Origin: Neovahlkampfia damariscottae
Lineage: Eukaryota; Heterolobosea; Selenaionea; Neovahlkampfiida; Neovahlkampfiidae
Assembly: GCA_016618085.1 (NCBI GenBank)
Contig: JABLTG010000090.1
Span: 17,814 to 81,813, forward strand
DNA: 64,000 nt
Direction: 5' to 3'
Positions 1-64,000 of this stretch are shown piece by piece; the stretch's first letter is position 1; every line of letters starts with the position of its first letter. The notes below the pieces were generated by a model. It was not told where the DNA came from, made no database searches, and was given only the letters and a program-made list of their open reading frames with translations. The translations under genes were made by a program, and so were the position numbers.

Positions 1-562
1 TTGAAACTTCATTAACATCTTCTATTTGTCCAACGTAGATAACACCTCTGAGAGTATCCCATCTATTATCATAAGAAAGATTGCCATCTGTTAATATAGA
101 TCCTAATAATCTTGCTAAACTTTTACAAACTTCCACATCATTTTCAGTTATAGGCAATTGTCTAGGAAAGTCATTAATTCTACCAAAATCTGAAAGCATT
201 TTTTTTGTTAAAATAGGCAATCCATTTTCTTTGTAAATAGGAGATTCTCTAAGGATAGGAATATCTTCTTTTATAATGAGGTCCCCAATTTCAATATCCT
301 TAGTTTCTTTCCATTCTAATTTGCTTTCTCTTTTGTCATAAATAAGAATTTTATGATCTCCAGTGCATGACAATTTTGTCCCATCAAGAAGAACCATTTC
401 AAAGCATTCTTTAATTCCTTGGTTCATTACATTTAACACTTGTTGAAATTCACGTTTTCCATTATCAGTATTGCATGTGCTAACAATATCGCCAATTTCA
501 ATATTTTGAATAGGTTTAGCTGTGCCATCATGTAATGTAATAGGTGTATCTTTTACAATGCA
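1..562 (-). other. Intein, N-terminal 187 residues (Hint splicing domain plus start of LAGLIDADG endonuclease), in frame in the GTPBP1-like gene
   Basis: The in-frame insert starts with Cys (codon 562-560) followed by [17 protein letters not shown], a classical intein block A with the ...I-x-x-GD pattern (NIEIGD). About 55 residues on, [16 protein letters not shown] matches block B with the TxxH motif (T-G-D-H). A second IEIGD turn follows. Further on, [18 protein letters not shown] resembles block C of dodecapeptide (LAGLIDADG) homing endonucleases. The insert is open to the window edge. Its position inside the third domain of a conserved GTPase, between His and an expected Cys, is typical of inteins and unlike hedgehog-type Hint domains, which sit at protein ends. 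The C-terminal blocks F and G (His-Asn and the +1 Cys) are off window. Confidence 0.9.
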
Positions 563-2359
563 ATGAATTACAGGTTGATAATTTGAAGAAATAGTTGTTG
601 AATGATAAAGTACAATAACTTCTGCAGCAAATTCCCAAACTGCATCTGGATGTTCATCTTCAACCATAACCATACCTTTTCTAATATTTGATCTTTTTTC
701 TTTACGAAGTGCAAGTGATGCTGTTTGTCCTGCATGAACTGATTTTACTTGATTTCTTTTACAATGAATTCCTTTAATTTGAACTTTTTTCCACTGTCCA
801 TTTCCATCAGGTCCAAGTGTTAAAGTGTCATTAACACTAATAGTTCCTTGAGTTACGATACCTGAGACAACTGTACCAACACCAGTAACATAAAATGTTT
901 GATCAATGAAATATTCACTCTTTTTATCAATTTGTGATTCCCAATCTTTTCTTAAAGGCACTAAATTCAAGAATTGCTTTAATAAATCTAAATTTTCTCC
1001 TGTGACATGGGACACTAAAAATATTGGTGAAATACGATCTGAAACAACATTCTTTGAACAAGTTATAACATCATCTTCATTTTTAATCATGTAAGGTAAT
1101 TTTCTGACACCTGGTAATTTCAAAATTTTGTTAATTGAGTTTAATGTTTCTTTTAAAATATTTTCTGGACAAATATCAATTTTTGTTACAATAAAAATCA
1201 TTGGTAATTTCAAAGCAATGCATAAACCAATCTAAAAATTAAAAAGTAATTTTTCTTTTACATGTTCTTTTGTCATACGAGTGACACCCATATTAGCACC
1301 AATTACAATTAAAGCATAATCAGGAACAGATCCAGTCATACCAAATACAGTTGTTTTTAAATATTTTTCATGTCCAGCAAGATCAATAAACCTAAAAAAA
1401 AAATAGAATATTAAAAAACAAAATTTCCGACTTACGTAATTACTTTTGAACTTTTGTCAATGATTTGTTTCCATGAAAGTGATCCTTGAATTTCATTTTC
1501 TGAGTAATTGACAATTGTTCCTTTTGAATCAAATCCCATAATTTGATGAGAAATACTTGAAGTTCTTCCAGTTGTAACTTCATGTTTATGATTGAAGACA
1601 TTCATTCTAGCTAATCCTCTTCCATTATCTAATTTACCTTTAGTCAAAACACCAATTAAAGTTGACTTGTTGTTTAATTTTTTTTTTTGAAACTTACTTT
1701 TCCAGAGTCAACGTTTCCACATACAGCAATTCTTAAATCAAGATATTTTTCATCTTCAAATAAACGAACTAAAACTTCAGCAACTCTTTTCTTTTCTTTC
1801 TTGTTCTTTTTGTCTTCAACAAGTTTTTCACAAATAATGGACACATCTGCATTGATATCTGCAGCCATTTTTTTCAGAGTATCATAAGTTTCTTTAAATT
1901 CTTCATCTGTTAATCCAACTGGAATACCATCATCTGTGATTCCAATTTCATAAATTGCTTCTCCTTGTCCTTCTGAAAGTCTGAAATTCATTTGACTCAC
2001 TAAGTGTTTGAATCTATCAGGTGAAACATTAACTAATTTCCACTTGTACTCGATGTTTCCTTCATCGTTCTCTGTTAAAGGTTGTTTTTAATTTTTTTTT
2101 TTTTTTTTGAACCTTGCTCCAAAACGTCTTTTCCCTGTAAAATTGATTCTCCTTGGTACATTTGTGGTTTTTTCTCAATTTTTACATCATCTTCAAATAG
2201 TGAAGTGTGTTTATGGGGACTCATTGGGCTATCGTCGGTTATAATGTCTTCACCTATCGAAGTTTGTTAGATTTATTGTGTCTAACCTTCAAGTAGCTGT
2301 GAATTACTAAAAACAGCTTTGTGCTCCAGTTTACCATTCTTTGAGTTTTGTTTACTCAT
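1..2359 (-). CDS. GTPBP1: GTPBP1-like translational GTPase interrupted by an intein (3' part off window)
   Basis: Homologue of eukaryotic GTPBP1/2, an EF-Tu-like GTPase linked in the literature to mRNA surveillance and ribosome rescue. Exons on the minus strand are 2359-2287, 2253-2113, 2071-1698, 1665-1436, 1391-1262 and 1231 to the edge; introns are 30-44 nt. The ATG at 2359 opens an acidic leader. The 539 host residues seen include the GTPBP1-type stretch [12 protein letters not shown], the P-loop GNVDSGK|STLIG (split by an intron), DLAGHEKY (DxxG), MTKEHIGLC and TKID (NKxD), followed by EF-Tu domain 2. At 562 the host sequence ...NYQPVIH runs straight into an intein beginning with Cys. 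In uninterrupted relatives this His is followed by Cys-Gly-Ser. The rest of the intein and the C-extein lie outside the window. Confidence 0.93.
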
Positions 2360-2492
2360 CTTTTTCTTCACTCACAGAATTGAAGCCGTTAGAAAAGTAT
2401 TTTTAAATTTTCTTATCCAATGAAAATGAATCAAGGTGTTTTATGAGGATGAATAATTTTTTATTTTTCTTCAATTTTGTTGAAAATTATAT

Positions 2493-3220
2493 TCATAATT
2501 TGCTGAAATTCTTTTTTAAAATTTTTTTTAACTCTTCAATAGCTTGTTCTTCGTTTTTTACTAAAATTGTTTTGATTCCTAAACTTGAAGCATTTTTTAA
2601 GTTTCTTCCAATATCATCCAGAAACACTACATTTTGAGGATTCTCAACTTTTAGTTTCTTTAATGTTAATTCGTAAATTCTTTTATCAGGCTTTCTTATC
2701 TTTACAACTCTTGATTCTACAAAGACATCAAACAAATTTTGAAATTCATTCCAATGTTTTTTATACTCCTCTGAGTTTGAGAATGGACTGTACCAATTAT
2801 TTGTTATTACAGCAACTTTAACATTTTCTTTTTTTATTTCTTTAATGAATTCTATCAATTTTTTCCGAATATTTTGTGTTTCTTTTTCAATTTCATTGAC
2901 AAAATCTTCTCCTTTAAATTTTGATTCAACACCATTCAACTCTTGTTTCACTTCTTCTTCAAATTGTTTACAAAACTCTTCATAAGTAATTAAAGAAGAT
3001 TCAAATAATGAAAATGCTCCATGTGTACCATTATTCTTGATGGCTCTATTGAAGGTTCCCTTTTTAATTAACTAGATTTTTGTTTACTTGTGGAATGTTT
3101 ATTTTTTTTTCATAATTTATCAGAGCTTGGAGAGGTGAACCAAATATAACACCACCAAGATCAAATATAACAGCTGTGTCAATATAAACTATTTAAATAA
3201 TTGTTCAAACCTTCCATCAT
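2493..3220 (-). CDS. HAD-superfamily hydrolase, EPHX2-N/ACAD10-N type
   Basis: Predicted haloacid-dehalogenase-fold phosphatase/hydrolase, 220 residues, in three exons (3220-3211, 3173-3088, 3059-2493). The start MMEAVIFDLGGVIF gives motif I with the nucleophile Asp; the D-L-G-G form is usual for the soluble epoxide hydrolase N-terminal and ACAD10 subgroup. QGTFNRAIKNNG and GAFSLFE fit the cap region. VAVITNNW supplies the motif II Thr, KPDKRIYE the motif III Lys and VVFLDDIGRN motif IV. The substrate is unknown. It is transcribed away from the CtlX-like gene at 3451, with a CCAAT box at about 3240. Family assignment is firm and the enzymatic role is inference. Confidence 0.88.
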
Positions 3221-3450
3221 TAATTTTTACTTTGACAGTTGGCCAATCAAGAGCCAACAATTTTCAACGGACTATTTAATATCGGATAAATTTAGTTAAT
3301 TCAAAAAGTGGTTTAAATGTGATTTACATAAAATTTTAATCCAATTCGCCGGAACGAAGTTGACTCGACTTAATTCTAAACCATTTTATTGGTCAATTAA
3401 TTTTGATTGTTTTATTTTAGAACCAACCGACAACACTGAAACTTGAACTG
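3221..3450. promoter_or_regulatory. Divergent intergenic promoter region between HAD and CtlX-like genes
   Basis: A 230-bp spacer between two start codons facing away from each other. It holds a TTGGCCAATC box at about 3239, 20 bp from the minus-strand ATG, and an ATTGGTCAATTA box at about 3389 for the plus-strand gene. A TTTTAG at 3414-3420 could be an acceptor for a 5' UTR intron. Function is inferred from the recurrence of this box near starts across the window. Confidence 0.5.
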
Positions 3451-4435
3451 ATGAAATACCACACAACAAAAACTGTCATGATGATTGCACCACACACTTT
3501 CTCTTTCAACAGCGTAAGCAAACATTATCCTTTGACAAGTTTAAAAGCAAACAAGTGAAAGTAACCAATTTCAAAACAAAACCAACGAAGACCATGAATG
3601 CTTATCAAAACAAGCTTTAAAAGAATTCAACAAATGTGTCAAAAAATTAGAAAAAGAAGGAATTAACGTCATTTGTCTTGATGAACCAAAAGAGTTTACA
3701 GCTCCAACACCAGATGCTGTTTTTTGTAACAACTGGATTACAACAACTCCTGATGGATCAATTGTCCTCTATCCTATGGCTACTGCTAACAGAAGAACAG
3801 AAACAAAAAGAATTGGTGAACTTGTTGAAAAATTAAACCACCACAAATTAGAATTCACCAATTTATACAATTTTAGTGAAGACCTTGAAGTTTTAGAAGG
3901 AACAGGCTCTATGGTAATTGACCATGTACATAAATTCATCTATGCTGCAATTTCTTCCAGAACTTATCCTAAACAAATTGAAAAATTAATTAAAAGTGTC
4001 AAATACTACTCAGAATTTAAACCTGTTCTATTTGAAACAAGAACATCAACAGGAGATGATTTTTATCATACAAATGTTATGATGAGTGTTGGTTCAACAT
4101 TTGCTGTCATTTGTACAGAATCAATTGTTGAACATCATCGTGAGGATGCTTTAAATAAATTAAAAGAAACTGGAAAAGAGATTATCGATATTTCAATTGA
4201 ACAAACGGAAAAATTTTATTGCGGAAATGTTATTCAATTGGGTGATACAACAAATTCTGTCATTGTTATGAGTGACTCAGCTAAAAATGGATTCACAACA
4301 GAACAACTTCAAAAATTACAAAATCATGGAAAAATTGTTGTTTTTCCAATTTCAAAAACAATTGAATTTGTAGGAGGTGGTTCTGCTCGATGCATGATTG
4401 CGGAAATTTTCTTACCAAAAAATAAAAATTTGTAA
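3451..4435 (+). CDS. CtlX-like arginine-deiminase/amidinotransferase-fold hydrolase
   Basis: Predicted guanidino-modifying enzyme of 316 residues, two exons (3451-3513, 3548-4435; 34-nt intron). The N-terminus VMMIAPHTFSFNSQTSESN matches the 'xxRPxxFxFNxETxxSNxFQ' signature of the bacterial citrulline-utilisation hydrolase (CtlX) family. FTAPTPDAVFCNNW and LYPMATANRRTE follow. GTGSMVIDH contributes the catalytic-type acidic/His region, and GGGSARCMIAE near the end carries the probable nucleophilic Cys. Members act on citrulline or arginine-like substrates; which one here is unknown. The family is mainly bacterial, so ancient transfer is plausible. The ATG at 3451 extends the family N-terminus in frame through the intron. 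Confidence 0.85.
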
Positions 4436-4600
4436 AAAATAACTTGAATTTGTTTTATTAGTTCTAATTTTAAATTTGTTTTAATAAAAACCTGAAAAAA
4501 TCAAAGAGAGTTTTTGGGTCTTTGGATTTTTATTGGTTACTTTTTAACCAATCGGATTATACTTACTTTTTCTACTACAACGGTCATCTCTCAAAACAGG

Positions 4601-5305
4601 ATGACAGACTCACACTGTACATCTACAGAACATACAGATGAACCCTTTACAGAAAACATATTCTACTCAACAAAAGACATTTTTGAAAACGAAAAATTAA
4701 AAAACGAATTTTACAATCATTGTAGAAAAGAGCTCTCGACTGAAAATTTTCGATTTTTAGAATCCACAACACAATTTAAACATATTGAAAACCCTAAAAA
4801 GTTATTCATTAAAGGAGATGAAATTTTTAAAAAGTTTATTAGTTCTACATCACTTTTCGAGCTGAACATTTCAGAAGAACAAATAAAAAAAGTTGAAACG
4901 AAACTATATATGGATATGAAAATAGATATACACTTATTTGATGATATCGTTAAAACCATCGAATTTTTGATGCGAGACACAATTATGAGGTTTCAAGAAG
5001 ATACAATGAGTCAAGATTCAAGAAAACAATCACTGCCAGAAATTGAAATATGGGATGGTAAAGCTTCATTAAGAGATTTTCCAACAACAAAGCTTCAAGA
5101 AGAGGATCGGAGAAATTCATTATCAACAACAACAGTTAAAAAGAGTGAAAGTTTCACTTTAGAGCCAAAGGTAATGAAAAAGAAGAGTTCAATTATGGAT
5201 TTTTTAAAAAAGAAACATGACAATAACAAAGAAAAAGAACAGAAAATCAAAGAAAAGCCAAGACAAGAAAAAAGTTATAAAATTCCGACTTATTGGGAAT
5301 TTTAA
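4601..5305 (+). CDS. RGS-domain protein (regulator of G-protein signalling)
   Basis: Single exon, 234 residues, beginning MTDSHCTSTEH at the first ATG. Residues about 20-140 form an RGS helical bundle: ENEKLKNEFYNHCRKELS, STENFRFLESTTQF, KFISSTSLFELNIS and LFDDIVKTIEFLMRDTI fit the family pattern of helices that bind activated G-alpha and speed GTP hydrolysis. The tail is low complexity, Ser/Lys rich and basic (MDFLKKKHDNNKEKE), so it may target membranes or partners. An inverted repeat made of ATTGGTTA and TAACCAAT lies at about 4541-4556, some 45 bp before the ATG. No DEP or GGL domain is visible. Confidence 0.8.
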   Translation: MTDSHCTSTEHTDEPFTENIFYSTKDIFENEKLKNEFYNHCRKELSTENFRFLESTTQFKHIENPKKLFIKGDEIFKKFISSTSLFELNISEEQIKKVETKLYMDMKIDIHLFDDIVKTIEFLMRDTIMRFQEDTMSQDSRKQSLPEIEIWDGKASLRDFPTTKLQEEDRRNSLSTTTVKKSESFTLEPKVMKKKSSIMDFLKKKHDNNKEKEQKIKEKPRQEKSYKIPTYWEF

Positions 5306-5382
5306 CAAGAATTTAAATGTACCATAGAAGATTATTCAATAAAAAAAGTCGACAGATAGTCATCTTTTAAATTTCAAAACAT

Positions 5383-5799
5383 TTATTTTTTTGCATTTGG
5401 ATTTGTAGTGAATGCTGCTTGTTGTTGTTGTCCAAATTGAGCTAATCCTTGTTGTACTGAAAGATATTTGAAAACACAATTTTCAATACATTTGCTTTCT
5501 GACGAAGATAAATTATTTTCGTCTTTTTAAAAAGTTTTTTTTTTTTTTTTTTTTACCTTCACCAACGTTTGATTTAAAAGTTAAACAATTCTTATGACAT
5601 CTTTCAGTCATGCTTTTTTTGAAAAATGTTAATTACTAAGTTCAAACTCAAAATATAATTTCAAATAAGTATCCATTCTTTTTTAACTTTTGAATTTTAG
5701 AATAGAAATATATTACACATGTTATTTAATCATTATGTCTTACTCAAATTGAGCTTCATTTGGTGAAGGTCCACCACCCATGTTACTCATGTTGTTCAT
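5383..5799 (-). CDS. TIM9: Small TIM chaperone, Tim9-like
   Basis: Mitochondrial intermembrane-space chaperone escorting hydrophobic precursors, 93 residues in four exons (5799-5744, 5677-5648, 5612-5557, 5522-5383). The 30-nt second exon encodes MDTYLKLYF and splices directly to DMTERCHKNC, reproducing the Tim9 spacing from the helix to the first CX3C motif. The second CX3C is SKCIENCVFKYL; both Cys pairs are intact for the Mia40 disulfide relay. The C-terminal tail is Gln rich. The last intron is almost pure poly-A after its GT. AATAAA overlaps the stop. A CCAATCA (plus-strand) box lies about 12 bp before the ATG. Tim10 is the main alternative. Confidence 0.85.
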
Positions 5800-5959
5800 T
5801 ATTATTTATCCAATCAAACTTCTGTTAACTTCATTGAAAAAATAAACTTCAACAGAAGAAAAATATTCCAAAATTTAGTATCTTTTAATTTTAAACAGAA
5901 TTAATTTTTTTAAAAGATATTTTTATGACTTTGACGAATCAATGCATCATACTCCAAAT

Positions 5960-6672
5960 ATGAAGTTATTGCTTGGTGTTATTGTTACACTCTTCATCAT
6001 GAATAACGTTCAAGCGAACACTCCAACAGCAGAAGCAAGTACTGCATATCTTCACAAAGCTATAAGAGGTATATTTCGTTGTTTTGTTGGTGGGAGAAAT
6101 GATTTTCATGTCAACACAAAACAAATTAGACTTACTATTTCTCAAAATCAACAAGAAATGACAAACAAAGCTACATTTTTTGGGTAAAATAAAAGAAAGA
6201 TTTTAACACAAAACAGAAAAATTTGCGGAGATAAAGCATTCAATAAGCGTTATATGGAACAATCTTTCCCATGCAGAAGAGGTCAACCAAGGTACACATT
6301 CAAATTAAAAAAATATTTAACTTTTTTGTGCACAGATGCAGAAATGTTTATCATCATAATCCATACAAATGTGATTGTAGAGCTCTTTTATATGCTTTAA
6401 AATATAATACACGTCATTATCCACATCAATTTAAGCCATTTTTAAAAAGAGAATTTGACAGGTTAACAAATTCACTTTCAAGATGGAGACATCAATACCA
6501 AGTGACAATTCCAAAATACTCATACTGCTTTGGCTGGTGGGGAAGAAGACATTGTTTCTCAAAAGAATTAAAACCAAGAGCACTTCCATTTTATGATGTG
6601 TTCGCAAGAAGTACAACACTTCTTGAAACTGATCAAGAAGATGAATTAGATTTTTCAAAAGAATTTGAATAA
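5960..6672 (+). CDS. Secreted cysteine-containing protein, family member 1 (unknown function)
   Basis: Not a family I recognise. It has 211 residues in three exons (5960-6183, 6217-6291, 6336-6672). The signal peptide MKLLLGVIVTLFIMNNVQA has a good cleavage site. The mature part carries ICGDKAFNKRYM, then the hallmark CRNVYHHNPYKCDCRALLY, a basic central helix region, and an acidic end DFSKEFE. It aligns along its length with the gene at 8299-8986, sharing the Cys framework and the final EFE. An upstream in-frame ATG at 5942 exists, but the paralogues begin at MKLL, so I used 5960. AATAAA overlaps the stop. Secretion is the only function I infer. Confidence 0.75.
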
Positions 6673-6807
6673 ATAAATTAATCTGAAAGGTTACATATGT
6701 TTTCAGTTGTTTTGAGTTGAAGCATTTTGATTTTAGAAGCTTCTAAAATCGATTCTGAGGGATTTTTTCATTCCTTAATTGACCAATCAATTTAATACAA
6801 AAAAAGA

Positions 6808-7190
6808 ATGAAGTTGTTGTCAACAGCAATTTTTATTGTGTTCATCATTCATGTTCAAGCAAACATACCAGCTTCAGCAGCAAAATGGAAAGCTTTAAAG
6901 ACTTGGACAAGGAACTGAAAGAAATATCCATTTATGTTCCTAAAATTTCGAAAATAAATGCAAAAGAAGAAGAGAAAGTTCATTTATTTAAAGATGTAAT
7001 AGATAGACTTCAAAAATTAAAAGAAAAGATTGATAAGAGAATTGAAAATCTCAAATGGTATAGAAATTTATCCATTGTAGCAGGAGTCACTACAATTACT
7101 TTTGCTTTTAGGAGTCTAGTTTCATATACAGCTTTTTGGGGTCTCATTACTACTGGAATGATCAATATCTCTCACATTCGTTGCTTTTAA
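6808..7190 (+). CDS. Small protein sharing the secreted family's 5' end; intron or frame break near 6840-6885
   Basis: Starts MKLLSTAIFIV at a CCAAT-preceded ATG. The unspliced frame continues as a signal peptide like those of the 5960 and 8299 genes (...IIHVQANIPAS) but hits TGA at 6918. Downstream, another frame from 6885 is open to 7190 and encodes a Lys/Glu-rich coiled coil (KEEEKVHLFKDVIDRLQKLK) and a C-terminal hydrophobic hairpin. A GT-AG intron of exactly 32 nt (6840-6871) would join them in frame into 116 residues. In that case the sequence that codes for the signal peptide cleavage region in the paralogues is intronic here. The alternative is a simple frameshifted relic. No known domain. 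Confidence 0.4.
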
Positions 7191-7617
7191 AACTTTTCTC
7201 TGTTGTTTTCACACGAAAATCGTGAAAAAAAAATTTACTACGTGATGTCATTTCTATCTTGTCTTTCATTCATTTTTAAGAATTTCAAATAGAATCAACA
7301 TAAAATAAAAAAATAAGATGATGTTTCTTTTACAAGTTTTGTTGAAACTTGTTTTTTAAAAAACAAAAAATGAATAAAAATTTTATTTTATCAACTGATG
7401 TGAATCTATTTTTAGTTTGGAAGAAGTTTAAACCAATGAAAATAATGTTTAGTTCCAAAATGTTTTCATTGAGGATCACGAAGTGTTTGGATTTATTTTT
7501 TACTATGAATAAAAAAGGTTGTTGATACTTTCACACAGCTGTCTGAACATTTTTGTTTTAAAAATTTTGAAGAAAACTGACTGTTATTTTTTCATCCAAT
7601 GAAATCATTTTTCAGTA
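7191..7617. other. Intergenic stretch, 427 bp, nothing identified
   Basis: AT-rich and full of homopolymers. No open frame with a plausible start, no RNA gene and no repeat unit seen. A CCAATGAAATC box near 7596-7606 lies 12-20 bp before the ATG at 7618 and probably belonged to that decayed gene. Confidence 0.4.
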
Positions 7618-8228
7618 ATGTTGGAAAAAAATGTTGAAAAAAAAAAATCACATTACATTCACATCCATCACATTCACATCGGATGTCCAAGCACTAGATT
7701 TTTATCTGTCACTTCATATGCTGGTTCAGAATCATAACTTATAAAACAAGGTACAAAAACTTTTGAATATTCTGAAGCTACGATTTTGATTACTGGTGGT
7801 GGATCCAACAACTAATATCTTTTTGAAAAAGATGATGAACTGCTAACTCATTTAAAGTCATTGTTCAAACTTTTGTAGTTTTCAATTTAATTTCAAAACT
7901 TGGAAAGACTTGAAGTTATTCCAAGTGCATATAAAAAAAAAAATAAAGAGTTGAGAAAGAAATAAGAATAATAATTAATATTCTTATGAAGAATATATTG
8001 AATATGATTTTTTCACAGAGAAAGAAGAGAAAATTACTTTAACAATTTTCACAATAGATTATTTTCAGGTGAACTTTCTGAATTAAACTAAAATCAAAAG
8101 GAATTTTCCAATTAATTTCCAAAATCATTTTTTGATGATTTTCTTATGGAAATGAGTAAACAAAATATGGAATCAACTTTTGATATATCTCATAAAATCA
8201 TCAAAGAAAATGATACAATTGGAAACTT
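7618..8228 (+). pseudogene. Decayed protein gene with in-frame TAA/TAG codons
   Basis: A promoter-like CCAATGA box precedes an ATG at 7618 that opens MLEKNVEKKKSHYIHI and GCPSTRFLSVTSYAGSES, then a TAA. The same frame continues protein-like through four stops: LIKQGTKTFEYSEATIL, ITGGGSNN (TAA), YLFEKDDELLTHLKSLFKLL (TAG) FSI (TAA) FQNLERLEVIPSAY. After a break around 7950-8050 a further frame reads FPKSFFDDFLMEMSKQN and ESTFDISHKIIKEND, again with TAA interruptions. All the interruptions I saw in these frames are TAA or TAG, one C-to-T step from Gln codons. I do not recognise the protein. A relic is the simplest reading. Confidence 0.45.
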
Positions 8229-8298
8229 CCAAAAAAAAAAAAAATTGTGAGATATTTTAGTGAATTGTCCAATGAAAACATAATTTTCTCTACTTATA

Positions 8299-8986
8299 AT
8301 GAAGTTGCTATTAGTCGCACTTTTGTTTTTCTTTTTTGTGATCATTGAATCAAACGTTCCTTCAAAGTCTGCAAGAAGAATATCTCCAAAAGAAGTAGTT
8401 AAGTTTCGTTGTTTCCTTCCAGTCAAAAAAGATAAGAAATTTGTTCACACACAATTAGTTGAACTTCCATTTTCTCGATTCAAATCAGAAAACAATTTGT
8501 TCATCTCTTTTTTCAAGTAAATTAAAATCAATTAAACCTCAAAATAGAAAGATTTGTGGAAAACAATGCTACACAGACAAGAGAATGAAATCACCCCGTG
8601 AATGTTCATTAGTACATTCAATGTTTGGTACGTGTAAGAACATCTATAAGCACAATCCTTATAAATGTGATTGTAGAGCACTTTTATATGCCTTGAAATA
8701 CAAGTGCCCAAACAAAAGATACAAGAAAATATTCAGCAAAGCTTTCAAAGTTTTAACAGCTACACTTTCAAAATATAAAAAAAAAAATCATGTTACAATT
8801 CCAATGAAAATTAAATGTCAAAAACTCTGGTTCAGTAAAATATGCTTACCTAAAGAATTTCAACCAAAAACTCATCCATTCCGTGATGTCTCAACAAATT
8901 TTCGTCGATTGAGTTTTTTTTCGAGCTCAAATACTCTTGAAGAAGAAGAAGAACAAAAAGAATTACTTTCAATAGAATTTGAATAA
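8299..8986 (+). CDS. Secreted cysteine-containing protein, family member 2 (unknown function)
   Basis: Paralogue of the gene at 5960-6672: 218 residues in two exons (8299-8516, 8548-8986; 31-nt intron at the position equivalent to intron 1 of its sister). The signal peptide MKLLLVALLFFFFVIIESN is followed by FRCFLPVKKDKKF. After the intron come ICGKQCYTDKRM, ECSLVHSMFGTCKN, the shared block IYKHNPYKCDCRALLYALKY, KLWFSKICLPKEF, and an acidic tail ending SIEFE. It has more Cys residues than its sister. The second intron of the sister is absent here. Function unknown; extracellular or vacuolar location inferred from the signal peptide. Confidence 0.75.
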
Positions 8987-9187
8987 ACTTGATTTTTTGT
9001 TTGATCCTTTTCTTTCATTCAATCAAATTGGTTGATTCCAAGATAGGTCTTCTTCAAAAGGGATTCCAAAAGTTACAGCAATGGAAGTTCGAAATATGGG
9101 TTTAATTGTCAAACTAAAATGAATTCCATTTTACCGTCAAAAAACTAGAAGATTCAAATGAAAATTGGGAATTGGATTTACATTTAT

Positions 9188-9952
9188 TCACATTGCCTTT
9201 ACCAAAGTTATTGTCTTTCTTCTTACTTCATGAGTATTTCTTATCAATTGAATATCTTCAAAAAAATTATTCAAATTAAAAAGTAAACAAAATGAAACGA
9301 ATATAAATTGAATGTAAATTACAGTATTATAAAATTTGTTGATTAAAAATATTTCATAAAACAATCTTCCTTCTAATAAAAAAATTGCAAAGATTCTGTT
9401 AAAAAAGAACAAGAAAATATCAAAATAATGCAATATGAAAGGTGCATCGAATAAATAATGTGATGGGTATTTAAAATATGAATAATGTAGAAAAACAGTG
9501 TATAATTCACCCCATAAAGTGATGATTATAACAATACCTCCTGTTCTGTTCAATAAAACACTTAAATAAGCAAAAACGATAACAGAGTGGAAAATGAAAT
9601 AATGAATTCTACGTTTTAGAGTTCCTTTTGAAGTTAGAAATCCCATTGAAAATAAATCAACAATTAAATAGCCTAAAGTTATATAAATCCATTTATCAAA
9701 AATTTGATGATGTGATTCGACAATGGAAAAGTCTTTTTGGGAAAAAATAGTTTCATAGTTAAATAATAAATCATATGAAGTTCCAATGGACGTTATTATA
9801 GCAAAACAAAAATTTGTGGAATCATTTGAAAATTCAACCAAATCAGAAACTTTGAATTTCCATTCAATTTGACGTCTATTATTTTGTGTATAGTTGTATA
9901 TATAAATAAATAAGAATGAGAAAATACCAAATGAATACCAAAAGTAATTCAT
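9188..9952 (-). CDS. TLC-domain multipass membrane protein (TMEM56/FAM57-like)
   Basis: Predicted membrane protein of 254 residues with about six to seven hydrophobic segments (for example YFWYSFGIFSFLFIYIYNY, WIYITLGYLIVDLFSMGFL, IVIIITLWGELYTVFL). Characteristic TLC features are RRIHYFIFHSVIVF with its charged/His pair, a central GGIVIIITLWGE, and YLFDAPFILHYFDIF. TLC proteins handle sphingolipids or other membrane lipids, but this subgroup has no settled activity. I chose the ATG at 9952 because a CCAAT-type box (9980-9985) lies about 28 bp upstream; a longer frame from 10012 would contain that box. Confidence 0.7.
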   Translation of the reverse strand: MNYFWYSFGIFSFLFIYIYNYTQNNRRQIEWKFKVSDLVEFSNDSTNFCFAIITSIGTSYDLLFNYETIFSQKDFSIVESHHQIFDKWIYITLGYLIVDLFSMGFLTSKGTLKRRIHYFIFHSVIVFAYLSVLLNRTGGIVIIITLWGELYTVFLHYSYFKYPSHYLFDAPFILHYFDIFLFFFNRIFAIFLLEGRLFYEIFLINKFYNTVIYIQFIFVSFCLLFNLNNFFEDIQLIRNTHEVRRKTITLVKAM

Positions 9953-10093
9953 GTTTTTATTGTTTGGATAAATTGGATTGACCAATGAAATGAATTGATG
10001 AAAAATTATCATCAAGAAGTTTCTTGAGTCAAATAAAAAAAGAAACAATCGCAATTCTTAAGAATTCAACATTGATTTGAAAACATTAAATAT

Positions 10094-10320
10094 GTGAATT
10101 TTTTTGGAAATTTAGAAATTTTTAAAAAGATACCAGAAGCAGGAATTCAACAGCCACTTTCATTTTTATTTGTTCATTACACTTTACACAAAGGTGTTCT
10201 TTTAGAAATTTTGGGACCAACATTAGCATTATTTTTTCAATTTGATATAAATTCAACTCAAGATATCTTAGTATCATCCTTTATCAAGATTAATAAGATT
10301 AGTTGAAGCATCAATCATTT
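10094..10320 (+). pseudogene. Coding-like fragment without a start codon
   Basis: An open stretch of about 70 codons reads protein-like (KIPEAGIQQPLSFLFVHYT, GVLLEILGPTLALFFQFDI) but has no in-frame ATG and no clear splice acceptor. Part of the following 60 bp continues plausibly in another frame (LSRLIRLVEASIIFGVN). I read it as a gene remnant in the 0.57-kb gap between the TLC gene and the gene at 10522. The rest of that gap holds only the CTATTGGTTGA box near 10479-10489. Confidence 0.25.
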
Positions 10321-10521
10321 TTGGGGTGAACAAATCTATCGGACAGAGCAAAAGAAATGGACCAATGAACTCTTGTTTATTCACTTGGTTATTTTTTTTC
10401 AATTTTCAACTTTTTTAAGTATTTTAGAACTACAATTTTGATTCTTCAAAAAATTTCATTGGTTAAACTCTGCAAAGTATTCCTCTCTATTGGTTGATTT
10501 TTTTTGTGATTCAAAGACGTT

Positions 10522-11069
10522 ATGAAAAACAGAACGAAGAAAGAACTTGATGAAAAAAAATTGATTTTATCTCCAGAAGCACGTTTTCTGGAAAGTAAAT
10601 TGGCAGATACTGTCGTCATACTCTATTATAAATCTAATGTACTTGGATTCATACCAAACTTTGCGAAATACTTTGAGCAACCTGGAAATCCAAATAAACT
10701 TCATCTTCGCAGTGTGATTGATGGAGTTACAAAAAAATTTGACGAAAATGAATTGTACTTTGGGTTCAAAAAGTTTATGCTGAGTTGGAAAGACATAAAG
10801 GATGAATTCCACAAGACATCCGATTTAGAAACACAAATCAGCGAATTTGTGAAAGGAAAGTATGCTATTAATGTGGGTATTATGACAAAAGTTGAAGTCT
10901 GAAACCATTACTTCCTTTTTCTTTTCGTGGACATCGTGTTTTTGATGTCAGAAATTACGATGGTGGTGTAGAATATAGAATCCAACAAAACCCTGGTGTA
11001 CTTATGGATATTGTCAATTTTTTGACCTTTAAAACAGGATTTATTTGGACAAACAAACTGGAAAAATAA
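10522..11069 (+). pseudogene. Unknown protein gene with probable frameshift at about 10895-10905
   Basis: The ATG at 10522, 33 bp after a CTATTGG box, opens 126 codons (SPEARFLESKLADTVVILYY, KLHLRSVIDGVTKKFDENEL, FVKGKYAINVGIMTKVE) and stops with TGA at 10900. Immediately after, a second frame is open for about 54 codons and looks like the same protein continuing: PLLPFSFRGHRVFDVRNYDG, VLMDIVNFLTFKTGFIW. I found no GT-AG pair that joins the two frames, so a 1-nt indel (mutation or assembly error) is likely. I do not recognise the family. If the short form is real it is a 126-residue hypothetical protein. 11070-11332 shows nothing convincing. Confidence 0.4.
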
Positions 11070-11332
11070 AAATTTAATTGTTGTCAGTACCCAATGCTCT
11101 AACAAATATATGAAAATCTCATGTTGAATTGTGGAAATAGTGAACCAAATTCTCAAGGGTGAGAAGTGTTGATCAGCCAAACATTGTAGGAAATTTTAGA
11201 TGAACCTTATGAGTTTGACTACAGTTGTCTTTGAAAATTTTTTATTTTGTGATTAAAATTCATGAATTCAGGGCAAACTATTAACTTTTTTCAAGTCTCG
11301 ATTTGATTTTTATAAGAAGTTGTAAAAAAGCT

Positions 11333-12019
11333 TTATTCAAAATCTTTGCTGACATTTTTAACTGTTTGTGAAGGTAGTAATGTAGAATGTGAATAATTTT
11401 CATGTTCAATTGAAAAAGAAACTTTTTTTGAATTCTTAAATTTTTCAATCTGTTCAGAAGAAAAATTGAACTTCAAAAAATGAATTGAAGAAGTTTTTCC
11501 ATTTTCATCTGTTCGATCAGGATTTATAGGTATACCTTTAATCTTTTCATTTTCAAATTCCAAAGCAATAAAATTTTCAATATAAGAAAGTTGTTTCAAT
11601 TTTTCTAATCTCTTTTTTTCATTTTCAATTTCAATCATGAAAACAGCAACTAATGACTTTCCATCTGGTAATAATGATTCATATGCTTCAATTTCATCAT
11701 CAAATGAATCTTCATTTCCAAATTCAATACAAACCATTTCATGAATTTGAACAAAAAGCGTGTCATAGTTTTCAAAGACAATTGATGAAAATGGACCAAC
11801 ATTTAACCTTCTTTCGTTTTTAATTTTTCTTCTCATTGTTATAGCATCTTTTCTAAATTTTGTTTTGTATTCTTCAACGTTAAGTAAACAATCACTTTTG
11901 GTAATTTTTTTTGAAGTTTTGAAATCTGAAGGAAATGTTGTTTTAAAATTGATATTTGAATTAAAATTCAATTTAGTTGTTTTTAATATTTGATGTTGAT
12001 GTTTGATGTATTTTCTCAT
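11333..12019 (-). CDS. DUF3501 family protein
   Basis: 228 residues, single exon. After a basic leader (MRKYIKHQHQILKTTKL) that could be a mitochondrial presequence, the body follows the DUF3501 pattern in order: KSDCLLNVEEYKTKFRKDAI, RRKIKNERRLNVGPFSSIVF, ENYDTLFVQIHEMVCIE, DDEIEAYESLLPDGKSLVAV, FMIEIENEKKR, then a C-terminal PINPDRTDENGKTSSIHFL. In bacteria this domain usually sits beside Fe-S oxidoreductase and rubrerythrin-type genes; its biochemical role is not settled. No such partner is adjacent here. The start is the ATG about 20 bp downstream of a CCAAT box at 12040. Family call is confident; the mitochondrial location is inference. Confidence 0.8.
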   Translation of the reverse strand: MRKYIKHQHQILKTTKLNFNSNINFKTTFPSDFKTSKKITKSDCLLNVEEYKTKFRKDAITMRRKIKNERRLNVGPFSSIVFENYDTLFVQIHEMVCIEFGNEDSFDDEIEAYESLLPDGKSLVAVFMIEIENEKKRLEKLKQLSYIENFIALEFENEKIKGIPINPDRTDENGKTSSIHFLKFNFSSEQIEKFKNSKKVSFSIEHENYSHSTLLPSQTVKNVSKDFE

Positions 12020-12166
12020 GAAAAAAATGTGAAGAAACTGACCAATTGAATTCAATTTGTTCTGGACTCATCAAATTAATGGTGCTATCTGGACATAGAT
12101 CGAATTGCCAATATTGATTTTTGAAACATAATCTCTTTGAAAGAAAAATTTATTTTTATTGATTTA

Positions 12167-15100
12167 TTAATTGAACACTCTCACAGCAGAAGTTTGTTGC
12201 ATTGGACCAAGTCTGATACCAGTAACTTTGAAAATAGCCGAATTGATTTTTGGTACAGAATAATCAACTGCAATAACAGCAGCCAAACCAAGACGATAAA
12301 ATAAACCTGCAAGAGCACCCATTTGTGCTAAATATTGAAGCAATGTTTGAATAACATTTTCTTTGATGACATAAGTGTTTGGACTTAAAGTGAAATCAAC
12401 AAGTAAAGCTGAACCAGATGCTTGGATTGTACCTCTAGAGGCAGTGACTAGATTTGAAAGATAACCTTCTGACTCTGAAGTAAATAAACCATCACCAAAT
12501 ATTTCAAATAATTCTAATACACCTGCTAATGGTGGTTGAGCATCATATTGAGCTGGATAAAGTGCAACAGACAATTGAGTTGGAATTGGAGTTGCAACTT
12601 CTACATCAAGTAATTCAATAGTACCATTAATTTGATGAGATTCTCCTGTGTAATGAGGTACAAATATTCTATATCTAATTAAACCTGAAACAGAAGGTAA
12701 CGTGAAATTGTATCCAAGTGAAACATCTTTTGGTTTACAATTTTCACAAGCCCAATAACAATCACATCCATAATCAAATAATTGACAATTTGATTTTCCA
12801 GGGTTTGTAAATCCATTTGTAGTTGTAATTGAAAATCCATTACAAGTTGTATTTTGACCAATAAATTGAGCAGTAACATTGAATGTTCCAGTGGCTTGCA
12901 ATGATTTTCCAGTTGTTTGCAATGATTCTGTAATGATAACATTGTCAAATGCAAATGTTACTGTTGATGATATCATGATAAATGTGATACCTAAAAGAAC
13001 AACAACTGTAATTAAACCACCATGATTTGTTTTTTGATAGAAATATGTAATGTGTGATAAATCTTGTTGTTTATCTACTAAAGTAGTTTTCTTTTTACTG
13101 AATGCAATATCAAATACTCTTAAGAAATTAAGTTGACGTGTAATGATAAAAATAACAATTAAAGCTCCAACAACTACAACAATTTCAAGGAATAGAATTG
13201 GCCAAATCAAAGAATTTTGAATAATCTCAATAGTTTGTCTTGTTGCAGCATCTCTTGGAACTCTTGGATCATATCCTTCTCCACGAACATCAAGTGTACC
13301 TAAAAATGAAGGAACACCAAGACCAGATCCAATTGGACAATATCCAGTACAATTTGTACAACTTGGACTTCCAGGAGCTTCAGCACGTGTATTTTTTGGA
13401 CATGGTGTACAAGAAATTGATGAAGTTTGAGCAACTTTTGGATTTTGAGTACCAATTGGACAAAGTGTACAATTGTCATTTGGCTTTCCAACTTCGAATG
13501 AATATGTACCAGCTGGACATGCTTGACATTCAATTGAATTTTCAACTGAAGAATAATAACCCTTTGAGCAAGTTGAGCATGATGTAGCATTCAAAACATT
13601 TGAATATTGACCTTTAGGACATGGAGTACATTCAGATACATCTTTCAAAGCAGCTTTTGTTGCATAAGTACCTTTAGGACAAGCAATACATTCATATGAG
13701 CCTTCTTTATTTTGATAAAACCCTAGAGGACAATCTAAACAAACACTATTTGGATTCTTTGGACCACTATCAAGTGAAAATGTTCCCTTTGGACATGGAA
13801 GACAAACATCTTTTGTATTTGGAAATGAAAATGGATCAGCATATGTTCCACGTGAACAATAAATACAACCATTATTTTTAGTTCCATTTATTTCAGTGTA
13901 AGAACCATGTGGACAAGTTGCACATAAAGTTTGAGCATCTTTTTCACCATAGGTTCCAGGTGGACAATATGGACAAGTGTTGTTTCTTCCTTCAAATGTT
14001 GAATTGGATCCTTCTGGACAAGGTAAACAAAAACTTGATGAAAATGCTCCTTCAATAGTGGAATAAGTTCCAACAGGACAATTCAAACATGTTGAAACTG
14101 AATTTGAACCAACTTCAATTGAATAAGTTCCAGCAACACATTTTGGACAGATAGTTTGTCCTAATTGAGAGTTGTAGGTTCCTGGTCTACATTGTTGACA
14201 GTCTTCAGATGAATTTGAACCCAAAACAGTTGAAAAAGAACCTAACGGACAGGATAAACAAGTTTCTCTCGAAATAGCTCTTGGAAATGAAGAGAAAAAT
14301 CCTGCTGCACAAGGAGTACATTGAGACAGGTTTTTAGCTCCAGAAAGACTTGAATAAGTTCCAGCAGGACAATCAATTGCTTGGGATACAGATACTGCTC
14401 CTTTAAGAGGTAAATATGTTCCAATAGGTGATAATTGACAAGAACTTTGACCAATTTGGTCATTGTATGTACCTTCAGCACATTTATAGCACAAATCTGA
14501 GGAGTTTGCTCCAAGGATTGCTGAGAATGTTCCAAGTGGGCAAGGTTTACAATCATCTTTTGAAATAGCAATTGAGGTATTTGAGAAAGTTCCAATTGGG
14601 CAAAGAGTACATGAAGATGATCCTTTCAATGCATAACTACCAGTTGCACATTTTGTACATGCTGATGGTTTGTCAGCTCCTTGTTCTGAAGAAAAGTAAC
14701 CTGCGTCACAAGGAATACAAAAATCACTGGAATTTGCAGCAATAGTAGTTGAAAAAGATCCTGCTGGACATTTTAAGCATGAAGTTTTTGAAGTAGCTGA
14801 CAAGATTGGAGAATAAGTTCCTGCAATACAAGATTCACAAATACTTGCTCCCAATACTGATGAATAAAATCCAGGAGCACATTGTCGACAATCTGTACTT
14901 GTATTTGATCCTAAAACAGTGGAAAATGTTCCAACAGGACAAAGTTGACAAATTGAGTCAGCACGAGCTCCAGCTAATGGTGAAAAACTACCTTTTGGAC
15001 ACTTGATACAATTAGCAATAGATTGACCACCTTCTAAAGGTTGATAAGTTCCGGCAGGACATTGTTGACAATCTTCTTTCTTCAATGAACCAATTGCATC

Positions 15101-18100
15101 TAAATATGTACCAGGAAGACATTTACTACAAACAGTAGCTCCAGATGAAGCTTCATATTCTCCTTTCCCACAAAGTGAACAAGTAGAAGAAGAATTTGCT
15201 CCAAAAACATTTGAAGATGAACCAGGTGAACATGCCAAACATGATGTGATATTTCCACCAAACACTAAAGAATATGTTCCACGTGGACAATCAATACAAT
15301 CTTTTCCACCAGGGTTTGAATAAGTTCCAGGAATACACCTTTTACATGTATCATTTGATGTAGCACCAAAAACTGAAGAAAAAGTACCTTCTTCACAAGA
15401 TTCACATGTGGTTTCGGAAATTGCAGCAATAGCAGTTGAATAAGTACCTGTTGGACAGAGTTGACATGCTGTACGTGCGTTTGAAGCAGTGTTTGGATTG
15501 TATGTACCAGCAGGACACAAAAGACATTCTGTAGCAGCAAGTTGTTCTGAATAAGTTCCAGGTTTGCATTGAATACATGATGCAGATGCATTAACACCAG
15601 TAACATTTGAATAAGTACCAGTTGGACATAATTGACAAGCAACTTCAGAAGTTGCTCCCAATAACTCTGAGTAAGTTCCGACTCTACATTTGATACATAA
15701 ATTTGATGAATTTAATCCAATTGTTGGTGAATAAGTACCAGCAGGACATGAAATACATTGAGACAAGGAAGATATTCCAAGTACATCTGAATAAGTCCCT
15801 ACTGGACATAAAGTACATGAATCTTTTCCAAATTCATCAGTATAAGATCCAACAGGACAAGCTTTACATGTTGAAGTTGTGTTTGCACCAACTACTGTGG
15901 AAAATGTTCCAGGAGCACATGACACACAAGCTGTTTCATTACCTCCAGGGTAAATATTATATGTACCAGTTGGACATTTTGTACAAGAAGTAGAACCAGC
16001 TGCTGAAAATGTACCTGAAGGGCAAATGTTACATTGAGATGAATTTGTTTGACCAGATACTATACCAAAGCTTCCAGCAGGACATTTAATACATCCACTT
16101 GTTGAATTTGTTCCAAATATTTCGGTGTATGTACCAGCTGGACAATCAATGCAAGTAGTTTCGGCATTTGCACCAAGAAGGGCAGAATATTTCCCTGGAA
16201 CACATTTTTTACAAACAGTTTCACCAAGAAGATCATTATAAGTACCTGCTGGGCAAACAACACAACTATCACTTGTATTTTGACCAGCATTTGGTGAAAA
16301 TGTACCGACAGGACAAACGTTACACAATGACAAAACATCAGCACCAGGTATGATTGAATATGTTCCTGGTGGACAATCAATACACTGAGAACTTGAATTT
16401 AAACCATAATTTGGTGAGTATGTGCCAGTTTTACATTTTTCACAACTTGTTGTCAAATTGAATTTGGTATTGAAAGTACCAGGTTCACATAATTTGCAAG
16501 ATGTTGAAGCTTCATTATCTTGATAATATCCAGGTGGACATGAAAGACAATAAGTTGATGAATCTGCTGCAACGGTTGTTGAATAAGTTCCCTTTGGACA
16601 TTTGATGCAAGATGATAAATTTCCACCAGCATAATCTAAATAAAATCCAGCTTCACAAGAAGTACATTCATAAGATCCTTCAGCTGAAACAAAACCAGCA
16701 GGACATTTTTCACAAGTTGAACTTGAATTTGCTCCTTTTTTAGCAGAGAAATAACCAGCAGGACATTTAATACAATCACTTGTTGAGTTTGCAGCATATT
16801 TTGTTTGGTAAGTACCTACAGGACATAAATAACATGTAGTAGCTGCATTTTCTCCTTTATCAATTGAATATGAACCTGGAGGACATTTATGACAAAATGT
16901 TGATCCAAGACCAGTTGTATAAGTTCCAGCTGGACAATATGAACAAGATTGTGATGAATTTCCACCAGTTTTTGGATTGAAAGTTCCATCAGGACATAAT
17001 GTGCAGTTGGCAATTGAAATTGATCCTAAAGCATTTGAAAATGTTCCAGCAGGACATTCAAGACAATTTGAACTTGAATTTGATCCTAATACATTGGAGT
17101 ATGTTCCTTTTGGGCAAAGTTCACAAAGGTTCACATCTGTGAGTTTTGAATTTGACGAAAATCTTCCAGCTGGACATTTGACACAAAAATGACTTCCTTC
17201 AGCATCAATGAAAGTGCCAGGAGGACAATCAATACAAGATGAAATATTTTTTGCCGCAATTTCTGAAGAATAAGTTCCTTTTGGACATTTGTTACAATAT
17301 GTGAAATTTCCACCTTTGAAAGAATTATATGTTCCAACAGGACAAACAGTACAACCAGTTGCTCCTTCATTTGAAACAGTACCTTCAGGACATTGTTGAC
17401 AAAATGAAACGGAATTTGCTCCTTTCGTATTTGAAAAGGTACCAGCAGGACATTTGAGACAATTTGAAAGTGCAGGTGCTCCGATTGTTGTGGAGTATGT
17501 ACCAGCTGGACAATTTAAGCATGTAGTTTCTGTATTTGCACCAATAGTTGTTGAATAAGTTCCTGGAATGCATCTACTACAGTTTGTAGTTCCTAACTTT
17601 GATGTATAAGTACCAGCAAAACATGGAGAACAAGTTTCACTGGAATTTGCACCAATTTCAGTTGAGTATGAGCCAACTGGACACGATTCACAAATTGCTA
17701 ATGATACTCCTCCAGTAAATTTATTAAATGTTCCAGCTTCACAAAGAGTACAAAGTGAACTTGAATTTAAACCTTCAGTTGGATTATAAGTTCCAACAGG
17801 ACATTCTTGGCAAGAATCTAAAGATGAGCTTCCACTATTTGGATTGAATGTACCAACTGGACATAATTTACAGGTAGAAGAAGCTTCTGTATCTCCATAA
17901 GAACCTGGATCACATGATTTACAAAATGTGATATTGTTCGCACCAACAGTTGTTGAGTAAGTACCCTTTGGACATTTGATACAAGAGGTAGAATTTCCAC
18001 CTTCATAATCCATGTAAAAACCACCTGGACATAAAGTACAAGATGTTGATCCTTCTGCAGAAACTGAACCTTTTGGACAAATATTACAAGTAGTTGGGTC

Positions 18101-21100
18101 TGTGGCTCCTGTAGCAGATGAATAATATCCTGCAGCACATTTTTGACAATCAGTTGTCGAGTTTGCAGCTAATTTAGTTTGGTATGTACCTGTTGGACAT
18201 TCCAGACATGTAGTTTGAGCATTTGCTCCAACAACATCAGAATAAGTTCCTTTTGGACATAAAGTGCAGTTTGTCGATCCAACATTGTCAGAAAAAGTTC
18301 CAGCAGCACATAATGTGCATTGTCTTGTGGTATTAGCTCCAGAGTAACCTAAATAAGTTCCAGCAGGACATAATTGGCAAGTTTCAATTGTTGTTGAACC
18401 GACAATTGTTGAGAAAGAACCAGCGAAACATTTTTTACATTGAGAACTTGTATTAAATCCTGTTTCATCAGCATAAGTACCAGCAACACATTTTTCGCAA
18501 GTATCAATTGAAATCGCTCCATATGCTGTGGAATATGTACCAAATGGGCACAATGAGCAACCAATGCTTCCTTCAGAATCAGAAAATGATCCTGGTGGAC
18601 AAGAAATACATTTAGTAATGTTATTTGCTCCAAAAATTGAAGAATATGTACCTTTTGGGCATTTCAAGCAAGATGTTTCATTTCCTCCAAATACTTCAGA
18701 GTATGTACCTTTTGGACAGTTCGTGCAAGACGTTGATTTGGCAGATGAAAATGTTCCAGGTAAACAGGTTTGGCAATCTGCTGGATTTGAAGATCCAAAA
18801 ACAGCAGAATATTTTCCAGCCAGACATGGTATGCAAAATGAACTGGAATTAGCACCAGTTGTTGTTGAATAAGTTCCAACAGGACAATTGAGACAAGTTG
18901 TTTTTGAATTTGCACCAGTTTCTTCTGAATATGTTCCTGGCTGACAAGAAATACAAGTGTCAGCACCAGAAATATCTGAATATGTTCCTGTTGGACAACT
19001 ATTGCAAGTTTCAAGTGTTGTAGCTCCTAATGCAGTTGAAAATGTTCCAATTGGACAACGTTGACAAATAATGTTCGATGATTGTCTGGTATATTTTGAA
19101 AATGTACCTGTTGGACAGAGTTCACAAACGCCAACTGATGTACCAGCAGTTCCATTAAAGTATCTACCAGCGGGACATGAAACACAATCATCATGAGTGA
19201 AACTACCAATTTTATCATTGTATGAACCTGATTCACATGATAAACAACTTGTAGATCCCGTTTTATCTTGATAAGTTCCAGTAGCACATTTTTGACAAGT
19301 TAAATTTGTATTTGCTCCGACAATGGCAGAATAACTACCAATCGGACAAGGAATGCATGAAGTTTCATTTCCATTGAATACTTCAGAATAAGTACCAGCA
19401 GGACAGTTAATACAACTTTTTAAACCTTTCAATGAATATGTACCAGGTGAACATGATTGACAAGTTGCATTTGATACTGCTCCAACTTCTGAAGAAAAGA
19501 ATCCATCTGGACATTTTATACAATCATTTGATGTATTTGCAGCTAATTTAGATGAAAATGTACCTTCTGGACAAGATATACAACTTGTAACAGAATTTGA
19601 ACCCAAAGAAGTTGAATAAGTACCGGCACCACATTTTTCACAATTTACTGTTCCAGTTGTGATAGAGTAAGTACCTTTTTCACATAAATTGCATGTGGTA
19701 CTTGCATTTGCACCAGAAGTTTGAGAAAATGTCCCAGTTGGACAGAGTTGACAAATAGAAATTGAATCAGCTCCCGTAATCGATGAAAAAGAACCTTTTG
19801 GACAATCCACACAAGCCAATGATGAATTTGCACCAACTGTTGTTGAATAGGTTCCTGCAATACATTTTTTACATGTTGATGAGGATTGACTTTGAATTTC
19901 TGTTGAAAAAGTACCTGCAATACAAGAAGTACATGATATACTTCCTTCTTCATCAGCATATGTTCCAGCAGCACATGGTTGGCATGAAATATTAGAAGTT
20001 GCGCCAACATTCATGGAGAAGGTACCTTTTGGACATTTTTGACATGCCAAAAAAGAGCCATTTGTATTCGGATTGAATCTTCCTGCTGGACATAATGTGC
20101 AAGTTGTTGAACCACTTGCAGAATATGAACCAGAAGAACAAGGAAGACAAACTGAATCATTTGTTGCTCCTATTGTTGGTGAATAATAACCTTCAGGGCA
20201 TTTAACGCATAAATCTGAGGAATTTGCTCCTTCAATTGAACTATAAGTTCCTCCTGGGCAGCCTACACATGTTGTGAGAGCATTAGCACGAGATATTGTT
20301 GAGTAAGTACCAATTGGACATTTAATACAAGCTGTAGCTCCCAAGGTTGTAACATATGTACCAGGTTGACAAGCTAAACAATTTGAACTTGAATTTGATC
20401 CAGTAACTGTGGAATAAGTGCCAGGTTCACAAAATTCACATGTAGAAATTGTTGTTCCTCCTTCAAAAGGAGAAAAAGTTCCTGGTAAACAAAGTTGACA
20501 CAATGAACTCGAATTTAATCCCAAAGTGTTTGAGAAAGTACCAGTCGGACATTTTATACATGAATCTTCTGATGTACTTCCATTATTTGGATTGTATTTA
20601 CCAAGTCCACATAATTGACAATTTGTACTTCCCTCAACATCAGAGTAAGATCCAGCTGGACAACTAAGGCAATCACTTAATGAATTTGCTCCAATTTTTG
20701 TTGAGTATGTACCAGTTGGACATTTGTTGCATGAATTTGTGTCTCCTCCTGAAGTGATAGAATATGATCCAGCTGGACAACTTTCACAACTTGATGAATT
20801 CACTGCCGAGTAAGTTCCTGAAGAACAAATTTGACATGTTGAGTTTGAGTTTGCTCCTATAGCTGTTGAGAAATAACCAGCAGCACAAATTAAACATGTT
20901 TCACTTGTAGTAGCGCCTATTGTAGTTGAATAAGTACCTTTAGAACAAGGAATGCATGTTGTTACATCTGTTGCCCCAACTTCTGATGAATAAGTGCCAG
21001 CAATACAAGATGTGCAATTTGAAGATCCAGGTAAAGAAGAATAAGTTCCTTGAGGACATTGAATACAGACATCTGATGATCCTACTTCCTTTGAGTATCG

Positions 21101-24100
21101 ACCAACTGGACATAATTGACAAACAGATTTTGTTGCTGCACCAACAATGTCAGAAAATGTGCCATTAGGACAAAAAGTACATTCTCCAATTGATTGAATT
21201 CCTTCATTGATTGAATAAGTTCCTTTTGGACATGACAAACATGTGACATCTGAGGTTTGTCCAACACCAGTTGAGTATGTTCCCTTTGGACATGATGTGC
21301 ACTGAGTGGTCGCATTTTTTGATGTATATGTTCCTTTTGGGCATTGTAAACATGTAGAAATTGAAGTTGCGTTTGTCACGTTTGAGTATGTCCCTATTGA
21401 ACATGGTGTGCAAGTTGAACTTCCTCCAATAGAATAATAACCAGCAGGGCATGATAAACATGAACTAAAACCAGTTGTTGGTGTATAGTATCCAGGTGAA
21501 CAATCTTGACAAGTAGAAATTGAAGTTGCTCCAGTTGCAGATGAATATTTACCAGCTGCACAAGAAACACAAAAACTAGATGAGGTTGCGCCAACTGTGG
21601 TTGAATAAGTTCCAGCAGGGCATTTGTCACATGTACTGGCAGTATTAGCTCCAATAACAGTTGAATAAGTTCCAGCAGTGCAATTGGTGCAAACTGTTTT
21701 TGCAAATTCTGAAGTGTATGTACCAGCAGGGCATTGAAGACAATTCAAACTTGAATTTGATCCTACTAAATTTGAGTAGGTTCCAATTGTACATGGAAGA
21801 CATTCATCGGAAGTAGTTGCTCCAATTTTCAATGAATAAGTTCCTGCTGGACAATTTTGACAAGTTGCAACTGATGTAGCTTTAATTGTTGTTGAATATG
21901 TACCAGCAACACAAGGAGTGCATGATGAAGAAGCATTTGAAGAATAAGTTCCTACTACACAATTCAAACACGAAGTTGATCCATTTGCTGAAGAGTATGT
22001 TCCTTCAAGACAATCAGTGCAAGTGTCAATTGATGAAGCTCCAACAACTGTTGAATATTTTCCAGATTGACATGGAATACAAAAAGAACTTGATGAAGCA
22101 GCTATAGTTGTAGACCAAGTTCCAGCTGGACAAGATTCGCAAGTAATTGGTGTGTTTGCTCCAATAACTGTTGAAAATGTTCCAGCGCTACAATTTGAGC
22201 ATGCAGATGTTCCAAGAGAATTTGAATATTTTCCAGCTGGGCAAGGAACACAAGTAGTGTGTGATGATGCTCCAACTACAGAAGAATAAGTACCAATTGG
22301 ACATAGATCGCAATCTCCAAGTGAGGTTGCTCCATATATTACTGAATAACTTCCAACAGGACATTTTACACAAGTCGAATTTGAAGTCGCAGAAACATTT
22401 GTTGAATATGTTCCAGGTTCACATAAAGAGCAAGTTCCTGATGCTTCCAACGAAAATGAACCAGCAGGGCATGCAATACACGAACTAGATCCTTCTGTTG
22501 ATGCATAACTCCCAGCAGGACATTTCTGACATGTTGCTGCTGAAGTTGCTCCCAAAGTTGATGAGTAATATCCAATGCCACATTTTAAACATTCTGATTT
22601 AGATTTCAATCCTCCAATAGATGAGTAACTTCCAGCAGGACATTGTTGACAAGAAGAAATTGAGTTTGCTCCAATCGTTGGAGAAAATGTTCCAGCGCTA
22701 CAATTTCTACAAGATGATGAACCAGATACAGATGCATAAGTTCCTGCAGCACATAAAATACATGCAGAAGTCGAGTTAGCAGCAAGTGTATTTGAATAAG
22801 TTCCAATTGGACAAAATTGACATTCAGATTTTGTTGTAACTCCTTCAACTGTAGAATAAGTTCCCACTGGACATGCTTGACAATCAGAAACAGATGTACC
22901 AACAACAGATGCGTAAGTACCTGCAAGACAGTTAGTGCAAGTTGCTGCTGAAGTTGCTGAGATTGTTGTTGAAAAAGTACCAACAGGACAGGAAGTGCAT
23001 TGTGAAGATCCAGCAGTCGAATACGTACCTTTTCCACAAGGTTGACATGCCGTTTGATTGGTTGCTCCTAATTCTGATGAATAAGATCCAGCTAAACAAT
23101 TTGTACAAAATGAAATTGATGTCAATCCAAAAATTGATGAATAGGTTCCGCCTGGACATTTTTGACAAGTAGTTGAAGATTTAGCTCCGACAGTTGATGA
23201 GTAAGTCCCTGCAGTACAATTTGTACAAAAACTTTGACCTGTTGTCGTCGAGTATGTTCCAGCTGCACATTGTTGACATGTTGAACTAGAATTAGCTCCA
23301 AGTACATTTGAATAACTTCCAATTGGACAAAGTTGACAATCTGAAAGAGTTGAAGAGCCTACAACTGAAGAATAAGTCCCAAGAGGGCATTGAGAGCAAG
23401 ATGTTGTTTCATTTCCTCCTTTTTGTGTTCTATAAGTTCCTGCAGCACATGAAATACAGGCTGTTGAAGAATTTGCACCAATTGTAGTAGAATAAGTTCC
23501 AGCGGAGCATAAGGTGCAAGATGATGATCCTGGACTGGAAGAATAAGTTCCAGCAACACAAGATTGACAGGTAGCAGAAGTTTGGGCACCTAAAACTGAC
23601 GAAAATTTCCCTGCATCACATTGAATACATTTATCAAGTGAATCTGCAGCGATTTCCGAAGAATAAGTACCAGTAGGACATTTTTTGCAACTAGTTGAAG
23701 AACCTGCTCCTATAACATTTGAATATGTTCCAGCTGTACAATTTGAGCAAGAGGTAGATCTAAGAGTGGACGAATATGTTCCAGCAGGACATTGAGTACA
23801 AGTTGAACTTGAATTTGCTCCAATCACTGTTGAAATTGTACCAATAGGACAAGATTGACATAATAAAATTGATGAAGCTCCTTCAATTGAAGAATAAGTT
23901 CCACCAGGACAAGGAGAACAACTACTAATTGATGTAGCTCCAGAAACTGATGAATAAGTGCCTATTGGGCATTTCTGACAAGTTGAAGAACTTGTAGCAC
24001 CAATAGTTTCAGAATAGGTACCAGCTTCACATTTTGAGCATGAAGAAGAACCATCTGTTGAATATGTGCCATTTGGACAAGTTAAACAAGTTGAAATATT

Positions 24101-26185
24101 TGAAGCGCCTAAAGTTGCAGAATATGTTCCAGCAGCACAAGCAGTGCATTGAGAAATTGAAGTTGCTCCTGTTACTGATGAATAATAACCAGATGGACAT
24201 TCTGTACATGTAGCAACTGAAGAAGCGCCAACAGTTTCAGAGTACGTACCAGGAAAACAACTTTTACATGAATTGGATCCTGGATTTGCTGCATAAGTAC
24301 CTGCTTCACATTTTTGACAAATAGAACTTGAATGTGCACCTTCTGTTTTTGAGTATGTTCCAATTGGACATGAAATACAAAAAGATTCCGATGAAGCACC
24401 TTCAGTTGAAGAATAACTACCAGCAGTACAATTTTGACAAACTGATGTTGTGTTTGCTCCAAGAACTGTTGAAAATGTACCAGTTGGGCATTTAGTACAG
24501 CTTGTAGATGAAGTAGCTCCATCTGAAGTTGAATAAGTTCCAGCAGCACATGAGTTACAAGTTGTTTTTGAAGAAGCTCCAATTTTTGAGGAATAAGTAC
24601 CAGAAATACACTTTGTGCAACTTGATGAGCCTAAATTTGATGAATATTCTCCAACACTACAAGGTACACATGTTGAACTTGATGAAGCACCAACAGCAGT
24701 TGATGTTGTACCTGCAGGACATGATTTACAAATACCAATAGTTCCAGTTGAATCTGAAGCACTAAAATAAGTTCCAGCAGGACATGAGTTTGATGCTCTG
24801 CAATATGGAGTTGTACTTTGTGAAGCAGTTGTACAAACAGCAGCTATAGCGCACATATGAAAATCTCCTGAGTAAGCTGCTACAAAACCAGATTCGCCAG
24901 CAGCTACAATACTTGTAACTGATACAGAAGTTGGTGTTGGTAAACTTTGAGCACTTGACCCAGAACCTGAGATTCCTAGATAAAAAGTTTAAAAAAAAAA
25001 GAAAAAACCATTTGCGTTTGAACCAAAAGTATAAATTAATCCATTTTTCATAAAAACACTGCTGTGATAAGCACCAGCAAAAACTTTTAAAATTTGATCA
25101 TTTGTTCCTAAACTAAATCCAAAATTAACTAAAACTGGTTGAGATCTTGAATTAAAACTTCCATCTCCTAATTGAAGGTTTAAATTACTACCCCATGAAG
25201 CAACAGTTCCATCACTCAGTAAAGCAAGTGAATGATCATAACCACATGCAACTTGTTGAACAAATTTGTTTTTTAGAACTCCAGAGACGTCAACAGGAAC
25301 TGGTTTGAGTTGATTAGCAGTTGATCCAAGAATTCCAAGTTGTCCATTAAAGTTAGCACCCCAAGAAATAGCTAAACCATCATCTATTGAAGAATTTAAT
25401 ATAATAAAAAAAAAACCTGTGGAAACTAATACATGTCCTCTTCCAGCAGCCGCAGAAACAATTTTTCTGGAAGCAAATAAAGTTACATCAATTGTTTCAG
25501 CTGTAGTTTTATTAGCAGTTGTTCCGGAACCAAGTTGACCATAAACTCCAGAACCAGAAGAAAAAATAGCCGTGTCTGAAATGAAAACAGCAAAAGCTGC
25601 TCCATCCATTGAACCGGAAACAACATCACGATAACCATTAAATAATAAAGTTGGTACTGTATTTGTGGCACCATTGTTTCCATATTGACCTTTTTTTTAA
25701 TTTTTTTTTTTTTTTCTTACCATTATCATTTGAACCCCAACCATAAACATTATTGCTTGTGTCAATAGCAAAAGTAGTTGTACCACCTGTTGTGGAATGA
25801 ATTGATTTTATAGTAGATGGAAATGATATTTTTGTTTGAACAGAACCATCAATTATTCCTGGGTTTCCGAGAACTGAATCAACATTTGAACCAAAAGCAT
25901 ACAAATTGTTATTTTCTGTGACTACAAAAGAAGTAGATTTACCCATTCCTGATCCTAATAATGTTGCTGTTTTATTAAATTCATCAATAGGTGTTATAAG
26001 TGTTGGATATTTTTGATTTATTGTTGAACTAATTCCTAATTGACCTTTATCATTCAAACCCCAACAAAAAACTAATTTTTTTTTTTAATATATTTTTTAA
26101 TACCTTGGCGAGTATTTACGACAAGACATGTTGACAGGAATAAGATTAAAAGAAAAAAGAAACGGTTTAGTTTTTTGGTTGACAT
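12167..26185 (-). CDS. Giant RCC1 + GCC2/GCC3-repeat transmembrane protein, about 4,629 residues
   Basis: Five exons (26185-26104, 26071-25721, 25689-25417, 25383-25009, 24975-12167); introns are 31-33 nt. The signal peptide (FFFLLILFLSTCLVV) is followed by an RCC1 propeller of about 350 residues with repeats such as VFCWGLNDKGQLG, VYGWGSNDNGQYG and ISWGANFNGQLG. Then come some 3,800 residues of ephrin-receptor-like (GCC2/GCC3) cysteine units of consensus CPAGTYSxxxGAxSxxxCxxC. The end has TM segments LIWPILFLEIVVVVGALIV and GGLITVVVLLGITFIMISST, a Cys-rich ectodomain (CDCYWACENC) and a last hydrophobic stretch near MGALAGLFYRLGLAAVIAV. Probable cell-surface adhesion or recognition protein; ligand unknown. 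A TTGGCCAATC box lies 10 bp upstream of the ATG. Confidence 0.9.
13330..24800 (-). repeat. Tandem array of about 160 GCC2/GCC3-type cysteine units (about 72 bp each)
   Basis: Coding repeat inside the giant gene. The unit is about 24 codons, alternating CPxGTYS and GAxSxxxCxxC halves, with two units per domain of about 48 residues. The unit count is estimated from array length divided by unit length, not counted. Units have diverged in DNA sequence, so this is an old expansion rather than a simple satellite. Long antisense open frames across it are by-products of the regular codon pattern. Confidence 0.9.
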
Positions 26186-26408
26186 AAACTCGTTTGGCCA
26201 ATCGTATTGTGAAAATAATCTAATTGGACAAAGAATAAAAAAAATGAGGTTTTTTCATCAATCTATTTATTTTAAAAAAAACTGATAATCTATTTTCTTC
26301 AAAACTAAAGTTGATCTGTTTTTTTCAACCAACAAATTTGTATTTCAAATCCGCCAATGGGATAAATTTATTAAAGAAAGCACTAAATTCCGAAGATTAA
26401 AAGAACCC
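26186..26408. promoter_or_regulatory. Divergent promoter between giant RCC1/GCC gene and START gene
   Basis: 223 bp between two outward-facing start codons. TTTGGCCAATCG at 26193-26204 serves the minus gene and ATTGGAC at 26221-26227 lies further out. The plus gene has AACCAACAAAT near 26328 and a GCCAATGGG at 26354-26362, about 50 bp before its ATG. Regulatory role inferred. Confidence 0.45.
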
Positions 26409-27268
26409 ATGTCCATCTTCCGAAAAACTTCATCAACCACTGAAAAAACAAAAGAAACCGAACAAAAAGATCCAATGGAACCATTTGTACTGAAAGACAT
26501 GAAAGACTACACTCCGCCTTCTGTAGATTTGTTCATGTACTTCAAAGATTTTATTACCAAAGACGATGATGGATGGCATAAAGTGCTTAATAGTGAAAAC
26601 TGCACTGTTTCCACCAAAGAGTCGAAATTTTGTAAGGTAAACGTGATTAGAATTCGTTCAGAATTTGAACATGACGCCAGTTGGATTGCTGACTTAGTGA
26701 AAGATGATAAATTTTTCATGTTAAAAGCTGCAGATGATTTATTTTTAGAATGGAAGGAAGTTAAAAAAATTGATGAAAATAACACAGTGAATTATTGTAA
26801 GTTTCACATATTTTTTAAACTTTCTCAGTTGCTTCAAAAGCTCCACTTAGAATCATTGCACCAAGAGATTTTTTAACATTTAGAAATTATTATACTTCTC
26901 CTGAGGGTGAAGAAATGATTCTAATTAGAAGTGTTTTACATGATGATTTTCCAGAAAAGAAAGATATTGTACGAGCGCATGTCCATTTAACAGCATATTA
27001 TATTCATCCAAAAGAAGGAGGTGGATGCGTCATGAATTATATGACACAAACTGATATGCGTGGTTATATACCAATATGGGCTGTCAATAAAGGAGCTTCA
27101 ATACTTGGACAAAGAGCAGTTGATCAGTTGAACCAAATGAGTAAAATTTATCCAGAATATTTAGAGGAACAAAAAAAAGAAAAAGAAAAAAAAAAACAGG
27201 AAGAAGTAAAAGAAGATGAAGAAAAAAAAACGGAAGAAATTAAATCTGATAAAATTGAACCAAATTAA
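26409..27268 (+). CDS. START-domain lipid-transfer protein
   Basis: 275 residues in two exons (26409-26796, 26829-27268; 32-nt intron). Residues about 35-240 form a START domain: DDDGWHKVLNSENCTVSTKE at the start, VIRIRSEFEHDA, FASKAPLRIIAPRDFLTFRN across the splice junction, then VHLTAYYIHPKEGGGCVMNY and GYIPIWAVNKGASIL with the C-terminal helix. START domains bind sterols, phospholipids or ceramides in a helix-grip pocket; the ligand here cannot be read from sequence. The tail is a highly charged Lys/Glu run. No membrane segment or other domain, so probably cytosolic. Confidence 0.88.
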
Positions 27269-27516
27269 ATCGAAAATATTATTCAAAAAGTAGATTGGAA
27301 ATTACTTGTACTTTACCATAATAAAAAAAATAGATTTTCCGTATTTTTTTGTTTTATTTTGTACGTTGTTTTTGTTCAAGAAAATTGGCCGTTCGATTAT
27401 TGCCTTCCTGAATCTGTTAAAGGATAATCAAGGAAACGTCTAATGGTAGAATTCTGGAAGGGTTTTATTTGTGAGTTTTTGTTTACAAAATTCCAAAAAT
27501 TTTTTCAGGAAATTTT

Positions 27517-27872
27517 TTATTCTTCGTTCATCAAATTTGAATTAAATTCTTCAACTTGTTTATTAAATGTTGTCATAACATGTTCAGCTATAAGCGCAAG
27601 ATTATCTAAACCTTCATTCATTACTTCTTGAGTTGATGTTGAATTTGTTTGAACTCTCATATTCATTTTATTCTCCAAAGGATGAGGTACTGTATATCCG
27701 CAAAAATCTGTTTTTTTATTTTTCATCAAAATATAACGCAAAGAATTTCCAATTGTATGATCTTCGTCATAAAAAATATAAGTCGCAACATTTTGATCAA
27801 TTTGTTCCTACTTTTTTTAATTTTTATGTTTAGTTTTACTATTTCAACTTTTTTTTGTTTTTTTTCACTCAT
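27517..27872 (-). CDS. RPAC2: RNA polymerase I/III subunit RPAC2 (AC19)
   Basis: 107 residues in two exons (27872-27840, 27807-27517; 32-nt intron). The RPB11-like dimerisation fold is clear: VATYIFYDEDHTIGNSLRYI, then LMKNKKTDFCGYTVPHPLEN and KMNMRVQTNS, which are the family signatures, and a C-terminal helix LDNLALIAEHVMTTFNKQ. RPAC2 pairs with RPAC1 in the assembly platform of RNA polymerases I and III. The acceptor is the second AG in AAAAAAAGTAG; the first would put TAG in frame. AATAAA overlaps the stop. It is head-to-head with DPH4. Confidence 0.93.
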
Positions 27873-27939
27873 CAAAATTTGTGTTGTTTGTTACTTTTTT
27901 TGATCCAAGGATTGATTTGATTGGTTGTTGTTGTGTTAA
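27873..27939. promoter_or_regulatory. 67-bp bidirectional promoter, RPAC2/DPH4
   Basis: Only 67 bp separate the two ATGs. It contains one GATTTGATTGGTTG element (27912-27925), about 15 bp from the DPH4 start, and a GATCCAAGG on the RPAC2 side. It is one of the tightest divergent pairs in the window. Confidence 0.6.
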
Positions 27940-28439
27940 ATGTTTTTGGAACAAGAAAGCAAACAAAGCTTTTACGAAATTTTAAACGTGAAAAGAGATG
28001 AAAATGTCGACATAATTAAAAAAGAATACACAAAGTTAATCAAAAAATATCATCCAGACGTTAGTTCTTCAGAAACGGAAAATTTATTTTTAGTTGTTCA
28101 AGAAGCATGGTAAGAAAAAAAAATGAAAATTGAAAATTAAAGGGAAACATTAAAAGACAATGAAAAAAGAAAAAAATATGATCAAACTCTTCAAAGTTTT
28201 TTTTTTTTTTTTTTAAATTTTTTGTTATACTAGTTTTGGAATTTGAAACAAAAAAGAATCATGGAAAGATCACTGATGTCATAAAAATAGATGAATTAGA
28301 TTTCAATGAACAAGAAGAAACATTTTCTTCTGACTGTAGATGTGGTTATTCTTATACAATAACATTAAAAGAATTAGAAAATGGATTAGACGAAGTACAA
28401 TGTTCTGGATGTTCTTTATTCATAAAAGGTAAAAAATAA
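27940..28439 (+). CDS. DPH4: Diphthamide biosynthesis J-protein DPH4 (DNAJC24)
   Basis: 142 residues in three exons (27940-28109, 28143-28195, 28234-28439). The N-terminal J-domain contains SFYEILNVKRDENVDIIKK, KYHPDVSSSE with the HPD motif, and EAWETLKDNEKRKKYDQTL across intron 1. The C-terminal CSL zinc finger has CRCGYSYTITLKEL and VQCSGCSLFIKGKK, giving the four Cys ligands. DPH4 works with DPH3 and DPH1/2 in the first steps of diphthamide formation on EF-2. Intron 2 is GT followed by about 20 T. The arrangement and length match the family. Confidence 0.93.
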
Positions 28440-28613
28440 ATGAAAAAAAGATATGGAATTCTCTTTTGGAAAAACCACAATGATGAAATTAAGATCGCTC
28501 AGTTTAACTTTGCAAGTCTCTGGGAGACTAATGAAATAAAAAATCTTCTCTCTGAGTGGTTCAGTAAAAAAAAAAAAGGGAATTTCCATTCTTTTTTTTT
28601 TGAAGAGCAATAA
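28440..28613 (+). CDS. Small open frame of 57 codons, doubtful
   Basis: The ATG directly follows the DPH4 stop (TAAATG) and opens MKKRYGILFWKNHNDEIKI, AQFNFASLWETNEIKNLLSE and a Phe-rich end. Composition is protein-like, but no family is recognised and there is no independent promoter box. It may be a relic or chance. The rest of the gap to 28867 holds a TTGATTGGTTC box at about 28823, belonging to the SNARE gene. Confidence 0.2.
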   Translation: MKKRYGILFWKNHNDEIKIAQFNFASLWETNEIKNLLSEWFSKKKKGNFHSFFFEEQ

Positions 28614-28867
28614 CTAACAGTTTAATTAGTTGAACTTTGATTATTGGCAAAACTGAACGAAAGAAAAGATGTAAAGGAATGATGACTATTAGTTCAAAGT
28701 GAGAATTAAGAATATTGGTTTGACAAGAATAATAAGTTGGAAATAAAATTTACAAACATCACAAGAGATCAAAAGAGCATTATATACTAAAATATTTCGA
28801 AATAATTGAATCAATTCTTATATTGATTGGTTCAAATTTTTCTAAAAATAAAAAATTAGTGCACACC

Positions 28868-29209
28868 ATGCAGGATGAACAACAATTACTTGAAGATCAA
28901 AAGAAACTAATATCTCGTAAGAATGAACACATTTACATTAATTTCAAGAACAAGAGAAGGATTTAGTTGTAATTTCTCAATCTTTGGAGAGAATAAAAAA
29001 TATTGCTCAAGGAACGAATGATGAATTACTACTTCAAAAAGGATTGTTAAATAATTTAGAAAAAGGTGTAACAAAAACAAAAGAAGTAAAAAAAAAAAAA
29101 AAATTGTTTTTGACTAAAAAATTGACAGAAAATAGAATATGAAAACAAAAGAATGGATTTTTTATCTAAGGGTAAAGCAACTTCATCCTGGACATCTTGG
29201 TTTTGGTGA
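28868..29209 (+). CDS. Small t-SNARE (Q-SNARE) domain protein without transmembrane segment
   Basis: 88 residues in three exons (28868-28916, 28949-29085, 29129-29209). The reassembled protein is one SNARE helix with heptad hydrophobics: DLVVISQSLERIKNIAQGT, NDELLLQKGLLNNLEKGVTK and TKEKIEYENKRMDFL. The zero-layer residue appears to be Gln, as in Qb/Qc SNAREs of the SNAP-25 class. The C-terminus KATSSWTSWFW is aromatic but too short to span a membrane, so anchoring may be peripheral. Role: vesicle fusion; the partner and compartment are unknown. All splice junctions keep the helix phase, which supports the model. Confidence 0.7.
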
Positions 29210-29498
29210 TTAAAAATTCATTTATTGTAAATACAGAATTTTAATTTTATTGTTGAAACTCATTTCTCCATTCATATTACCTATTTACTACTTGGGTACA
29301 TCCTTGCTAATAGAATTTGTTGATAAAAATTTTAATAAAAAATGTTATTTGATTTGATTGGTTTGTGAACAAAACAGAGATGAAAGGTTTCAACTCTAAA
29401 TTCAACAAATTATCTTTTTGATAACTAAATTTGTATTTTTTGTTGATCTTCAAAGTACTTATCAAATGAAAAGAAAAATAACTTGATCATTCTTTCAA

Positions 29499-30317
29499 AT
29501 GAATATTGAAGAAACTATTGAAAATACTCAAGATTCAAAAAAAACTATTCATCAAACAAAAAGATTTACTCAACATGAAATCAGGATATTAAATAAAGTG
29601 TACACTCAAAATCCATTTCCAAGTTCAGAAACAGTAAAAAAAAAAATTAAAATTAAATGAAAGAAACAACAACTTGCCAATTTCTTAAAACAAGACAAAA
29701 AAAGTATTCAAATATGGTTTCAGAATCAAAGATCAAGAATGAAAAAATTAGAAAATTCAAAACCTTTTCAAGAATTGCAATTCAAACAGTCACTTGATAA
29801 ACCAAAAGGAGGAAAGTTTCCAAAAGAAAATTCAATCAAATTGATATCTCAAAACAAATTAAATGAGGAGATTAAAGGTGAATTTGATGAAGAATTAAGA
29901 ATTCATACATTCAATTTTTTCAATTGCTCAAAATGCAGTATTGGAAATTCTCAAATGGAAGATAACTTTATCAATATTTTCATTGATGGAAATAAGAAAC
30001 AGTTCAACGTCGAATTTTCAAATTTCAAAAGAATTGAATTTGATTATTTTGACATTTCAAAATTAACAAGTAATTTTCAAAAAGAAAAAGGAGTTTATTC
30101 AATTGTTTTTCAGCTTTTTAGATTTCCAAAATATTCAGTTCAAATTATTGAAAACAAATGGAAAAATATACTTCCTGTGCTTTTTGCAAATCAAAATTTT
30201 GTAGAGAGCAAAATTATTGAAGTGGAGATGACCAAAGCTCAATATGTTTTATTTTTGAATAAAATTAGACAAATACACATCAGATTTCAAGATTGTAGTT
30301 TGGTTGTTGAAAAATAA
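29499..30317 (+). CDS. Homeodomain protein
   Basis: 262 residues in two exons (29499-29633, 29664-30317; 30-nt intron inside the homeobox). The homeodomain starts near residue 20 with QTKRFTQHEIRILNKVY and PFPSSET, then after the intron KQQLANFLKQDKKSIQIW joins FQNQRSRMKKLEN; the recognition-helix core WFQNQRxRxK is intact. The roughly 170 residues after it match nothing I know and contain FFNCSKCSIGNSQ. Probable sequence-specific transcription factor in the nucleus. An earlier ATG at 29465 is closed by a stop, so the start at 29499 is used. A GATTTGATTGG box lies at about 29350. Confidence 0.82.
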
Positions 30318-30335
30318 ACTTTAATTTCAAAAAAT

Positions 30336-32406
30336 TTAAAATTTATGTTTTTTATCATGTCCTTTTTTCCTATCATGATTAGCGACTTGTGACTTATTCT
30401 TGGATTTGTTGTCTCTATTTTTTGCTTCTTTTTCTTTTTTTTCTTTTTTTTCTTTCAAAATCTCATCTTTTGTTTTTGGAACTTTTAGTTCTTTTTGTAT
30501 TTTTGGTTTAACTTCTTCTTTCTTTTTTTGTTGATGGTATACTTTTGGTGGTGCTTTCTTCACTTCTTCTTCTTCATTTTTTTTTTTTGGTCTGTTTGGA
30601 TTTTGAATAAAGAATGGATCTTTTTCTTCAATAGCTTTTGCTGTCAAATATTCATCATAAGAATCATCATATTCATCATCATATGTATAAGAATCCAAAA
30701 TTCTAAAAGGATTAAAAAATTTGAATATTTTGTTTTACTTGTTTTGTAATTCTTCATCAATGACTCCTAATTTGATTTTTGAATTTTTTTTACCCCTATG
30801 AACAGATTCAAAGAAATCAACTTTATTCCAAGTTGTAGGTGACATATCTTCAAAATTGTTAGATTTTTATTAAATTTATTCAAACCTGAAGTTAAAGGTG
30901 ATGAAAGATCAACACCAACATCAACTGAAAATGATAATTTTGTTTTATTTTCAATTCTCAATTGCATTGGTAATTTTTGTTCTAAAATAGCAGATGTTGT
31001 TCTTTCAATATCATTTTTATAATAATTCAAACATTTTTCTAAATGTTCTTTTGACATTTCAGGAAATACTTCTTGTAATTTTGATACATTTTTTGATTTA
31101 TTCTTTTCAAATTTTTCATCAAATATTTTTGAATTTGACAAAATGACAGATAAAATTTTAACAATAAATGATTCATCATTATCAATTATAATACCACTTG
31201 ATGTCCAATTTTGTAATGATCTATCTAACTCAGATTTTGTATTTATTTCATATAAAAATAAACCACCATATTTTTCAACTAATTTTGAGTATTCTCCTGT
31301 TCCAAATAATCTTTCTGACATATGTGGTAAATCTTGAATCAAATTGAAAAATATTTCTGAAATATTTAATGATTTCAAATCTAATATTTTTTCAAACACT
31401 TTTATTTTTTCATCATTCATTTTTTCAAAATAATTCTCTTTTAAAAAATTTTCTTTTTCTTTTGAAATTAAATATTTCATAGATGATTTTAAAATTTTAT
31501 CAATAATCTCTAAAATATTCATTTTTATAATCTTTTTGATTTGTGAATATTTTTCATCTATTTTTGAAAGTATAACTTCATAAATGATAACATTCTGGAA
31601 AATGAATTCTGTTTTTAAGAAACTAAATGAAACTAATGGAAATGAAAGTAATAAATTTTTGATTGAATGTGTAAAATCTATTAAATAATTCAATAAATCT
31701 TCTTCATTTGATTTTGTTATGGTTTGTTTTAATATTTCATTCAATGATTTACAAAGTTTTGGTATTGAATAAATAAAATCTAAAATTAACAATTACAATT
31801 CTTTTTAACGCTTTTTTACCTTGGTAGTAGTTTGGATTTTCGTTGAATATTTTTTCAATCAACTCTTTAGTGACATGTTGATTTTTTGGGTAGTATATTG
31901 ATGCAATATCATAAATAGTTGGTATATCTATAATCCAAAAATTATATAAAATTTCTCCTTTTTCTTTTTCAAAAATGACTTCTTCCTCTTTTGTTGGTTG
32001 GTCAAATAAAAGTCGATAAAAACAAGTGAACACGCGATTAGATAAATCATATTCAAGTTCATATTCTTTGTTTTCAAAGTTTAAATCAATTTCATAACTT
32101 CTTGGACAACCACTAACGTCGTTCTTTTAATTTTTTTTTTTCGTCAACTTACCTTAAATAAGAGTTTAAAAAGTCATGTAATGACTTTGAAGTTAATAAT
32201 TGATTCCAAAATTCGGAAAAATTCAACTTTAAAAGATGTTTCAAGTCTTCATTTTGACTCTTTAAAATTTCCGTTCTTTTTTTTTTTAATTTTATTTTTA
32301 CGAACCTCTTCTCGATATTTTCTGATGTATATGATATAATTTCAATTTGAGGTTCTTTAGAATTCAAATTTTTTTGAAATGTCTTCACAGCCTCTTTCAT
32401 GAACAT
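30336..32406 (-). CDS. ASCC2: ASCC2/Cue3-like subunit of the ribosome-quality-control trigger complex
   Basis: 628 residues in six exons (32406-32306, 32275-32153, 32112-31820, 31779-30886, 30847-30739, 30702-30336). The N-terminal helical part includes KLNFSEFWNQLLTSKSLHDF, PRSYEIDLNF and IFNENPNYYQDFIYSIPKLC. A CUE ubiquitin-binding domain follows (VSKLQEVFPEMSKEHLEKCL, NYYKNDIERTTSAILEQKLP), then the family-typical acidic LDSYTYDDEYDDSYDEY and a basic end KEKEAKNRDNKSKNKSQVAN. With ASCC3 helicase this protein helps split collided ribosomes. The order of segments matches ASCC2 throughout. Confidence 0.9.
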
Positions 32407-32500
32407 TTCTTAACTACAAGTTGAATCCAATTTGATTGGACTAAATTTAAAACAAAAAAATAATCAATTTAGAAATTGAAAATAAACAATTTTAAATAAT

Positions 32501-33350
32501 TTATAATTTAGATTTTTTTTTTGATTGTAATTGTGAAAGAACCAACATAATGTTTTGTTGAAATGGTTTACTTGTAACAAACTTTGGAAACGCATCAATT
32601 TCTTCTTGTTTTAATTTTGGGAATATTTCCAAGAAATCTTTTCTAACTGATAGTTTAGATTGATATCTAGCACTTTGATTGATGGATAAATATTTTTTCA
32701 TTTGAGTTTTACATTTATCAAGTAATTCCTCATTTGAAAAAACCATTTCATCAACCAAACCAATTTCAACAGCTTTTTTTGTTGGAATTAATTCACCTGT
32801 TTGAAGTAAAACATCAGCAGCACGATTTCCAACAGTGTATTTCATTAAAAGGATAGCCCAATAAGGAGCAACTTTTGACAATTAAAAATGTACTTGAGTT
32901 TTTACCTAAACCGATTTGTGTTTCATTCAATCCAATAACAAACCCATCCATCATGATTCTATAATCACAGGCCATAGCAATGATACAGCCTCCAGCAGGT
33001 GAGGCACCATTAATAGCTGCTATTGAAACTAAACGACTTTGATGAATTGTTAATGTTAAATCTTGAAATGCTTCCCAGAACTCTTGAAAATTTTCAATTT
33101 TTGGTTTATAAAATTCTCTTAAATCTAAACCAGCACAAAATATTTTCTTCAATCCACTGGTTAAAATAAATCCTTTTGTTTTAATTTTTCTTTTTTTTTT
33201 TTTACCATTGATTTTTGGTTGGTTCTCAAGTTCAAGAATTGAATTTCTTAATTCTTTCATTAGTGCTTTACTGAGTGAATTTACAGGTTTATTTTTGAGA
33301 GTGAGAACAGCATAATTTGTTTCAAGTTGTACTTCAACCAATTTACTCAT
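32501..33350 (-). CDS. ECI: Peroxisomal enoyl-CoA delta-isomerase/hydratase (crotonase family)
   Basis: 260 residues in three exons (33350-33206, 33172-32906, 32871-32501). Crotonase fold: VNSLSKALMKELRNSILELE, GFILTSGLKKIFCAGLDLRE for oxyanion hole 1, INGASPAGGCIIAMACDYRI for hole 2, and LNETQIGLVAPYWAILLMKY across the second splice. The isomerase-type ending TKKAVEIGLVDEMVFSNEEL favours a delta3-delta2-enoyl-CoA isomerase over a hydratase. The C-terminus is KKKSKL, a textbook PTS1, so peroxisomal beta-oxidation of unsaturated fatty acids is the likely role. The ATG at 33350 is used; longer in-frame starts lack ATG. Confidence 0.88.
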
Positions 33351-33400
33351 TATTAAAGTTGTTAAAATGAATTCCACCAATCAAACAATACGTTAAAAAA
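33351..33400. promoter_or_regulatory. 50-bp bidirectional promoter, isomerase/Sel1 genes
   Basis: Only 50 bp lie between the two ATGs, with a single CCACCAATCAAAC element at 33374-33386 that must serve both directions. Confidence 0.6.
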
Positions 33401-34798
33401 ATGTCAAGAAGCAGAACAAACACATTTGCTTCTGATTTCTTCAATAACTCAAGTAAAACCAATTCAATTAAAAAATACAGTAAAAACGATACAGGATCCT
33501 TCATTGGTCATTACTGATTTTCTTGAAAAAAAAATTATACAAAATGATAAACTTTTAGCTAACAAATCTTTAGAGGTAAATTCTAACTTTTTATTAAAAA
33601 TACAAAGGCTTTGACTAATTTTATTTTGGAAGACACAACAACAGAATTTACCAAAGATGAATTTTTCTCCATTATTTTAATTCAAAGAGATTTGGCAAAT
33701 TGGAAAGTTATTGCTTCTTTATGTCAAAAAATAAACAAAAATAATGAAGATGATTTGTTATTTCTTGTATATTTAGCAGAAGCCTTAATTAAATTAAAAA
33801 AAACAACTAGAGCCAAAGATTTGCTTGATTTTGTGATTTCAAATGAAAAAGTATTAAAAGAAGATGAAAGAGAAGAAAATCATTTCAGTGCTATTATGAC
33901 TGATAATAGTTCTGAAGAGATTCATTTTGCTATTGGAAAGGCTTATTTCATTTCAGGAAAACCAGATCAAGCAATGTTCCATTTTGAAATATCCGCAAAA
34001 AAAGGATTTTCTAGAGCTTATCATATGATTGGGATGTGTAAATTTCATGGTTTAGGATGTGAAAAAAATGAAGAAGAAGCTGTAAAATATTTTGTTCAAG
34101 CTTCGCATTATGGTGATTTAACATCGTATATATCTGTTGCCCATGCATTGTTATCCGGTACTGGTATTGCAATTAATGAAATTGCAGCGTTTGAATGGTA
34201 TGAAGCTGGAAGTAAATTCGCTCATCCACGTTGTCAGTTTAATTTAGCTTTATGTTATGAAAAAGGAATTGGAACTGATATTGATCATGAAAAAGCAAAT
34301 GAAAACTATAGATTATCATCAATTCAAGGTGATTTCATGTCTCAATATAATCTTGGATTAAAATTGATTGAAGGAAGAAACATTGAAAAAAATGAAAATG
34401 AAGGTTTTAAATGGATCCAAAAATCAGCATTGGCAGGTCATAAAACGAGTCAATATCAACTAGGAATGTGTTTTGCGAAAGGTATTGGAACAAAAAAAAA
34501 CGAAAAAAAAAGTTTCAAATGGTTTAAGTTTTCAGCTGACAATGGTTTTATACCTTCTTTCAAAACCGTTGGATTTTTTTATCAGCACGGTTATGGTGTA
34601 AAAAGTGATCAAAAAGAGGCATCTAAATGGTTTTTGAGATCATCTAATGAAGCTAAAGATCCTGATTCAATGATTGAAATAGCACGATGCTACCAGCACG
34701 GTATTGGGATTGAAAAAGATGTAAAGGTTGCATCAGAGTGGTATGAAACTGCAAAGAAATTAGTGAGATATGAATTACCACCATTAGATAAATTATAA
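33401..34798 (+). CDS. Sel1-like repeat protein
   Basis: 445 residues in three exons (33401-33452, 33481-33575, 33608-34798). After a helical N-terminus (VITDFLEKKIIQNDKL, LTNFILEDTTTEFTKDEFF) come about seven Sel1/TPR-like repeats of about 36 residues, for example YHMIGMCKFHGLGCEKNEEE, CQFNLALCYEKGIGTDIDHE and YQLGMCFAKGIGTKKNEKKS, each with the G-x-G-x turn. Sel1 proteins are scaffolds; SEL1L/Hrd3 is the ER example, but no signal peptide or membrane helix is present here, so a cytosolic adaptor is more likely. The three exons join in frame, which supports the upstream start. Confidence 0.85.
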
Positions 34799-34870
34799 AA
34801 TTTTTATTTGTTGATTATTTAGAACTTTCAAAATATTCTTATTGGATATACATTTGTCTTCAAAAAAAAG

Positions 34871-37800
34871 ATGAGCTTGAACGTGGATGAAAAATCTGAA
34901 ACAACTCCATTAATAGGAAAATCAACACTAAAAGAGAAAATAAATATTGAAGAAAAGTACAATCCAAAACCTGGTTTTATTTCAAGTTTTACTTTTGAAT
35001 GGGTATCAAAACTTGTTTATAAAGCGTATGATTCACGTTTAGAATTTGAAGATATTAATGAATTATTTGATTCCGAGAAAGGTGAAACAAATACAAGGAA
35101 TTTAGCAGCGAATTTGGAATTTTACAAACCAAAGAATTTTTTCACTTTAATGGTGGTTCTTTTCTTGACAAACTGGAAATTGGTCATCTGGAATTTTATA
35201 CTGAATTCAATATCAATAAGTTGTGTGTTAATTTCACCAGTTTTTGTTCAACAATTATTAATTTGGTTCGAACTTGAAAAAAGTTTCAATCAACAACTTT
35301 GGTATTTTCTTCAATTCTGATTTTTCTACAGGTATATTGAAGGATATGGTTGGGTTTTTGCAATTTTAGTGGCCACTTTACTCGGAAGAACATTGGGAAA
35401 TTCTGTTACTTGGAATTATTGGAGACTTTATATCAGAGTTTGTTCAGATAAATTTTTAAACAATAGATAAAATCTGCTCTAGTAGGAGTTACTTATGATA
35501 AATGTTTGAAAATATCCTCAGCATCTGTTAGTGAACAGACAACTGGAAAATTGGTCAATTTGATTGCTGTTGATGCGGATAGAATGGCAGATGCATTTTG
35601 TATGTACAATTTATTATGTATCACAACCTTTCAAATTGCAGCATGTATTGGATTGTTATTATATGTCATTGGTTATGTCACTTTTGTTGGAATTGGGGTT
35701 ATTGTTTTATTGGCTCCAATACTCTTTGTCTTATTAGGAATATTTGCTGCTTTGATTGGACCTGCTCTAGAAATCAAAGATAAACGTATCAGTGTAATGA
35801 ATGAACTATTACAAAATATCAAAAATATTAAATTTTTCACTTGGGAAGATGAGTATGAAAAAAAAGTTACAAACGTGAGATCAAAAGAAATTATGTTTTT
35901 TAGGATTGCTGGAACTTTAGGGGGGACAGCTTTATCAATCATGGCAGCCACTCCAACTTTAGTAACAGTGTCAACTTTGATTGTTTTTTCAATTATTGAC
36001 CGTTCAAATTTCAAACCTCAATTTATTTTTCCTGCAATGTCCTACTTTGTATTACTGAAATTTCCATTATTTGTGCTTCCATTTGCATTAACAGAATCAA
36101 TTCAAATTTTTATATCTGCAAATAGAGTTATCAAATTTTTAAATTCGGAGATACTACCTGATCCTGTAAGTAAAATTAATCTAATTTTCTAGAATTTTTC
36201 GTCAAATAATGAAATCCCAGTAAATCTTAACAAAGCAACATTCAAATGGAAAAACTCAGATGAATCATTCAAATTGAATGATATTTCTTTCAAATGTCCA
36301 AAAGGAAAATTCATTTGTGTTCTAGGTTCTGTAGGTGCCGGAAAAACTTCTTTGTTGGAAGGAATACTCGGAGAAATGCCTTTGGTTTCAGGTAGTTCAG
36401 AAATCTCTGGTTCAATTGCATATTCACCTCAACAAGCTTGGATTACAAATGAAACATTAAAAAACAATATTCTATTTGGTTTGCCATATGATGAAAAGAA
36501 ATATAACCAAATTCTTGAAGATTGTTGTTTATTACCAGATCTTGCACTTTTACCAGGTGGAGATCAAGCTGAAATTGGAGAGAAAGGTTATAATCTATCT
36601 GGAGGCCAAAAACAACGTCTTTCAATTGCAAGGGCAGCTTATAGGGATTGTGATATTTACTTATTTGATGATCCATTAAGTGCTTTAGATCAATATGTTG
36701 GAAAAATAGTTTTTGAGAATTGCTTTATGAAAATGTTAGAAGGAAAGAGTAGAATTTTAGTAACACATCAAATCCAATACGCAAAACATGCAGATTACAT
36801 CTACATACTGGACAATGGAAAAATTGTTGAAGAAGGAATTTTTGAAGATTTGAATAAACAAGGAGGAAAATTATCAGAATTATTACAAAAAATAAAGCTC
36901 CACGAAGAAGATGAAGATTTGAAAAAGATTTCAGAAATCTCAAAAGAAAAATCAAATAAATCCAATGAAAACAGCACATTGATTGAAATGGAAGACAAAG
37001 AAGAAGGAACCGTTCAATTATCTGTCATTGTAGAATATCTGAAAGCTTTTGGTTTCTTTTGGTTCTTTTTTATTGTTGCTTTATATGTTATAAGTCAACT
37101 TGCAGCGGAAGCACCAAATTGGTGGATTTCTCAATGGATGACAGAGAAAAAAGATAGATTATTTGATCTATCTGAAGAAACATTCTTTAATGTCTATGTT
37201 TCAGGTGGTTATGGATCTATAATTTTACTATTATTTAGAGATGTTTTGTTTATTAATTTAGGAATGTTAGCTTCGAAATTCCTTCATAAAGCTGCTTTAA
37301 AAAAGTTGTTGAATTCACCAATTTCATTTTTTGAAAAAAATCCAATAGGAAGAATTTTAAGTCGTTTTTCAAATGATGTAATGTCAGTAGACACCGAAAT
37401 ATCAACTATTTTACAAGATGTTTTGACATTAACAGTTCAAGTTTTTTCTACAATGGTGATAATAATCTATTCATCATTTTGGTTTCTTGTACCAATGTTA
37501 CCTTTAGCAATTGTTTATTTTATCATTCAAAGATTATTCAGGAACTCACTGAGAGATATGAAGAGATTTTCATCAGTAAATCGATCACCTCTTTATTCAC
37601 ATTTTTCTGCTACTTTAAATGGATTATCAACAATCAGAGCTTTCAAAAGTGCGAAAAGATTCAAAAAGGATAATTTTGAAAAATTGAATTTAATGCAAAG
37701 AACATTTTATTCAGAAAAGAGTTTGGATATGTGGCTACAATTTAGATTGGCTGTTTTGGGTAGTTTTTTAGTTTCTAGTGTTTCAATGGTTTTAATGGTT

Positions 37801-38739
37801 ATTTATCATTTTACTAAAGGTAAAAATTTCAATTTGGCATCTGCAGGACTTGCAATGACATATTCAATACAGGTTATTCAACAATTAGCTTATATGGTTG
37901 AACAATCTGTAAAATTAGAATCAGAATTCAATTCAGTTGAAAGAATTGTTCATTATACAAAAAAATTACCTCAAGAACAAAATGAATTCAAACAAAATCC
38001 ACCTAAAAATTGGCCAAAAAATGGTGAAATTGTTTTTAAAGATTTCTTTTTGAAATATCGTGAAAATTTACCATTTGTACTAAAAAATATCAATTTGTCA
38101 ATAAAAAAAAATGAAAAGATTGGAATTGCTGGAAGAACAGGTTGTGGGAAGAGTTCTTTAATGCTTTCATTGTTTAGATTAGTACAACATACTAAAGGTC
38201 AAATTTTTATTGATGGGATAGATGTGTCAACAATTCCAATAAGAAAATTGCGTTCTTCAATTGCCATTATTCCACAGGATCCAGTTTTATTTACTGGATC
38301 AATTCGTTCAAACATTGATCCATTTTCAAAATATTCAGATATTGATATTTGGGATGCTTTAGAAAAATCTCATTTGAAAAAATTTATTGGTTCATTAAAA
38401 GAGAAATTAGATTCAGAAGTACATGAAGGAGGTCATAATTTTAGTGTGGGTCAACGTCAATTGATATGTTTAACAAGATGTATTCTCAGTAAAAGAAAAA
38501 TTTTGATTATGGACGAAGCAACTTCATCAATGGATATTGAAACAGATTCATTGATTCAAAAATCAATTCGTGAAAATTTTGATGATTGCACTATTTTAGT
38601 GATTGCTCATCGATTGAATACTATTTTGAGTTCTAATCGTATTCTAATCTTGGAAAAGGGTGAAATTGTTCATTTTGACACTCCAGAAAATTTAACCAAA
38701 AATCAATCACTTTCAGGTTTAGAATTTGATGAAAAATAA
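34871..38739 (+). CDS. ABC transporter, subfamily C (MRP-like), full length without TMD0
   Basis: 1,260 residues in four exons (34871-35301, 35332-35437, 35467-36165, 36193-38739). TMD1 begins after GFISSFTFEWVSKLVYKAY, the ABCC linker signature; IKSALVGVTYDKCLKISS spans the second splice. NBD1 has Walker A GSVGAGKTS, signature LSGGQKQRL and Walker B IYLFDDPLSALD. After TMD2, NBD2 has GRTGCGKSS, FSVGQRQLI and ILIMDEATSSMD, with the catalytic Glu present only in NBD2 (NBD1 has Asp), as in ABCC proteins. Likely exporter of organic anions or conjugates; substrate unknown. AATAAA overlaps the stop and the next gene ends 3 bp away. Confidence 0.93.
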
Positions 38740-38747
38740 AATTTATT
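38735..38747. terminator. Back-to-back poly(A) signals of convergent genes
   Basis: AATAAA on the plus strand (38735-38740) and AATAAA on the minus strand (38742-38747) are separated by one base. Each overlaps the stop codon of its gene (ABCC stop 38737-38739; BTB gene stop 38745-38743). Any poly(A) site must lie inside the neighbouring gene's coding sequence. Confidence 0.6.
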
Positions 38748-40359
38748 TAAAATATAAATCTGATTCTTTGAAAAAAAATCCATCTCCAGCGAAATTAACA
38801 CCTTTGATTTCATATTCTGTAGCAAATTGTAAAATATCTTTTTTTTCTGATTTATCATAATTTAATTTACCAGTGTACAAAAAATAAAAGAATTTCTTGA
38901 AGACATCCAATGAACAATGAATTGTGATATTTTCAATTTTTGGATGTTCCAATAATACTTTTGAAATAGTTTCACTTTTACATAAGATTATTTTGTGTGA
39001 TTTAAATGTTGCTGTTTCATTACCATCTTTAATATGTACTTTAATATCGTGAAACAACGAATTCAATATTGGATTCATTTGCATTTTATGTTGTTGTTTT
39101 TTTGTTACTAAACAAACACCAGAAAATTGATACTTATCGTGTGCATAACGATCAAGATTAAAATTAACTTTAACAAATTTAGTTCTTCCAATTTGATCAG
39201 GTTTTTTTTGTGCTAACAATGTACGTGATTTAGCAAGATTAAGACAAAAGTTTCCAGTCCAAACTGGTTCAAATCTGCAATTAAACATATTTTGAGAGTT
39301 TGAAAAATCAGCTTCAATTGACTCAACAGCACCAGCATTATGATTTTCATAGAATTCTATTGCTGAATATTCAGTTGCTGAATCAAATTGAAAAATAAGT
39401 GTAAATCTAGAATTTAATTCAGTTCTCTGAAAATGCATAACACTTTGATCAAGTTTTGATTTTTCCATTAAGTATTTTGTTGGTTTCATTGTTCTAATTG
39501 TTGTTGAATCACCTTTCAAAAGAGATTTTGCAGGTTCAAGAAAATGAATCAATGATGCCCATTGAAATGAGTAATCTAATGATTGTTGTTTGTGAAATTC
39601 ATCTTCTGTTGAGAATAAAGGAATCAAATCTTCTCTTGCTTGTAATATTTCAGGTGTTTTGATCAATAATTCTTCTTCTAATTCTTGATAAGTGAATTCA
39701 GGTTTAGTTTTGAATTCAGGTTTTAATAATGTTAATTGATATGATAATGGTATATTTAACTGATCTAATTGATTCGTTTGAACCATATTTTGAACATAAA
39801 AATTCAATGGAGAAACAATAATTTTTCTTGTTTCATAAATTTTATCAATTTGACTTAACATTGTTTTTCTTTCATTTGAAATTCTTTCTCTCAAATGTTT
39901 CAATGTTATATTGATCATATGTTCAATAGTTTCATTATTTACTTCTTTTAATGGATGACTTTTATGTTCTGCGGAGTGTATTAAACAATTCGTGCATACA
40001 AATTTGTTACAATCCATACATAAATATCTGATGTTTTTTGATTGATGTTTTTCACATTTTATGTTGATATTATTGACTTTGGTGAGTTTTTCTTTGATGT
40101 GATTTTTTTTGTCTTCTTTTCTGTGGAAGAAGTCAAGACATTCTTCACAAAAAGTTTCTTTACAAGCCTGACAGTAATATTTTGATTTTTCTTCAGAACA
40201 TTTATCTATTTAACAACATTAGTAAAACTTCTTAGAAACGTTACCACATAAATAATTTTCTTCATGATTCTCTTTTTCAAATTTTGATTCACTTGATACA
40301 GTAGTTTTGAGGTTTGTTTTGATTTTTGGGTTTGGTATGGTGTTTCGTGCTACCTCCAT
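38743..40359 (-). CDS. Double B-box zinc finger protein with C-terminal BTB domain
   Basis: 525 residues in two exons (40359-40245, 40205-38743; 39-nt intron). Two B-boxes: CDKCSEEKSKYYCQACKETF with CEECLDFFHRKED, and CEKHQSKNIRYLCMDCNKFV with CTNCLIHSAEHKSHPL. A coiled coil follows (LRERISNERKTMLSQIDKIY), then a middle region with beta-like stretches, and at the end a BTB/POZ domain: LFHDIKVHIKDGNETATFKS, HKIILCKSETISKVLLEHP, FKKFFYFLYTGKLNYDK. There is no RING finger before the B-boxes, so it is not a standard TRIM ligase. The BTB could recruit CUL3, an inference from the family. Confidence 0.85.
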
Positions 40360-40535
40360 TTTTTGTTCGCTCCAAAACTTTTTTTTTATCCAATCATTTT
40401 ATTCTCAAGGAAAAGGAAAACTTGAAAAAAAAAAGAAAGAAATTAGAGAAAAAAACAACTAAATATCGATTTTTTTTTTTTCAACGTTCCAAAATAACAG
40501 ACCAATCATCTGACTGAAACCAAAGATTCTTGTTG
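40360..40535. promoter_or_regulatory. Divergent promoter, B-box/BTB and C2-RhoGAP genes
   Basis: 176 bp with a TATCCAATCATTT element at 40388-40400, about 30 bp from the minus start, and an ACCAATCATCTGAC element at 40501-40514, about 25 bp from the plus start, giving one element per gene. A T11 run and a mixed A-rich stretch lie between them. Confidence 0.5.
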
Positions 40536-42014
40536 ATGAATTCAAACCCACTTTCGCTTGACACAGACTCTTTAACTTTCAATTACTCAACTACACATCC
40601 AGTATCCATAAAATTGGAATTTTTTGATTCACTAAAATGTTTCACACAAGAATTAAACAATACAGACAAAGAAAAAGATGTTGTTTTCAAAGAAGGAGAA
40701 ATATCCATAAAACTGAATACAAAATACTTCAAACATTTTGTAGTACAAATTTCAAACGTCAAAAAAGAAACTACAATCGATTTTTCAATAAAAAACCATG
40801 AAAAACTCATTGATCAAGATAAGAAAATTTTGAAACCAACAAACAAAAATATTGCAATTTGTTACATTTTTCATAATCACGTTGATAAAACATGGAACTT
40901 TTTACAGTTAAATTATCCAAATGAAGATTTATACCTTGGAAAAAATAGACAAAAGATATGTAGGAAAGTGATACCATTTCATTTTATTGAACAAACAGAA
41001 ATTTTGAATATTAAATTTTTAAGAGGAAATGATTTAGCTATTCAAGATTTAAATGGTTTCAGTGATCCATATTGTATCATTAAAATTGGAAAAACAAAGT
41101 TAAAAACCACTGTTAAATATAAAACTTTAAATCCAATTTGGGAAGAGCAATTAGATGTAAAATTGACAAATCCAGGTTCATTTGATCAAATTATTATTGA
41201 TTGTTGGGATTATGATTTAGCAAAACCACATGATTTTTTAGGTCAAATTTTAATCAATCCTTCAACTTTAGATTTAAAAAAAAAATTAATAATTGATTTA
41301 AAGAAGAGAGAAAAGAAAAAAGATTTTCATGTCAAAGGAAGTTTAGAATTAGTATTTGACATCAATCAAAAAGATACAATATCAGAACATCAATTGAGCA
41401 TCTTTGGAAAATCAATGAATGAAGTAATGGAAAGAAATCATGAAACTGAAAAATATCCAAAACAAATTAAAGTTTTACTTGATTATTTAATGATCAATGG
41501 ACCAAAATTAGAAGGTGTATTTCGAAAAACAGCCTCAGTTTCAAAAGTTAAAGAATTTCAAAATATCTTAGATTCAGGTGAAAATGTTGATTTAAAAAAT
41601 TGTTCAGAAAATCAAATCAATAATATCGCTTCATTATTCAAATCATATCTTCGTTTATTACCAAATCCACTATTGACTTGGGAATTATATGATGAATTCC
41701 TTGCAGCAGCAGCATACACAGAAGACAAAAAACTACTTCAATATGCTAGATTATTAACTGATATTCCGTTTTTCAATAGAGGAATTTTATATGATTTAAT
41801 GACACTTTGTAACAAAATCAATGATAACAATGAAAAAAATCTTATGAATTTTAGAAACTTGGCAGTCATTTTTGGTGTTTGTTTATTACAAACAAAGGAT
41901 GATATGAGGAACATGAAAGAAAACATTTTGGTTCAAGATGTTTGTATTGATTTAATGCAAATGCATCCAAAACATTTTGAAATTGCAGAACAAATGATGG
42001 AAGAAGAAGAATAA
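40536..42014 (+). CDS. C2-RhoGAP protein
   Basis: 492 residues, one exon. The C2 domain (about 160-265) has LNIKFLRGNDLAIQDLNGFS, DPYCIIKIGKTKLKTTVKYK and LNPIWEEQLDV, with Asp residues in the calcium-loop positions (LNGFSDPY, DCWDYD). The RhoGAP domain (about 285-490) has YPKQIKVLLDYLMINGPKLE, GVFRKTASVSKVKEF with the arginine finger, FKSYLRLLPNPLLTWELYDE and NLAVIFGVCLLQ. It should switch off Rho/Rac GTPases at calcium- or lipid-marked membranes. The N-terminal 150 residues are unassigned. Start chosen as the first ATG, about 25 bp after a CCAATCA box. Confidence 0.92.
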   Translation: MNSNPLSLDTDSLTFNYSTTHPVSIKLEFFDSLKCFTQELNNTDKEKDVVFKEGEISIKLNTKYFKHFVVQISNVKKETTIDFSIKNHEKLIDQDKKILKPTNKNIAICYIFHNHVDKTWNFLQLNYPNEDLYLGKNRQKICRKVIPFHFIEQTEILNIKFLRGNDLAIQDLNGFSDPYCIIKIGKTKLKTTVKYKTLNPIWEEQLDVKLTNPGSFDQIIIDCWDYDLAKPHDFLGQILINPSTLDLKKKLIIDLKKREKKKDFHVKGSLELVFDINQKDTISEHQLSIFGKSMNEVMERNHETEKYPKQIKVLLDYLMINGPKLEGVFRKTASVSKVKEFQNILDSGENVDLKNCSENQINNIASLFKSYLRLLPNPLLTWELYDEFLAAAAYTEDKKLLQYARLLTDIPFFNRGILYDLMTLCNKINDNNEKNLMNFRNLAVIFGVCLLQTKDDMRNMKENILVQDVCIDLMQMHPKHFEIAEQMMEEEE

Positions 42015-42078
42015 ATATTCGGAATAATTTTAACCAATCATTTGCATTTTTTCAATTTTTTTTGGATCAACAAAAAGA

Positions 42079-45000
42079 ATGTTCAATTATTTTGTTTCTG
42101 CCAGTCCACCTTCTGCTATACATATATCTGATACAGGAAATTTCTCTTCAACAGATGAACTTAATTTAATAACTTCGTGAGAAAAAGAAAATTCTAATTT
42201 TTTCAGAAAAGGAAATTTTATTGAAATTTATCAAGTTTCGAAAGAAGGATTATCATCAACGCTTCAAGTTCCAATATATGGAAATATTTCATCAATGAAA
42301 TTATTCAGACTTCCTGTACTATTTTTTTTTTTTTTTTTTTATTTTTTTAGAATGAAAAACAAGACTCTTTATTCATTTTAACTGATAGAAAAGATATGTG
42401 TATAATCAAACAAGATGAAAAAACAGGACAAATTATTACTACTGCAACAGGTTTATTAAAAAAAATCTTAATAACTTTCTTGAAGGTGACGTTAAAGATA
42501 AAATCGGAAAAGAAGCAGAAAATGGACAAATAGGTATCGTAAACACTGAAGGAACATTAATTGGTCTTCATATCTATGATGGAGTTTTCAAAGTTGTTCC
42601 AATTATTGATGGAATTGTTCAAGAAGCTTTCAATATGAGAATTGAAGAATTAAACATATTTGATATCATTTTCTTGGAAGGATATGTTCAAAATAAAAAA
42701 ATGAAAAACTGTTCAATTCCAACAATTGCTGTTTTATATGAAGATTCAAAGGTTAACAAAACAATATTTTAATTTTTTTTTCCACAGAATGCAAAACATA
42801 TAAAATCCTATGGAGTTGATATAAAACAAAAAGAATTACTTGAAACGTCTTTTTTTCAATCAAATATTGAATTTAGCACTGAAAAATTATATCCAGTACC
42901 TTTACCAATTGGAGGTGTTATTTTTTTCAGTGAAAATTCAATTACATACCATAATGGTTCATCTTTCAAATCAATTCAAATGAAAAAACAAACTAAATGG
43001 ACTTCAGCTGGTAAAATTGATAAAAATGGTTCTAGATGGCTGTGTGGAGACATTACTGGCAAATTATTTGTTTTAACTTTGTTGATTGATAACAATGAAG
43101 TAAAACAATTGAAACTTCAAGAAATGGGAAAAACAAGCATTTCATCTTCAATTAGTTATTTAGATCAAGGTTTTGTTTTTATTGGATCTAGATTTGGAGA
43201 TTCACAATTAATCAAATTAAGATCAAAACCTATTGATGAATCATATGTTGAAGTTATAGAAGATTGGACTAACATTGGACCAATACTTGATTTTTCAATT
43301 ATCGATTTAGATCAACAAGGTGATTCTCAGATATTAACTGCTTCTGGTGGATATAGTGATGGAAGTCTTAGAATTGTAAGAAATGGAGTTGGAATTGAAG
43401 AACAAGCATCTTTAGATTTAGATGGAATAAAACAAATGTGGTCATTGAAAAGTACATTTTCAAGTAAATTTGAAAAATATCTTGTGATGTCATTTATTGG
43501 TGAAACAAGAATTCTTGGTATTGAAAATGAAGATTTAAGTGAAGTTGATAATTTACCATTTGATCAAAATGTTCCAACAGTTGCTTGTGGTACAACACTT
43601 TCAAATAGTCACGTTCAAATTACTTCAAAATTTATTAGATTAATTGATTGTGAAAGTTTCAATATCGTTGATGAATGGAAAACACCAAATGATTCATCAA
43701 TAAATTTAGCTTCAATGAATCCTTCACAAATTGTAATTTCACTTTCAAATGGTGAATTAATATATTTCAAAGTTGATAAAAAAATTAAAAAAGAAAAATC
43801 AATTAAATTAGATACAGAAATTTCATGCTTAGATATTCATCCATTAAAAAATGAAAACAAAACAAATTTATTGGCAATTGGATTATGGAATGATTTTACA
43901 ATTAGATTATTTGATTTAGATTCATTAAAAGAAATTGGAAATTATAAATTAGATATTGAAGTACTTCCTAGATCTCTTCTTTTCATTACATTTGATAAAA
44001 TAGATTATCTTTTTTGTGGATTAGGTGAAGGTAGTTTAATTTCATACAAAATCAATTCTTCAAATGAATTACATGCAAAAAAAAAAGTTAATATTGGAAC
44101 TAAACCAATTACATTACATCCATTTTATTTAGGTGAAAATTTGAACGTATTTGCTTGTTCTGATAGACCTTCTGTCATTTATAGTAATAATGAAAAATTG
44201 TTATTTTCAAATGTCAATTTGAAAGATGTCAATGCAATGTGTCCTTTCAATGATGAAAATTTCTCTGATTGTTTGGCATTATCTAATGATAAGTCATTGA
44301 TTATTGGAAATGTTGACTCAATTCAAAAGCTTCATATTCGTACCATTCCATTGAATGAACAACCAAGAAGAGTTTCATATCAACAATCATCACATACAAT
44401 ATTGGCAACAACTTCAAAAACATTTGAAGATACAAATTTAGAAAATCAATATGTCAAAATATTTGATGGTCAAACACATGAAGTTTTAAATGAATATCAA
44501 CTTGATAAAACTGAATGTGCTTCATCTTCAATGAATCTTAAATTTAAAGATGATGATAAAGAGTATTTTGTTGTTGGAACAGCATATGTAAATCCTGATG
44601 AAATTGAACCAACAAAAGGTAGACTTTTAGTCTTTGAAGTAAAAAATTCAAAATTACATCTTGTTGCACAAAAAGATGTTTCAGGTGCCGTTTATTCAAT
44701 GGACTCATTCAAAGAAAAACTTTTAGTTGGAGTCAACCAAACCATTCAAATATTTCAATGGGTAATCAATGATGATGATAGGGAATTAATAGAAGAATGC
44801 AGTCATAATGGATACATTTTAAATTTGAAAATCAAATCAAGAGGTGATTTCTTTATTGTTGGTGATTTAATGAAATCCATAAGTTTATATGTTTATAAAC
44901 AAGATGAAAGTTCAATTGAATTAATAGCACAAGATTACAATCAAAATTGGGTTACTGCATGTGAAATGATTGATGAAAATACATTCATTACATGTGATAA

Positions 45001-45484
45001 TCATTTTAACATTAGAACATTCACCAAAAATGATGAATCAACAGAAGATGAAGAAAGAAAAAAACTTGTTCCAACTGGAATGTTTCATTTAGGTACATAT
45101 GTCAACTCTATTACCAAAGGTTCATTAAAATCAATTCCAATTGAAAATGATTATTCAAATATTCCAACTTTAGTTCTTGGAACAATTCATGGTTCCATTG
45201 GTGTTATTGCAAGATTACCAAAAAAATTATTTGAAATTTTTGAAGATGTTCAACAAGCATTGAGATCTGTCATTAAAGGAATAGGTGGTTTTTCACATGA
45301 AAAATATCGTTCTTTGAATGGGTCAAATGAACCTTCAAAACATTTTGTCGATGGTGATTTAATTGAAACCTTTTTAGAATTAGAAAAATCTGAAATGAAA
45401 AAAGTTGTTTTAAAAATGAAAAACAAATTAGAAATTGATCAATTGATTAAAATGATTGAAGAAATTGCTTATAGTTTACATTAA
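42079..45484 (+). CDS. DDB1: DNA damage-binding protein 1 (DDB1), CUL4 adaptor
   Basis: 1,089 residues in five exons (42079-42176, 42207-42315, 42351-42450, 42486-42751, 42788-45484), close to the usual DDB1 length. The start MFNYFVSASPPSAIHIS leads into propeller A, with IGLHIYDGVFKVVPI, FNMRIEELNIFDIIFLEGY and GGVIFFSENSITYHNGSSF. WLCGDITGKLFVL and IGSRFGDSQLIKL are typical, and FVDGDLIETFLEL is the family's C-terminal helix motif. DDB1 links DCAF receptors to CUL4-ROC1 ligases and works in nucleotide excision repair. Splice phases are all consistent. One intron has T18 after GTACTA. Confidence 0.93.
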
Positions 45485-45501
45485 TTAAAATTTTATTTCT
45501 T

Positions 45502-46178
45502 TTAAATACATTGTAAAAAATCTTCGGATTCTTTGAATCTTGCAAATGTTTCATGGAGTTTTAGAACAACTTCAGCTATAAGTTCATCAAAAACAGTTTC
45601 GGAAATTTTTTGACTTCGGAATATTGTTTTTTCAACTCTTTCCACTGCTTCTCTATTTACATCCAAAGGATAATCTGCTTCTTTTGATAAAAATAAATTT
45701 GAAATTTGAAGTAAATCTGCTACCTTTGTTTCTTCGTCTTTTAACTTTTTGAATTTTTTGCATCTTTCCAAGAAAAGAAGATTTTGAAGTGAACTTTTGA
45801 CATTTCAATTTTTTTGTTGACTTACTGTTCTTTTTCAGAAAAATCTTTGAATATTTCTCTTCTTTTTGGATCCGTCAAAATTTGAGGCAATTTTATTTGT
45901 TGGACAATTTGTTCTTTGAGTTGTTTTGCTTTTTCTTCGTTTGTTTCGTCCACCTCTGTTGATTCATTATCTTGTGAGGTATTTTTCTTATCAAGTACAT
46001 CTTGTTTTCTTTCTGGTTGTGTTTTTTTAGTTGGTGTACCAACTGGAGTTGCAGGTGTTGAATCATCAACACTCTCTTTTCTTACTGAATTTCTCAGAGA
46101 TTTGATCCTCATCATCCTGCTTCTTATATCTTCGGCATCACCATTAGTGCCTTTTTCTCTTGCACTGTTGAATAACAT
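45502..46178 (-). CDS. RGS-domain protein of the MLFNSA family, member A
   Basis: 214 residues in two exons (46178-45826, 45793-45502; 32-nt intron inside the RGS domain). The N-terminal motif MLFNSAREKG and AEDIRSRMMRIKSLRNSVRK are shared with the genes at 48882 and 49485. A low-complexity Ser/Thr/Pro linker follows. The RGS domain runs from ILTDPKRREIFKDFSEKEHS through LQNLLFLERCKKFKKLKDEE and VEKTIFRSQKISETVFDELI to ETFARFKESEDFLQCI. It probably accelerates GTP hydrolysis on G-alpha. It ends 17 bp from the DDB1 stop, convergently. A TGACCAATGAAAT box lies about 50 bp before the ATG. Confidence 0.8.
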
Positions 46179-46908
46179 CACTGTTTTTTTTGTCGTTTGT
46201 TTGTGAACTGTAGGTTTAAAAGTGGTCAGTTTTTTGACCAATGAAATTGTTGCAAAATAAAGAGAATTGCCATTTCTGGGTATGCCATTATACAAAAGGG
46301 AGAGTAGGGATAAAAAAGGAAGGGGAAAAACCCACAACTTATTTTTGAGTTTCCTTTCTTGATCAAAATTTGGAAAATTCCTGATTGCAAAAAAGTGATG
46401 AGTATCAAGAATGTATACTTCTACTGAAGCAATTTGAAGACATTTCAATCTTTCCTGATTTTTTCAAAACCAAATTTTTTTTTTTTTTTTTTGTTGTCAT
46501 TTTTTTACTACAATTTTTCTATAACATTATGTGATGACAATTCTGTTCTGCTACTGCAATCTTGTAGATACAACCAACTTACCAAACACAAAATTCCTGA
46601 ATTTTTTTTGTTCAATGATTTGGCTGAAAACACTATGAAAACAACTATGTTTGACAACTTATACTAAATTAGTCTGATTCTTTTTAAAGAAATGAAATTT
46701 CTGAAATTCATATTCATCTAATGCCAGGTCCAACTTTTTCACTCTGTTTTCATTTAATTATAACTTCTTTTAAAAATAACAATCCATTCTGCAGACAAAC
46801 CTTTTGTTGTTGTAGATTAAAAATTCTTACAAACACAATTTCTGAAATTTTTGTTATTATCACTGTTTAATTGTGGTGACTGAATTGGCCAATCTTCATT
46901 CACCACAC
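46179..46908. other. 730-bp divergent gap, no gene identified
   Basis: Lies between the outward-facing RGS member A and the Notum-like gene. It holds a CCAATGA box at about 46239 near the first and TTGGCCAATC at 46886-46895 near the second, plus a T18 run at 46474-46491. A short protein-like patch (TKHKIPEFFLFNDLAENT, about 46590-46640) has no start or splice context and may be a relic. Confidence 0.4.
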
Positions 46909-48048
46909 ATGAATTTGTACTTGCTGTTGATTTTTTTTTTCTTGTCACAGGTTTCAACAACCAAATTTAACTTACACTTTTTGAAAAACGCAAAAGAAAA
47001 ACAAGCAATTTGTAATGATGGCACACCTGGAGCATTTTACATTCGAAAAACTTTTTCAAATAAATGGGTCATCCATTTAGTCGGAGGATGGTGGTGTTGG
47101 GATAAGTCATCATGTCAAACAAGAAAACAAAACCTTCCTTATTTAATGTCTTCGTCTTTTTTAAAGCCAACTAAAGAAGAAAACTATGGGATTTTCAAAG
47201 AAGATAAAAACGAAAACCCAAGTTTTTTTGATGCAAATATGATAACTGTACATTATTGTTCAAGTGATGGTCATTCTGGTGATAGAGTTGCTTCAGAAGA
47301 AACGTTTGGAAATCATTTTCGTGGGAAAAAAATTATCCAATCCGTTTTTGATGATTTAATAGAAATTTATGGATTAAAAGATAATGATGAAGTGTTATTT
47401 ACTGGATGTTCTGCTGGTGGAATGGGTGTTTCAACAAATACTAATTTTGCCTATGAGCAAATTAGAAAAAGAAATATTAATCTAAAATTCTTAGCCTTTA
47501 GTGATGCAGGTCATTTTGTTGATTTCACACCAATAGATTCTAATATAGACTCAATGAAAATGAATATGAAAAAAGGAATAAAGCTGTGGAATTCACAAAT
47601 TGATGACAATTGCAAAAAAATAAATTTCAAAGAACCATATCTTTGTTTGTTGAATCAGTATGCTATACCTCACACAAGAGTTCGTACTCTTGTTTGGAAT
47701 GCAAAATTTGATTCATTTCAAGTTGGATACAATCTTGGTAACTTCAGTTTTAATTATGAAAATCCAGTTTACAAAAGATATGCTTTACAATTTGGTGAAG
47801 CAACAAAAAGAAGTTTTAAAAATTTTGGAAGTTTACATTCAGTTTATTCATCATCATGCACAACTCATTGCGTTTCAGTTGACGAAAATTATTATAATAT
47901 GAAATTGAAAGGAATGAGTCTTAGAGATGCCGTTGAAATTTGGTGGAGATCAAATGGAAATAAAATGGAAATAATAGATACTTGTGAAGGTATTGACTGT
48001 AGCGAGGTTTGTCCAAAATGGCCTATTTGGCCATACAAAGATCAATAA
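46909..48048 (+). CDS. Secreted Notum/pectinacetylesterase-family hydrolase
   Basis: 379 residues, one exon. The signal peptide MNLYLLLIFFFLSQVSTT fits secretion. Family blocks are in order: ICNDGTPGAFYIRKTFSNKW, VIHLVGGWWCWDKSSCQTRK, ITVHYCSSDGHSGDR, VLFTGCSAGGMGV with the nucleophile Ser, LAFSDAGHF, LVWNAKFDSFQVG for the Asp, and SSSCTTHCV for the His. Animal Notum deacylates Wnt and plant members remove acetyl from pectin; here a secreted carboxylesterase acting on polysaccharide or ester substrates is the safe call. Start at 46909: a longer frame from 46873 begins with GTG and would place the CCAAT box inside the gene. Confidence 0.88.
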   Translation: MNLYLLLIFFFLSQVSTTKFNLHFLKNAKEKQAICNDGTPGAFYIRKTFSNKWVIHLVGGWWCWDKSSCQTRKQNLPYLMSSSFLKPTKEENYGIFKEDKNENPSFFDANMITVHYCSSDGHSGDRVASEETFGNHFRGKKIIQSVFDDLIEIYGLKDNDEVLFTGCSAGGMGVSTNTNFAYEQIRKRNINLKFLAFSDAGHFVDFTPIDSNIDSMKMNMKKGIKLWNSQIDDNCKKINFKEPYLCLLNQYAIPHTRVRTLVWNAKFDSFQVGYNLGNFSFNYENPVYKRYALQFGEATKRSFKNFGSLHSVYSSSCTTHCVSVDENYYNMKLKGMSLRDAVEIWWRSNGNKMEIIDTCEGIDCSEVCPKWPIWPYKDQ

Positions 48049-48076
48049 AGTTATTTTTAAATATACAATAATTACT

Positions 48077-48882
48077 TTATTTTAAAACACATTTTAATGC
48101 TTCATCCGATTCTTTGAAGCTTATAAACATTTCATGAAGCTTATCGATAACTTCTGCAATTATTTCGTTGAAGACGTTGTCTGAAATTTTTTGAGACATA
48201 AAAATAGATTTTTCAACCTTTTCGACAAGCGTTGGATCAACTTCCAATCTATTTTCAGATATATTAGATAAATAACAATTTGAAATATCAATTAATTCTA
48301 CTAATCTTTTTTTTTCGTCTTTAATTTTTTTGAATTGTTTGCATCTTTCTAAGAACGAAATGTAATGATCACATCTTTGAAAAAGTTAGATTTTTTTTGG
48401 AGTTCTTACTCTTCATCTTTACAATACTCTCTAAAAATTTCTCTTTTTTTTGGATCTGAAAGAACTTGTGATAGACACAAATCATCAACCATTTGAACTT
48501 TCAACTCCAATTCTGAAAGTTGTTGAGTGGTATCTGGTCCATCATATAAATATTCATAGGTAGCTTCAAGCACATAGTTTCGAAAAAAAGGTTTTCCTTC
48601 CATTTTGAATGAAGCAGCACAAGAAGTTGTTGGATACATGAATTTCTTTACTTCATCTTCAAATGAAATCCTTTCTGAAGAGTGTCTTATATTTGATTTA
48701 GATTCTTTTTCGGATGATGTTTTTTTAACTGGGACAAACACCATTGATGATCCAATTGATCTTTCACTGTTGTTCCCTGGTAAATTTCTACTGGTTCTAA
48801 CTCTCATCATTCTACTTCTGATGTCTTCTGCATAATCAGTTCCACTTTGCTCTGTTAAGTCACTCCCACTATTGAAAAACAT
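48077..48882 (-). CDS. RGS-domain protein of the MLFNSA family, member B
   Basis: 256 residues in two exons (48882-48410, 48374-48077; 35-nt intron at the same place in the RGS domain as member A). Starts MFFNSGSDL, then YAEDIRSRMMRVRTSRNLPG. A middle block KPFFRNYVLEATYEYLYDGP is shared with the gene at 49485. The RGS part is VLSDPKKREIFREYCKDEEC, DHYISFLERCKQFKKIKDEK, VEKSIFMSQKISDNVFNEII and MFISFKESDEALKC. The ATG lies about 30 bp downstream of an ATTGGCCAATG element; a longer frame lacks ATG. Convergent with the Notum-like gene, 28 bp apart. Confidence 0.8.
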
Positions 48883-49068
48883 GTTTTTTTTGTTCAGTTG
48901 AAGAGAAAGTGGATTGGCCAATGATAAAAAAAAATCAACTTATATTGGATGGACATTTTGGGATAAAAAAATGACTGGAAGTACAAAAGTAGAAGTTACT
49001 TTGTCACCCAAATCGGGTCTTAGTATTTAAAATAAATAAATAATACAAAAGTTTTTAATACAGATAAG

Positions 49069-49485
49069 TTATTTTGATGTTATTGATATTCTTCTTTTCA
49101 GAAATGATTCTTTTGTTTTTCTTGGTGATATTTGTTGTACAGGTTTTTTAGGCATTGAGTACTCTTCTAAATCTTCAAGAACATACCTCCGAAAGTATGG
49201 TTTTGTATCATCTTGATAAGACATTTGAGTAGGTGATTTTGGTGATTTTGGAGTAGTTGTATCTTTGTTTTTGTAGATTCTCATTGAATTTATTTGCGAA
49301 AGTTTTTCTTGAGATTTTTTTCTTGGTGAAGATTCAGGTGTTGATGGAACAGTGGTAGAGTAATTTTCTGAGCTTTTTCTGGCTGAGCTTCTCATGGATT
49401 TCATTCTCATCATTCTAGCTCTAATTTCGTCTCCGTCTTTTAGGGTGTTTGTATCATTTAAGTCAGCAGCACTGTTGAACAACAT
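49069..49485 (-). CDS. MLFNSA family, member C, lacking the RGS domain
   Basis: 138 residues, one exon. The start MLFNSAADLND and DEIRARMMRMKSMRSSARKS match members A and B, and KPYFRRYVLEDLEEYS matches the middle block of B. The protein then ends in a basic tail (TKESFLKRRISITSK) where the others enter the RGS domain. I found no downstream exon carrying an RGS bundle before 48883. It could be a truncated duplicate or a regulator keeping only the shared motifs. CCAATGA box about 35 bp before the ATG. Confidence 0.65.
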   Translation of the reverse strand: MLFNSAADLNDTNTLKDGDEIRARMMRMKSMRSSARKSSENYSTTVPSTPESSPRKKSQEKLSQINSMRIYKNKDTTTPKSPKSPTQMSYQDDTKPYFRRYVLEDLEEYSMPKKPVQQISPRKTKESFLKRRISITSK

Positions 49486-49726
49486 TCTTCTTTGTCGCAG
49501 AAATTGGTTGAGAATTTGTTGTTCCACTGACCAATGAAATAACAACTAGCAATTGCTTTTTTCAACCTACAGTTCCTGATTTGGAAACATCGGAGTTATT
49601 AATACCAATTTTGAAAAGGTGGCTCAAATTGTATAAAAATTGGCATTATTGTGACAAATTCTAAAAAGTAAAACAAAAATTTTACTTGAAATTCTTTAAA
49701 CTTATCTTTGGACGATTTTAGAAAGC

Positions 49727-50762
49727 TTAAATTCTAAAATCTGTTAGTTTTTTTTGAATTTGATCAATGGAAGACTTCTCTTGATTTTTTTCTCTTCTAA
49801 TTCTTTCAATATATTTCAATGCTTCATCTGTATTCACCATGGTGGCAGTTGAAGTTGTTCCAATTGTTCCAATCAATGCATCAATTTCCAAATCTTTTGA
49901 TTTCAATTTGTATTCTTCCAATTCTTTATTTTTAATAGTTGTTGTGATTTTAGGAAGATTTGGTTTTGTGGAATCATTTTCTTTTCGAACAACTGTTGCT
50001 GGTTTGTTAATTTGAAGTTTTGATTTAACATGATCATAATTTGTTTTTGTATTTATAGGTTTATGAAATACAGGTTTTGTTGTTTTTGGTTTTGAATTAA
50101 CCATTATTTTTTTTGGTTCAACCTTTGAGATAGTTTTAGCTGTTTTGGATATCTGACTTGAAGTGGTTTTTGATGTATGTCCAATTGAAGCAACTGTTGG
50201 TTTCATCAATGTTGAAGATGTTGGTTTTTTGAAAATTGTTGAACTGGTAGATTTCGTCGATTTTACAGTTTTTAAGGTATCTACAACTGGATTTTGAACT
50301 GTAGTCTTTTGTTGTTTTCTTGTTTTTGATGAAAATAATTTTGGGATTGGTTTTTTTGTTTGTGTAGTTTTTACAGATTTTTCTTTTTCTTCTCTTTTTT
50401 TTGCTCTTGACGAAGTCGCAAAATTTGGTGCTTTTCCAATTGTTGGAAAAAATTTTTTTTTTTGAACGTAAAGTGGTTCTAATGGATCATGAGGTCGAAG
50501 TGGATATTGAAGAACTAAAGAATCTTTAGTACCTTTTAATATATAATATTAATTATGTTTGAAATAACTTACCAAACCATTCATCAATATTTTCATCTGG
50601 TTCTTCCAGCTGTTCAAAGTCGTAAAATTTTGGACAATTAAATTCCCATTCTTCTTCTATGATGTGTATTTCTTCTTCAAGTTCTTCTTCTTCTTCTTCA
50701 CTTTCGTACTCTTCTTCCACTTCTGCGCATTTTTGGTCTTCTTGTAATGTGGGATGTTGCAT
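49727..50762 (-). CDS. Acidic-N, Lys/Thr-rich protein of unknown function
   Basis: 331 residues in two exons (50762-50573, 50532-49727; 40-nt intron). Exon 1 is extremely acidic (a Glu run followed by EEWEFNCPKFYDFEQLEEPD). Exon 2 begins LVLQYPLRPHDPLEPLYVQ and KFFPTIGKAPNFATSSRAKK, then becomes basic and low complexity (Lys, Thr, Ser, Pro), ending in a short coil YIERIRREKNQEKSSIDQIQ. Composition resembles microtubule- or chromatin-associated proteins, but I recognise no domain and assign no function. Divergent from the kelch-formin gene, with a TGATTGGTTAG box about 25 bp upstream. Confidence 0.7.
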
Positions 50763-51024
50763 TTGTTATAAAAAACGTTAGTTGTGTTGATTGGTTAGTT
50801 TTTGGCGGTTCTTATTTGTCAATTTTCCGTTTTCATTTTTTTATCGAATTTCTGAAATATTCATGGGTAATGCTTGGTTAAAAATACTAACCATAAGAAT
50901 TATTGTTTGTTATTTTTATCCAATCATTTTATTTCAGAACAACAATTTGATTCAGGATAAAGGAGTATTAATAATTGTATATATTCATCTCTAAAAGAAT
51001 GAAAGATTGAAAAATTTGGCTAAA
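50763..51024. promoter_or_regulatory. Divergent promoter region, Lys/Thr-rich and formin genes
   Basis: 262 bp. TTGATTGGTTAG at 50784-50795 lies near the minus start and TATCCAATCATTTTATTTCAG at 50918-50938 on the formin side. That last stretch also ends like a splice acceptor, so the formin 5' UTR may contain an intron. The spacer also holds ATGs (50862, 51000) that open only very short frames. Confidence 0.4.
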
Positions 51025-53593
51025 ATGAATTGGAAACATTTGAAGAACCTGAAGAATTCTCCATTTCCTTTGGAAGAATTCAAAATCATTCAAAAACCAA
51101 ATACCCTTTTGTTTTATTTATTTGGAGGTTATAGCAGACTTGGAATTGTCAACTCAGATATTTTTGAATTCAACTTAGAAAACTTAGTTTGGAAAAAAGT
51201 TGAAAATCAACAAAGCAAAATCGAATTACCAAAAGGACGTTTTGGACACTCATTTGACTTAATTCAACAGGACAAGATTTATTTATTTGGAGGAAAGTCT
51301 TACTGTAAGTGTTTTTTTTTTTTTAAATTATTCAAAGGGCAAAATTTCGATGAGATTGAAAATATTTTATACGAATTTGATTTAAACATTAATAAGTGGT
51401 CCATAGTGAAGAATAAATCAACAAGTTCCCCAGAAGAAAGATTTTATCATGCTTCTTGTTCGACAGATAATTTTCTTTTTATTCAAGGTGGTTATAATTT
51501 TGGAGAATTAAGTGATTTTTGGAAATTTGATATTAAGTCTCAAAAATGGATAAATATACATGATAATATGAATCAAAAACCATCAGCAAGATATCATCAT
51601 CAAATGTTTTCTAATGAAAACAAAATTTATTTGATTGGTGGAATGTTCAAGGATGTACCTTACAAAGAAGTTTGGGAATATGATATCACATTAAACAAAT
51701 GGTGTAATATAGGTATCTAAAATGATCATTTTGATTTTATTTTTTTTAAAGGATTAAACTCGTCTTTTCAAGAAATGATTCCTATGAAAAATGCTGGAAT
51801 GTTTCAAATGAAAGAATTTTCTGTTTTACATGGTGGAATCACAAAAATGAGTAGATTTTCTGAATATTTAAATGACTTGTTAATTTTTGATTCAAGTAAC
51901 TTTTTGGTACTATTTATTTTTTAGAGAAAAAGAAATTTTTTTCAATTGAAAATTCTGATTTGAAATTGAATCTTTATGGACACTGGTAACAATAAAATAC
52001 TCTTAATTTTTAAGTATTGTTGGGCTGAAAAGAACCATTTTAATTTTTGGTGGCAATTATGGGAGTATTTATAACTTGGTTTCATATGGTGAAACTTGTC
52101 TTTTAGATTTTGGAAATGATGAAATTTATCAAAAATTATTATCAAAGTCAAAAGAAATTGAACCATCAAATTCAGAAAAAGAGACTATTTTTTTGGTAAA
52201 TGAGCAACATTCCGATGATGAAGAAATTATTGAAACAGAAATTTTGTTGGACGATTCAAGCAATAAATCAATTCCAAAAGCACCTGGTCCACCACTACCA
52301 CCTTCAAAAATATCCAAAAAAAAGATCAAAACCAAGAAATTTCATTGTTTTCCAATCCCAAAAAATGAATTTTCAAACTCAATTTTCAACCTCAAAAAAA
52401 TATCAAAAAACTCACAACTCATTAAATTGAATGAAAATGAAATTTGTGAAAGATTTGCTGTAAAGCCAACAAAGAAACTACAATCATTAGAAAGTGACAC
52501 AAAAAATGAAACAATTTCATTAATTAGTGCAAAAAGAACCCACAGTCTAGCAATTCAAATTAAAGCTATAAAACTATCAATAGATGAAATAATTGAATTG
52601 ATTTTAGAATCATCATTAGAAGTAAAACAATTCTTCCTCTAATAAAATCCAGATTGACGAAGACTTATTGGAAATTCTAATTGGACTATCACCAACAGAT
52701 GAAGAAATTCGTGTTATCAAAGAATATGCAGGTGATATTTTATTATTATCATTAACAGATCTTTATTTTTATAAAATCAAATCAATTCCTGATATCCAAG
52801 AACGTTTGAAGTTATGGAAATATCGAAAATGTTTTGACAATGCAACAGAAAATATTTTAAGAGATATTTCAATCATCAATAGTACCAAAAAAGAATTGAC
52901 AGAAAATCCAAAATTCTTAACATTTTTATCGATTATTTTGGCAATTGGGAATTATATGAATGACACAAATTCTTCAGGATTTCATTTGAACTCATTGCTT
53001 AAAGTAATCATTTTCAAAACTCAAACTTTGAATAGTTGAATGACACTAAAACAATTGACAATAAATCAACATTGCTTGATTATATCATTGAAATCATTGA
53101 ATTGAATTATAAAGAAATTTCAAATTTCAATGAAGAATTGATGAATGTTAAATTGGCACATGAGAGTATCTCTTATTCATTTTTAATTTTTAAAGAGAAT
53201 ATTAAGGAATTGACAGAGTCCATAAGAGTTTTGAAGAGAAATTATAAATACTTACTTCCTCAACTTGAAAAACAATATAATGCTCAAATACCAAAAGATC
53301 AATTTTATCATCAAATGATCAGTGAAAATTTCATTGAAAGGGCAAATCAAGTGATCAAAGAAATTGAAGAAAAATTTGATGAAATGTATAAGAATTTAGA
53401 ATTATTATCAAAATTATTCAATGAAAAAGAATCAACTATGAAAACAAATCCAGAGGAATTCTTTCAAAATTTGAATCAATTTTTGAATCTTTATGAGGTA
53501 ATCATTTCAAAACAGATCATTCTAAATTTTTTAATGTAGAAATCTCAAAAGAAATTTATCTCTAAAATTAAAAATAAAATTGAGTTTGAATAA
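51025..53593 (+). CDS. Kelch-repeat formin (kelch + FH2)
   Basis: 777 residues in eight exons (51025-51304, 51338-51712, 51752-51895, 51925-51985, 52015-52621, 52653-53003, 53036-53497, 53540-53593); introns are 29-42 nt. The N-terminal half is a kelch propeller (YLFGGYSRLGIVNSDIFEF, GRFGHSFDLIQQDKIYLFGG, FLFIQGGYNFGELSDFW, IYLIGGMFKDVPYKEVWEY). A minimal proline stretch (APGPPLPP) stands in for FH1. The FH2 domain has ISAKRTHSLAIQIKAIKLS, EYAGDILLLSLTDLYFYKI, LAIGNYMNDTNSSGFHLNSL and NDTKTIDNKSTLLDYIIEII. It should nucleate or elongate actin. No Rho-binding GBD/FH3 region is present, so kelch probably replaces it in targeting. Confidence 0.9.
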
Positions 53594-53682
53594 AATTTCG
53601 AGTTTAATCAATGCTGTATCAGGTTATGTTTGATCAATATTTCTCTTTTCCTTTTTCATTGGTTCTTCGGAATATTAAATTT

Positions 53683-54252
53683 ATGTTGGAAGCAAAAGAG
53701 GAGACAACTGAAATAATAGACGCAATTTGTATATATGGTGCTAAAGGAGTTGGTAAAAGTAGTTTTGCGATGAAAATAAATCAAATACTTGCTCCAGGTC
53801 AAATGGAAGAAGAAAATATTCGTGTTCGTAAAATTATACAATACAAACCAATGGTAATCACAGGATATCATGAACTGGATGAAACATCAATAAAAGATGA
53901 TGATTATGAAATTTTTTATGAACCTGCGATGCAAGAAACTCGTGCTTTTTTTTTAATGTTCTCCATGGATGATGTTGACTCTTTCAGAATCTCAAAAGAA
54001 CTTTATACAGATATTTGTCAATTCAAAGGAAATCAAGTTTTTCCTGTTGTCTTGATTGCTAATAAAAGTGATTTGGAACATAAAATTTTTTCACAGGAAA
54101 TTGAAGAATTTTGTCAAGAGAATGATTTAGTGTATTATGAAACAAGTTGTATCTCTGGAAAAAATGTTGATGAAAGTTTTACTTACTTATTAGAAAACAT
54201 GGTAAAATATGAAAAAAATGAAAAAATTTCTGATTACTGTCAAATTTCATGA
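53683..54252 (+). CDS. Divergent Ras-like small GTPase
   Basis: 189 residues, one exon. G1 is IYGAKGVGKSSFAM, G4 is LIANKSDLE and G5 is YYETSCISGKN, with FFLMFSMDDVDSFRISKELY in the usual Ras position. The switch II segment YHELDETS does not preserve DxxGQ, so intrinsic hydrolysis may be weak. There is no CaaX box (the end is CQIS after SDY, which lacks the usual aliphatic pattern). An in-frame ATG at 53611 would extend it by 24 residues; I prefer 53683 because a TTCATTGG box sits about 25 bp before it. Membership of the Ras superfamily is clear; the subfamily is not. Confidence 0.75.
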   Translation: MLEAKEETTEIIDAICIYGAKGVGKSSFAMKINQILAPGQMEEENIRVRKIIQYKPMVITGYHELDETSIKDDDYEIFYEPAMQETRAFFLMFSMDDVDSFRISKELYTDICQFKGNQVFPVVLIANKSDLEHKIFSQEIEEFCQENDLVYYETSCISGKNVDESFTYLLENMVKYEKNEKISDYCQIS

Positions 54253-54308
54253 AATAAAAAAAAATAAAAGTTGTTGTCTAAATATCATTGGATGTGGGAG
54301 TTGAACAA

Positions 54309-54728
54309 ATGGATTTTGAAAATAACAAAGAATTTGTGAAATATTTATATGATGAATATAAACAAGATGTTCCTTTAGATTGTATTTGTGCTCATTATAC
54401 AACAGATTGTGTTTGGATTTTCGGTCAAGAAGAAAAAAAAAAAAATTTACCTCTTGTTGGGAAATTTTTTGGACATGATGGTATAATTGAATTCTTAACT
54501 GAAAAAAATAAACTATTAAATGTTTTAAAGTGGGAAAGAGTTTCATATGAAGATATTTCAAATGATAAAGTAAAAGTTATTTTAGATTGTGAGTATGAAT
54601 TGATTTCTGATTCAAAAAAAAAATTGAAAATAAAAGAAACACATATTCATAAAGTAAATGATTTTCAATCAGCTGCTGTCACTATGACTTTTGATTTGGA
54701 AAGTTATCAAAAAATTTTTTTTTTTTAA
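54309..54728 (+). CDS. SnoaL/NTF2-like fold protein
   Basis: 139 residues, one exon, start MDFENNKEFVKYLYDEYKQD. The pattern of an N-terminal helix, FGHDGIIEFLTEKN in the pocket helix, then beta strands KVKVILDCEYELIS, KLKIKETHIHKVND and AAVTMTFDLESYQ is that of SnoaL-like proteins of the NTF2 superfamily. These bind or convert small molecules; no catalytic residues can be assigned. The C-terminal FFF is encoded by a T12 run just before the stop, which makes the exact end sensitive to indel errors. ATTGG box about 25 bp upstream; convergent with the Ras gene ending at 54755. Confidence 0.55.
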   Translation: MDFENNKEFVKYLYDEYKQDVPLDCICAHYTTDCVWIFGQEEKKKNLPLVGKFFGHDGIIEFLTEKNKLLNVLKWERVSYEDISNDKVKVILDCEYELISDSKKKLKIKETHIHKVNDFQSAAVTMTFDLESYQKIFFF

Positions 54729-54754
54729 AAATTCAAATACTTTTTATTTATATT

Positions 54755-55384
54755 TTACAGAATTACACAACTAGATTTTTTAGTTTCCTGTGGTTCTTTA
54801 TATTCAGTCATTTTTAAGGCCAGTTTTTCAAAACATTCATTTAAGTTCGTTTTCTCTTTTGCTGAAACTTCAAAAAAGGGTATTTTATATTTGTTTGCTA
54901 ATTTTTCACCTTCTTTTTTTTCAACTTTTCTCTGATTTTCTAAATCACTTTGATTTCCAACAAGAACAATTGGATAAGAAGATACCTTTTGTATTCTATA
55001 AATAATTTCGATAATTTTTTCGATTTCTTTAAAACTGACATAATCAGTTATTGAGTATACTATCAAGAATCCTTGAACTTCACTCCATAAACCTTCTCTC
55101 ATTGAGTTCCTTTTTTTTTTTTTTTTAATTTGATTTTATTTTTTTTACCAATCATCCGCTCCTGGTGTATCGATTAATTCCAGAGTTATATTCCTCTCTC
55201 CAATAGTAAATTTTTTTTCGTATCTGTCTTCGATAGTGGGAAAATATTCGTCTATAAACTCTTCTCGAATATATTGTTGGGATATAGCACTTTTTCCTAT
55301 TTTTTTAATTTTAATGAATGATAATATTTAGATCTTACCAACTAAACCACCTCCAACAAGACAGCAACTAAATTTGTTTGACAT
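54755..55384 (-). CDS. Ras-family small GTPase with CaaX box
   Basis: 182 residues in three exons (55384-55339, 55296-55149, 55109-54755; introns of 42 and 39 nt, the second with an A18 run). The start MSNKFSCCLVGGGLVGKSAI gives G1. EYFPTIEDRY contains the switch I Thr, LELIDTPGADDW carries DxxG, VLVGNQSDLE is G4 (Gln for Lys in NKxD) and FFEVSAKEK is G5. The C-terminus KKSSCVIL is a CaaX motif with Leu, predicting geranylgeranylation and membrane attachment. P-loop Gly12 and switch II Gln61 equivalents are altered. Likely a Ras/Rap-type signalling switch. Confidence 0.88.
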
Positions 55385-55579
55385 AAAAGTGTAAGTTGGT
55401 GCTTTGAAATGGTTGGTGGAAGAATAAGACGTAGATGCATCCTCATTCGCCAAATTTTAATCACACCAGCAACCTTCAACAAAGAATTTTTCAAGAAAAA
55501 ATGAAAAATCAATTCATTTATTCTGAGAATCAAAAATTTAGCCAATCATTTAATTTTTCAAACAAACCAAACCTTCATT
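55385..55579. promoter_or_regulatory. Divergent promoter, Ras and coiled-coil genes
   Basis: 195 bp. GCCAATCATTTAA at 55540-55552 lies about 30 bp before the plus-strand ATG. ATG codons at 55435 and 55501 open a 60-codon frame ending inside the next gene; it lacks features of a real protein and could be an upstream frame in a longer transcript. Confidence 0.35.
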
Positions 55580-55924
55580 ATGAGTTGGTTAAAAATAAAA
55601 ATATTAGCAACCACTGAAATTCAACTGGAAAATGCATTGAATTATTATAATATCTCAGAAGGAAAAATTGAAAATTTGATTGAAAAACTTGAAGAAAATC
55701 CAACATCTCAAGAATTTATCACTGAAGAAATTACAGAGAGCTTTAAAAAACTTGAAGATATTCTAAACAACAAAGTACCACTTTTTTATGACTCTTTGGA
55801 GAATAAAGAAAAATATTACGAAAAAATTAAAACTTCAAAACAAAATTTTGAAAATTTAAAACAAAAATTTGCAGAAACCAATGACATGGGTAAAAAAAAA
55901 GAAATAGAAATTAAAAAACAATAA
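55580..55924 (+). CDS. Small coiled-coil protein, unknown
   Basis: 114 residues, one exon, start MSWLKIKILATTEIQLENAL. Almost entirely helical and charged, with Lys/Glu heptads (IENLIEKLEENPTSQEF, ESFKKLEDILNNKV, KYYEKIKTSKQNFENLKQKF) and a basic end KKKEIEIKKQ. No signal peptide, Cys motif or membrane helix. The size and pattern are seen in subunits of tethering, kinetochore or BLOC-type complexes, but nothing allows a specific call. AATAAA overlaps the stop; the nuclease gene starts 56 bp later on the same strand. Confidence 0.55.
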   Translation: MSWLKIKILATTEIQLENALNYYNISEGKIENLIEKLEENPTSQEFITEEITESFKKLEDILNNKVPLFYDSLENKEKYYEKIKTSKQNFENLKQKFAETNDMGKKKEIEIKKQ

Positions 55925-55980
55925 ATTAGTAAATAAAAGTGGTACGGAACATTTTCATTAATTTTCTATGAATAGAATCG

Positions 55981-58278
55981 ATGCAAAGGACTATTTCCTT
56001 CAACAGAAAAAAAAGATTGCAAGAAGAAGAGCTTTCTCCTCATAAGATATTCAACAAACTTGAAGAAATTTTTTCTAAAATAAAAACTAAATCAGTTAGA
56101 GAATCATATGCAACAGAGAAATTGGTCAATGATTATCCATCTATTGCACCAAACAACATTGAAAATTTGAATGAATTCTACATGAAATTAATGAAAGATT
56201 ATCATTCCATTTATTTTGAAATTGGAAAAAAAGGAATTTCATTTAAAATAACATCTATTTATCAAAGAATTATTCGTAGAATAGAAGAAATTATGATTGA
56301 CAGGGATGATAAATTTTACCAATTAGATTTAATGCTAAATGATGACCCAATTCTCAAAAATATAATTGAAAAAAAGGAAGATATCTTTGAATCATTCAAG
56401 ATTGTATCTTCATCTTCCATTTTTATAAAATTACAATCTCCAATTTCAATTGGATTTTATTCTCATCAAGAAATTGTTGCAAAACAAGTTGATTATTTTT
56501 TTGATGAAAAAAATCTTTCAAAAGATAAAACATTACAGCAATCAATGAAAAAGAATCATGGTTGTGTCAAAATTCAAGTTATTTTATCATTGAAACAAAT
56601 TTTGAATTTATTAAAAGAACAAAAGTCACAAGATGAAAAATCAGAGTATTTGATTGGATGTATTGAAAAATATTGTAAGAATGCGACAATGGAAAAAAAT
56701 GGAACTTTAATTAGGGCTTTTAATAATGAAGAGAAATTATTGATGAAAATGAATGAATTATTTTCTGATGATTATTATTCGACGAATAATTTCCTTAAAG
56801 AGTTATCATCACAACATGATGAAGGATTTATTGATTTGAACATTATTTTAGGGTTTCCTGAAATTAAAAACATAATCCAAAAATTTCCAGAAAATACTGA
56901 AAAAATTCATCAAATACTTTCAGTTTCGGAAATATTCACCATCAAAGATCATTGGATCAAAAAGAATTTTTCAATTTCAAAAATGGAAATCTCTGAAGAT
57001 GTAGAATTTTTAGATAAAATTAATTTTCTATTTGGTGACGCAAATTTTTCTTTAGATTTTGATTTGATAAAAAAAACTCAAGAAAATTCAGGATTCATAT
57101 CAATTGAACAAATCATGAGAGACTATGATATAAAATATGAAAATAAATCAACAGATGAATTGATGAATATTTTGAAAAAATCAAAAATAGTGGATTGTCA
57201 TTCGTCAAATCCATGGATAAAAAGAAAAAACAAAATTGATTTTAGAAAAGTAATTCTATCAGGTGTCAATGCTAATACATTTAATTTCAAACACATTAAT
57301 GAAGATTTATGTTTTACAGTAATGCAGTATAATATACTTGCTGATTATTTATGTAATTTTGAATATGCAACGACCCAATCAAAGTTATGGGAGAATAGAA
57401 AGAGAATTATTTCAAAAGAAATCAAATTTTATATGCCTGATATATTTTGTTTAGAAGAAGTTCAAACAACAAAATTTGAAAAAAGAAAATCATTTTCAAA
57501 TCCAGATGATCATTATACTTGGTTTCTTGGAGAATTCTTTGAGGATTATAGTTCTATTTATAAAAGAAAATTAAGTACAAAAAAAGGACCTGAAATAGGA
57601 AATGCAATATTTTGGAAGAAGGAAATATTTGAAATGAAAGAGAAATATGAAATTGATTTATCAAAAGAAATTTCTAAAGATGTTTCAGATGAAAAAACGA
57701 AAAAAAATTTGATCAATTATCCTCAAGTTGCATTAATCGCAAAGTTATTACATTTACCATCAAATCAAGAAATATTGGTTACTGTAATTCATACATCATC
57801 CCATTATCAATCTCCTCATATTCAATGTTGTCAAGTTCAATGTTGCTTGAATAAAATCAAAGAAATAGAAAAACAAGAAGGAAAATCACTCCCAATTGTA
57901 TTTTGTGGTGATTTTAATTCTGGTCCAAAAACTGAAGTATATTCATTATTATCAAATGGAAAATTAACAGATGATGAATTCATAAAATTATACGAGAAAT
58001 CATATCAAGATAGTTTTGAACTTCCATTTAATTTTTCACATGATTTGCAATTAACAAGTGCATATTATGATGTGAACTATGAAGAACCATCAATAACACA
58101 TGCAACATCCACATTTGATGGAACTTTAGATTACATTTGGTTTTCAAGAGAATTATTGACAACAATTGCAGTTCTTGAAACACCAAAAGAAGAAGAAATA
58201 AAAAAAGAGATTGGATTACCAAACTCAAGATATCCATCAGATCACCTTCCATTATTAGCAAAATTTCAATTTAAATGA
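55981..58278 (+). CDS. Triple La-motif protein fused to a CCR4/Angel-type EEP nuclease
   Basis: 765 residues, one exon. Three La-motif winged helices precede the catalytic domain: (i) about 165-215, IVAKQVDYFFDEKNLSKDKT with GCVKIQVILSLKQILNL; (ii) about 255-300, LLMKMNELFSDDYYSTNNFL with GFIDLNIILGFPEIKNI; (iii) about 340-385, FLDKINFLFGDANFSLDFDL with GFISIEQIM. The EEP domain (about 440-765) shows TVMQYNILADYLCNFEY, IFCLEEVQTTKFEK with the metal-binding Glu, VTVIHTSSHYQS, VFCGDFNSGP and YPSDHLPLLAKF with the terminal Asp-His. CCR4-class enzymes remove poly(A) or 2',3'-phosphates. The La motifs suggest it selects RNA 3' ends. The fusion is unusual. Confidence 0.85.
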   Translation: MQRTISFNRKKRLQEEELSPHKIFNKLEEIFSKIKTKSVRESYATEKLVNDYPSIAPNNIENLNEFYMKLMKDYHSIYFEIGKKGISFKITSIYQRIIRRIEEIMIDRDDKFYQLDLMLNDDPILKNIIEKKEDIFESFKIVSSSSIFIKLQSPISIGFYSHQEIVAKQVDYFFDEKNLSKDKTLQQSMKKNHGCVKIQVILSLKQILNLLKEQKSQDEKSEYLIGCIEKYCKNATMEKNGTLIRAFNNEEKLLMKMNELFSDDYYSTNNFLKELSSQHDEGFIDLNIILGFPEIKNIIQKFPENTEKIHQILSVSEIFTIKDHWIKKNFSISKMEISEDVEFLDKINFLFGDANFSLDFDLIKKTQENSGFISIEQIMRDYDIKYENKSTDELMNILKKSKIVDCHSSNPWIKRKNKIDFRKVILSGVNANTFNFKHINEDLCFTVMQYNILADYLCNFEYATTQSKLWENRKRIISKEIKFYMPDIFCLEEVQTTKFEKRKSFSNPDDHYTWFLGEFFEDYSSIYKRKLSTKKGPEIGNAIFWKKEIFEMKEKYEIDLSKEISKDVSDEKTKKNLINYPQVALIAKLLHLPSNQEILVTVIHTSSHYQSPHIQCCQVQCCLNKIKEIEKQEGKSLPIVFCGDFNSGPKTEVYSLLSNGKLTDDEFIKLYEKSYQDSFELPFNFSHDLQLTSAYYDVNYEEPSITHATSTFDGTLDYIWFSRELLTTIAVLETPKEEEIKKEIGLPNSRYPSDHLPLLAKFQFK

Positions 58279-58281
58279 TTA
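58276..58281. terminator. Directly abutting stop codons of convergent genes
   Basis: The nuclease gene ends TGA at 58276-58278 and Nup88 ends TAA on the minus strand at 58281-58279, so no base separates the coding sequences. 3' UTRs and poly(A) signals of both must lie within the opposite gene. Confidence 0.6.
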
Positions 58282-60653
58282 AAGAGTTGCAAGTTTTTTA
58301 TTTAAATCCAAAATTTGATTTGTACAAGCAGCAAGATAGAAATATGTTTCTTCCAATTGTTTTTCCATTTCTTGATGTTGATTTTTTGAAAATTCACCTT
58401 CAAAATTATTCTTTTTTGTTCTTTCTATTTTTTCTTTTAGTTTGATGATTTGATTTTCATAATGTACTGATTTTTGTTTTAATTTTCTTAGCTCTATTGA
58501 TTTTTCATTCATAAATTGATGAAATTCATTTTCCTTCTCAGAGAGAGGTTGAAATTGTTGAATTCTTTCAAACAATTTATCAATTCTATCATTCAAATTT
58601 ATTTGCTTTGACATCTTTTCAAAAAGTAAAAAAAAAACATAATTCTTTTACCATATCTTGAATTTTTGGAGTCAAAATTAGTTTTCTTTGATTTTCTTGT
58701 TCATATAAATCATCACGTAATTCTATGATTTTTTTTGCTTGAGCTGTTTTTAAATCTCTCAATAAAATCAATCTTGTATTAATATGTCTTGATAATAACT
58801 CTATTTTTTGAATATATTCTTCATTCAATAATTCACATTTTTGTTCCACTACTTTTTGAGAAAGTGAATTAGATTCTTCACGTGAAATATAAGGTAATGT
58901 TGTAACTTTTGTTTGATTGATGATTTTTTCAAGTGATTCATATTTGATATCTGAAAATTGATCTGCTTCTTCATCTGAAAAATAATCTTGATTGAATGTT
59001 TCTCCTAATTCTTTGTTGAATAATTCTGGGAGAATTCTACACACTAAATTTCTTTTTGAATCTAGAAACATGATATATGAACCAACATATGAATCTGAAA
59101 TACAACAAATTCCAAGAGAACGTTGACTTGAAAAATGTTAACAATTTTGTACATTTTGACTTACTCTGAAGATACTAAATGATGAATAGAGGTTGATTCA
59201 ACATTTTCAAGATCATCTTCATCAAAATCAACTAAATATGAACTAATGGTTGTTAAAAATGAAAAATCTAATTGAAAAATAGCATTGGAGTGCATTACAA
59301 AAATAGTCCTTAATTTTGAATTGTTAGTATAAAGTGTAGCATTTTCATCTTCCATTTCCAATTCTAAATCAATTGTTTCATATTCAGTCAATCCAGATGA
59401 TCTTAAATATGTATTTGATTCTTTTGATGTCCAAATTGGACGTACTTCTTCAGTTAAAAGAAAAATTTTAACTTTTCCTTTTGAGTTAATGGATGCAAAA
59501 CTTGTAAAAGCAGAATCTAAATCATTTGGAATTCTACACATAAATGTTGTCTGTTTTAAATCATTTCTATTTGAATCTTGACATTCATAAGAATAAGGTC
59601 CACAAATTAAAACATTTTTGAATTTTGGATTTTTAGTTTTAACATAGTTGACTCCAGTTTCATCTTTTTTAATCATTTTTAATGATTTTTCATCAATCAA
59701 ATTTTTAAGAAAAATGAATTCATTATCAGTTGTAATCTCTTTGCATTCTTCAAAATAAGAATTTGGAAATAACCTAAAAAGTTAACAAGATAATTCTTTA
59801 CATGTTATAAGGAACTACTGGACAAAGTGAATAAAATTGTCCATTAGATTTCATATAAAAAATGGTAAATCTCTCCCATTTAACATTTCTTCCAAAAGCA
59901 AATGAAACAATGGATGATGATTTTGTATTTTTTTCAGCTAATTCAAATTCTTGTTCTGGTGAAAGATTATCCTTTGTCAAATTATATAAACTGTTAAAGT
60001 AAGAAAATGTTTGTTATTTTAACCTTAATTTATTGTCACTTGTTAAAATAACGACATGAACGTCTGAAAGAGGATGCCATTCAATTTGTAAAATTTTTGT
60101 AAATTTGATAGCGTTTGATAAGTCAGTGCCAACTTGAATCGTCCTTATTTTGATATTAATATGTGTAAATTGATTGATTACCTGCATGATATACCTCTTG
60201 TTTGACCTTTTGGAGTGGCATCTGACGAAATACTTCCGCGAAGTTGTGGCAAAAGAATACACCAAATTTTAGATTCTCCTTGAAGTAGCAAGTAATTACC
60301 AGAATTATTAAATTTCATGTCTAAAATTTTAAAGTCGACAGGTAAGCATTTTATTTCCTGAAAAAAAAACAATAAAAAAAAATGAAAGAAAACTTTTGAA
60401 ATATCTGATGGAATTTCTTTGTTATCCGTTGAGTATTTCTTTACTCTTTTTAAATTTATATATTTTAAATCATTTTGTTCGTCGCAAATTACGAGTTCGG
60501 ATTTTGAATTTGTAGCCAATATATTCTTTGTTGTTCCATCTATTTTTTATTATTTTAATTCATTAATTTACTATTGACCTTAATTTTATGTTTTTTATTT
60601 TTTTGTATTGTCTGATACGCTTGAAGTAAATTTGTTGAGAATTTAGTGGACAT
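58279..60653 (-). CDS. NUP88: Nucleoporin Nup88/Nup82
   Basis: 710 residues in eight exons (60653-60572, 60539-60394, 60357-60182, 60143-60024, 59990-59802, 59773-59165, 59126-58652, 58614-58279). The N-terminal beta-propeller includes LDMKFNNSGNYLLLQGESKI, IEWHPLSDVHVVILTSDNKL and KWERFTIFYMKSNGQFYSLC followed by PVVPYN, a strong Nup88 signature. The C-terminal third is coiled coil (INTRLILLRDLKTAQAKKI, YLAACTNQILDLNKKLATL), which joins Nup62 and Nup214 in the cytoplasmic-face mRNA export platform. Length matches the family. The CCAATC box lies only about 5 bp upstream of the ATG, implying a minimal 5' UTR. Confidence 0.88.
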
Positions 60654-60894
60654 TTTGATTGGACAAAAAAAAAAATTCGAAACACATTTTATTTGAATTA
60701 AAGGAGACTTAGATTTACGAGTTGAATTGATTCATATCTGATTTGATTCAAATACAATTGACTTTAAAAATTTGGATTTGTTTATAAATGGAATTGTAAC
60801 ATCATCTTTGAACAAAAAATTAAACTCCAAAAAGACCACGGAAAATAAGAAATTTCTCTTGATCAAGTTCCAGTTCTAATGGTCCAAACAATCA

Positions 60895-62476
60895 TCAGTT
60901 GCTCGCTGTTTTTTCAACAGCTCGCAAAACAGGATCTGAATCAAATTTTATATTTTTCAATATTTTAAATTTTTGATTTGGAGAAGTTGAAAAAACCACA
61001 AAAACAGGAGAATCTAACAAAGTCAGTTAATGAATATTTCTCACCTAATTTCATTTCTTCCACCTCCCTAATAGTCAATAAACTATTATCAAAATCATCA
61101 TTCACGTAAAATTGAATAATTGAATCATCAAAGTTTAAAAGAACACTCAATACATCACCAGTGAGACATTTGAAATAAATTTTTTTCAATTTCCCATCTG
61201 TGTCCAATCTGATTCTATCCATTTTATCTCTCCACATTGGTGGTAAACCTGAAACTGAGCCATCTCTCATATATTCAATATACTTATGTTTTTCTTCAAT
61301 TTCAGATCCAAACACTATTTTCAAGTTTCTTTCAGATACAATACCAATTCCAGAGCCTCTCATTGCTTGCATATTTAAAATTCGAATGAGAAATTTTCCT
61401 TTTTTCAGCGATTCTTTGGTGCTTGCGAATTTGATTTCTGGTATTTTTTGGAATTTTGTGATGTTCTCAATTTCATTTTTTTCTTTGTTCAATTTTATTC
61501 CTTTTGAAATTTGTTTTGATGAAATTGTCCAAGGTTTTAATAAATATAATTCTTTATAAGAATTGACGTTGAATTCATTGATATTTACATTTGTAGGGTA
61601 ATAAGAAAAATTTTCGACGTAATATTTCCAAATGAGATCTGAGGAAAACATATCATAATATTTTCGACTTGTACCTGCTAAATTTAAAATATCAATTGGC
61701 TTTGCATATCTAACAATGCCAAGAATCAGTTCAACAGGTTGTAAATATATCAATGATATTAATGAATTTGATGGATGGAATTTTTGTATTTTCTTCAATA
61801 CAATGGATATATTTGGTCTCTTTTTAGGATTTTTCTCTATCATTTCAAATAGTAAATTGATAAATTCAATTGGGTAGTCTTTTGAAAAATTTGTTTTTTT
61901 TAATTGCTTAAAGTCTGTCTGTTGAAGGTTAATCATTTCAAAAATAATAAGCCCAAGTAAAAATACATCTGATAAAGTCGATATTTTTTCTTTTAAAATT
62001 GGAAAAGTGAACTCTTCTTCTTTTAGTGAAGCATGTAAATAGAATCCACTGATAACAACATAATCTTGTTTTAAAAGTATTTTTGTAGAGTTCAAGCTTC
62101 CATGATATTGATTATTATTATGTATCCATTTTATTCCGAAACATATTTGCTGCATTGTATTAATAATTTCATCAAATGAGAAGTTTTCATTTATTTTTTT
62201 TTGTTGTTGAATAACGTCTGATAAATTCTTTTTTATCAATGGACAAGTATATACAATAGTCTCTGAATCATGATAAAAGTAATCTTCAATTGATAAAACG
62301 AAATTGGAATTGTGAAAAATTTTACATTTTTCTTCAATTTCGTGATAAGCTTCTTCTGCATCTAACAAGTCATGACAAAATATTTTGTGAAGTAAATATG
62401 AATTTTTGTTCTTTTTTCCATGATATAATGAGTGAGAAGAGGTTTGTTTTATCAATTCTGTGTCATAATCGTTCAT
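60895..62476 (-). CDS. Pseudokinase + F-box + SPRY-like protein
   Basis: 516 residues in two exons (62476-61045, 61013-60895; 31-nt intron), or 503 residues if that intron is retained and the stop at 60965 is used. The kinase-like domain has ICFGIKWIHNNNQYHGSLNS where HRDLKPxN is expected and YVVISGFYLH where DFG is expected, but keeps LSDVFLLGLIIFEMI and KKRPNISIVLKKI, so it is probably inactive. An F-box follows (YLQPVELILGIVRYAKPIDI, LNLAGTSRKYYDMFSSDLIW), then a SPRY/B30.2-like part (RGSGIGIVSERNLKIVFGSE, DVLSVLLNFDDSIIQFYVND). It may be a substrate receptor for an SCF ligase. AATTGG box about 8 bp upstream. Confidence 0.75.
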
Positions 62477-62518
62477 GAAATTGTCCAATTAAAAATAAAT
62501 GGAAAAAGTTAAAAATAA

Positions 62519-63159
62519 TTAAAGTCCAGATTTTAAACAAGAATCATGTGATTCCCAAGTTAACTCTGAACATTTTTTTATTGAATCATTAATTTTTTTA
62601 ATCATATCTTCGCCTAATAAAAAGAAATTAAAAATGTAAAAAATAAAGAATACTTGGAGGTGTCATTCTTCGAGTTTTTAAGTCCACAAATCCCATTAAA
62701 ACTAATAAAAATAAAAATTGAGAGTTTATGAACCTTCAAGAACACTTGCTACAGTGTCGTTAGTTTAAAATATAAATGTTCAAAAGCAATTTTTTTTGAC
62801 TTTTTGAAAGACCAACAAGACGATAAAATAATTCCACTTTGTCACCTATTGCAATTTCATTCAAGTAATGAACATGATGTTGTAAATCAAATGTACTAAT
62901 TTGATGTTTTTTGATATAGTCATCATCATAGCCCAAACTTGCAAGTGTTTTAAATTCTGCATTGTCATAAAGAGCCTTTGATTAATGAAATCAATCGGTT
63001 TCATACCATATAATGTCTAATGTTCATGTGTCCATTGATATCTTCAAATGATTTTGGGATTGTGATTGTGGGACTACAACTAGGTAATGTTTCAAGTCAC
63101 TGTAAATAAATTAATCAAGTTAAATTACCGTTTGGAGATGGTAGTGTTTTTCTCAACAT
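62519..63159 (-). CDS. Thioesterase (4HBT/hot-dog) superfamily gene, frame problems
   Basis: Pieces of one hot-dog-fold protein are spread over several short exons: TITIPKSFEDINGHMNIRHY with the D-x-x-GHMN motif, then ALYDNAEFKTLASLGYDDDY, HHVHYLNEIAIGDKVELFYR, LVGLSKSQKKLLLNIYILN, NDTVASVLEV, LMGFVDLKTRRMTPPSEDMI and a C-terminal WESHDSCLKSGL. Introns of 27-40 nt join most of them. Two joins fail: the ATG at 63159 (20 bp after a CCAAT box) does not reach IPKSFED in frame, and one extra T near 62752 separates ILN from NDTVAS. This is either a sequence error or an early pseudogene. Likely activity if intact: acyl-CoA thioesterase. Confidence 0.5.
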
Positions 63160-63284
63160 TTGTTTGGTAAAGAAATTGATTGGTCAAAAAAACATTTTAG
63201 TTTTATTTTTCATTCTTCTTCAGAATCAACTGACAACTTTTTTTTTTGATCTTCTTGTTTTAACAATTGTTTTTTTCTTTGGTT

Positions 63285-63605
63285 TTATTTCTTCTTCTTC
63301 TTCTGAATCATCGCGTTTTCTTTTTTTTGTTTTTTATCATCTTCTTCATCAGTGAGTTTTTCTGCTTTTTCTAATGCCTCATCTTTTTCAGTTCCAAACT
63401 GTTTCCATTCTGTACGTTCTGATTTTCCTTCTTCAGGTTCAGTTTCACCTTCAACATATTTATAAGAACAACGACGAAAATGAGTATCTTGAAAAAACCC
63501 TGGACAAGTGAATGTACCATCTTCATATTTCAAAGTTGCACCTCCACATTTCTATATATTAATTTAATTCAGACTTACGGCTAATGAATTGATGGTTATT
63601 GTGAT
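63285..63605 (-). CDS. PARP1 PADR1/Zn3-like zinc protein, start not found
   Basis: The main exon (63551-63285) reads KCGGATLKYEDGTFTCPG, FFQDTHFRRCSYKYVEG and RTEWKQFGTEKDEALEKAEK. This resembles the PADR1 zinc-ribbon of PARP1 (C..C..C followed by W), though spacing differs slightly and the first Cys would come from upstream. A 27-nt intron (63552-63578) precedes it, but I find no ATG in the upstream exon before the CCAAT box at 63613. At an A8 tract (63321-63328) the reading frame ends soon after as a Lys run, while the next frame gives KRKRDDSEEEEEIKPKKK, a more natural nuclear tail. So both the start and the end are uncertain. Probable DNA-binding nuclear protein. Confidence 0.45.
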
Positions 63606-63731
63606 AAAAGTGGCCAATTAGATTTAATTTTGCCAGTTATTTTTAGAATTTTTACTTGAAGTTGTTCAAGTTGAACAAAAAAGACCTTTTGTTCAACTAG
63701 AAAATACTGAAAAAGATCTCAAGTATTTAAA

Positions 63732-64000
63732 ATGTCCAAACAGCTCAAATTGGATTCATTTTGGAAAGAAAAAAATGTTACTTCAACATCAACAACAGAA
63801 GTGATAAAAAAGAGAAAACTTGAAGAAACAAAAGAAACAGGAAATATGAAATCAACATATAAACAAGGAAAATATTCATATCCTTTTTGGTGGACTAAAG
63901 AAAAAGAAGACATGCTACAAGTGAAAAGTATACCTTCAAGTTCTTCTTCTTCTTCAGTTGACAAGAATATTTGTTGGACAAAAAAGTTGGTAGAACAATC
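63732..64000 (+). CDS. Partial gene with N-terminal PIP-box-like motif (3' end off window)
   Basis: The ATG at 63732 opens MSKQLKLDSFWKEKNV and is uninterrupted to the window end (89 codons). QLKLDSFW fits the PCNA-interacting pattern Q-x-x-[ILM]-x-x-[FY]-[FYW], which is common at the very N-terminus of replication and repair enzymes (for example 'QxxLxxFF' in uracil-DNA glycosylases and ligases). A basic KKRKLEE, possibly a nuclear signal, follows, then KYSYPFWWTKEKEDMLQV, which I cannot place. Divergent from the PADR1-like gene, sharing a GGCCAATTA box at 63612-63620. A repair-related function is inference. Confidence 0.55.
   Translation, partial: MSKQLKLDSFWKEKNVTSTSTTEVIKKRKLEETKETGNMKSTYKQGKYSYPFWWTKEKEDMLQVKSIPSSSSSSSVDKNICWTKKLVEQ

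Follow-up and report, generated by a model that had tools for sequence, protein, structure and literature searches.

A probable endonuclease-bearing class 1 intein in a GTPBP1-like translational GTPase gene of Neovahlkampfia damariscottae

Class 1 inteins splice by an N-S shift, transfer to the residue at the +1 position, cyclisation of an asparagine and an S-N shift. Where do such elements live in nuclear genomes? The available part of the survey by Green et al. (2018) names Prp8, VMA1, RNA polymerase subunits, ThrRS, GLT, CHS and eIF5B as the commonest nuclear hosts, reports nuclear inteins from fungi, choanoflagellates and social amoebae as well as a single apusozoan and a single green alga, and counts 257 inteins across nuclear and chloroplast genomes combined, more than half of them fungal (PMC5784728). 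Goodwin et al. (2006), in the accessible portion of their paper, expected more inteins to appear as more eukaryotes were sequenced (PMC1635734). The original prediction for the locus described here held that nuclear inteins are rare and have a few named hosts; that much agrees with the available text of the survey, and its list has to be extended by threonyl-tRNA synthetase and eIF5B (PMC5784728). Like the inteins in that text, the insert reported here occupies a conserved site of a conserved protein in what appears to be a nuclear gene, and eIF5B, like GTPBP1, is a translational GTPase (PMC5784728). GTPBP1 does not appear in the host table as available to us, a list confined to the commonest hosts (PMC5784728), and a joint search of the open-licence literature found no paper on an intein in GTPBP1. 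As far as could be checked, the intein allele and its host protein are both new, and the kind of element is already known.

The insert lies at one end of the window, by which we mean the whole stretch of 64,000 nucleotides that was analysed (contig JABLTG010000090.1, positions 17,814 to 81,813). Its host gene begins with an ATG at 2359 on the minus strand and, in the N-extein, encodes a GTP-binding domain, an EF-Tu-like domain 2 and the start of a domain 3, with PVIH as its end (Table 1). Pfam matched GTP_EFTU_D2 (E 1.3e-10) and, over the start of that model, GTP_EFTU_D3 with an E of only 0.021. The identification of the host as GTPBP1-like was sustained by a PDB search: the extein aligned from query position 72 to 539 with residues 87 to 548 of chain 9ypg_jj, the sole GTPBP1 in a listing of 33 PDB sequences, with an E of 2.4e-150 and a score of 504.6 bits, as against 63.8 bits for the runner-up, an EF-1 alpha. 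The best match thus assigns the protein to GTPBP1 rather than to EF-1 alpha, SelB or EF-Tu. The exon next to the insert is part of a 410-residue ORF (1231..2, minus strand) that runs open into the window edge; its residues 1-223 still belong to GTPBP1, and the insert starts with residue 224 (codon 562-560, TGC). The junction at position 562 and the unbroken passage of the frame from GTPase into insert, on the minus strand, were as predicted, as was the presence of 187 residues of the insert within the window.

The five introns of the gene were called from reading frame and homology; all are GT..AG and measure 30-44 nt. Pfam searches of 10 neighbouring ORFs returned, among others, eukaryotic domains (DDAH, RGS, RhoGAP with C2, B-box with BTB, a DDB1/CPSF-A-type protein, and La together with an endonuclease/exonuclease/phosphatase domain). 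The inferred spliceosomal-type introns and these neighbours suggest that the GTPBP1-like gene is most simply nuclear, in keeping with the setting first proposed for it. Two other window genes appear to have GT..AG introns of 33 nt each, similarly short and rich in T, at 51305-51337 (plus strand) and 25416-25384 (minus strand); across the three genes the inferred introns are very short, and several contain long runs of T or A. Elsewhere in the window, 12167-25696 (minus strand) carries an ORF of RCC1 repeats and then an open frame of 4273 residues made of ephrin-receptor-like cysteine-rich repeats (33 stretches), with a GC content of 0.33-0.39 per 2 kb against 0.23-0.31 in the rest of the window. 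The ORFs at 45822-46463 and 48406-48939 (both minus strand), otherwise unlike, have EDIRSRMMRxxxxRN in common and L[TS]DPK[RK]REIF near both C-termini.

Table 1. Features of the GTPBP1-like gene and its insert (positions in the window; a slash marks the point of joining)
Feature	Position	Strand	Basis
Intein, N-terminal 187 residues (Hint N-half and start of endonuclease domain)	1..562	-	Profiles, open frame, coding bias; continues past the window edge
Cys1, predicted splicing nucleophile, block A	560..562	-	Invariant in two small alignments
Block B, T67-G-D-H70 (TxxH)	353..364	-	H70 invariant in two small alignments
First LAGLIDADG motif LLGSILTDG, residues 152-160, Asp kept	83..109	-	Regular-expression match
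N-extein, GTPBP1-like translational GTPase	563..2359	-	539 aa once the five inferred introns are removed
Inferred intron 1, 33 nt	2254..2286	-	GT..AG, frame restored; outside the GTPBP1 alignment
Inferred intron 2, 41 nt	2072..2112	-	GT..AG, frame restored
Inferred intron 3, 32 nt	1666..1697	-	Within P-loop codons (GNVDSGK/STLIG); removal gives unbroken GTPBP1 alignment
Inferred intron 4, 44 nt	1392..1435	-	Removal gives gap-free alignment with GTPBP1
Inferred intron 5, 30 nt	1232..1261	-	Removal gives TKEH/IGL; starts GTAAAA

The insertion site can be fixed closely. The extein alignment stops at PVIH, whose histidine corresponds to residue 548 of chain 9ypg_jj, and the chain, printed across the site by a second query bearing a GTPBP1 tail, reads ...MVHCGSIRQTATILSM, with Cys at residue 549. 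Because His548 is followed directly by Cys549 in this uninterrupted chain, the insertion is placed to one residue, at VIH/C at the start of domain 3; in this one eukaryotic homologue the next residue is indeed the cysteine that had been expected. The C-extein lies outside the window, and with Cys549 of the uninterrupted solved homologue at the +1 point, the equivalent cysteine is the predicted +1 nucleophile.

A comparison with archaea was made on at least 120 homologous genes fetched through the motif GHEPWLRTT, in a sample rich in haloarchaea. These GTPBP1-family GTPases, which we take to be COG5258, are homologous to the host protein (best 37% identity over 472 positions) and share its YxPVIH-like strand; unlike it, they are uninterrupted at the domain 3 site in 108 of 108 readable genes (107 read by script and L075 by eye, the other 12 ending before the site). 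Among the 107 genes read by script the +1 residue is Leu in 74, Val in 17, Ile in 7, Cys in 5, Ser in 2, and Met and Ala in 1 each, so that 98 have Leu, Val or Ile, and Cys occurs in five, plus L075. The one eukaryotic GTPBP1 compared has the +1 Cys on which the intein depends, yet in the archaeal sample this residue is a minority state. The archaeal genes with Cys at this position are L007, L049, L065, L079, L125 and L075; four of them (L007, L049, L075 and L079) come, by their titles, from Calditenuis-like genomes.

What kind of element begins at this junction? The N-terminal intein blocks that had been described were found, Cys1 at 562-560 and CTGDH at 367-353, the latter in the stretch CTGDHKIL, which is followed by EIGDLI. 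The invariance of Cys1 and H70 was read from two alignments, of 6 and 7 rows, in which the insert was set against Hint regions of phages and archaea; the 7-row one leaves out L128. The insert is in frame and free of stops, the host is continuous on its N-terminal side, position 1 of block A is a Cys and block B has its TxxH, all as in class 1 inteins. Profile searches agreed in kind but fell short in score. Pfam returned Intein_splicing (3.7e-8), Hint (9e-5), Vint (0.0032) and Hom_end_hint (0.011), and an NCBIfam model of an intein-containing radical SAM protein matched at 2e-8 across profile positions 76-150. When the intein part was the query, intein_Nterm TIGR01445 matched at 8.1e-5, its position 1 aligning at Cys1 of the insert; with the whole ORF as query the value was 2.7e-4 (21.9 bits). 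Intein profiles were hit, but none of Intein_splicing (33.8 bits against 35.8), Hint (22.6 against 29.7) and TIGR01445 (23.5 against 24.5) reached its curated cut-off, which is a database criterion and not a biological one. Since 94 of its 155 positions are covered and the rest of the profile lies beyond the window edge, the shortfall of Intein_splicing can be explained by that edge; the shortfall of TIGR01445 is not explicable by truncation, because all 83 of its positions are covered.

PDB sequences gave weak matches of several kinds: an intein C-terminal splicing domain protein (0.001), hedgehog 1at0 (0.0011) and the gp41-1 intein (0.0068), followed by DnaX and DnaE inteins. The place of hedgehog chains among the best of these, together with the Pfam Hint match, would suit a Hint domain of the hedgehog or bacterial-intein-like type that does not splice, cutting GTPBP1 behind its N-terminal part and ligating nothing. 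We regard such a domain as very unlikely here: Intein_splicing outscores Hint (3.7e-8 against 9e-5), where a hedgehog or Hog-type domain would score the other way; an endonuclease motif comes next; and the insertion falls where the uninterrupted protein continues with a cysteine, a residue for which such domains have no need. A single-sequence AlphaFold model had a mean pLDDT of 38.9, too low to be used.

The endonuclease motif that had been reported, LLGSILTDG at 109-83, is the single match to [LIVF][LIVFA]Gx[LIVWFY][LIVA]x[DE]G in the 19,548 residues of the window ORFs of at least 100 aa, and this regular-expression match has the acidic residue of a first LAGLIDADG motif. The Pfam search found no match to the LAGLIDADG models in the insert, and the reading as a nuclease consequently rests on the one motif and the residues after it. 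Likewise, because the C-terminal Hint half and the C-extein lie beyond the window, the reading as an intein rests on the N-terminal half and the insertion site.

Is the insert coding sequence? Its frame has 0 stops in 187 codons; in the remaining five frames of 1-562 there are 12, 27, 21, 11 and 7. A first-order Markov simulation gave a mean of 16.2 stops, and none of 20,000 simulated sequences was stop-free; the open frame is more than chance. By a codon score trained on nine long window ORFs the insert reaches +0.32 bits per codon, where 500 simulated sequences had a maximum of -0.29; the adjacent extein exon (563-1231) scores +0.46, and three host ORFs, themselves members of the training set, +0.37 to +0.38. 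One could still suppose that a spliceosomal or retained intron is open by accident, and a donor-like GTAAAA, identical to the start of intron 5, does stand at 551-556 (minus strand), 6 nt into the insert. Splicing from that donor would put Ile after the Cys where GTPBP1 has Gly, the insert exceeds 560 nt against 30-44 nt for the five inferred introns of the gene, and an intron accounts for neither the 187 stop-free codons nor the coding bias nor the Hint homology. An intron is, in our estimate, extremely improbable.

Composition speaks to the origin of the join. At the three codon positions the insert has a GC fraction of 0.436/0.310/0.171, the whole extein one of 0.451/0.314/0.167. Although the junction is near the window edge, as it might be in an assembly chimera or a contaminant fused to the GTPBP1 gene, this near equality on either side, and an in-frame join at a site exact to one residue and marked by a cysteine, make a chimera highly improbable. 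The correlation of synonymous codon use with the host is lower for the insert (0.74, 53 codons) than for the adjacent extein exon (0.96, 59 codons), which may reflect sample size or a more recent origin.

With 187 residues within the window, the start of the element could be that of a real intein since decayed, its endonuclease, its C-terminal half or both being broken, either in a dead gene copy or as a splicing mini-intein with remnants of a nuclease; mini-inteins, which have no nuclease, are in print in the accessible part of Goodwin et al. (PMC1635734). The 187 residues hold neither stop nor frameshift, their codon score is near that of the host ORFs, and the first LAGLIDADG motif retains its Asp, all of which speak against decay, and we hold it to be unlikely, although worth keeping in mind.

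Taken together, the locus very probably holds a class 1 intein of full length, with an endonuclease, that interrupts a nuclear GTPBP1 orthologue in frame at VIH/CGS, between the His and the Cys. In view are the N-extein and the junction, the intein blocks A and B, a single LAGLIDADG motif and the coding constraint; we infer the C-terminal half, splicing, cutting and homing. How would such an element work? One mRNA, its ordinary introns removed, would yield a precursor protein, in which the Hint domain would turn the His-Cys1 bond into a thioester with the assistance of T67 and H70. The first residue and block B for this step are in place in the insert, and the +1 Cys is in place by homology. 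The N-extein would then be passed to that cysteine (the Cys549 equivalent), and cyclisation of the terminal Asn would leave an intact GTPBP1, the steps past block B being modelled on known inteins. The LAGLIDADG nuclease, if intact, would cut intein-free GTPBP1 alleles at the VIHCGS codons, and repair of the cut allele would copy the intein in (homing).

No close relative of the intein half was found in searches of phages, plasmids, IMG/VR and archaeal genomes. With tblastn at E<=0.01, 142 of 50,697 phage records matched; all 20 of the phage matches listed begin at residue 1, the best of these 20 has an E of 1e-8, and none covers 80% of the query. Six of 72,556 plasmid records matched, every one at less than 33% identity. 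In the archaeal phylum of a Haloferax genome 8 of 294 genomes matched at E<=1e-4, six of the eight from residue 1 and the best at 6.5e-14 (34% over residues 1-137); matches in the phylum of a Calditenuis genome (9 of 250 genomes, E<=1e-4) were weaker, the best at 2.0e-6, and another archaeal genome set gave 0 of 10 at E<=0.001. Three of the Haloferax-phylum matches sit after ...TGWN, in a host that is presumably a family B DNA polymerase; their block B reads SGDH, that of the insert TGDH. These TGWN/C-site inteins are among the best matches, aligning from residue 1 at 30-38% identity in the search and 25-32% in the multiple alignment; the similarity is only distant, and both host protein and site differ from those of the insert.

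IMG/VR gave five pattern matches to the intein half, of which one, L001, is distantly related (41% over residues 44-97), no match to the 410-aa ORF, and 0 matches to an exact 31-base pattern from the window edge. On the viral contig L001, 4200-7508 is a 1102-aa ORF, to our eye a PrkA-type kinase, whose insert has Hint-like and LAGLIDADG-like motifs and ends VNHN/S. The 170-kb viral contig of L135 in IMG/VR (G550:C1:161312-161689) has, in a 1093-aa frame, an intein-like match to query residues 34-161 (E 8.8e-9).

The host protein was also sought in viruses. The extein matched one of 50,697 phage records, at 26% identity. Four IMG/VR scans for GTPBP1 motifs returned 0, 2, 1 and 3 stretches, and the spliced protein had no match in any of the six (limits E<=1e-3 for L133-L135 and E<=1 for L143-L145), although the viral motif may differ; nor did the 410-aa ORF match anything in the whole IMG/VR records of L133 and L134. 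In the literature, Mimiviridae encode GTPBP1-like GTPases, of the same family as the host protein, in a paper from which the word intein is absent (PMC6582330), and a Naegleria-infecting klosneuvirus is described, in the accessible part of its report, with seven intein-containing proteins and 31 translation-related genes (PMC11043551). Neither source, as far as its available text goes, reports an intein in a GTPBP1-like gene (PMC6582330, PMC11043551). Because Mimiviridae encode GTPBP1-like GTPases and the klosneuvirus carries both inteins and translation genes, a viral route is worth testing, and giant viruses with such GTPases are plausible candidate donors of the intein. A bolder scenario, in which an intein still active in homing, housed in a GTPase of ribosome surveillance, passes between the protist and GTPBP1-bearing giant viruses and its splicing rate switches ribosome rescue, strikes us as quite improbable.

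Inteins are scarce in eukaryotes, and a nuclease-bearing one in GTPBP1 would add both a host protein and an insertion site. GTPBP1 would stand beside eIF5B as a further translational GTPase host, and the GTPBP1-like GTPases of Mimiviridae give movement between virus and host a concrete, testable path.
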